DNA from: Hepatocystis sp. ex Piliocolobus tephrosceles
Lineage: Eukaryota > Apicomplexa > Aconoidasida > Haemosporida > Plasmodiidae
Assembly (NCBI GenBank): GCA_902459845.2
Contig: CABPSV020000008.1
Span: 1 to 58,327, forward strand
Direction: 5' to 3'
DNA: 58,327 nt
This document shows, piece by piece, positions 1 through 58,327 of this stretch (positions within the stretch are counted from its first letter, which is position 1; the number at the start of each line of letters is the position of its first letter). A program made the position numbers and the translations under genes. The notes beneath the pieces are model-generated. The model saw only the letters and a program-made list of their open reading frames with translations, was not told the DNA's origin and made no database searches.

Positions 1-70
<70 letters not shown>

Positions 71-415
71 CTTTTTTGTTACTCCTCAAATGTTTCTCTT
101 TTTATGTTGCCCTTTTTGTATTCACTCTTTTATATCTTAATTTTTTTTTTTTTTTTTTTTTTTTTGCCTATAGTTCCTTCTTTAAAAAATTAAATATATT
201 TTATATATTCATTTTTTAAATAATTAGTTAGCTAGCCATTTAGCTAGCTAGTTAATTAGTTAGTTTATTTATTTAATTAGTTAGTCAGTCATTCGGTCAC
301 CCATCAGTTAGTTAATCATTCCTTCAGTCATATATATATATATATATATATATATGTGCCTGTTTTCGTACAGTTATAAGTTAACATTTTTTTATAATTT
401 TTTACAAATTAAAGA
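1..415. other. Intergenic region upstream of the acyltransferase
   Basis: This stretch opens with a 70-base T run, has a second T run near 140-164, then a stretch of short TTAG/CTAG/CAGT-type words (about 222-330) and a TA dinucleotide run near 331-354. It is the presumed promoter and 5' UTR of the plus-strand gene that starts at 416. I see no open frame or RNA gene. Confidence 0.7.
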
Positions 416-2167
416 ATGACAGATTTATATTTTCTTATAAGATGGTTATGTAGAGCAATAGTAAGTTCCCTTTTCGGAGATGTGAATATTATTAATCCAG
501 AGAATGTTCCCTTATATGGATCTGTTATATTTGTTGGTAACCATAACAATCAGTTTATTGATGCTTGTGTATTAATAGCCAATATTCCACGGCAGGTAAG
601 ATTTATAATAGCAGAAAAATCAATGAGACGGGCAGTAATTGGAAAACTAGCAAGTATAGTAGGATGTATAAGTGTAAAAAGACCAGATGATTTAAAATTT
701 AAAGGTATAGGTCATATTTTTTGGGAAAAAGATCAAAAATTAATAAAAGGAATAAACACAAGGTTTAAATTAGATGTACAACCAGGTGATAAATTATTAA
801 CACAAAATCGTATATTTAGTGTAAATAAAATAGAATCTGAGACAGAACTTTATATTTATGATACAATTAATATTGAATGTGATGATATAATTAATGGAGT
901 ATCTTTTCGAATAATCCCTAAAGTAAATCAAACGGAAGTTTATAATTTAGTAACAAATAGTTTAAAAAATGGTGATACTATCGGTATATTTCCAGAAGGT
1001 GGATCACATGATAGAACAAATTTACTTCCACTTAAACCAGGTGTTGCTATTATGACATTATGTGCATTAGCAGACGGAATGGAAGATGTTTCTATTATAC
1101 CTATAGGTTTATCATATTCAAAATTATACCAATTACAAGGTTGTGTAACATTATTTTATGGTGACGCAATTATTGTAAATCAAGATTTATGTAAAGATTA
1201 TAATATTAATAAAAGAGAAACTATAAGTAAATTATTAATAAAGATTGAAGAAGGTATGAGAAGTTGTATGTTAACATCGAAAGATCATAATACAAGTAGA
1301 TGTATTGAATTGTGTGTTAGTTTATATACACCTGAAAGAATGACTATTTCAAAAAATAAAATATATAATAATCTTCAACTATTTTGTAAAATGTTTTGGA
1401 AATTTGGTAATTCAAAAGAAATACAATCTTTATGTTATGAATTAAATTGTTATGAAAAATTATTAAATGCAAATAAAATAAAAGATGATGAAGTATGGAT
1501 GCTTAAACAATCTACTTCAGCTGCTACATTGAAATTTATAGAACATATATGTAGTCTTATTTTTTGTGTAATATTTGGTATGACTTTTTCGTTTTTATGG
1601 TTACCTTTAGTTGCTATATCTATTTATTTGGCTGAAAATCATAGAAAAACATCACTTAAAAATAGTACTGTTAAAATTCAAGGTGGTGATGTAGTAGCAA
1701 GTTATAAAGTTTTAGTGTTATTAGTGTTATTACCAACTTTTAATTTAATGTATGGTTTATTTTTTAGTCTTTATATTTATGAAACATGGTTAAAAAGGAT
1801 TGCATTTATGATAGTAAGTATATGTATATTACCTATTTGTTATTATATAAATTTAAATTATTCTGTACAAATACCAACATTGTTAAGGCAGATGAAAATA
1901 TTATTAAAAGTTATATGTGGTATAATTAATGTATGGAGAGATAATGAAAGAGAGCTTATAAATACAAGACATGAATTACAATTAAAAGTTCGTAATGTTG
2001 TTTCCACATTAGGACATCATGTATCTGATAATTTTTTAGAACAACTATATAGAAATGTACCAAAATTTGTAGTAGATGCTGACACAAAAAGATTAATTAT
2101 GGGTAAAGATGAATGGGTTCCTATTATTGAGCGTTCACAGTTGGAATACAGAGAAGAAATTTTATGA
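416..2167 (+). CDS. GPAT: Glycerol-3-phosphate 1-O-acyltransferase, SCT1/GPT2 type
   Basis: This enzyme transfers an acyl group from acyl-CoA to sn-1 of glycerol-3-phosphate, the first step of phospholipid and triacylglycerol synthesis, at the ER membrane. The frame is an uninterrupted 583 codons. The PlsC-family blocks appear in order: NHNNQFID at residues 42-49 (catalytic His43 and Asp49, with the HANQFVD-like spacing of the fungal SCT1/GPT2 branch), GKLASIVGCISVKRP at about 76-90, FPEGGSHDR at 192-200 (substrate-binding block), and IIPIGLSY at 227-234. Hydrophobic membrane segments lie at about 375-400, 425-450 and 463-485, followed by a C-terminal soluble tail. From memory the characterised P. 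falciparum enzyme PfGAT has about the same length, so the protein looks complete. The start is the first ATG after stop-rich AT sequence. No intron is needed. Confidence 0.93.
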   Translation: MTDLYFLIRWLCRAIVSSLFGDVNIINPENVPLYGSVIFVGNHNNQFIDACVLIANIPRQVRFIIAEKSMRRAVIGKLASIVGCISVKRPDDLKFKGIGHIFWEKDQKLIKGINTRFKLDVQPGDKLLTQNRIFSVNKIESETELYIYDTINIECDDIINGVSFRIIPKVNQTEVYNLVTNSLKNGDTIGIFPEGGSHDRTNLLPLKPGVAIMTLCALADGMEDVSIIPIGLSYSKLYQLQGCVTLFYGDAIIVNQDLCKDYNINKRETISKLLIKIEEGMRSCMLTSKDHNTSRCIELCVSLYTPERMTISKNKIYNNLQLFCKMFWKFGNSKEIQSLCYELNCYEKLLNANKIKDDEVWMLKQSTSAATLKFIEHICSLIFCVIFGMTFSFLWLPLVAISIYLAENHRKTSLKNSTVKIQGGDVVASYKVLVLLVLLPTFNLMYGLFFSLYIYETWLKRIAFMIVSICILPICYYINLNYSVQIPTLLRQMKILLKVICGIINVWRDNERELINTRHELQLKVRNVVSTLGHHVSDNFLEQLYRNVPKFVVDADTKRLIMGKDEWVPIIERSQLEYREEIL

Positions 2168-2530
2168 CACTTTTTGTGGTTACTTCTTTTTGTAGCTACT
2201 TCTTTTTTAGCTACTTCTTTTTTAGCTACTTCTTTTGTATTGCTTAAGTCTACGCGCGCGTGCACACACACACACATGTGACAAAATGGATGGTATAAAT
2301 GCGAATATAAAATTAAAAAAAAAAAAATAAATAAATAAAATAAGAAATAATGCGTACATTTAATATACATAATTATATTATGTCATTAAAAAAAAATTGA
2401 TGTACACATGCTATATTCATAGGTAAACATGTGCGTATAAATATGTCCTTATACATACGTATATTCATACACGCGAACAATTTGTGGCTATGTTTTTAAT
2501 TTTTATATATATTTTGCAGTTTTTAAATGT

Positions 2531-2568
<38 letters not shown>

Positions 2569-2593
2569 GCATCGCATCAAAAGTATAACTTGC

Positions 2594-2625
<32 letters not shown>

Positions 2626-3498
2626 CTGCATCTTGTGTTAATAAAATTTTCCTTATGTTTGTTTATTTTAAATAATTATAAATACATATACACATATACA
2701 CATTTATGTATACAATATTTCTTTGATTATTGAACTATCTTGCATTTTATAATTTTTTTTTTTTCATTTTTTTTTTTTTTTTTCGGTATATGCTTACATT
2801 TATTTTTTTTATACAAACAATTTTAAACTGTTAACTTGTTTTTTGTTTAATTTTTTAACCTTTTAACCTTTTAACCTTAACATTCTTGCATTATATAAAT
2901 AAAATATCTTACTCGTATGTGTATATATATATATACACATGTGCTAACACATGAATATATTAAAAAGAAAGAAAAAAAAGCGATATACGTATATAAGTTA
3001 CATAAGTGCAAATGTTATTAAGGATGAAAAATAATATAAAAGACATAATAGTGATATTTAATTAGTTCGTCCTTTTTCATTCTAAATGTTTTTTATAACT
3101 AAAATGTGTTATATTTCATAATTGAAAAAAAGGTGTAAAAAGATAAACACAGATAATATACACATCGGGTATATGTATAAGTCACTGTTGTTAAAAACAA
3201 AAAAAAAATTAAATAAATAAGTTTGTTAATAAAAAGCAAACATGTAGGAATCATGAGTGGGCATTTAAAGGGTATTTAAAGATATGCATAAATATACACA
3301 TATATGTATAAAACTAAACACATTTAAAAAATCACAAACATTAAAAACATTTTATGACAATTGTAAAAATATGTTTTGAATTTTATTATTTCCTCGCACG
3401 TGTATATATATATATATATTACTAAATTTTAAAAAACCGATGTATGCGCTAGTTAGCTGTTTTTTTTTTTTTTTTTTTTTTTATTTTTTTTTTTTTTT
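2168..3498. other. Convergent intergenic region between acyltransferase and TPR gene
   Basis: The two flanking genes converge here, so this should hold two 3' UTRs. It contains a short tandem repeat (about 2176-2231, 15-base unit GCTACTTCTTTTTTA), a CA/TA run near 2262-2275, poly-A at about 2600-2625, T runs near 2752-2783, and poly-T at 3460-3499 next to the TPR stop codon. Open frames here are translations of simple sequence. I see no convincing gene. Confidence 0.65.
2176..2231. repeat. 15-base tandem repeat, about 3.5 copies
   Basis: The unit GCTACTTCTTTTTTA recurs with minor changes directly after the acyltransferase stop codon (2165-2167), in its presumed 3' UTR. Confidence 0.8.
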
Positions 3499-4413
3499 TC
3501 ATTCCCCCTTTTTGTGCATTTTACACTTATTAATAAACAAAAGCAACTGATCATAGGAAGTAACAAAAAAAGTGTAAATCCACATGAAAATAAAAGATAT
3601 AAAAGAATAAAGCGTATAAAAAAAAGGTTTGATTTTTTTTTCATCATTTATTAATGGTTTTTCTTTAAGTCTTTGAAAGATATATTTCATCATATACTTT
3701 TCTTTTTCTAAATGTAATTTTTTTTTTTTTTGTACTAATTCTATTAAATTAATTAGAGAGCTATTTTTATCAATTTTAATTCCTTCTTTTAACACTTCTA
3801 TTGCTTTGTCATATTCACCTAACATAAAATATCCCTTACCTAGCCTAAAATATATTTTTACATTTGTTTTATCATTTTTTTGTGCCAGTAAAGAGTATTT
3901 AACACATTCAGAATATTCATTTAATTTCATATAACCTTGAGCAATATTGCTACAATATGTAGAGTGCATTTTTTGAAATATTTTTAAACGTTCACTAGTT
4001 AATTCGTTTTTTTTTGATAAAATATAATTTATTGATTTTAATCCTCTTTCCCATGTATCTACAGCTCCTTTATAATCTCCATTTTTATATTTTTCATTGG
4101 CGTCATCTTTAGTTTCTTTTTCATTTTCTGAAGAGTTAGTACTTGCTAAATCATTATTAACTTTATTTTTTAATTCCACATATTTTTCACTTTTGTTTAA
4201 ATTGTTAATGTGTTTGGCTTCCCCATCCTCTGTTGTATATGTTGTACATTTATGTTCTTCTGATAAATTACTACTTTTGTTGTTACATGTGACACTGTTC
4301 ACAATTTCACCATTATCTTCACTATTATTATTTTCACTATTATTATTATTATTATTATTATTGTTACTATTATTATTATTACTTTCACCTTTCATAGTAG
4401 AATTATAAAACAA
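3499..4413 (-). CDS. TPR protein with C-terminal membrane anchor
   Basis: The 304-residue frame has a disordered Asn/Ser/Glu-rich N-terminus (residues about 10-105), then TPR helices: KYKNGDYKGAVDTWERGL at 108-125, a second unit around 150-180 (NIAQGYMKLNEYSECVKYSLLA), and a clear third, YFRLGKGYFMLGEYDKAIEVL at 188-208. A hydrophobic helix follows at 264-285, then a short basic tail, so it is probably tail-anchored, facing the cytosol from the ER or mitochondrial outer membrane. The layout resembles FKBP38- or TOMM34-like co-chaperone TPR proteins, but there is no FKBP domain. The first ATG and the one seven codons in (MKGES) are both possible starts. The exact function is unknown. Confidence 0.75.
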   Translation of the reverse strand: MFYNSTMKGESNNNNSNNNNNNNNNSENNNSEDNGEIVNSVTCNNKSSNLSEEHKCTTYTTEDGEAKHINNLNKSEKYVELKNKVNNDLASTNSSENEKETKDDANEKYKNGDYKGAVDTWERGLKSINYILSKKNELTSERLKIFQKMHSTYCSNIAQGYMKLNEYSECVKYSLLAQKNDKTNVKIYFRLGKGYFMLGEYDKAIEVLKEGIKIDKNSSLINLIELVQKKKKLHLEKEKYMMKYIFQRLKEKPLINDEKKIKPFFYTLYSFISFIFMWIYTFFVTSYDQLLLFINKCKMHKKGE

Positions 4414-4754
4414 TGCTTTTATTTTTATTTTACTATTCGATATTGTTCATTCACGATTGTTCATACTATTTTGTATTTTTTATTTTACATACACTATTAT
4501 ATATTCTTTATTCTTTTTTTTTTATTTTGTATTGACTGTTATATATATTTTCTGTTTTTGCATAAACTGTTTTTTAAATAGCCCTTATTATTATTATTTT
4601 TTATTTTTTTATTTTTTTATTTTTTTTTTTTTTTTTTTTTTTCAATTAACGAATTGATATATGACACTTTTATATATTTATTTTACTAACACGTTTTTGC
4701 ATTTGCTTAGTACGATTTATAAAATTGTAGTGTATATAAGTTATTCAACTGCAG

Positions 4755-4792
<38 letters not shown>

Positions 4793-5217
4793 ACTTTTTA
4801 TTTTAAGAGCACTATATATATATATATATATGTTTATGTATTGTGTTTATTCTTAATAACTTTATACATTTTTGCATTTTTGTTTACATGTGCACTTTTT
4901 TAAATTTGGATAAAAAAAAAAAAAAAAAGGATAGATTGGCAGATAGATATATAGAAAGACAATTCTTTGCATGTTAATTCTTTTGAGCACCATTACAATT
5001 ATCTTTTTATAATTACCTTTTGTGTTTTTTTTTCACTATGTAAGTCAAAATGTGTTGCTTAAGTCATAATGGTTCGTTATTGTTTTAAATTTATGAAAAA
5101 AAAAAAAAAATAAATAAAATAAAAAACATAATTAAATATGCAGATGAAATAACTAATGAATAAAAATCTCGGTACATAAACGAGTCTCTCTAAAAGAGTA
5201 TGTTCAAACATATTAAA

Positions 5218-5255
<38 letters not shown>

Positions 5256-5546
5256 AACAAGGTACGTGTACCAATTAAAGAATTTTTTTCAATTTTTTAC
5301 TACATCTTTGTTTATTTTATTTTATTTTTTTTTTTTTTGATGAGACAAATATATAATTAGCTCTTATATTGGCACCATTACAGTCAATTTAATAATAGTT
5401 GTTATAAATCAATAAATTATGATTTAATAAAACAATTAAGATTAAGGTAAATGTTTTCAATGTGAGTTGAAAGGAAAGTTTTTTTTTTTTTTTTTTCTTA
5501 ATAGGTAATGGTGTATCTCGATAACAAAACAGTAAAGAAAGTGTAT

Positions 5547-5582
<36 letters not shown>

Positions 5583-5739
5583 TGCACGTATATATTTTTT
5601 TTTTGCACGTATATATATGTTTTATATGAGATCACAATGTATGCGGGCTAGAAGTATTGGCAAAAAAAAAAAAAATATATATAGCGCTCCATAAGTACGT
5701 ACATATATATACATATATGTAGTATGTATGTATGTATAA
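4414..5739. other. Intergenic region between TPR gene and dynein intermediate chain
   Basis: Both neighbours are on the minus strand, so this holds the TPR promoter and the 3' end of the dynein gene. Poly-T at 4620-4642, poly-A at 4758-4790, TA runs at 4812-4831, 5220-5252 and 5545-5570, and GCACGTATATAT repeats near 5583-5615 dominate it. No open frame with protein-like composition is visible. Confidence 0.6.
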
Positions 5740-6574
5740 TCAAAAGTAATCATAAGCATCCAAATACTTTAAGCAATTAGTCAGTTTCTCTTTTTGTTCA
5801 TATTCATCCAATCCTGGGTTAACCAAATTTTTTATTTTTAGCATCGAAACATTAGCTGAGCTATCTCCACACAAAAGTATGTCATTTTTATTAAACATTC
5901 TAAAATTGGGGGAGAAATAAAAAAGTGTAAAAATATAAACGTATATATTTATTCAACGCATGAGTATATATATGTATGACTATGTAAACACACATGAAGT
6001 AACAAAAAAAACTGGTCTTACTTTAAAGATAACATTTTAGATGATTCAGCAACATTAGGATAAAATATAACTAGTGGGTCTTTTGAGATAAAATCGAAGT
6101 CCCATAATTCCACTCTTCCATCATCTGCACAACTAAAGAAAGAAGTGGAATTGTTGGGTAACCTGAAAAATAAAAAATGGGTAAATAAATGCATCAATAA
6201 AATAAGCATAACATTAAGTCCATAAACTAACTAAACTAATATGAGGACATTTCATTTTATTAACATTTTTTTTTTTTTTTTTTTTTTTTAACACAAATTT
6301 AACCATAATATATCATTGATCGAGGTAAAAGAGTTTTTCGATTTAAAAGTTGTTATTTGGTTGTTATAAAATTTGTTCCACAATTTGGTTGTACTATCTT
6401 CTCCAGCACTTAAAAAAATATCATGATCGAATGGATTTATTTTTATTTTATTTACAGCTCCAAAATGTGCATAGTAACAATTTAAATAGGATTTTTCATA
6501 GCAACTGTTGCATCTGTATATTATTCCGTTCCGTGTCCCTAATATAGTATAATAACGCAAAAAAAAAAAAAAAA

Positions 6575-6608
<34 letters not shown>

Positions 6609-9600
6609 GGAACAAATAAAAAAAAAGCGAAAAAAACGGAACAAATAAAAAAAAAGCGAAAAAAACGGAACAAATAAAAAAAAGGCGAAAAAAACGGAAC
6701 AAATAAAAAAAAGGCGAAAAAAACGGAACAAATAAAAAAAAGGAGAAAAAAAAAAATAATGTTTTGCCTTATTGAATAGTTCTTTACCCAAGTAGTAATA
6801 AGAATGTATTGGTTTAATTTTTTTTTCAGTAATATTTTCGGTAACATTTGTATAATGATTTAATAGCTCTTGTTCTTTAGATATAGATTTAATATATTTT
6901 TTATCTGTCTTTGTATCATTTACTTCCCCATCCTTTTTTGCTTCTTCGTTATCCAAAGAGGTGTCTGTTTTATTTTTTAAATGTAAACTTGATTGTATGT
7001 TAATGTCATTTGTATTATTTGTTACATTGTTGTTATCTATGTCTTTATATTTATCAATTTGCTCATTTAAATTTTTCGAAATTTTGTTATTATTTATATT
7101 GCTAATAATAAAATTTTTATCATGACGTATATATGTATCTATATCTATGCAACTTAAAGAAGAATTGAATTTTGTGTAAATAAAGTTTTTATTTTCAAAT
7201 ATAAAAGATAAATCTTGGTATAATTTATTTTTTTTATTTTTTATATAAAGTATATGTTTATTTGTTAATTCTTTTTTTATATTCCATTGATACACATGAC
7301 CATTTTCATGTGCAGTATAAAAAATAAGTTCAATTTCATTATTCGCATAATTATTATTATTTTTAAATGTAAAATCATAAATAGGTTCAAAACTGTTTTC
7401 AAAATATTTTTCTATTGTTTCAGATGTTAATAAAGGATACATACCTGTATTAGTAGTTGCAGTAGCAGTAGCAGTTGTAGAGGCAGTGTTACCATTATTG
7501 TTACTATAACTGATAGTATTAGTATTTGTGCCGGTTCTTATATCATAAATGTATATATGTCCATTTGCTAATGCTGCTACTAATATATTAGGGTTATTGT
7601 TAGAATATTTAATTTTCATAACACTCGAATCTAGGTTATACAAAAGTAATGGATACGTTGGATTTATAAAACTAAATACAGCTATATTTCCTTTACTATT
7701 TTGATAAGTACCTATATCTAATGTATTAGAATAACTAGCTGTAATATAATCATCATAAAAATAGTTGGTATCTATAGATGTTACATTTTTTTCTAATTTT
7801 TTATAATAAAAAAGAAATAATTTATTTATTGATATATTTTTTAAATATTGTTTTATTTTATGATTATATAAATAACGTGTTTTTTTATCTTCTCTTTGTT
7901 CATCATTTATCACATTTTCTAAGTTATCTTTATAATGTAACCCGTCAATATTAATGTTACTATCGTATGTATACAAATAATTATCACCACCATCATTTTC
8001 TTTTGTTTTTTTTTTTAGTTTAATTATACTACCATTAACAGAAGTAAAACTTGCTTTTTTTTTTAAAAAGTGGGATATTTTACTTTTTTCTGAGTTTTCA
8101 TTTATCAAAGTGAAAGCTTTTTTTGCTTTTGTTGTGTTATTCATGTTATTATTACTTTTGTTAGTGTTGACGTAGTTTAAATTAGTGCTAGCATGTGTTT
8201 CGGTGCCAGTACCGGTACCAGTGCTAATAGTATTATTGTTGCTACTACTACTATTACTACTACTATTACTACTATTTCTGCTACTTTTCCTACTTTTATT
8301 ATTGTTTATTTTGTTAAAAACGTCGTCGATAATTAACGAGCTGATCTTCTTTATTTTTTCCTCTTTACTTTTTTCTTCAATTATTATATCAAAAAGGGTG
8401 TTACCTTTGTTTATGGTATTAGAATTTGATTGATACGTATTACCACTTGTTTGACCAACATCTACCCCCATCGGATCCTTTCCAATTATGTAATCATTTT
8501 TCATTGTATCAGGTATCCCAGTTGTTCCATCTACATCTGTTTGTTTATCTAGTTTATTTTTATTATATATTAATTTTTTTTTAATTTCTTTTCTGATTTT
8601 GTTTTTGAATTCTTTTGCTCGAATATATTTTGTAATTTTTTTTTTTTTTTTTTTAGTTAAAGTAATTAGATTTTTTTTTATTAAATTAGTCATAGCAGTG
8701 TAATCTAATTTTTCCATATTTTTTTGAGCATCCATTACTTTTGATTCATTTTTTTCTATATCATTCAATTTGTATAATACTTTGTTAATTTTATTAAAAT
8801 TTATTAATTTTTTAAAATTCTTTTGAATTTTTATTTTTATAATAATTTTTTTTTTTTTATAACTAATACTATTATTAGTAAGAGGATCATAATTTTCACC
8901 ATCGAATATTTTTATTTTGTTACACATATCGATCTTTTTTTCTTTAATATAATTTAAATAAATATTTTTATAAATTAATTGTTCATAATAATAAATGTTT
9001 TGTGCTATATACTTTTCAATATCTCTTAATAGTAATATAAATGTTAATGTATTAATATTTTTTTTTTTATTATTTATTTTCCATGGTAATACATTTTCTT
9101 CTTCATTTTCCTCTTCTACAACATTTTGTAACAATTCATTCTCATCAGTTTGTTTTCTCTTCTTTTTAATTATAGATCGTACTAAGTACTCGTCATCACT
9201 CAGACTGTCTAAAAAATGTAAAGCAGAAACAAATCAAATAAATAAGTAAATAAATGAGTAAATAAATAAGTGAACAAATAAATAAGTAAATAAATAAATG
9301 AATAAATAAATAAATAAATAAGTGAACAAATAAATAAGTAAATAAATAAATGAATAAATAAATGAATAAGTAAATAAACAAAAGAGTAAACAAATAAATG
9401 AGTAAGTAAATAAAATAAATAAGTAAATAAATAAATAAATAAATAAATGAATAAGTAAATAAATAAATAAACAAAAAATGAATAAGTAAATAAATAAATA
9501 AACAAAAGAGTAAACAAATAAATGAGTAAGTAAATAAATAAATAGTGAAAGAACGGGTGGGTTTAAAAAGTGTACATATATATATGTATATATTTTATAA

Positions 9601-11812
9601 ATGTGAAAAAAAAGAAAAAAAAAGTGTTACTTGTTAAAAATTTCAACGATTTTGTACTTTTCATTTTACTTCGACTTCTAAATGTTCTACTTTTATTTGA
9701 TAAAGTTCTAGATATGTTTCTAGATGATAACCAATTACTATATATACTGTTTGTTTTTTTAGATTTAAAATAAGATTTATTTATAACAGATGATTGTTTT
9801 TCAGCACTACTTTTATCAGTGACTTGAACCCACATATTCTTTTTTAAAACCATGTGTTCTTTAACATCTAAAGATTCTTTATATTCTTCTATAATGCTTT
9901 TAAATTTTTTATTTCTATATTTTAAAAACTCCTTGTGTAACACTTCGGATCTGTATAAATATAAGATTGCAGGGGGGAAGATATACGCGTAGGTGCGTGT
10001 TGACGTGTATATATGTATATATTTATATATATGCATAACAGTAAGTAGCTCAAAAAAAATATATATATATATATATATATACTATAATCTTTGCATATAT
10101 ATAAATATATAAGCATTTTTTTTGAACTTTGTTCTGTAACTACGATACATACTAAATATAATTATATTTAAATATATAAATACAAAAAGTTGTAACATCA
10201 ATTAAATTGTTTAATAGCTTAGTCTACATCAATATCCTATCGTACTGTTTCGTATCACATCATACTGTTTCGTATCACATCATACTGTTTCGTATCACAT
10301 CGTACTGTTTCGTATCACATCGTACTGTTTCGTATCAGATCGTACTGTTTCGTATCAGATCGTACTGTTTCGTATCAGATCGTAACGATTTTGCCTATTA
10401 CTCTGTAGCACTATAATATATATATATATACATATTTATCCATGCAATTATGCACATAATTTAACTTGTTTAAAGCGTTCCTTAGAATTAATTTATGCAA
10501 TTTATATAAATTCGTTTGAGAACTTTTATCTTGTTTGTTAATAGTAGACACATATACATCTTTATTTTTTTTAAAAATATTTAAAGTTTGCATTGACTTA
10601 TTAACATAATTACTTTCATCATTTTTTAACAACTTTTCATATCGTTCGTTTGCTTTTTCAATAATTTCTTTTTCTTTTTCTACGTCATTTAATAAATTGG
10701 GTATGTTGAACACAATTATTGTTTCTGTTTCACTTAGTAAAATTTCTAAAAAAAAAACGAAAAAAAACATACACATATAAAACATGCATATCTGCGTAGA
10801 AATAAATGCATTAAAACCGATTTAATTTATTTATTACTATCATAAAGTTTTAGTATATTTTCTTCATATTGAAAATGCTTTGAGCAAGCTGTTAAATTTA
10901 TATCGTTCAATTTGTGTTTTTGTTTATAAACTTGTTGTAATTTTTTATTTAGAATAACATCATTATTTTTTTGATTTTGAAGTACTATCATTTCATCTTT
11001 TTTTTCATTTACATTTGGTTCTACAATACCACTTTTATCATTTTCATTAAGTAGTAGTGATTCTTTTTTTTGGTTAGCTATTTTATTTTTATTATCAAAA
11101 TGTTGTAATAAATAATCTAAAAAAATCGTCAGAATAGAAAGATAGTAAGGTTGTTTATTTAGGTAAAATGTTTACATACTCACATGTATTTAATATATAT
11201 GTTATTTGTTTTATCTACAAGTATTTACTACAAGTATTTTATATGTTGTGGAACATCACACAAACGAACATATATATTAATAACAAAATTGTATCGAAAC
11301 AAATGGAAAGGTATGTATATATATATATAACTTTTTTTTATTAGAACATTTTTGCTGTGTGCATAATAACGTATATACATGTCCATTTTATAACCTTATT
11401 TTTTATGCATTTTGTTATTACCAATTTTATCTAATGACTTTTTTGTTTCAGTATCAATAAAATTTAAATATATTGGTTTTGGAGTTATCTTTTTATTATC
11501 TAACAATATTTCGATTTGTTCACCTTAAAAGAAAAAAAAAAAAAAAAAAGTATTATATCAAGTGGTTATGTAAAAAAAAAAAAAAAAAAAAAACTATAAT
11601 TTGTATATACCTAATTTTTCATTTTATTAATTCGTTTGATCATATGCTTATTTAGTTGCAATTACTATTCTTTTTCTTGTTTTTCTTGTTTTTTTTTTTT
11701 TTTTTTTTTTTTGCTAACCTTTAAAACTTTCATTGTTCTTATGCGACTTATTAAAATATATTTTACTCATATTATATTTTATTTTTTTATCAGAATTTAA
11801 CGTTTGCTCCAT
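5740..11812 (-). CDS. Axonemal dynein intermediate chain, DNAI1-like, nine exons
   Basis: I joined nine exons by splice signals and phase: 11812-11719, 11523-11422, 11116-10838, 10745-10466 (donor least certain), 9950-9631, 9208-6788, 6538-6295, 6162-6022 and 5899-5740. They total 4,041 bases, or 1,346 codons plus stop. The C-terminal part is a WD40 domain with DNAI-type blocks: GNIAVFSFINPTYPLLLY, ILVAALANGHIYIYDIRTG, LGTRNGIIYRC followed by an HFGAVNKIKINPF block, FLSAGEDSTTKLWN, SFFSCADDGRVELWDF, and a final DILLCGDSSANVSMLK. Outer-arm intermediate chains hold the dynein heavy chains together at the base of the arm; in Plasmodium the only axoneme is in the male gamete. The N-terminal ~850 residues are low-complexity and much longer than in other phyla. 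The large exon is open past 9134 up to the 9208 acceptor and does not begin with an ATG. Confidence 0.87.
6539..6787 (-). other. Stop-free intron of 249 bases inside the WD40 domain
   Basis: The intron runs from a GTAAAG donor after TAC TTG G to an ATATTAG acceptor before GGACACGG. It contains about five copies of a ~28-base unit (core CGGAACAAATAAAAAAAA on the plus strand, 6607-6745). Its length is a multiple of three and the frame stays open through it, so retention would add 83 mostly Phe-rich residues between the YYYLG and TRNG parts of a WD blade. Confidence 0.75.
9220..9550. repeat. Tetranucleotide microsatellite in dynein-gene intron
   Basis: About 330 bases are built almost only of AAAT, AAGT, AATG and AACA words. 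The stretch lies in the intron between the exons 9950-9631 and 9208-6788. Open frames across it are artefacts of the four-base period. Confidence 0.9.
10225..10390. repeat. 20-base tandem repeat, about eight copies
   Basis: The unit CGTACTGTTTCGTATCACAT (variants CATACTG and ATCAGAT) is repeated about eight times in the intron between dynein exons 10745-10466 and 9950-9631. It is less A+T-rich than its surroundings and has no spacers. Confidence 0.9.
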
Positions 11813-11996
11813 TTTTACAATTCTTTATTTTTGATTGTTCTAAAAACAGCTTGTTAGCTGTCAAGTAAATCACAAAAAAAAAAAAAAAAAAAACGTATTA
11901 TGTTTGGAATTATTACTATTGTTTTTACAAATAAACACTATATTATTTCTTTTATTTTTGGGTGTACATGTCGGTTATACAATCATAGTACTAATA

Positions 11997-12047
<51 letters not shown>

Positions 12048-12714
12048 AATATGTATAAACTTATATATATGTTCTGCGCGTTATTAACACATAACAAACA
12101 TGACGGTATAGACCCCCACACGTATATACATATATATATACATATATGCGACTATAACCAAACGTGTGCATACATACTTGTAGTGTTTTTTTTTTTTTTT
12201 TTACAAAAGCCAAGCATAACAATTCTTCTGTATATTTTTTTTCTTTTTATTTATTACTTTTCTACTACTCAAATAAAAAAAATGCATTCATAAACTTTCT
12301 AATTTTTTTTTTTTTTTTTACTTATCTAACTTTTAAAAAAGTTATACTCATGTTATTAAATTGTGCTTATAAAAAAAAAAAAATAAAATAAAATAAAATG
12401 ATGACAAGAAAAATTATAATAAAAACACTTTTTTTATTTTTTATTTTTTAATGAGTGATGATTTAAAATGGGAAAAAAAAGAGAAAAAAAGAAAAATAGA
12501 GTAAAATGGAGAAGAAAAGCATATATTTATTTAATTTAAAAAAAAAGCTTATGTTTAAGTAAAAAAAAAAAAAAAAAAAAGCATAAAATTAAGTTAAAAA
12601 AAAAAAAAAAAAAAAGTAAAATTAAAGAGGCGTACACACAAAAACATGTAAGCCAAAAATATATAAATATAATGCATACAATAAATATATACCACGTAGG
12701 ACAGCTAAAACAAA
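11813..12714. promoter_or_regulatory. Divergent promoter region, dynein chain and RAP-like gene
   Basis: The dynein gene leaves to the left from 11812 and the RAP-like gene to the right from 12715, so these 900 bases must carry both 5' regions. A TA run (12004-12042), several poly-A and poly-T tracts (12183-12202, 12302-12320, 12561-12580, 12597-12615) and purine-rich AAAAGAGAAAAAA stretches are visible. I can name no specific transcription-factor motif with confidence. Confidence 0.55.
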
Positions 12715-15135
12715 ATGTTTGTTTTAAAAAAAGAAATTTCTGTTTTAAAAATAGAAATGTCTGTTTTAAAAATAAAAATGTCTGTTTTAAAAATAGAAAT
12801 GTCTGTTTTAAAAAATGGATTGAGTAAAAGGTGTTTCGTCACAATAAATGATAAAATTAAAAATCCTACAAAAAACAATGAGGAAAGAAACACAATGAAG
12901 GAACAGCTTTTTCTTTTTTCAAAAGAAAAGTTTTATAATTTTAAAAAAGCAAATATACAAAATTTAAGCAATAGAGAAATATTGTATTATATAGGATATT
13001 ATAGCAAAAATAAATTATTTACATCAGCCTTATTAAAATCGATAATGAAAGAATTACAAATAAAAGTAAGGAGTAGTATTCAATGTATATCTTCTAATTT
13101 TGATAGTAACCCCCAAAATATATTAAATTCTAATTGTTATGATGAAACAAAAACAATAAAAAAACCTTTTTTTGATATCCATGATTTAATCAAAGTTTAT
13201 TTAAACATTTGTTATATAAATTCTTATTTTTTTTTAAAAGAAAAACAAACAGATAATTTAGAAAAAAAAAAAAAAGGAGACGTTTTGGTAAACACCACAA
13301 ATGAGAAAGCAAAAGCCTTAACAAAGATCGTAGCAAAGACTGTAGAAGATCAGATTGAAACGATTAGCATTCTGAAGTCCAAAGATGTTAATTCCGCCAA
13401 GTTAGTATCAAAAGAAGAAGATAAAAACGAAATAGTGTCGAGTCATGAATATAAAACACTTCCCAGTAACATTTATGACAATAAAAATAACAACAGCAAA
13501 AATAACGACAACAGCAAAAATAACGACAACAACAAAAATAACGACAACAACAAAAATAACGACAACAACAACAACAATAATGGCATAACTCATGACGTAT
13601 TTAAAAATGATAAATTAATTTCTATAAAACGCGAAGATAAGACAGCATCAAATTTTGCATGTAATGAACATGTTAAAGATATATTTTATTTAATTACTGT
13701 TTTTTTCCTTCAAAATCTAAATATTTTAAACAATCATTATTTATGTCGTTTTTTTTATGGATATAATAAAAGTAAATTTTGTAATGAAAGCTATTTGCAC
13801 AATTTATGTTTTGAAATAATTAAAAGAATAAAAAAAATGCGAACATATCATTTATATTTAATTTTTATGAACTGCTATTATTTAAAATATATTGATAAAA
13901 CATTTCTACATATAGTGTTAATTAATGTTATACGTAAATTATCGCAATTACCATGTGAGGCTATATGCCAAATTTTACCTATTGTTCCATTATTTATAAA
14001 ATCAGATAAAATAGTTTTTAAAATAAATGTTATATATTCCAAAAAAATAGCTAGCTTTAATCAAGTTAATCATTTGGCTAGTTTATTTAAAAAAATGCTG
14101 CAACATAACTTTATATCACAAAAAAATATTTTTTTAAGTTTCAAGTACTTAAATAAGTTTTTGGAAATAAAAAAAAAAAAAAAGGAATATAACAAACAGA
14201 ACAAAGAGAGTGAAGAATATAGTAGTAAAAGTGAAAAAATAAATTTGTGTGTCGATAATGATAAAAATAAAGTTTATGAAATTTTAAATAATTTTGACTC
14301 ATTTAATTATGAAACTTGTAAAAAAAAAAAAAAAAAAATGATTAATCATATAGATAATATAAATTGTTTGGAAGAAAATTACTATCAAAATTTGAAAAAT
14401 GCTGATAAAATAGATGACCAAGAATTTAGTAATTGTATTGACATAGATGATAGTAATAGTAGTGACAACGTAGAAGACAGTTTAGATTGTCACACAGACA
14501 CAAAAACAAACAAATATGTCGAATTACTTAAAAACGAACAAATAACAAATAACGAAATCATAATGAATAAAGACAGTGGTAAAGAGTTAAAAGAGAAAGA
14601 TACTTTATTTTTTGATCTTAAATTAATAGATATGTATTTAAGACATAATTTTAGCAATATATATGACTTGTTACCAATATATTATAAAAATTTCCTTCGA
14701 AAAGTACGAAATACAGCATGTAATATTAATAAAAATTTACAAGGAGAAAAAGAAATATATATTTTAAAAAAATATATAAAACTATTAAATTATAATTTTA
14801 TAACATTTGCATATGGACCTTATATTTTACATATATGCGATCCTTTTAATAAAATATATATTGAATGGAAAGATATGTGGAATTTATATCCACAGTATGA
14901 ACAGGTATTTCAAAAAAGTTTTTATATTCATAAAACTTATCATTTAAAAAGGGAAGGATTTAAACAAATTATAATTTGTCATGATTTTTACACAAAGTGT
15001 CAAAACGAGAAAGAAAAAATCAAATATATCAGCTCTATTTTGTCTCTTACTGATTTTTCCAAATGTACACCTCTCATGGTAAATACAAATAAAGATGATC
15101 CCATTTCGCTGCAGTTGCCTAGTATATGTTTATAG
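12715..15135 (+). CDS. Conserved protein with RAP-like C-terminal domain
   Basis: This is an 806-codon frame without introns. Residues 1-33 are a heptad-like repeat (SVLKIEM/SVLKIKM), encoded by tandem DNA, that may lie upstream of the true start; GLSKRCFVTINDK follows. Residues about 260-285 are an Asn/Lys/Asp repeat. Residues about 315-470 form helical repeats reminiscent of the heptatricopeptide (HPR) repeats of apicomplexan organellar RNA-binding proteins. The end (about 698-790) has a RAP-like pattern: a YGPYILHICDPFNKIYIEW strand block, then YHLKREGFKQIIICHDFY, a charged linker and an amphipathic helix. RAP proteins of this phylum bind mitochondrial or apicoplast RNA, often rRNA fragments. 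Assignment rests on pattern only; a hidden-Markov search with the RAP and HPR profiles would decide it. Confidence 0.6.
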   Translation: MFVLKKEISVLKIEMSVLKIKMSVLKIEMSVLKNGLSKRCFVTINDKIKNPTKNNEERNTMKEQLFLFSKEKFYNFKKANIQNLSNREILYYIGYYSKNKLFTSALLKSIMKELQIKVRSSIQCISSNFDSNPQNILNSNCYDETKTIKKPFFDIHDLIKVYLNICYINSYFFLKEKQTDNLEKKKKGDVLVNTTNEKAKALTKIVAKTVEDQIETISILKSKDVNSAKLVSKEEDKNEIVSSHEYKTLPSNIYDNKNNNSKNNDNSKNNDNNKNNDNNKNNDNNNNNNGITHDVFKNDKLISIKREDKTASNFACNEHVKDIFYLITVFFLQNLNILNNHYLCRFFYGYNKSKFCNESYLHNLCFEIIKRIKKMRTYHLYLIFMNCYYLKYIDKTFLHIVLINVIRKLSQLPCEAICQILPIVPLFIKSDKIVFKINVIYSKKIASFNQVNHLASLFKKMLQHNFISQKNIFLSFKYLNKFLEIKKKKKEYNKQNKESEEYSSKSEKINLCVDNDKNKVYEILNNFDSFNYETCKKKKKKMINHIDNINCLEENYYQNLKNADKIDDQEFSNCIDIDDSNSSDNVEDSLDCHTDTKTNKYVELLKNEQITNNEIIMNKDSGKELKEKDTLFFDLKLIDMYLRHNFSNIYDLLPIYYKNFLRKVRNTACNINKNLQGEKEIYILKKYIKLLNYNFITFAYGPYILHICDPFNKIYIEWKDMWNLYPQYEQVFQKSFYIHKTYHLKREGFKQIIICHDFYTKCQNEKEKIKYISSILSLTDFSKCTPLMVNTNKDDPISLQLPSICL
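12722..12816 (+). repeat. Coding 21-base tandem repeat at the RAP-like protein's N-terminus
   Basis: About four copies encode SVLKIEM-type heptads directly after the annotated start. Because the repeat follows the first ATG so closely, the start codon choice is uncertain. Confidence 0.75.
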
Positions 15136-15914
15136 TTGTCTAACATTGTACTTTATAAATTTAAAAATAACAACAAACTGTCTATTTTTGTTAAACTTAA
15201 GTATATAAAAACAATATGTTCACAGCATGCTTACCTTGTTAAAACTGCTTTTAAATTTGTTCATTTTTTGCTGTTTATTCTTTTTATTTTCTGCTTATTC
15301 TTTTTATTTTGCTTTTATTTTGTTTTAAATTTTTTTTTTTTTGTAAATGACTGATCTCTTCCTTTTTTTTTTTTTTTTGTTCTTTTTTATTATTTGTAAA
15401 AATTTAAACATAATACATTTTTAAAACACATTTTTAAAACAATACATTTTTAAAGCAGCACATTTTTAAAACAATACATTTTTAAAGCAGCACATTTTTA
15501 AAACAATACATTTTTAAAGCAGCACATTTTTAAAACAATACATTTTTAAAGCAACACATTTTTAAAACACATTTTTAAAACAATACATTTTTAAAGCAGC
15601 ACATTTTTAAAACAATACATTTTTAAAGCAACACATTTTTAAAACAATACATTTTTAAAGCAGCACATTTTTAAAAGCGAATAAAAGTTTTTTAATTGTG
15701 CCTAAACAACAATTTATTTTTTTGACATGTATTTTTGTTTTATTAAATTCTAACTCACATAAAACGGCGTTCACATATATATATATATATATATACGTAC
15801 ATGTAGACTATTCTAATTTTGTGACAAATTCAGGTTAATTTAAAAAACGAAAAAAACAAATTATAATAAATTAGAACTAAACAAATTAAGCTACAATAAA
15901 ACAGAACTAAACAG

Positions 15915-15948
<34 letters not shown>

Positions 15949-16403
15949 ACTATACTAGCAATAAAAATTGGTATAATTGGTATATAATAATACTCATAAA
16001 AGGAAAAACTGTAATATGATAAAAACATAATAGTGATGTAATAATCACTTCCATTAACATATAATCCCAAGCTTTGTTCTATTTAAAAATGTTTTATTTA
16101 TTATCTTATGTATTAAAAAAAAAAAAAAAAAAAAAAAAGTTTACCATAAATACGAACATTAATATAAAGCATATTTATACACAATGAGAAAAAAAAAATT
16201 TTTTTTTTTTTTTCCACATCCTGCTATGTTTAACACGTTTTATTGGTTTGGTTTATTGTTCGTCTTCTATTTTTTTTTTTTTTTTTTTTTTTTTTTCTAT
16301 AAGCTTCCTTTTTCTATACAATAGTTACATAACAAAAAAACTTACAAATAACTACATCATGGTACGTCATGCATAAGGGCAGTTAATCCACCTGTCACTG
16401 TTT
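15136..16403. other. Convergent intergenic region with tandem repeat
   Basis: This lies between the 3' ends of the RAP-like gene and the NAA60-like gene. It carries the tandem array described separately, a TA run at about 15775-15794, poly-A at 15920-15945 and 16117-16138, and poly-T at 16198-16213 and 16271-16296. No gene is apparent. Confidence 0.65.
15419..15677. repeat. Tandem array of ACATTTTTAAA units
   Basis: ACATTTTTAAAACAAT and ACATTTTTAAAGCAGC alternate to make a higher-order unit of about 31-32 bases, repeated about eight times in the 3' flank of the RAP-like gene. The TTTTTAAA core makes the array weakly palindromic. Confidence 0.9.
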
Positions 16404-20219
<3,816 letters not shown>

Positions 20220-20852
20220 ATTTTTATTATTATTTGGAATAAGGAAAATCTATGTTCTTTTATGTTTTTATTCGGAATATACTTACATACATACATATAT
20301 GTATAACTTATAAATTTCTTATTATTTTTTCTAATTCGCTTTATTTTGGCATTTTAGATGAACAAGAAAAGATAAAAAAAAGAAAAAAAGTCTTTCTTTT
20401 TTTTTTTTTTTTTCCTTTCAATTTTTTTTATCTTTTGCGTCTTTTTTGTATTTATGAAATATATAACTGTTTGTGGTTTAATTTGAGTACATATATATAT
20501 GTATGCACATGTTTATTTATTCGTGAAAACATTAAACACTTTTTTCGTGATTATTAATATTTTAATGTTGTATCGAACTAATATATTTGTGTATATATAC
20601 GCTAATGTATGTATATATTTTTATTAATAAATTGCAAACAAAATTTTATTTACTGCTCTTTAAAAAAGGTGTTTAATATTTATGTTACTTTTGTCCTTCT
20701 TTTATACTTCTTTTATACTGTTTTTATACTTCTTGTATACTTCTTTTGTACTTCTTTTGTACTTCATTAGCACACATATATTTACAAATATTATATATAC
20801 AAAAAATAAAGGAATAAGACTAACAAAATTTAAAAAAAGACCTTACTTTGGT

Positions 20853-20885
<33 letters not shown>

Positions 20886-22279
20886 AAAGTGAAGTAAATG
20901 AAGAAGTGTAAACAATTATATCCTGTTACTATTATAAAAAATCAAAAAATCAAAGTATATAACTTGGCGAATAAAAATAACAATTAAATTAAAGATTAAA
21001 TTAAAGATTAAATTAAAGATTAAATTAATGATTAAATTAATGATTAAATTAATGATTAAATTAATGATTAAATTAATGATTAAATTAATGATTAAATTAA
21101 TGATTAAATTAATGATTAAATTAATGATTAAATTAATGATTAAACTTATGCATGTGATTACAAGTAAAATTATGAATGTGATTACAAATGAAGTTATAAA
21201 TACGACTACTAATAATTACGAGCAAAATTATAAATACGATTACAAGTAAAATTATAAACACGATTACGAGCAAAATTATAAATATGTTTACGAATAAAAT
21301 TACGGATAACAGGTTGTTAGATCTATTACGAAGGAAAGTAGTTTATCAAAACATTCTTATGTATTTGTTTTTTGTTTATCTATAAGTAAAATAAAAAAGT
21401 GCTAAAAATAGCATAAAAAAATTAAAAAAAAAAAAAAAAAGTAAAAAAAAATAAAATAATAATCACTATTACAATTATAACTATGGTAAGTATAATAATT
21501 ATTATAATTATTATAATTATAGCAAGTACAATAATTATGATAATATATTATGATTTATTCTTAATGAAAAAAAAAAAAAAACGAATTGTTACTGTATAGG
21601 TGTATTATTTATTTTTATAATACATTAAACATAATATTATAATATTCATAAGCAACTGTTAATTCATATATATAATTATTCGCATCTTATATAGATATCA
21701 GATAAAAGTACATTCGCACATTATATGATATTTCGAAGTAAAAATGTCCCTCATTTGTTTTCATAAATATATATATATACTTATATGTATATATACATAT
21801 ATGTATATATTTATGCTATACATATACTTTTATATTTAAACAAATAATATATATATATTTTTTTTTTTTCTTTGCTCGCTGCACACCACTCGCATCAGTG
21901 TCATTTAGTATGGTTATTATATTTTATTTTAAGCTCTTAAAAATGATTTAAAAAGAAGTAAATAAAAAAGATAAAAAAAGAAAAAAAGAAAAAAATAGAA
22001 AAAAAGAAAAAAATAGAAAAAAAGAAAAGAAAAGGCGTATTTTGTCAATACCCCTGTTTCATTGATAATGTAATTAATGTTTCAAATAAAAATATATTTT
22101 TTTTAATAATCTTAAAAATATGGAAGTTTTTTATATGTTAAATTTAGCAAAATAAATAAAGTAAAAAATAAACTAAGATAACATGTCTTTTTTTTTTTTT
22201 TTTTTTTTTAATTAAGGTAGCATGTATAAATATATGCAGTAAAAACAAAGCGTTCTTTTATAATTTGTTTTGTTTTGTG

Positions 22280-22337
<58 letters not shown>

Positions 22338-22858
22338 GTTATAACGAATGCTTATAATAGGTGTATAAATATATATATATATATATACATGTATGTTTGC
22401 ATAGTTGAAATTCTTAACTCAATTATCTTCGTATAGATGAGAAATAAAAACGTTTTTAAATACATCTACACAACATAAAAAATCAAAATGAAAAAAAAAA
22501 AAAAAAAAAACTCTTAAAAATGCACTGCAAATAGATACATATGTAATATATATTTTATATGTGTATGTCAAGTATACATAATGCGCTCAATCTGTATTTT
22601 TTTTTTGATCCAGAGATAATGTTACACTTATGTACGTTTTCTTTCTTATTAATAATTCATGATCTTTATTTAGCTTTTGTATCTGTAATTTACTATTTAG
22701 TTTTATGTTTACTTTCTTGTGATCTACTGATTTTGCATATTTCCATTTGTATGTATTTATGTATGTGTATATATTTGTGTGTCCCTCTAAAGGTAAAATA
22801 TATTTTTTTTTTTTTTAATACTTACATGTTTAATGTTTATTATTAGTTATGTAAGTTT
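20220..22858. other. Long intergenic region, NAA60-like gene to small membrane protein
   Basis: This 2.6-kb stretch contains the NAA60-like 5' region. It has a T run (20399-20413), CTTTTATACTT repeats (20697-20765), poly-A (20852-20879), a 12-base array (20985-21145), followed by degenerate AAAATTATAAATACGATTACAAG copies to about 21300, purine-rich AAAAAGAAAAA tracts (21960-22030), and a 53-base poly-A centred on 22310. Between about 22560 and 22800 the sequence is less simple and holds a ~40-codon open stretch on the minus strand, discussed under findings. No complete gene is visible. Confidence 0.55.
20985..21145. repeat. 12-base tandem repeat ATTAAATTAATG
   Basis: The array starts with ATTAAATTAAAG copies and continues with about ten ATTAAATTAATG copies. 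The open frame across it (MIKL repeats) is a by-product of the 12-base period. Confidence 0.92.
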
Positions 22859-23062
22859 TTATTCGTTCCCATTTACTCTCTTTAAGTATTCATTTGCATC
22901 AGAAACAACTTTATTTGAATGGAAATCGGAGTTCTTAAATTTAATTATTCCATATACATTCAAAGCACAAGGGAAAAATAAAAAAGAGAAAGCAGCATAG
23001 GGTTTATATAAACTTCTAAGGTCTTTCCACATGGAAAAAAAGGTATAATATAAGGCTGCCAT
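22859..23062 (-). CDS. Small membrane protein, function unknown
   Basis: The frame is 67 codons: MAALYYTFFSMWKDLRSLYK, then a hydrophobic segment at about 21-41 (PYAAFSFLFFPCALNVYGII) and a charged tail. Composition is balanced, unlike the simple-sequence frames nearby, and the single-pass layout recalls small mitochondrial inner- or outer-membrane subunits. I do not recognise the family. A GTAAAT donor-like site sits near the end (AGA|GTAAAT), so the last five codons may be intronic and a further exon may lie downstream at about 22590-22770. Confidence 0.5.
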   Translation of the reverse strand: MAALYYTFFSMWKDLRSLYKPYAAFSFLFFPCALNVYGIIKFKNSDFHSNKVVSDANEYLKRVNGNE

Positions 23063-23574
23063 TTTTTTTTTATTTTATTTTTTTTTTTTCTTTTTGACTA
23101 CAATACTTTTGTTGTTTTTAATGTAAATTGAAAATTATTATATCTTCATTTATTGACATATATATATATAAATACATATGTATTGGAGTATACTGAGCGC
23201 AGAAATAAACAGGTTACTTTATTCAAATGTAAAATTTGGTAATATCAAAAATGTTTTAATAAACGTTCACCGATAAATTAATAACATTCGTAATTTTCTT
23301 TAACGTTTCGTATAATAATAATTAATTTTATTTTTTTAAAATTGCGTATAAAAATAATAAAAACAGGAAAAATAAAACGAATAAGTGAGATAAAAAAAAT
23401 AAATGTACAAATGTATAAAAGTATAAATGTATAAAAGTGAATTAAATGATTTATATATGCAAATACTGTGAAAAAAAAAAAAAAAAAATTCTTAATTTTT
23501 TTATTTTCTATTTTTTTTTTTATTTTTTAAAGCACACATAGTTAATAGGAGCCTCAAACCCATTGTCACTTAAG

Positions 23575-23610
<36 letters not shown>

Positions 23611-23857
23611 CAAAAATATAAAAAATTAAAAAAAATACAAAATCACAATGATAATGCTGGGAAAAAATTAGCCCTCTTTTATCTTTTACCTCACATGTAG
23701 TTGCAGGACGAAAATTAAAAAAATTGTAAAAAAATTGTAAAAAAATTGTAAAAAAATTGTAAAAATTTTGAAATTTAAGATCAGCTTTAAATACATTAAA
23801 AAAAAAAAAAAAAAAAAAAAAAATGAATTATAAAAAGCACTTAAAAAAACATTTGAA
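23063..23857. other. Divergent promoter region
   Basis: This region separates the small membrane protein (leftward) from the 1,020-residue gene (rightward) and should promote both. It contains a TA run near 23157-23170, poly-A of about 36 bases ending at 23609, four copies of AAAAAATTGT (about 23718-23765), and poly-A at 23799-23823 shortly before the start codon. No frame of interest is seen. Confidence 0.55.
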
Positions 23858-26800
23858 ATGTTTTTAAATACCTATTTATTTTCAGCTAAAAATTGTTTGC
23901 AGTGTAAGCAGTTGAACATAAACATTCTTTATAATATTAAAAAAAAAAAAAAAATTGGGATTTATAAAAAATATCATTCTTTTTGTAATATATTAGAAGC
24001 AAAAAGAGGCAAACATATAAGTTTGTCATTTGTATGTTTTAATAGAAGTGGAAAATGTAACAACTTACATACTTTAAAAAATGAGGATAATTACCAGGAT
24101 GTTGTAAGTGATATAAAAACAAAAAGGGATCGAATAAATAGTAACAGTAGTAGAAATAGTAAGAATATAAAAAGTTTTGATAGTAAGGTATGTAAAAATT
24201 TTGACGAAACAACAAATGCTAGATTAGATGTTAGTGCGAATGGAAGGGAACGTATTTGGGAGGAAGAAGAAGTAAAGAGACAAGAGGATGTTATTGATTA
24301 TGTAACAGATAAAGATATGAACGAAAAAGAAAACACAGTATATGACAGTTATGATGAAGATGACGATATTGAAACTGTAACAGAAGAATGTAATGAAGTT
24401 TTTGAAGACGATATAGATACATTATTGTTTACGAATAATTTAAACTCCAGTTTAGTAGGTAATTTGTGGCATTCTTCAGCAAATAGTTTATATAAAGAAT
24501 TACAAAAAAATTTAAATTCTACAAAAGAAAATAAAAACAAACATGAGCAAAAACCATATTATTATAGTAATAATGAAAGTAAAAAAAATTTGACTGAAAA
24601 AGATATATATTCCAAAAAGGAGGAAACATCAGAATATATAAAAAAGGAAGATAACGTGTTAGGAAATGTAAAAGAGGTTTCAATGAGTAATACACAAGGA
24701 AGTGGCCTAAACAGTTTGATAATGGATAATTTTTATGTACAAGAATCGGTAAGAAGTGATGATAATAATATTAATTTTAACACTGTGCCAAAAGGCACAA
24801 TATCAACGAACGCATTAATCAATAAAATTTATGAAGAAGAACAAAGAGAGGCGGAAAAATTAAAAGAGTTTTTTACAGAAAATAAAGATAATTTTGAAAG
24901 ATATCGAAACTCGATTATGTGCAAATTAAATATATCAAAAGAGTTACCTAAAAAATTTAAACATCTGAGTAAAGAAAATAGTAATATATTTAATACTGAA
25001 ATAAATAAAGAAAGATATTACAAAAAATTAATTGACAATTTAGATAAAGGTACTTATCAAGAAGCATATTATAAAAAAAAAAATGAAAAAAAAAAAAAAA
25101 ATATAAATTATGATACTATTGAAACAATTAAAATTTTAGATATTGATAGTTTATCATGTAATGTATTAAATCATTTATTTGCTTATAAAATTGTTAAAAA
25201 TTGTAGTGCAGAAATTTGTTTAAAAATAATAAGTAGGATAGGTATGTATCGTGATAAACACTCACAAGTTTCTTATGAAAACATGATTAATTATATCGGT
25301 CAAATAATTAATAATAATACTAATGCTGAAATTATAGCACTTTTTTCAAGATGTTATGAAACTGTAAGTATACCATTTTTAGTAAATTATGTACGAAAAT
25401 ATGGTACATTTTCAAGATCCTTTATAGTTAATTTATATGATAAATATTTTAAAAAAAGATTATTCGATTTTGTTCGATATGAAAATAATATGGGTGTAAG
25501 AAAAATACCAAACATTTTAACACACCCGTATCATTTGTCTTCTTACATAAAATTAATGGGTGAATGTTCAGCTAAGAAAGATATGTATATCCAGTTAAAA
25601 ATCAAAGGTCATGTCCCGAGTAGTCTTAATTTGAATGATTTGGGGTTAACAGGTAGTAACATGTTAAATGATGGTATGGTAAATGATGGTATGGTAAATG
25701 ATGGTATGTTAAGTGGTGATATGTTAAGTGGTGATATGTTAAGTGGCGACACGGTCGACCGTTTTAACTACTATCTACCAGATGAACAAAATAATACAAA
25801 AACAAAAGAAATTAACATAAATTATCAGAAAAAAAAAAAATCAAGTGATAAATATATAAAAAGACCTAAAATGTATGACATTATTTTATCATCCGAATAT
25901 ACAGGATTACCTATTGAGCATTTTATTGAAAAAGAAGAAAATGATGAAGATGAAGCAAAATTTTTAAACTATGACAATTCAAAAAAAAAAAAAAAAAAAG
26001 AATTACCAAAAACGAATAATAATCTAGCTCAAATAGAACTACCGAGTGAGGCCCACGAATTAAAAAATGATCATAACACAATATTAATCAATAAAAATCC
26101 GTTAGTAAATAAAAATATAAACGTGATAAATAAAAAAGAACGAACTCAGTTTGAAAAAAATAAAAAAATAAAAATACAACAAAGTTATGCCATTGCAAAA
26201 GATGAAAATGTAATAGAAGATTTAAACATAATGAGTAATATACATTCTATTGAACAACATGGACAAACGACAGCATATAACACATATCCAACCGAAGACG
26301 ACGTGCATAATATCAAAGACGACGTGCATAATATCAAAGACGACGTGCATAATATCGAAGACGACGTGCATAATATCGAAGACGACGTGCATAATATCGA
26401 AGACGACGTGCATAATATCGAAGACGACGTGCATAATATCGAAGACGACGTGCATAAAACCAAAAATGACGTGCATAAAACCACAAACCACATACACAAC
26501 AATGAGAGTATAAACTTTACTCTAGAAGACGAATGTGATATTTATATGTACAAAAAATTTAGCAAACTAAATAAATCTACTCTTGCATTACAAAATAAAT
26601 TAGTGAAAGGTGATGAAAAAAAAGAAAACGAACTAACAACTTGTTTAAATAAGTATGAAACATATGAAGAAATCGATAAAGATGTAACTAACCAAGCTTT
26701 ATGGGAATTACCTTGGAAGGGTAAAATGAAAAACAGCTTTTATTTTAAAAGTCGTTTTTTTAAAATTCTGCCTAATATAGGTTGGTCAGAAATTAAAGAT

Positions 26801-26920
26801 ATATCAAACAAATATATAAGACCAAAAAGAAAAAGAAAAAAACACAGTATTACAAGAGAAAGAGCTTTACAAAAAAAAATAAAAATCAATTTATTTAAAA
26901 AAAAAATATTACAAAAATGA
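23858..26920 (+). CDS. Conserved-type protein of unknown function, 1,020 residues
   Basis: The N-terminus (about 1-75) is basic, rich in Asn/Lys/Phe/Leu and poor in acidic residues, compatible with an organellar targeting sequence. An acidic segment follows (about 165-190). The best-ordered part is about 425-580, predicted all-helical (LSCNVLNHLFAYKIVKN, ISRIGMYRDKHSQVSYENMI, IIALFSRCYETVSIPFLVNY), which could be an HPR/PPR-like solenoid. Then come NDGMV/SGDML repeats (about 600-630), the DDVHNIE repeat (about 813-875), a WELPWKGKMKNSFYFKSRFF block (about 949-968) and a strongly basic end. I do not recognise the family. One ATG start, no intron needed. Confidence 0.85.
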   Translation: MFLNTYLFSAKNCLQCKQLNINILYNIKKKKKIGIYKKYHSFCNILEAKRGKHISLSFVCFNRSGKCNNLHTLKNEDNYQDVVSDIKTKRDRINSNSSRNSKNIKSFDSKVCKNFDETTNARLDVSANGRERIWEEEEVKRQEDVIDYVTDKDMNEKENTVYDSYDEDDDIETVTEECNEVFEDDIDTLLFTNNLNSSLVGNLWHSSANSLYKELQKNLNSTKENKNKHEQKPYYYSNNESKKNLTEKDIYSKKEETSEYIKKEDNVLGNVKEVSMSNTQGSGLNSLIMDNFYVQESVRSDDNNINFNTVPKGTISTNALINKIYEEEQREAEKLKEFFTENKDNFERYRNSIMCKLNISKELPKKFKHLSKENSNIFNTEINKERYYKKLIDNLDKGTYQEAYYKKKNEKKKKNINYDTIETIKILDIDSLSCNVLNHLFAYKIVKNCSAEICLKIISRIGMYRDKHSQVSYENMINYIGQIINNNTNAEIIALFSRCYETVSIPFLVNYVRKYGTFSRSFIVNLYDKYFKKRLFDFVRYENNMGVRKIPNILTHPYHLSSYIKLMGECSAKKDMYIQLKIKGHVPSSLNLNDLGLTGSNMLNDGMVNDGMVNDGMLSGDMLSGDMLSGDTVDRFNYYLPDEQNNTKTKEININYQKKKKSSDKYIKRPKMYDIILSSEYTGLPIEHFIEKEENDEDEAKFLNYDNSKKKKKKELPKTNNNLAQIELPSEAHELKNDHNTILINKNPLVNKNINVINKKERTQFEKNKKIKIQQSYAIAKDENVIEDLNIMSNIHSIEQHGQTTAYNTYPTEDDVHNIKDDVHNIKDDVHNIEDDVHNIEDDVHNIEDDVHNIEDDVHNIEDDVHKTKNDVHKTTNHIHNNESINFTLEDECDIYMYKKFSKLNKSTLALQNKLVKGDEKKENELTTCLNKYETYEEIDKDVTNQALWELPWKGKMKNSFYFKSRFFKILPNIGWSEIKDISNKYIRPKRKRKKHSITRERALQKKIKINLFKKKILQK
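25662..25752 (+). repeat. Coding 15-base repeats (NDGMV then SGDML)
   Basis: Three copies of AATGATGGTATGGTA-type units pass directly into three copies of AGTGGTGATATGTTA-type units inside the 1,020-residue gene. Confidence 0.85.
26296..26480 (+). repeat. Coding 21-base repeat (DDVHNIE)
   Basis: About eight to nine copies of a 21-base unit encode DDVHNIE/DDVHNIK in the 1,020-residue protein. The copies are nearly identical at DNA level, indicating recent expansion; other frames are open too but not meaningful. Confidence 0.9.
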
Positions 26921-27798
26921 GGGAAAGTTTGTAAAAAAAAAAAAAATGAAGTATTTAATTCGAATGAAAAAAGTAGGGTGAGAGGAGGCAATTGTGTTAT
27001 ATTATGTTTTTTTAAAAAGTAAATTGTTTTATCAAAACAAAGCAGATCAAGCGATTGCTTATTTTGTTTTATTTGGAAAAAAAAAAAAAAAAAAAAAAGT
27101 AAAAAAGGTAAAAGTAAAAAAGGTAAAACGTTTTGATTCACTAAAAATTACAACTTTAACAAGTACACATTGTTACATGCATGCACGCGTGAACATATGT
27201 GTATGTAATGTTCGCTTTGTGTTCGCCTTTTAAAACATATAATATTGGCTATGTATTACGACAATAAACTATTGAATACACGATATGCATGTGCATATGT
27301 AACATATATATATATATACATACATACATACATACATACATACATACATAACAGTGTGTATACAATTAAAATTAACTTAATTCTTTATATATGTTTTCAT
27401 TTTAAAAAATGCTTTAAAAATATCTTACTATGATAATGTAGTAAAAAAAAAAATATATATGTTGTTTGTTTTTTTTTTTTTTCCCTATATTTACTTATTT
27501 TATTTCGTAATATATAAAACAAAAAAAACTTTTTTATAGAATATTATGCACCGTTTGTTTTATATTAAATTTTATTTTTAAGACTATCCTTTTTTTTTTT
27601 TTTTTTTCTTTTTTTGGCTAACACAATATTTTACAGTATATTTTTCTTACTGTATAGTAAACTCTATAAAACATGGCTACAGATGAACCTATTATTAATT
27701 CCTATCTATGAATTAACTGTATCATTGCGCCATCTGAGTTAATCATAAATTCATCACTTATACAATTTAATTTGTATATAACATCATATACGCTTTTA

Positions 27799-27849
<51 letters not shown>

Positions 27850-27953
27850 TTTATTGAAGTTTTTTAAACATTTGATAGTACATACTATTCCATTTTCTTT
27901 TTATATTTGCAACATTGTGGCTGATTTGTATATAAGCACAAGCGCATGCATGC
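26921..27953. other. Convergent intergenic region with possible structured RNA
   Basis: This is the 3' flank of both neighbours. Poly-A at 27078-27098, CATA repeats at 27318-27350, T runs at 27470-27482 and 27591-27607, and poly-A of about 48 bases at 27799-27846 frame a less simple segment (27630-27760) that contains two short hairpins, listed separately. No protein-like frame is seen. Confidence 0.55.
27632..27747. ncRNA. Possible structured RNA with two hairpins, unproven
   Basis: Within a low-complexity intergenic region this segment has mixed composition and two inverted repeats: TACAGTA/TACTGTA (27632-27638 with 27648-27654) and TATG-a-ATTAACT with AGTTAATCATA (27707-27718 with 27737-27747) around an 18-base GC-containing loop. 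I found no matched C and D boxes and no properly placed ACA box, so no RNA class can be assigned, nor the strand. Confidence 0.25.
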
Positions 27954-28241
27954 TCATTCCTTTTTTATTAAATTATTTGCTAAAGATGTACAAGATGTTA
28001 GAGATAACATTTTTTCTATATAAAAATCACCATAATCATCTTTGAAGGTTTTAAAACATAAAGGTTCCAAAGTTGTTTTTCGTAAATAACTATCCCAACC
28101 TTTCATTAAATTACCTCCATTGACGTTACAGTTCTTATGATATTCCGCTTCAAGTCTTAAAATTTTATCTTCCAGCACTTTGATAGAGTTTTCCAACCTT
28201 TTCTTGCATTTTATAATGTCTTTTTTAACTTTATGTTTCAT
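27954..28241 (-). CDS. EAF6: NuA4 histone acetyltransferase subunit EAF6/MEAF6
   Basis: EAF6 is a small scaffold subunit of NuA4/TIP60 and, in animals, of MOZ and HBO1 acetyltransferase complexes in the nucleus. The 95-codon frame has a family-like layout: a basic coiled coil at 5-35 (IKCKKRLENSIKVLEDKILR), then YHKNCNVNGGNLMKGWDSYL at 34-53, which matches the diagnostic YxxxxxxGNIIRGWDxYL block of MEAF6, and a LSLTSCTS end corresponding to the family's (R)LFSxSS motif. Length is shorter than yeast or human proteins mainly because the tails are missing. It is intronless, with its start codon just upstream of the coiled coil. Its product may meet RUVBL1 (49734-52070), another NuA4 subunit in other eukaryotes. 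Confidence 0.85.
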   Translation of the reverse strand: MKHKVKKDIIKCKKRLENSIKVLEDKILRLEAEYHKNCNVNGGNLMKGWDSYLRKTTLEPLCFKTFKDDYGDFYIEKMLSLTSCTSLANNLIKKE

Positions 28242-29226
28242 TTTTTTTATACTATATAGTACAATATAATATGTTGATCAATGGATTAAAACGTGTTTAA
28301 ACAAAAGAGTTAACACGCAAACATATATTTATACTTTTATACTTTTATACTTTTATTTTTTATTTTTTATTTTTTATTTTTTTTTTTTTCTTCTTAAAAT
28401 CTCATTTTGAATTGCATTTATTTATAAGCATATTATCATATGTATATATAAAACATTATATATACAAATTTGAACAATATAATTTTTCTTATTGATATGT
28501 TTATCACTTAATATATTATAACTTTTAAGTACATTTTCATGTTTTTTTTATTTTTGTGACAAATAAAAAAAAAAAAAAAAAAAAAAAAAACCATAAGGGC
28601 TATTTCTGAAAATATGATTCATCATGTCATGTATATAATAAATATTTATATATATTTGTATATTATTTGTATTTGTTTTTATGCATTTCTGTGTTGACGT
28701 TCTTTTTTAATATTTTACTTAAAGCGTGCAAGGTATATATAACATATGTAATATATACGTACATGAGCTGAGCATATATATATAAACTATGTTATATTAT
28801 GTCATGTTATGTTATATTTTTTTTTTTTTTTTTTTTTTTTATTTTAACAAAATTTTTGCACGCATCGTTTATAGCATGTGGATTATTTAAAATTTAATTT
28901 CTTTTAAAAATATGTTTAAAAAAAAAAAAATGCCAATTATAAGGTGAAGTTAAAAACTTTAAAAACGGACAGATTTTTAAAAAAACTTTAAAAAAAAAAT
29001 GTTTCATTAGTAATATATATATAAACGTACATATATTTATACATAAAATACACACATAAATATAAAATGTGCTAAAAGTTGATGCCATATTAATAATTAA
29101 AAAAAAAATATATTTATATATGTATATATATCCTATTATACTAGGTTTACAAAAAAAAAAGAAAAAAAAAAATACAAAGGATATAAATAAAGATGTACAT
29201 GTATACGCACATTGCATGTAAGTATA

Positions 29227-29264
<38 letters not shown>

Positions 29265-29320
29265 AAAACTAAGCCAAACGAATTAAAAATAAATTAACTT
29301 TTTTTTTTTTATTTATATTT
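28242..29320. other. Intergenic region between EAF6 and separase genes
   Basis: This holds the EAF6 5' region and the separase 3' flank. TATACTTTTA and TTTTTTATT repeats (28332-28390), poly-A at 28564-28590, GTTATGTCAT repeats (28791-28815), poly-T at 28817-28841, and a TA run (29231-29262) are visible. Nothing protein-like is seen. Confidence 0.6.
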
Positions 29321-32300
29321 TTATAAGGGTAAACCATATATAACAACAGCTGAACCTGTCGTATTTGGTAGACGACAATATTGCTTAGCTTCTGTTAATG
29401 CTTCTGTCATACTTAACCAAGTATATTTATTATTTTGATTTATATTAAAAATATTTTCGTTTAAAATAATATCATTTTGTTTGTACATATGTTGAAAATG
29501 ACTATAAAAAAATTTTTTTTTTTTTAAATATGTATACAGTTCCCAATCTAAAGTGATAACACTATCTTCGTTGTTAATTAATAGCATTTGATTAGCGTTA
29601 TTAATTTGTTCATTGGGTAATTCGTTGGGTAGTTCGTTAAGTAGTTCATTGTGTTGAGAATTATGTTTTTGTTGTTGTTCTTCACTATAGCTGTTCTCAT
29701 ATGTATACATTTTGCTGCCATAACAGCGGTTTAAAATTTTGGTAAAAAAACAAAAACTAATTTTCGAGTCATTCATAAGTTGAACTGTTTTATATTTCTT
29801 ATTTGATCCAAATAAAGTATAACAATTAGGTTGTGTCCATTTCCAAAAAAAATTCTGAGTTAAACCATCAACTTCTCCATCTGTCACGTTCCATAAATTT
29901 CCAAAAATAAAAATACATCCACCAACAATATAATCAAATGGAGTTCCCCAAGTATCAAAATCAAATCCGTGAGAAGAAACTAACCCCGAACTACATCCGA
30001 TTAAAAAAACACAACAATTAATACCATCTTTATTACTATCATTTTCATCATTACTATATACTTCATTTTTTTCCATATCCTTCTTTATTATATCAGTAAT
30101 ATCAGTCACGTCAGTATTGTTACTTACATCTTTTATGTTACTATTAATAGAACTCGTTCTACTCATTTTTTTTACATTGTTAAAATTTCCAATACCTACA
30201 GTTTTTCTTTTCATGTCCGTTTTTTCTGATAGATTATTAGACAATGTTAAATTCAATACACAGCTTGTTCTTTTATAATTTTTATCTGTTGACAATTCTA
30301 TCTGTTTTGTGTTTACATATGTTGTTTTGCGATGTGATTTTCGTTTATTATTTAATTTGATATTATGTATGTTAGTTACGTTACTATGTTCACGAGTTGC
30401 ATCTATAGATACTCTGCTTTTACGACTTTGTCCAATTTTTGTACCAGATTCACCTTGCTCATCAGTATAACAATTTCTAATAGCATTTTGTATCATATTT
30501 TTTTTTATATATTGTTCCCCTCCTTGATGTCCACAATAAATATATAAATCATCACTACATAAATGTTTTAGTAAGGTTTGTTCACATGGTACTTTACCGA
30601 AATAACCATTCCAATTTTTGTGTTTATACTCTTTTTTATTTTTAAAAAATATAAAAGGATAAGTTGCATCTTCTGCTCTTTTTAAATCTCCATTAGGATT
30701 AATAACAAAAAAAATTCTACTTTTTTTAGGATCGATTAATCTTTTACTTTTTATATAATAAGGAACATATTTTATGTTTTTAATTTTTGACACTTCTGAA
30801 TTTTGTTCAAGATCAGCAGAATAACTTCTTCTTTTTCTACTAGTGTTTTTGTCATTGTTTTTGTTTCGTTGTTCATTCTCAGATCGGTGGTCTTCACATT
30901 TTTTAGAAAAACCTACTAAAGATGTTACAAATAACTTACTTTTGTTTTCATTTGAATAGGATTCCGATTCTGATTCTGATTCTGATTCTGATTCTGATTC
31001 TGATTCGCTGACACTTTTATTTTTAAATTTTCTGAATTTACCACAACTGTATTTGTCTGATTTTACAGATTCGTCACTATCTTCACAATATCCCATGATG
31101 TTATGCATATTCATTGATTTTCTAGCATTTATAAAAATTGTTCTTAGTTCATTTTCGTTTTGCATTAATTCGACTGAAGAATCAGAAGAATATGTATAAT
31201 TAGATGAATGAGAAGAGGAGTGAGAAGAAACGGAGTGAGCAGAAACGGAGTGAGCAGAAACGGGAGGTGAATTAACAGATGGTACAGAAGTAGAATTTCT
31301 TTTGTTATTATTGTTTGTAAAAATTGTAGCAGAAGAACGTGTATTTTTATTTTTATAGCTAGTTTTTTTTTCATGAGAATTTAAAAATGATATATTTTTA
31401 TCATATATTTGTAGATGATTTTCGTACGTATTTTTTTTTTTTTTTCTTTCTTTTTTTTTATCTAATACATTCTGTTCTTTAGGGTTTGTTTTTTTTTTAC
31501 TAAAGGGATTTAAAAAGGATTGTTCAATGAAGGTGCTTTTTCTCGAGTGTTTTTTTTTATTGTCACTATTGTCGATAGTGGTAATACCACTAACAATAGC
31601 AGTATCACTAGCAATAGCAGTACCACTAACAATAGCAGTATCACTAGCAATAGCAGTATCACTAGCAATAGCAGTATCACTAGCAATAGCAGTATCACTA
31701 GCAATAGCAGGATCACTAGCAATAGCAGGATCACTAGCAATAGCAGTACCACTAGCAGTGCCAGTACGACTTACTTCATTCACGGTGTTAAACAAATTCT
31801 GCATCTGATCTTTATCATCGGTAATAATAAAGTTATACTTTTTATTTATATTTGGTTCGTTTATATATTTAGTACAATCTAAAAAAGAGTACTTCGTGTT
31901 ATCTGTTTTTTTTTTATTCTTTGTATCAACAATTACATTAATATCACGATAAGTATCAAGTGGCTTCTTAACTTTATTATCAAAACAGTATCTATCACTT
32001 AAATCTTTTTTTGAGTGTTCTCCAACAATATTAGCATATGTTTTATCAGGGCTACAATTAATAGTGTAACTATTTGTATCGTTATTTGATGATGCATTAT
32101 CCCACATAGTTTGTTTTTCTTTTAAATTTATTTTATCATTATATTTCAAATTTTTATTTAAAAAAGAATAGTCTTTTCCGAATATATTATCAACACTTGC
32201 TCTTTTTCTTTTTTTTTTCTCTTCTATCGATTCAGGCTTATTTAGTTGATCTATTTTATCATAAATGTTGATATTTGCTTTTGTATTATTTATTGATTTT

Positions 32301-35300
32301 TTTATTATGTTCATACCTGTACTTGCTCTAGTACTTATACATTTTTTTTTATAAAATTCGTCATTTCGTTTGTCATCATGAGTTGTAAATTCGTTATATT
32401 GTTCATTATGGCTGTTTTCTTTTTGATCAGATAAACTCTCCATTGAATTTGTCTCATTTAGTAATTCATTTATATCTTCTATCAATTCATTTTTCTCATC
32501 TTTTTTTATTTTTTTTAACAACCGTTCATATAAAAATTTAGTGACTGTTTTATTTATACCTCTGACTATATAAGAGCTTTTTAATGCATCGAAATTTTCA
32601 AAAGGTAGTCTATTTAAATTACCATGAATATATACAATTATAGGATTTTTTCTTATATTTTTTTGTTCTACATTTTTTATATATATATATTTTTCCTTAT
32701 CATTATCATCTACTATCAATTCACACTTCAAAATTTGAGTAATAAACGAGTTAGTAATTTTATTAAAAATGTCAAACATATGTTTAAAATTTACTTGGTT
32801 CCATTCGAATATATCAATCATTATATTAAATAAATACATTCTTAATTTTAAAAAAGAAAATAGTAATTCACCTTGATAGCATTGTTTTTTTAAATCCAAA
32901 TATTTTAAATAATTATTGTTTTTTTGTGTTTTGTGCATGTCAGTGCATATGCTGGTTCTACAAGAGCCTGTGTATGCACTTGTATATACACTCGCTCGTG
33001 CACTTGTAGTTACTCCAACATCGAGTTTGTCTCTTTTTATAACATCATCGATGTTTATCGCACAGCTTACAGTACTTCTTTTACTTTTTTTTTCCACATT
33101 ATTATATTCATTTTTATTGTTAGACCATTCGAAAAGAGTATTTTTCGTTGGATTTAAAAACTCATATACAGTTAAGTCGATTTTTTTTTTACTTGTAATA
33201 TCGCATTTATTTAAATTATGATTTATTATATTAAGTGTTTTTCGTCTGTTATTTTTATGACTATTATTTGCATTACCAATGGTATTAATATTAGTAGTAT
33301 CTATACAAGTTGACACTACATTTTCATTTTCTATCATAATACTACATTCTGATTTGTTATTTAATGAGATATTATTTTTTGTTTTATTATAATTATCAAG
33401 TTTGGTATATTTTTGAATAGTCTTACGTTTATTTTTACAACCTGAATCATTTGGTTGTGAATTACCCAATATAGTAGATGTCGAACTGATACTTCTTCTT
33501 TTTGTTCGGTCCTTTGCATGATCTGGTACTTCTCGTGTTTGCTTATCCTCATTCACTAATATCGTCTCTATATCTTTATTACTTAATGGTAAATATGAAG
33601 TCATTATTTTTTTATCATTTTTTATTAGGTTTACATTACAACTTTTTCGTCTTTTTGATTTTTTTTCATGTATATTATTATTTTTTTGTTCTAAAATATT
33701 TTTAAGAGAAGAGTCCTGTTCATTATTAAAACTAACTTCTTTTAAAGGAGTAGTAGTACTATTATATGGTGTTAAATACTTTTTTTTTACATTAGTAATT
33801 TTTATATTACTATTTTTTATAACAATAGAAAATACAGTTAAATGTAAAACCATATTTATTATATTCATATTATCCCAGTATACTACAGGAAGTAATACGT
33901 GTTTCCAATTATTAAACCAAGAAATAATATCAAGCATATTTGAATAATAATATAAAATGACAAAAATGTCAAAATTTGTTTTTAGGTACATTTTCTGATT
34001 ATGTACTAATGAGATGTTATTGTATATGTAATTTGGGTCTTCATCACATGAGTTGCCACTGTTGTAGTTGTCACTGTTGTAGTTGTCACTGTTGTAGTTG
34101 TCACTGTTGTATTTGTCACTGTTGTGTTTGTCACTGTTGTGTTTGTCACTGTTGTGTTNNNNNNNNNNNNNNNNNNNNNNNNNNNNNNNNNNNNNNNNNN
34201 NNNNNNNNNNNNNNNNNNGTGTTTGTCACTGTTGTGTTTGTCACTGTTGTGTTTGTCACTGTTGTGTTTGTCACTGTTGTGTTTGTCACTGTTGTGTTTG
34301 TCACTGTTGTGTTTGTCACTGTTGTGTTTGTCACTGTTGTATTTACCACTGTTGTGTTTGTCACTGTTGTATTTTCCACTGTTGTATTTACCACTGTTGT
34401 AGTTAGCTTGACCGATTGGACTAACGTGACTAACATTATTAATGTCGCTACTCCCTGAAGTTAATAGCCCTAACCGTTTTTTCACATTTAACGAAATCAT
34501 AGGTGAGGATATTAATTTACAAATAGATAAACCCAAACTATTTGAGATTTCCAAATTTAATAATTTTAAATGTTGCTCTAATGTATATCTATTATTCCAC
34601 CATAAGTCTATAACCGTTTTTAAGTTGCTACTATTTCTATCTACTTTTTTCGAATCGTTTAGAATTTCACACATTAATTTTATCATGTGTTGATACTGCT
34701 TTAATACTTTTTCTAACTTATATATATAATTCCATTTTTCTTTATATGTATATTTTTCTATACTTAAATTTATTTTATCTACATGAAAATATTCATACCT
34801 TTTTTCATTAATATATATATCTGCATTTTCGTATATATTTAAAAATAATTTTATTTTTTTTAAGTTATTTTTAATATCGCTATTTAGACATCGTTTATCA
34901 CATGATGGTTTCAACACGCTATAATGTACTTTGTTGTATACAAAACCCATGAAGTCTTCGATTATATATGTATCACCTCTGGTATCGCCATTGGAAAAAG
35001 TGTTACTACTTTTATGCCATCCTTTTTCATATTCAGATTTCAAGTTAGAGATGTAAAACCATTTGCTCATCTTTTCATAAAAATTATAATTCTCTTTTTC
35101 GTTTGACAAACATTCATATTTTTTGTCATTTAATAATGTCATTTCTCTTGTGGATATAATATTATGAACACTGACATTATCCGGATTAATAATTTTATGT
35201 TGATCAAACTGTACCATACTATTTTTATTGTGTCCTATGTTTTGAATAAACTCCTTTATAATATTTACCAACAGTAATAGATAATTTTTAAAACATCTAC

Positions 35301-38300
35301 CTACATATAAATCACTCTTATCATGACTTATAGATACTATTGAATAATCCCAATAAAAACAAAAATCACTTACAGTTATATTATTATTAACACATTCATC
35401 ATAATTACAAATAAGCCCAGTGTTTAAAAAATTATTGTTATTGTTTATGTTTTTTCTATAATAAGCTTTATGATTTATTTCGTGATTAATATTATTCTGA
35501 ATTGTATAAAATATTAATTCATTTGTGTATAAGTAGAGTAGAGAAAGTAACTTTCGAAAATATAATTTTATTAAATAAAAAATTTGTTTTGCGTCGCTGT
35601 CATGGGAGGTGTTACAGTTAGAGTTATCATTTTTATTGGTATCGTGAATGTTGTTAGTTTGATTGGATTTGCTGACGTTATAAACAGATACAGGCAATGG
35701 CACTGGCGGTGGCACTGGTGCAGACACATAAGACTCAACTATTTGCAATATGATTAAATTGTTTTTTATATTTTCTATAAAAAAATATATAAAATCCATG
35801 AAGTATTGTGCAACCTTTCTTAGTTCATAAGTATAACAGTGATTATAGGTGTAATTTAATAGTAGTGTTAAATGTATTAAAATGATTGGAAAAGCATATG
35901 CTGTTCTATTATACTTATTATTAATATTATACTTATTTGTTATAATATATTTGATAAATTCATACAGTTTATTTTGGATTTTTTTTTGACTATTTTTTTG
36001 GCTTTTTTTTTTGCTATTTTTTTGACTATTTTTTTGGCTATTTTTTTTGCTTTTTTTTTTGCTATTTTTTTGACTATTTTTTTGGCTATTTTTTTGGCCT
36101 TTTTTTTTGTTTTTTATGTTAATTATGAATTCATAGCAAACGGTTATCACTTCGAAATAAGAGCAACCTTTTGATGGATATAAAAAAATTTCCACCAATT
36201 TGAGGAAAGTAGTTTTATCTTGTTTGTCACTACATTTGTGGTTTTTACTACTACTGACCCCATTACTACTGCTAACGTTAATACTACTTTCCTCTCTTAC
36301 GTTGTTTCGAATCAACATATCAATATATGTATTATAATTTTTATTTCCATGAAAATAATTAGCACATATTTCGTTTAAGGTATTTTTAGTAATATTAAAA
36401 ATATCAAATATTTTAAAAAATAAAAAAAAAAATATATTACTAGAACAATCATTAGATGTTGTATTTAAATGCCTCTGTTTTTTTATAGTATAACTACAAT
36501 CATCACAATATATATTTTTTATTTTTAAAAATAATAAATTAATGTAATATAATAATATTTTTAAAAAATATGTATTTATTCGTTTATAATTATATTTAAA
36601 CCACCTTTTATTTATGTAATTCTCTAAAAAAATTAAGTTATGTTGAAAATTATAATTTAAATATAAATAACTAAGCACTGAAATATCATCGAGTTCGAAT
36701 GAATATGTTCTAAAAGAAGAGTAATACATATCGTCATTATATATTGTGTCCGATACGTAGTAGTTACCTGTTTTTTTATAATCTATACATTCGTTTTGTT
36801 TTTCCGTTAAATCGAAATTTTGATTTTTAGCCTTGATAGGGTTATTATTGTTACTACTACTGCTACGACTGATACTACTACTACTGCTACGACTGCTGCT
36901 ACGACTGCTGCTACTATTGCTGTTGCTACTGCTGCTACTATTGCTGTTGCTACTGCTGCTACTATTGCTGTTGCTACTGCTGCTACTATTGCTGTTGCTA
37001 CTGCTGCTACTATTGCTGTTGCTACTGCTGCTACTACTGCCACATTCACACTTATCCATTCCTAAATTGTGTACACACTCTGTCACAAATTCATTAACCA
37101 TATACCTTATTTTATTATCGTCATTTATTACAACGTTAAATATGTCAGTATCAGTGTTATTTATAATAAATAACTTTTCAAAAAAAAAATGAAAACTTGA
37201 CATTTTATTTTTTTTATTACAGTTGTTGAAACACTTTAGAAATTCATCTAATCTATTTTGTTTTATGCTTTTACTTACTTCGCTTTTTTCGCTTTTATAA
37301 TTTTTAATATTATTATCTATAGTGTTATTTATAGCGCTATTTATAGCGTTATTAGTATAATTACTTGTGTTTTCAAGTAACGTAAGTTTTGTCATCGGTT
37401 CAGTATCTTCATTTTTGTCTGTGCTGTAGACATATGTGTTGTCATATGATTTTTGTTCGCTGTCACCGTTTAAACAGGTACTACTACTATTACTATTGTT
37501 TTTATTATTATTACTGTGATTGCCATTATTGCAATAGTAGTAATAGCGAGATTGCGCTTTCCTAAACAACAGTAAAGAATAAAAGTAATATATCTCTCTA
37601 ATATATTTAGGAGACAAAAAAGACATATGATTTGAACTGATAGTTAAGGTATTTATATATTCTAAAAAAATATTTAAAAAATGTTTATATTCGTAAATAT
37701 GTTTTTTTGTTAGGTAGGTATTAAGTGGGGTCCTTACATAATTAATATCTATAAAATCTTTTTCTTCATATATTTTAAAATTGTTGACGTCGTTTATTAC
37801 CTCGTTTTTTTTGGCATTAGTAGAAGAGTCAGTGGTAATATCTTCAGTGTATGGACTATTAGTAGCGATAGTAGCAGGTTCATTATTACTTTGTTTATAT
37901 ATTTCCAAATTATTATTCAAGTTTTCAAAAAAAAGTTCTTCTTGAGTTAATAATTCAATTCTTTCCTTTCCACTAGTTAAAATAATATTAATTAATAAAA
38001 AATAAGTATGAACAATTTCAGGTAAATAAATTAAATTACATAAAAATAAAATGCCTTTTTTTAAGTAATAATAACTGAGTAAACAATTATTAACTTTATA
38101 TAAACATTTTGCTATATATTTATAATATTTATTAATAAACTTTATATGATAAAAAATGTCTTTATTTAAAAAAAGGTTACAAAAAAGGTTTTCAAAATTT
38201 AGAAAAATGATTTTATTGTTTATTTCGGACTCGTCAAAGCTATCAGTTTCGCTGTTATAGCGGTTGTTACTGTTGCTATAACGTCTGTTACTGTTGCTAT

Positions 38301-41300
38301 AACGTCTGTTACTGTTGCTACAACGTTTATCACTAATACTAAGACGTCTGTTGGTGGTACTAGCACGACCATTACTACAAACGCCACCATCTGTGTCGTT
38401 TTTTTTTTTAATTGTTGTTTTTATATCTAAATCAAACTCATATATGGGGTTCTCAAATTTAAGAGAAAAAAAGTTAGACGAAATACTACAAACAGCAAAA
38501 TATTTTATCATTGTATATTTCATAAGTGTTATTATACTAATTACATATGAATCGACATATAATACAAGACCTATATATTTATTTTTTTGTTTTTTGTATA
38601 TATATTTTATTATATTAAAATATAAAAAAATGTTATTTTTAAAAAAGTTTCTATCGTTTTCATATTTTTTTTCAAGTATATTTAAATCAGTAATGCACTC
38701 TTCAAATATTTTGCTTTCTTTTTCATAATAATATAAATAATCAAACTTTTTTAAAAAACTATTTTCTGTATTATCTATTTTGTTGTGATAATTAGGACTA
38801 AGATCCTTTTTATTAGTTGAAACATCAATAGGGATTTTGGAAATATGTTCTATTTTACACTCAGACAATGTTCCAATTTCTTTTTCCATCATAGTGCCGT
38901 TGTTATTATATAAACTATTTGTAAGCATTTTTACTTTGTTCTTATAAAACTTTTTTTTATATAAATTTTTTTTATATAAATTTTTTTTATATAAATTTTT
39001 TTTATGTAAATTTTTTTTATGTAAATTTTTTTTATATAAATTTTTTCTTTTTATATGTGCTTCAAATTTCAAATTCATTAAATTCAGTTTATAAGTGTCG
39101 AAAAAAAAAGTAGATAAATATAAATTTTCGACACAAAATTCATGGCAAAATTTTTCTATGTATTCAAAAAAATGTACATAATACTTAAATAAGTTATTAG
39201 CACAATTTAAAAAAATCCTATTTTTCTTATTTTTAACTATTTTTTCAAGACATAAAAATGTTAGATAAAATATGGATATACAAGTTATTAGTGTTTGCAT
39301 ATAGTTATGTAATTCGTTGTAAATTTGTTTCTTATCGTCTTGATTAGCAGTGGTAGTGGCATTGGTAGTTGCATTGGCATTGGTAGTTGCATTGGTAGTT
39401 GCAGATGGATTGTTAACAGAGTTTGTGTTAGCACTAGAGTTTGTAACATTATCATTCATATCTGTTGTTATTTTCGTATAAATCGCAGTTAAGATGTATT
39501 TTCTTGTATATTTTTTTAATTTATCTGAACGGTTTTCAACATTTTCATTTACTTTTTTTTTGTATGTACATCTTTCATCACTATTATTGCAATTAATAGT
39601 ATTTATGTCAAAAGGGGAATAATGTTTTTCACTGAATATGTATACTAACCAAAACCTAGAAGTAAAGACAATACATAACATTAAAATATTGACACAATAA
39701 TGGTATAATTTATACATATATGCTACTTTGTATATTTCACATAAAAAAACAATTAATTTTATATTAATCTGTATAACTAAATTATTACCAAAATTAACAT
39801 TAGTAAAAATATTTCCATAATATATGTCATACATATGATTAAATATTTCAAAAATTAAATATATATTATTTTTTAGGTCATCTTCCTTATATAATTTGTA
39901 AGAAATGTTAGGATACACATTTTCTGTGCTATACGTATTAGAGTTTGTTTTGGTTTGGTAAGTTTTATTATAAGTATGTGATTCAGAATGGGTGAAATTA
40001 AATGATGAAAGATGTCCCTTTTGTTCAAGCTGTTTTAGATGCTCAAAGTGACTGAAGTTTTTACATTCGATACTTCTACATTCGATGCTTTCAGATCCGA
40101 AGTTTTTACATTCTGAGTTTTCATATTCTGAGTTTTCATATTCTGAGTTTTCATATTCTGAGTTTTCACATTTTGTATTAAGTGCAACCGTTTGATTACC
40201 TTTCCTATCAAATATATAAAATTCTAATTGAAAAATGTAGAGAATATTATAAATAGATAAGTTTTTTTTTTTTATATTATATTTTTTGTTGAAATAAAAG
40301 TATATAATAATATAGTATAGATTTAACATATATTTATGTATATATTTATTAATTTTTATATACTTTTTTTTTAGTTTTATTAAGTAATTTTTATTAATAA
40401 TTAATAAACTGTTATAAATATCTTGAGCACTTTGATTATAATTTAAATTATTTAAGTTGTTATGTTCGATAGTTAAAGGATGGAATAGTTTTAATTGGAA
40501 GTTATATATATTACATATAAAATAATTCTCTTCATTTGTCATTTTGTTATCCTCCATCAGGTTTATGTCACTGTCATTACTGTCGCTACTGTCATTACTG
40601 TTACTACTGCCATTACTGTCGCTACTGCCATTACTGTTACTACTGCCATTACTGTTACTACTGCCATTACTGTTACTACTGCCACTACTTCCCATAATAT
40701 TGCCACATTCGAAATTGTTTTTTTTAAAAAATAGAACACCATCATCACTATTATTATAAGGGACTCCTGTTAAATTTTGTCGATTGACAATTGTCCGCTC
40801 AAATTGTGAAATGTGTTTTATATTATCAGTAACAAATTGTACATATTTGTTACAAAACTTTTCTTTTAAAATATTATTCAGGTTAAAAATATAAAATATT
40901 TCTATATTTTTGTTAATAGTATTTGATGGTTTGCGTAACGGTATACTGGACTGATGGTACTCCTCTGTGCATGATTCCTCTTTCCATTTCTTACCAATAC
41001 ATTCCTTTTTAGCCCATAAAAAGCAATGATAGTACAACTTATATAACATATACAAATTATACATAAAAGAAAACCGATTAAGCATTTCTATATTATTATA
41101 TATATAACTATATAAAGTTTCTATTTTTATTATATAGTAGCAATTTCTAAGAACTTGTTTATAATATTTTTCTATATTCATAGTATCAAATAATTTTATA
41201 ACAAATTCTAAAAAAGCAAAATCAAAATCATTTGTATAATTTGTGTATTCAATTAAGGTAAAACTATATTCAGATGCTTTTGAACTGACATCAGAATCAT

Positions 41301-44300
41301 TACTATATTTATCAGATTGTTTTAGTCCTATTGTTTTCAATTCTTCAGCAATGTTTATTTTGTTTGTTATATTTGGGCTTATACCATACCCTGTATTTAG
41401 GCTTGTATTTAGGCTTGCACTTCGACTTACATCACTACCTACATATGGACCTACATGGTCCCCATCCTTTTCATGAGCAACCTGTTTACTTAAGGTATCA
41501 TCAACTTTAAATTCAAAAGAATCAATAATATTTCTGTTTTTTTTAAATTTTTCATAAAATAGTGTATTAAAATTCTCTCTTAAAATATTTTCATATTTTT
41601 GTGTACATACATTTTTAAAAAAAATGAAAAAAAAACAACATTTACAAAAAACAAAGTTTAGTTGAATGTATGTAATTAGCAATTCGTCAATATCTATGTT
41701 AATTTTTGTTTTTGTATCTGTTTTTGTATTTGTATCTGTTTTTGTATTTGTATCTGTTTTTGTATTTGTATCTGTTTTTGTATCTGTTTTGTTTTTTATT
41801 ATGTTTGACTTAAGTGGAGTGCAGTAATTTATACTTTGCTCACATAACGGAACACTCATTATATCATTATTATTAATAAACAATTTTATTTTTTCAATTA
41901 TTTCTTTTTCTAACTGATTAAAATTAGAAACATTATTTACAATATGAAAGATGTTATAAAATTCAAGATTATTATATTGCTTCACTAATTTTAATATATC
42001 AACACACAGTTTGTTAAAAAAAAAGAATAAAAACTTAAAGAAATAGATAAAAATTTTCGTAACATATCTTGATAAATATTCATAAAATGATAAAAAAAGT
42101 AATGTGTTTATATGGATGATCAATAAATTGTTAATTATTTTTGTTTTGGTTTTGGAGTATTTCATCCGTTTGTTGTCATTGTCGCTGTCATTGCTGTTAC
42201 TGTCGCTGTTACTACCACTTCCACTGCTACTACTACCGCTACTACTACTACTACCGCTACTACCACTTCCATAATCAAAATAAAAAAAGTATTTCCATTC
42301 ATTTGTATCAAAAAAACTATTGTAAATTTCTTTATGAATAACTTTTAAAGAGTTAGAATCATACGAAGATTCTTTATCGGTATATTTTTTTTTATAGTAT
42401 GATATTTTTTTTTTTATTTTTTTGTTTAAGTACAACACTTTAGATTTTATGTACAAATTAAATATATGTCTAATAATTGTACAACTTTGTATATTTATTT
42501 TACTACTACATATATTTGCCTGTTGATATGAATTATATATATACGAAATAGAAGAACGTAAATATTCTTTTGTGTTATAATCACAACTTTTCATGATATT
42601 ATTTAATACGTTATTAACTGTTAATATAATTTTTTTATAATTTTTTTTTTTGAAATAATACAGCACTTCCAAGTCTATAATGATGAACAGTAGATCAAGG
42701 TGTGGAATATAATAGTTACTTAAATAAGTTTTTCGGAATTGTTCATTCGGATTTGTTACGTTGTTGTAGTTATGCCCGGATAATATATTATTTCTTCTGC
42801 TGTAATCAAACTTTGGTGTTTTATACATATCTTCGTTATCACTATTAATTTCATAGCCGTTATTATCAGTATTATGTATATATGCTTTAACAGTTTTTCG
42901 TTTAGGTTCATAAATATTAGGAGTACAATTTGTAAATCCATCTACCTGTTTATCATATATATCGTTTACATTTTTGTTTATACTATTTAATATATTGTTA
43001 TCATGAAATAATAAACTTTTTCTTTTTGTACGTACATTACCAAGTATTATGTTCTCTTCATTTTGTTCTATATCAGTTACAGACACATAATCAATGTTTG
43101 TTTTTCTTTTTTTAATATTTTCATTATTTAAAAATACAGGCATTAGTCCACCTATACTCATTCTTTTTTTCCTTTTATTAAAACTTGGCATGTTAAGTTC
43201 GTCGCTATATTTATAATTATATTCATTAGAATTGTCACTTAGATCTTTACCTATATTATCACTATATTTAATTTTTTTTTCAAATTTTGTTATACTTTCA
43301 CGTTTATATATTTCCTTTGTAACATTGTTGTCAATATATTTTATAGGTGTTACAGAACTTATATCCAATTGATCAGTATTAAAAAAATCATCTTGTACAT
43401 TTTTTAGTATATTATTATAATTGTCTGTAATTAGAAAATCATGGAAATTGTGAAATCTGAATGAAGTATATATATGTATTGGGTTAAAAGGTAGACTAAC
43501 AAATTGTATATATATAAATTTTAAAATTTCTAATAAAAAATAGAAACTATTTTGTTTTTTAATAAATTTTATTATTTTTATAGTAGTATTATAAAATAAT
43601 TCGAAAAATGTGTATTTCATTTTTGTTAACATGTTTAATGGTATTTCTAATAGCCATTCCCATGCACATATTACATTAATAACAATTAAAAATGTGTTTA
43701 AAAATAAAGTTTCAACAAATTCATCTTTATCAGAAATAAAAAAATTTGTATGATCATTTTTATAATTTTTATCATTCAAAATGGTGTATATTTCGTCAAG
43801 TGTTAACATATGGGTTTGTGAATGTAACAAAGAACCGGTATTTCCGGTGGTAATATCAGATGTACATGAGCTTCTTCTAACTTTTACACTTTTCCTTTTT
43901 TTAACAATCGTATTAACAAAAGGAATAATATTTTTATGTTTTTTAAATTTTTCAATATCATAGTCTAACACAAAACTAATATATTTATCAAACATGTTGT
44001 AAGAAACTATAATCAAATTCGATTCACATATATTGTTTAATATGTCGTTATAATCTAGTTTAATAGATATATAACACAAAAAACTTAAATACAGAAAACA
44101 TACTTTTAACAAATTTAGAAAGATATTTTTACATACATATATATTAAAATTAGCCTCATATTCTTTACAAATTTTAAAATAATTCAATAAATGGTCACAA
44201 ATAAATATACATCTTTTTATACATAAAATAATATTTTGACATAAACATTTAAAATCAATATTTATTTTATTTATAATGTTTTTATTTATATAAAACACAG

Positions 44301-47247
44301 ATTGTCCAAATAGTGGCATATCGTCTTGTTTTTTTTTTTCTTCTTTTTTTTCATCGTCTGTTTGGTCATCTGTATATGATTTATAATCTCCTCGTCTGCC
44401 ACTCTCTCTACTTCTTCCACTCTCCCTACTTCTGCTACTCTCCCTACTTCTTCTACTCTCCCTACTTCTGCTACTCTCCCTACTTCTTTCACTCTCCCTA
44501 CTTCTTCCACTCTCTCTACTTCTTCCACTCTCCCTATTTTTGTTATACTTACACTTAGTCGAAATTCCTGTGCTTTGTCTTCTTTGCACACTACCACCCA
44601 GTTTTGTTAGTTTTTTTTTTTTTCTGCTTTCATTTTCTTCATTTATTTCATTTTTTAAAATTATATATTTTAATGGAGAATGATAGGGTTTAAAAATTTT
44701 CATTAATTTTTTATTTTTATAATTTTTTTTTTCTTTTAACTTAGAAATATACATTTTTAAATGTAAATCATTTTTATTTTGTTTATTCTCTATACACAAT
44801 AAGTTTGAACAAAAAGAAATAAAATTCTCATTGTTTTTATCAATCGTATATATATATTTTCTAAACACATTTTTATCTGTCTCAGAAAGTAATTTTATAA
44901 CATCAAAATTGGAATAAAACATACTCATTTTGCTTATTTTTATTGTTAACCCATAATATACATCATGGTCATATGTGTATGGAGGATCACGACACACGTC
45001 ACTACTTATAACATTTTCTTTTGTTTTGTTTTCTACAAATTCGTCTATACTTACAAAAATATACAAACATTCTTGTATTTTTTGGTATATCTTTTCAAAG
45101 GACGTAAATGAATATTTAGTTTTGTTGCCGCTAGTTATGTCGCTATTTATATCGCTATTCATTCTGCTACCCAGGCCACTACCCATGCCACTACCCATAC
45201 AACTATTGCGGTTATTTTTTATTCCTATGCTAACTCTAGAGGTTGAACCAGTACACGATATACCACTGTTGCTTAACACACCTTCTACTCCGCTTTTATC
45301 TATATAAAGCTTTTTAAAATATTTATAAATATGTGTAATAATAGCAATAAAATTTAAACTGTTTTCATTGTTACTTAAAAAGAACATTTTTTTATCATTA
45401 TTTGTGTTACATATTAGTTTAGAAAAAAGATAAAATATGTAAGAAATTGATTTGTAAATAATTTCGGCTGATATGTTTTTAGATAATATTAAACCGTTTA
45501 CAAATGTTTGTATAAATTTTAACAACTCCTTTAAGTATACTGGTGCTATATCAATAAAATTGTATATATGTATATTGTTTTTGTTATTATCTTTTTTTTT
45601 TTGTAGTTGTTGTTGTGTTGTGTCTTGTATGGAGCCTTGTATTGTGCCTTGTATTGTGCCTTGTATTGTGCCTTGTGTTGTACCTTGTATTGTGCCTTGT
45701 ATTGTGCCTTGTATTGTGCCTTGTGTTGTACCTTGTATTGTGCCTTGTAGTAATAATGGTATTTCACTATTTCGGCATGATAATGTTAACTTTTCTTCTA
45801 ACAAAAAAAAAGTAAAAATAAATTTAAATATTTTTAAAGTATAATTTACATTTTTCAAATCAATTAAGAAAATTTTTTTTAATTCATCAAATATAATGGT
45901 CCAAATAAGTTTTTTATTATTTTTATTATTTGTTAAAAATATACAATCGTTTTGTAACTCGTCAACTTTTTTTTCATCTTGTATTGTTTGTTCTGTTTTT
46001 GGTAGTTGTCCTTGTATTTGTTTACGTTGTGATACAGTATCATAATTATGTATTTTATTTTTTAATAAAGTATTTTGTTCCTCCGTTTTGGTATTATTCA
46101 TATTTTTATTTTTATTTTCGAAAAGTTTTATATAAAAGAGCATTTCGTAAATATGAAAATAAATTATTATATGGTCAACTTGGAGTGTAGAGAGAAAAGG
46201 GTAGAATATATTAAAATCGTAACAAGCAATTTTAAATAAATTTTTTACAACGTTTAAAAACATGTTATAAGTTTTATCAATTGGAAATAAATAAAAACTA
46301 AATATATCATTATCTATAGTTTTTAATTCATCATGTTTGAACAGAAACAAAAAAGATTTTTCTTGTTTTTTCAATTTTGTTAAATTTGTTTTTTCAAAAT
46401 TATTTTCAAAACTGTTACTATAGTCTATATGTATATTTTCTTTGATTTGGTTTGATGATTTATCACTTTGTTCATTATATTTTATCCATATATAATTATA
46501 TAAGTTTTGTTCTGTTATATCTTTTTCTATCACACTAGAAGATAATGTATTTGTTAAGTTTGTTGAAGGTGTAGGTTTTACTGGTTCATTATTTATAATA
46601 TTAATACTATGTTGTTTTTTGACAATTTTTATAAATTTTTGATTTTCATTTAATAGTATCATATTAAGTTGTAATAACAAAACTTTTAAGTTATCATGTG
46701 CTTCTTTTTCTATCATATGTTTTATAACAAAATTAATTTTTTTTTTTTCTTTAATAGAAAAATATATAAGAATATTATATAAATTTATTAGAAAGGCACA
46801 CCTAAGTAATTTCAAATGTAACAATAAATCAACCATCTTAAAATAGTAATAAAATAACATTATCAGTTTATTTTCTTTTAATAACAAAAACCAAAAATGT
46901 GTAATATATCTTAAAATTAAAAATAAAAAGTCGAGATATTTATAATTTTTTGTTGTATTCATTTTATTTAATACCGATTCGAATATATAAAATAAGTACT
47001 TAGGAAAATTGTTACTACTACTATTAGTAGTAGTGGTAGAATTACCATCTTTATACATCTTTATTAATTCATTATAACTTAAATTTTCTATCAAACTTTC
47101 CTTATTAAATAGTTCAAAAAATTGTGCATAAACATCATCATTATAATAGTTGGTGTTTTTGTTCACCAACCCTGTATCTATACCTTTTAAAACGTTGTAC
47201 ACTATCTTGTCTAATTTGTTATACACATTTGATTGATTTTTATTCAT
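29321..47247 (-). CDS. Separase (peptidase C50), giant single gene broken by a gap
   Basis: Separase cleaves the cohesin kleisin at anaphase. The C50 domain is near the 3' end: INPNGDL, WNGYFGKVPCEQTLLKHL, the catalytic His in YIYCGHQGGEQY (codon 30527-30529), then the catalytic Cys in LIGCSSGLVSSHGFDFDTWG (codon 29993-29995), and NLWNVTDGEVD. Canonical separases have GHGAGE after the His; here it is GHQGGE. The 5' 13 kb is helical sequence broken by low-complexity repeats, as expected for the N-terminal solenoid. Two open frames (34006-47247 and 29321-33991) are one gene: in the NSDKH frame of the repeat flanking the gap, translation passes straight through NSCDEDPNYIYNNISLVHNQ into the MYLKTNFDIF frame. 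The known sequence gives at least 5,958 residues plus five per missing repeat. No intron is needed. It starts MNKNQSNVYNK. Confidence 0.93.
30958..31010 (-). repeat. Coding SE-dipeptide repeat
   Basis: GATTCT-type hexamers encode an alternating Ser-Glu run in separase, between its repeat-rich middle and the peptidase domain. It resembles a casein-kinase-2 type acidic phosphosite cluster. Confidence 0.85.
31580..31765 (-). repeat. Coding 18-base repeat (IASDTA)
   Basis: About ten copies of an 18-base unit (ACTAGCAATAGCAGTATC on the plus strand) encode IASDTA/IASDPA/IVSGTA in separase. All six frames are open, which yields several false frames. Confidence 0.9.
34052..34403 (-). repeat. 15-base minisatellite (NSDKH) spanning the gap
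   Basis: The plus-strand unit GTGTTTGTCACTGTT encodes NSDKH. Variants near each edge give NSDNY, NSDKY and NSGKY. Copies occur on both sides of the 60-N gap, so the unresolved sequence is most simply more of the same array. Confidence 0.95.
34159..34218. other. Assembly gap of 60 Ns inside separase
   Basis: The gap sits within the NSDKH minisatellite. The codon before it is complete (CAC, His), while the sequence after it resumes at the second base of a Lys codon, so the missing length must be 1 modulo 3 (10 + 15n bases if repeats are perfect). Sixty is therefore a placeholder, not a measured size. Confidence 0.97.
35975..36116 (-). repeat. Coding KNSQKNS/KKS repeat
   Basis: Irregular 12- to 15-base units encode a Lys/Asn/Ser/Gln run of about 40 residues in separase. 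It is a basic, low-complexity stretch. Confidence 0.85.
36850..37043 (-). repeat. Coding serine-rich repeat (SSSSNSN)
   Basis: GCTACTGCTGTTGCTACTATT-type units encode about 60 residues of Ser with regular Asn in separase. AGC/AGT codons dominate, giving a local G+C rise. Confidence 0.88.
38940..39052 (-). repeat. Coding 15-base repeat (KKNLY/KKNLH)
   Basis: About seven copies of a TTTTTTTTATATAAA-type unit encode LYKKN and LHKKN in separase. Confidence 0.87.
40565..40690 (-). repeat. Coding SNGSSN repeat
   Basis: 18-base units (GCCATTACTGTTACTACT-like on the plus strand) encode SSNSNG repeats in separase. Confidence 0.87.
44395..44545 (-). repeat. Coding SRESGR repeat, RS/RE-like
   Basis: About eight copies of an 18-base unit encode SRESGR/SRESSR in separase, a basic-acidic-serine mix similar to RS domains of splicing factors. 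It is unusually G+C-rich for this gene. Confidence 0.88.
45610..45752 (-). repeat. Coding 12-base repeat (QGTI)
   Basis: About eleven copies of GTATTGTGCCTT encode QGTI/QGTT in separase near its N-terminal third. Confidence 0.9.
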
Positions 47248-47348
47248 TTTCTGGGTTGACGCGTATTCTTACAAAATGTTTTTTTTTTTCGTTTTATTAT
47301 TCATGCAGCACTTGTTTTTTGCCTTGCAGTTATACCTTACTAAAGGTA

Positions 47349-47379
<31 letters not shown>

Positions 47380-47613
47380 GCATATATATATGTAAACGAT
47401 TTTTTATTCCACTATGCTATGTCGCTATTTTTTTTATTTAGCTATATTTACACTTATTGTAAACCATAATGCTATAATTCTAAATTAGTATAGCGTTATT
47501 ATATATGTATATTGCTAAAGTGCTGTTTTTTTTTTTTTTTTAATTTCTATTAACATAATTTTATACCAGTTATTAATTCCATAGCAGTCATTTTTTTTTA
47601 AATAACAAGCTTG

Positions 47614-47647
<34 letters not shown>

Positions 47648-47763
47648 CGTCGTCCTTATTGGACATTATAAAAAAATGTTTTCGCTTTATTAAGTTTCAT
47701 AAAAAAGAGTAAACTTTTTTATAGTATTTTCCGCATTGTCCATTTGTTATTTTATATATATGT

Positions 47764-47813
<50 letters not shown>

Positions 47814-49238
47814 CTGTCTTACTCAAAACAAAATTAAAAAAAAAAAAAAAAGAAGAATAAAAAATAAATAAATAAATAAAACACAAACGAATGAAAAGAG
47901 GCAAATAAGAAAGTAAAATGGTTATATATATATATATATATATATATCACATTTAGCTCACTAAAATGAATTAAAAACGATAAAACATAAATAAAAAATG
48001 TATGAAATATATTTTTTGTCTAGATTAATAACTAAAATACGTTAAAAAAAAAAAAAGAAAAAAAAAAAATTACAATGATTTTTAAATGCAAACAAGAATA
48101 GTGGTTCTAAATCCTGTAACTATTTTTTATTTATAAATGTTTTTCATGATTTCCACCATATGCACAATTCTCATAATTTGCAAAATAAAATTATTATTAA
48201 GTTGTTTGTATATACGTATGCTCATGTGCACATATACATGTGCATATATGCGTGGCAATTTTTCAAATTCATAATTACTTACCTAAACATAAAAATTAAT
48301 TAGAATGCAAAAAAAAAAAGAGGAGAGTAACAAAAAAAAAAAAAAAAAAAAATAAATAAATAAATAAAAAAATAAATAAATAAAATAAAATAAATTATAG
48401 GTATATAACCTCGTTTTATGGCCATTTTTTTTTATTCAAATACATTATTGTTATGTTTAACATGTTAATTACAGACAAATATATATATACATATACATAA
48501 GTACAAAAACGATATAGTAAATGGTATGCGCTTAAAATTAGCATCACACTTGTATTATGTGATCGTGATCAGCATTACAAAAGTTAAAAAAAATAATAAT
48601 AATAAATAAAATAAAATAAAATAAAAATAGGGTCAATATGGATATAATATATATTTGTATGTAACGTCGAACTGTTCTGTCAAAGAGAATATATTTGATA
48701 TTTATTGATAAAAAAAAATATATTATTTTTAAAAAAAAATCATGTATACTTATGTTTGCAAAATATGTATATACATATGTAGATGCATGCAAAATGTACA
48801 TTTGTTCATAATCCTATGTTTTATTTTTACTTACATACAGTACTTACACTTACATATAGTGGATGGTACGTTTACAAAATATGTTAATAACGTAAGAAAA
48901 TGTTTTTATACGTTTATCATAACAATTACAACTGTTTCATTTTTATGATAAATGTACCTCATCAAAAAATTAAAATTGTAAAGATGAAAGGAAAATGACA
49001 CTTTTCTTTATAATTTTTTGTAGTGTTAAGTATTTTTTTTTTTATAAATTTTTTTTTATAACTTTTTTTTTATAAATTTTTTTTTTTTTTTTTTTTTTTT
49101 TTAAAGCGGTTGAAAGCGGTTGAGGAAAATCTGATAAAATTAAAAAAAAAAATTATAAAAAAAAAAAATACTTAACATTACAAAAAATCAAATATAAAGT
49201 AAAAATTTTCGATCGTTTGATTGTGTTAACAAAGCTTA

Positions 49239-49276
<38 letters not shown>

Positions 49277-49733
49277 GAGTTTCATATATATATGAAAAAT
49301 TATTCTCTTTTTTATGCATTAAAAAGCAGGAATGTATTTAAGTTCATATAGATGTTTCTAAAATTAAGTTAATTAAAACTTAAGCACAATTTTATATTCA
49401 TTCTTATGTACAGTAAAAATATATAAAAAATATATTTTGAAAAACGTTGATGTTTTATATTATTTCAGTAAAAAAAACGAACAGGTGAAAGAAGCATATC
49501 ACCTTACAACACTTTTTCTTTTATATTTTATCTTTACGATTATGTCTATACACATACATTTGTTGATATATAGGCGTATACATACAATTTATATATTAAA
49601 ACAATCATCTACTGTGACTAGACACATAACTTAAGTATCTATTGTCATGCTATGTCTTCTTTTTTTTATTTTTTTTATTTTTACAGTGTAAGTTTTATTA
49701 ATATGAATATGTTTACAATAAATTTATTATACA
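47248..49733. other. Long intergenic region, separase to RUVBL1
   Basis: Both flanking genes are on the minus strand, so this holds the separase promoter and the RUVBL1 3' UTR. It contains TA runs (47356-47380, 47921-47946), poly-A (47612-47642), poly-T of 48 bases (47766-47813), AAAT repeats near 48350-48395, an inverted repeat at 49013-49188 listed separately, and poly-A at 49241-49271. No protein-like frame is visible. It is not A+T-rich enough for a Plasmodium centromere. Confidence 0.55.
49013..49188. repeat. Long imperfect inverted repeat, possible RNA hairpin
   Basis: The left arm (49013-49049, with core TAGTGTTAAGTATTTTT) and the right arm (49152-49188, core AAAAATACTTAACATTA) are reverse complements over about 36 bases. 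The one internal difference (G against A) would be a G-U pair in a plus-strand RNA. The region between the arms includes a direct repeat AAAGCGGTTG AAAGCGGTTG (49103-49122). Confidence 0.6.
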
Positions 49734-52070
<2,337 letters not shown>

Positions 52071-52408
52071 AATTAAAATAAAAACAGACAACGAAAAAAA
52101 AGTGGGAAAAGTGGGGGACGTAAAGAAAGTAGAAAAAAAAAAAAAAAAAAGAAGAAGAAGAAACAGGATTTACTTAAGAAAGCAAAAAAAAAAAATATAT
52201 ACAAGTTATAAACTTTTTATTTATGTACGTTTGATTTAAGTATAATTTAATTATAATGTTTGTGTTAAATCACAAATAAGAATGATTTGTCATACGAACT
52301 TGCATTAGTTACGTTAATCATTTTATTATTTTGCAAAATATGCATATCGAAGTAATTGTTAAAATGGTATAAAATATTGTGTGTACAGTAAATTGTATTC
52401 GAAAAAAA

Positions 52409-52448
<40 letters not shown>

Positions 52449-52722
52449 TAATTTTAGGAGCACTGTATAGAGCACACTTGGGGGGGGAGGGAGAAATAAA
52501 TAAAAGCACAGTTTTAAGAACTTTTTTTTTTTTTTTCAATGAAGTGTTTTTTTTAATGAAATGTTTTTTTTAATGAAATGTTTTTAGTTATCTCTACTAT
52601 GCACATGTGTAAATGCACAAACAGTGGTTTTCTTTTTCATTTTTCAATTAATTTATTAAATTTACTTAAAAAATTGAATCTTTATAAAAAGAACGGAAAA
52701 AAAAAATACAGTATGTATATTG

Positions 52723-52772
<50 letters not shown>

Positions 52773-53115
52773 TATGTACATATAGGGTGTCTTATTTTGA
52801 ATTTAAATTATTAGAAACACGTGTCGTGACTAAGTAAACGTGGACGCTATTAATTCATAAATCAACCGTGAAGTGCACAAAAAAAAAAAAATATATATAG
52901 ATAAATAAATAAATATTGCACACACAAAGAAGTCTAAAAAACACACAAATATAAAAGTATTACACATTAAAAGTTCCTAATAAATTTACATACATGTATG
53001 TGTTTATATATATATACATGCATATGTGCATACAAAACTTTTTTTTTTAAAAATATATTTTCGGTACGAAATGTACGTGTCAGAAATATAAATTTATATA
53101 TATGTGAACGTATTG

Positions 53116-53337
53116 ATGTGTACCTTTATTATAGTGTTTTATAGCACTATAACAAATATTAAAACGCCAAAAAAAAAATGTGATGAAAATTTAAACAATA
53201 AAAATATAAAATTATGTGAAAAAAAAAAAGAACTACACATACATATATGTTATGTATTAAAAAATAAAATTTCCAACTTGGATAAAAATGGAAAATACCG
53301 TTTCTACTTTATATTATGTGGAGTATTGCTAATATAA
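53116..53337 (+). CDS. Doubtful small open frame
   Basis: ATG at 53116 opens 73 codons: a hydrophobic start (MCTFIIVFYSTITNI), a Lys/Asn/Cys-rich middle and a hydrophobic end (YRFYFILCGVLLI). Composition is less repetitive than other small frames in the window, but it overlaps a strong hairpin at its 3' end and I recognise no family. It may be noise or an exon. Confidence 0.18.
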   Translation: MCTFIIVFYSTITNIKTPKKKCDENLNNKNIKLCEKKKELHIHICYVLKNKISNLDKNGKYRFYFILCGVLLI

Positions 53338-53350
53338 AGTAGTTTTCCAT
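53288..53350. ncRNA. Perfect-arm hairpin, possible structured RNA or 3'-end element
   Basis: CTACTTTATATTA (53304-53316) pairs perfectly with TAATATAAAGTAG (53330-53342) around a 13-base loop TGTGGAGTATTGC. The outer arms ATGGAAAA (53288-53295) and TTTTCCAT (53343-53350) also pair perfectly, leaving one 8-base bulge on the left. That makes 21 base pairs in 63 bases, about 185 bases downstream of the APC6-like stop codon. Confidence 0.4.
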
Positions 53351-53534
53351 TATTGCTATACTTTTTAATGATTTGAATATACCTTAAAACTGCATATTTA
53401 TAAGAAAAACAAAAAATAAATAAAAAAAAAAAATAAATAAAAAAAAAAAATAAATAAAAAAGAAAAGAGAAAAGGATAAAAAGAGAAAAATAATGAGACA
53501 TATATAACTACATCGTAAATAACAATAACAAATC

Positions 53535-54215
53535 TTATTTATCTATTTTTCTATTTTTTATTTTATTACTGTGTACAAGTTTCAAGTCTTCAGAAAAAAA
53601 TTTTAGCGCTATATTACACAAATTTTCACCTAAAATAAGATAATTCGGTTTATGTCTAAAAAAAATAAAAAAATAAAAAATGAATGTTATGGTTAAGATT
53701 GGGGTTAAAAAAAAAAAAAAAAAAGACTAGTAAACAGTTGGTAAAATCATAGAGTATATTATTTAAGCTCTATTTTTTATTTTTTTTTTTATTTTACCTA
53801 TTACTATAAAAATAAAAAAAAATTATGTATGATTGTATTAAATGTTTAACATAGGTGTAACATAAATAATTATATATATGTGTACACTCTATATTCACAA
53901 TGTCGTTTGTAATATTTTTTTTAAAATTAGAATACAACAAATAAGATGGTATATACTTATATTGATTATCATATATTTTTGTAAAAATATAATTCCTAAT
54001 TATTTGATTTTTAAAACTAAAAAAAAGAGTTAGTTCGCTGAAAGTAACATATTCTTTGTACCTAAAGAAAAAAAAAAAAAAAAAAGAGCGAATTATAATA
54101 TATTCTAAATATATCTTTTAGTTTATGAATGTATATTACAATTTAATGCATATTAACATTTGTACTCGATTTGTAATGAATTGCATTGTATCACATTGTA
54201 TCATACTGTATTTTA

Positions 54216-54261
<46 letters not shown>

Positions 54262-57231
54262 TTTATCTTATAAACATAGTGTTATAATTTTTCTGTGAAG
54301 ATGTATATATATGCGTATCCGTAACACACATGGATATATATATATATATATATATATAACATGTACGGAAACTTACTTTTTAGTTTTTAGTGCCAACAAA
54401 GAAAGCATGTAATATACATCTGGATAATTATTATATATGTAATAAGCCTTTATGAGAACAGTGTATGACTTAAAAGATATATTAGTAACAAAATAATAAT
54501 ACGACAATAATATATAAGTATGTATATTATTAAAAAATAGTTGGTTCATATTTTTACAAAGGATAATAATTTGATGAGCTTTATTTGTTAATTGTAAGGA
54601 ATATATTAAATTAAACAAAGAATAAAAATATAAATCTGAAAAGACATTTTGATAAGAATCGACTATATACTTATATATCTGTATAGATCGTTCTACTTGT
54701 TTGAAATGTAGTAATAATGCTGCATTACAAAATAAAAAATAAATATATTTTTTTTGTTTTTTTAATTCATTAGCTAAATTTTTAATACAACTAATTTTAT
54801 TTAATAAATAAGCTGAAATAACAAAAAATGTAATAATAGATGGTTCATACATATTATTCATTAATAACAATTTACTTAAACTATAACACATTATATAATT
54901 GTTTTCATAAAAATTCTTTTTTATATTAATTATAATAAATATTTGCGAATATAACAAAAATCTAGGAAAATAAACTGAATATTTATTTTTAGTTATAGAA
55001 ATGTAAACATCGTAAAGAGTTACTTTGTTATATATTGAATGATATAAAACAATTTTTTTATAAATATATGTATAAGGTTCTTCTTGACAATTTTCTAACA
55101 TTGTAACGTTATCGAAAAGAGGATTTACACTAGTTGGTGTTACCATGTTAGTAGTAAGCTTACTTTTATTTAGGTCATCCGTTTTGTCCACTACATTCAT
55201 TTCATGTGCATTGGCTAGCTCGACCTTATCTTCCCTTTCCATTATATCAATCTGTTTCAAAGTTAATCCTCTACTTCTTCCATTACATATTTGATTTATA
55301 GAATTATTTCTGTTTTTTTTGTCCGAATTTTTTTTTTTTTGCATATGTTTAGTGTCCTGTATGAATGTTTTACATTGTGGTGCATCTTCTATGTTAAAAT
55401 ATGTGTCGTATTGCTTAATAATAGTATTATTTACATCATATTTTTTTATTCTATTTTTTTTATTCGTAGTACATTTTGTAACATTTTGAATGAGGAAAAT
55501 AAAATAATCACATAAGTTTTTATTTTGAAATTGTAAATTCACTGAGAATAAAATAAAAACAAAAAAATATTTTAACCATTCAATTTTTTTGTGATAATTA
55601 GCTAACAAAATTAAAGAAATTTCTTTTTTTAAAGATAGTAATGAAAAGCTAAATAATTTTATAATTAATTGTGGGTTAGCAGGACACTGTAAAAATAATA
55701 AAGTAGAATATTTTAAGGATTGTGCATATAAACCTTTTAATTCAAACAATTGTATAATTACATGTAATAAATAAACACAATTATTATTTAAAAATGATTT
55801 GTTACTTATTTTTTTAACAAATTTTACTCCTTTGTTTAAGCACTTGTTATTTTTCATATTTAATAGTGCTGATATTTTTATAAAAGCTAAATAATTTATA
55901 CAAAATATTTTATAGCATTTTTTTCTTTTTTGTTTTATTAATTCTGGTTGTTTATGCATTACTTCACGTTTAATGTTACAAATGTATGTTCTATTTTTTA
56001 CATTTGTTATGCCGCAACAAGTATTGTCTTTGGTAGTTTTTTTTTTTTTTTTTTTTCTTTTTTCCCAAACAAAATTATCACTCGGAATATCTATGGTGTT
56101 CCCTTTTTTTGCCACTATTTTTTTGGACGAAAAACACCATAACTTTTTATAAATTTGTAACAAATATAACAACTCAGAATATTTTTTTCTAAAAAATAAC
56201 GTTTCAATTAAAAAAATTAAATTTTTTAAATTTGTTTGTTTGAAAAATAAAATCCTGCTAAGGAACTCCATTTTTTCATAAAAAAAATATTTCTTACAGT
56301 GTAAATATAGAACTTCTAAATATTCATAATAAAATTTATCATCATCTTTGTTTTTGTCTGATAATCCAGCTTCTATTTTTTGTTCATCATGTACACCTTC
56401 CTTGTCTTGTACACCTTCCTTATCTTGTACACCTTCCTTGTCTTGTACACCTTCCTTGTCTTGTACACCTTCCCCATCCTCTCCCTCTTCCCCACTCAAC
56501 AATTGTTTTTTACTGAGTACCTTTTTTTTGTGCGTTTCATTCCATATTCGTTTGCTACCACCTTCTTCTATTTCGATAGATACATTTGTACTAGATTGGT
56601 TACAAGTTTTTTTTTTCGTACCATTATCGTTATTTTTTTTTTCTTTTTCACAAAATAATTTTTTATATTCACAAATACTACTTTGAACACGTTTTTCTCC
56701 TTTTGCTTTTAAAGTAGTAATATATTGAAAATGTGCTAATATATTAGATGCACTTTCTGAAAATAATCTTTTTTTTAAATTTTTATTTTTTTTTTTAATA
56801 GTTATTTTTTCTTTAACAACTTTATTATTGATTATAGAACTACTGTTAATTAACTTTAATGATTCTTCCTTATTTGATTTTTTTATAAAATCTTTTGTTA
56901 AATAAGTTAGTTCTTTTTTTTTGTTTGTGTTTTTTGCTAAATTTAAAACAGGTGGAGTAGTACATATACCCTCAGGTTTATTTGAAAATACAATGTTTGT
57001 TTTTGTACTAACAGAAACTCTATTCTTAATATCAGTTTCTTTTTTGTCATTTATTTTGTCATTTATTTTGTCATTTATTGAGGTTTTTTTTATATACTTT
57101 TCTAAGTTGTTAAAGGCAGTGTGTTGTTTTGAGCTATCAATAGACGTATTAGACTTAGGGGTATAAAACTCACTTTCAGATTTGATTTTTTTATAATTTG
57201 AATAATGTTCTTTTTTTATTTCTATATTCAT
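53535..57231 (-). CDS. TPR-type protein, candidate APC6/CDC16
   Basis: Three exons join in phase: 57231-54377 (donor GTAAGT), 54061-53957 (donor GTATAT) and 53655-53535, giving 1,026 codons plus stop. The first ~290 residues are Lys/Ser-rich and disordered, with a DKEGVQ repeat. The rest is helical with TPR spacing. The block order resembles CDC16/APC6, a TPR scaffold of the anaphase-promoting ubiquitin ligase: YLEVLYLHCKKYFFYEKMEF, then NCVYLLHVIIQLFELKGLYA, then NFYENNYIMCYSLSKLLLMN (CDC16: YYNCDFKMCYKLTSVVME), then a YVTFSELTLFF unit and a PNYLILGENLCNIALKFFSE unit near the C-terminus. This is pattern matching to a remembered human protein and could be another TPR protein (APC8, APC3, or unrelated). 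Confidence 0.55.
56385..56480 (-). repeat. Coding 18-base repeat (DKEGVQ)
   Basis: Five copies of an 18-base unit (CTTGTCTTGTACACCTTC on the plus strand) encode DKEGVQ in the APC6-like protein's N-terminal region. Confidence 0.9.
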
Positions 57232-57758
57232 TTTATAAGGTTATGAATGTATTTAACTTTTTTTTTTTTTTTTTAGCATTGTTTAGCCTATATTTTTTAT
57301 TTTCGTTTTTTTTTTTTTTACCTTTTTTATTCTATTTTTTTTTTTTTTTCTATTTTTTTTTCTGTTTTTGTAAAAATTCAGCCCTTTCTTGTTGTGTGAC
57401 ACAAATTTGTGTTTATATACACATTACACACATATAAAAACGACGTGAGCCAACCAAACAATTATATAATAATATATAATAATGCATGTCGAAGTGATAA
57501 TGCGTACGCCCTATATACACATGTATATGAAGCTGGGTAACTAAATATGCAGATGGGATTAAACATAATATACTTACCCAAATCACTAACTAGCTAGCTA
57601 ATTATATTTATAGCGAGAGAAAAGAAAAGATAGAAAGATGGGAAGAAGATAAAATATGTAAAAACAATACATGAGGGAAATTAGGTCTTAGTATATAACG
57701 TAAAGCATCTTAATGCTTTTGTTACATCCATTGGTTTTGCATAATTTTCATCATCAAT

Positions 57759-57824
<66 letters not shown>

Positions 57825-57828
57825 GGAT

Positions 57829-57878
<50 letters not shown>

Positions 57879-58327
57879 GGATGATTGTCTTTTAATTAAA
57901 ACATAAAAAATAATATTTATTTAAAATTGTACACAAATAAGAATACATAACTAAATATGTTTTTTTTGTTAATACAAGCGTTTTCTGAAAACTGAAATGA
58001 AATTATGTATATGCATAGAATTGGTTAAAAAAATATATATACACATGTATGTATATATCACCAAAAATGTAATGATTTAAATAATGATGCCTACGCGCAA
58101 CGTAAAAAAGTAAATACATAGATGTATATATTTAAAATGTGTAAAGGTATATAAATTATTTATTATAATTAAAGTCTAATAAAATACTATGTAGAACTAC
58201 AAATTTTTTTATTTTAAAGATGCATGTAATAAATAGCACATTACACAAATTAACATAATTCCAGCGTGTCATAGAACAAAAAAAAAAAAAAAAAAAAAAC
58301 AAACAAAAAAAAAAAAAAACAAAAAAA
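57232..58327. other. Intergenic region at the right end of the window
   Basis: This should include the APC6-like promoter. T runs at 57260-57274 and 57308-57360, then a mixed segment (57380-57720) with CTAGCTAGCTAATTA words, then a 64-base and a 47-base poly-T (57760-57823 and 57831-57877), each followed by GGGAT. AT-rich unique sequence and an A-rich end follow. No gene is visible. Confidence 0.6.

Follow-up and report, generated by a model that had tools for sequence, protein, structure and literature searches.

Separase is the enzyme that allows sister chromosomes to separate, and the locus described here raises the question of whether it is encoded by one exceptionally long gene or by two genes that meet at an assembly gap. 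The window, i.e., the whole stretch of 58,327 nucleotides that was analyzed (G000:C8:1-58327, from an assembly of 12.39 Mb in 611 contigs), contains only one run of N, and a mechanical list of open reading frames gives two frames beside it, 34006-47247 and 29321-33991. A sequence-only reading had joined both frames and the gap into one separase gene, and this claim was borne out by the collinearity of all 11 orthologues compared, the register of the repeat at the gap, and the residue numbering of PF3D7_0809600 of Plasmodium falciparum. The minus strand from 47247 to 29321 is almost certainly one gene, read as a single open exon and encoding one separase (Table 1).

Table 1. Features of the separase locus in the window
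Feature	Position	Strand	Details
Upstream part of separase gene	47247-34219	-	Start codon at 47247; 4,343 codons, stop-free; NSDKH repeats at the gap end
Tandem array upstream of gap	34219-34400	-	15-bp units (NSDKH/NSGKY); 12.1 copies
Assembly gap	34159-34218		60 N; true length of 10 modulo 15 expected if the array stays in register
Downstream part, NSDKH frame with C50 peptidase domain	34156-29321	-	1,611 codons plus stop at 29321
Tandem array downstream of gap	34051-34155	-	15-bp units (NSDKH/NSDNY); 7.0 copies
ATG of apparent 1,556-aa frame	33989-33991	-	Internal codon; Met in 0 of 11 orthologues
C50 domain, His half (LCSDDLYIYCGHQGGEQY)	30479-30802	-	Predicted catalytic His codon, 30527-30529
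C50 domain, Cys half (CVFLIGCSSGLVSSHGF)	29870-30019	-	Predicted catalytic Cys codon, 29993-29995

The identity of the protein is indicated by its downstream piece, which matches the Pfam family Peptidase_C50 (PF03568; E value of 2.5e-27, 96.5 bits versus a cut-off of 27.8); the protease sits C-terminally according to the Pfam position, and one C50 locus was found in the assembly. The same piece matches the solved separins 5u1s_A (E value of 1.5e-16) and 7nj1_A (E value of 1.2e-10), which we take to be the yeast and the human enzyme, respectively, and its motifs GHQGGEQY and IGCSSG align to their His and Cys motifs. The aligned His and Cys (GCSS), presumably the catalytic residues of the separase family, are invariant in the window copy and the 11 orthologues. 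A profile of four of these orthologues reached the solved separins via the C-terminal protease only, and the His stretch taken by itself was weak (8.4 bits). Judged from its sequence, the protein is a predicted separase that has a C50 domain with the His/Cys pair. Long stretches of simple composition interrupt the protease domain (29324-31150, minus strand).

The reading frame across the gap can be chosen from three candidates. The frame ending at 34006 had been described as reading NTTVT after the gap, with the repeat before the gap in the NSDKH frame, and translation confirmed both observations. After the gap, the NTTVT frame begins at 34158 and terminates at 34006, the third frame stops after 3 residues, and the NSDKH frame (from 34156) reads HNSDKH...NSCDEDPNYIYNNISLVHNQKMYLKT..., starting with HNSDKHNSDKH, and meets no stop until 29321. 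By base composition alone, a random run of 5,954 codons should contain about 574 stops; none is present in the two frames. The NSDKH frame does run stop-free into the C50 frame, as had been claimed, but openness as such fails as a criterion, since a second frame also passes the repeat without a stop and only one of the three is closed, and it is homology that picks the frame.

The repeat itself constrains the length of the gap. Both flanking arrays have a period of 15 and 0% indels, and among the gap lengths tried (0 to 120), those that keep the arrays in register are 10, 25, 40, 55, 70, 85, 100, and 115, all of them 1 modulo 3. As register needs a length of 10 modulo 15, and hence of 1 modulo 3, an unbroken array would rule out the written value of 60 as the exact length; a gap of literally 60 bases (0 modulo 3) would break the frame. 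A second copy of the array was not found by the DNA search of the assembly, which skips simple repeats and placed the pattern only at C8:34124-34338, and each gap flank was found once in the assembly, with no other contig that resolves the gap length. The shortest positive in-register gap (10 bases) yields 5,958 residues (4,343 + 4 + 1,611), the minimum given by the sequence-only reading, and a gap of 55 bases yields 5,973; a collapsed overlap at the gap could give slightly fewer residues than 5,958. Taken together, the evidence supports the view that the apparent gene break is an assembly artefact.

Comparison with Plasmodium orthologues had been named as a check of the joined gene, and it showed that all 11 orthologues carry both pieces in one chain. 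A search with the upstream piece returned 11 proteins of 4,909 to 5,479 aa, all from Plasmodium and all with PF03568, namely, those of P. vivax, P. coatneyi, P. knowlesi, P. fragile, P. inui, P. malariae, P. cynomolgi, P. gonderi, P. relictum, P. gallinaceum, and P. chabaudi adami (P0001 to P0011; P0011 stands for 16 sequences). UniRef names all 11 separase, and NCBI lists seven as C50 peptidase and four as hypothetical protein. The upstream piece aligns from residue 1 (10 of 11) or residue 7 (1 of 11), its N-terminus MNKNQSNVYNKLDKIV resembling MIRKESNIYEKLDRIV of the orthologues, and the alignment ends at residue 4255-4278; after 9 to 35 orthologue residues, it resumes in the same order and on the same chain at residues 40-48 of the downstream piece. 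The identity between the window copy and each of the 11 Plasmodium species is 55 to 62% (3,202 conserved columns from 4,022 gap-free ones), and in an unrooted tree the window copy sits on a long branch (0.53), with that of P. chabaudi adami almost equal (0.51); the window may belong to a further Plasmodium group or to an allied genus. With the downstream piece as the query, whose length limits exclude full-length relatives, scoring was confined to the 7,987 candidates that had the most words in common with it; among them, one protein was recovered, P0012 (1,249 aa, C50, 3% coverage), which was excluded from all later counts, whereas all 11 relatives of the upstream piece were kept. A giant separase outside Plasmodium was not found when the C50 region of P0010 served as the query, which returned only P0010 and the other ten. 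Among the returned sequences, whose names are shortened, none was visibly labeled as P. falciparum, P. ovale, or P. berghei. For P. falciparum, a published report lists the C50 peptidase PF3D7_0809600 as changed at residue 4557 and at residue 5162, with chromosome positions 1,817 bp apart (PMC6105667); the 605 codons between these residues correspond to 1,815 bp, in agreement with a frame that has no interruption.

A separase split into two genes, one for an N-terminal protein that terminates at 34006 and one for a C-terminal protease that begins at 33991, is what the two frames of the mechanical list would suggest at face value, but we regard it as highly improbable. For the upstream frame to extend to 34006, the gap length would have to be 0 modulo 3, and this would break the repeat register. 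Moreover, the post-gap NSDKH frame matches all 11 orthologues (E values of 2e-43 to 2e-33), while the NTTVT tail and the third post-gap frame match none of the 11 at E values up to 10; before the gap, the frame in which the upstream piece is read matches 11 of 11 (E values of 2e-56 to 2e-50), and another frame gave one chance match only (E value of 7.2). The second ATG is preceded by conserved codons: the stretch YNNISLVHNQK ahead of it resembles YNTLSIVNNQK and similar sequences of the orthologues, with a weaker resemblance in P. relictum and P. gallinaceum, and the residue at the position of the Met is Y, S, or D in all 11. This conserved block and the missing Met indicate that 33991 is not a start.

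The repeat could also lie within a spliced intron, so that the protein would lack the NSDKH tract, an explanation in whose favor the linker at the array can be cited, which has at least 110 residues here versus 9 to 35 in the 11 Plasmodium orthologues. Its composition argues otherwise. The G+C content of the array (38 to 40%) exceeds that of the whole gene (25%) and of the two flanking intergenic stretches measured (about 20%) and is unlike that of an intron or a spacer; in addition, the coding frame is open through the repeat on both sides of the gap, and we therefore give this explanation very little credence. A true frameshift at the repeat, making the gene a pseudogene or a broken allele of the strain, would agree with the written gap of 60, which literally shifts the frame, but it is the least probable explanation of all, given that the units are 15 bp long and show 0% indels in some 19 copies, so that their gain or loss preserves the frame, that both long frames lack stops, and that the assembly yielded a single C50 locus and each flank a single time.

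A single gene implies a protein of giant size. With at least about 5,950 residues, the window copy exceeds each of the 11 orthologues in length, and the expectation that it would be among the largest separases holds for this set (5,958 versus 4,909 to 5,479). In the 12-way comparison, 3,376 + 1,256 window residues (about 4,630) fall in columns common to at least 9 of the 11 orthologues, so that the giant size is already known for the genus, and 515 + 217 window residues are present in no orthologue. Twelve of the 20 listed window stretches of at least 15 residues that are common to no more than two of the 11 orthologues appeared repeat-like by eye. With an entropy filter (window of 12, 2.2 bits), 1,367 residues of the window copy were classified as low complexity versus 490 to 1,050 in the orthologues, and 4,587 versus 3,873 to 4,844 residues were outside such regions; tandem arrays with a period of at least 3 account for 2,072 bases in the two pieces, i.e., about 690 codons. 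The proposal that the excess is mostly simple repeats is thus correct relative to Plasmodium but not relative to 7nj1_A. As far as the alignments indicate, the window copy combines an ordinary separase core of the Plasmodium type with additional repeat.

The upstream part is tied to separase only through its Plasmodium relatives, since it has neither a Pfam family (E values up to 1) nor a solved relative: the search against solved structures returned no separase, with best E values of 0.49 for the whole piece and 0.17 for the 773 pre-gap residues. In separases, a long helical-repeat region precedes the C-terminal protease; AlphaFold2 models of these 773 residues (mean pLDDT of 35.2, mostly helix) and of the C-terminal 1,200 residues (mean pLDDT of 31.7) were too poor for fold comparison. 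Both underlying alignments had 12 rows with the orthologues at full length, and an apparent misplacement of some columns at the ends may have lowered model quality. About 3,400 upstream residues are in columns common to at least 9 of the 11 relatives, and the upstream part exceeds a whole solved separin chain in length by far. A 2011 survey reports securins in Metazoa and Fungi only (PMC3195147). The upstream part might be a haemosporidian-specific arm that supplies in cis the restraint given elsewhere by securin, but we consider this unlikely.

We propose that a 15-bp coding repeat expanded in a linker that is variable among the relatives and that the assembly failed to cross it, the 60 Ns written in its place making the two halves appear to lie in different frames. 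The joined product would be a single haemosporidian separase of about 5,960 to 5,980 residues if the gap measures 10 to 70 bases. By analogy with the separase family, the C-terminal protease would be restrained until anaphase and would then cut the cohesin kleisin, whereupon the sister chromatids part, and the long N-terminal part would act as a scaffold and regulator; what the comparison itself shows is that the protein forms one chain, which frame is read, and that the active-site motifs of C50 are present. According to a review, cohesin and separase are conserved across apicomplexan genomes (PMC8072463), and no functional study of a Plasmodium separase was found by title in the literature searched. 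A candidate cohesin kleisin is present elsewhere in the assembly at L003 (G000:C472), with a Rad21/Rec8 N-terminal domain (E value of 3.8e-10), and the C-terminal family of Rad21/Rec8 had no match in the assembly. The longest frame printed at this locus carries a long MNNS repeat.

With respect to the surroundings of the separase gene, its upstream neighbor encodes a RuvB-like (TIP49) ATPase (50841-52091, minus strand). In P. falciparum, RuvB1 presumably adjoins PF3D7_0809600, which would be synteny with the TIP49 neighbor here. Among the remaining frames of the window, domain matches were obtained to an acyltransferase (416-2167, plus strand) and to TPR repeats (3499-4413, minus strand), and WD40-type beta-propeller matches below the family cut-offs were obtained at 6288-9134 (minus strand).

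The main consequence is a correction of the gene model. Automatic annotation would give a giant protein that is cut short, next to a small separase of its own, and the uncorrected model could suggest a separase fission that does not exist. The locus exemplifies a coding repeat that expanded inside an otherwise conserved cell division enzyme. Since the relatives carry the same gene in one piece, the window gene is ordinary apart from its length; it represents a known giant separase and adds no new mechanism.

The closest known systems are the Plasmodium separases, which have the same order of conserved blocks in one chain, a similar N-terminus and C50 domain, and the retained His and Cys; the window copy differs in being longer through low-complexity inserts, including the NSDKH array. 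PF3D7_0809600 of P. falciparum is likewise a single gene, whose product has 5,162 residues or more according to the published report (PMC6105667). The solved separins 5u1s_A and 7nj1_A (1,596 and 2,160 residues, respectively) match the window copy at the His and Cys motifs, and a weak third stretch at the C-terminus also aligns with 5u1s_A (-0.1 bits). Between the predicted catalytic His and Cys, 5u1s_A has few residues, whereas about 177 are found in the window copy and about 125 in P. gallinaceum. Compared with 7nj1_A, most of the extra length of the window copy is genus-wide sequence and not repeats.
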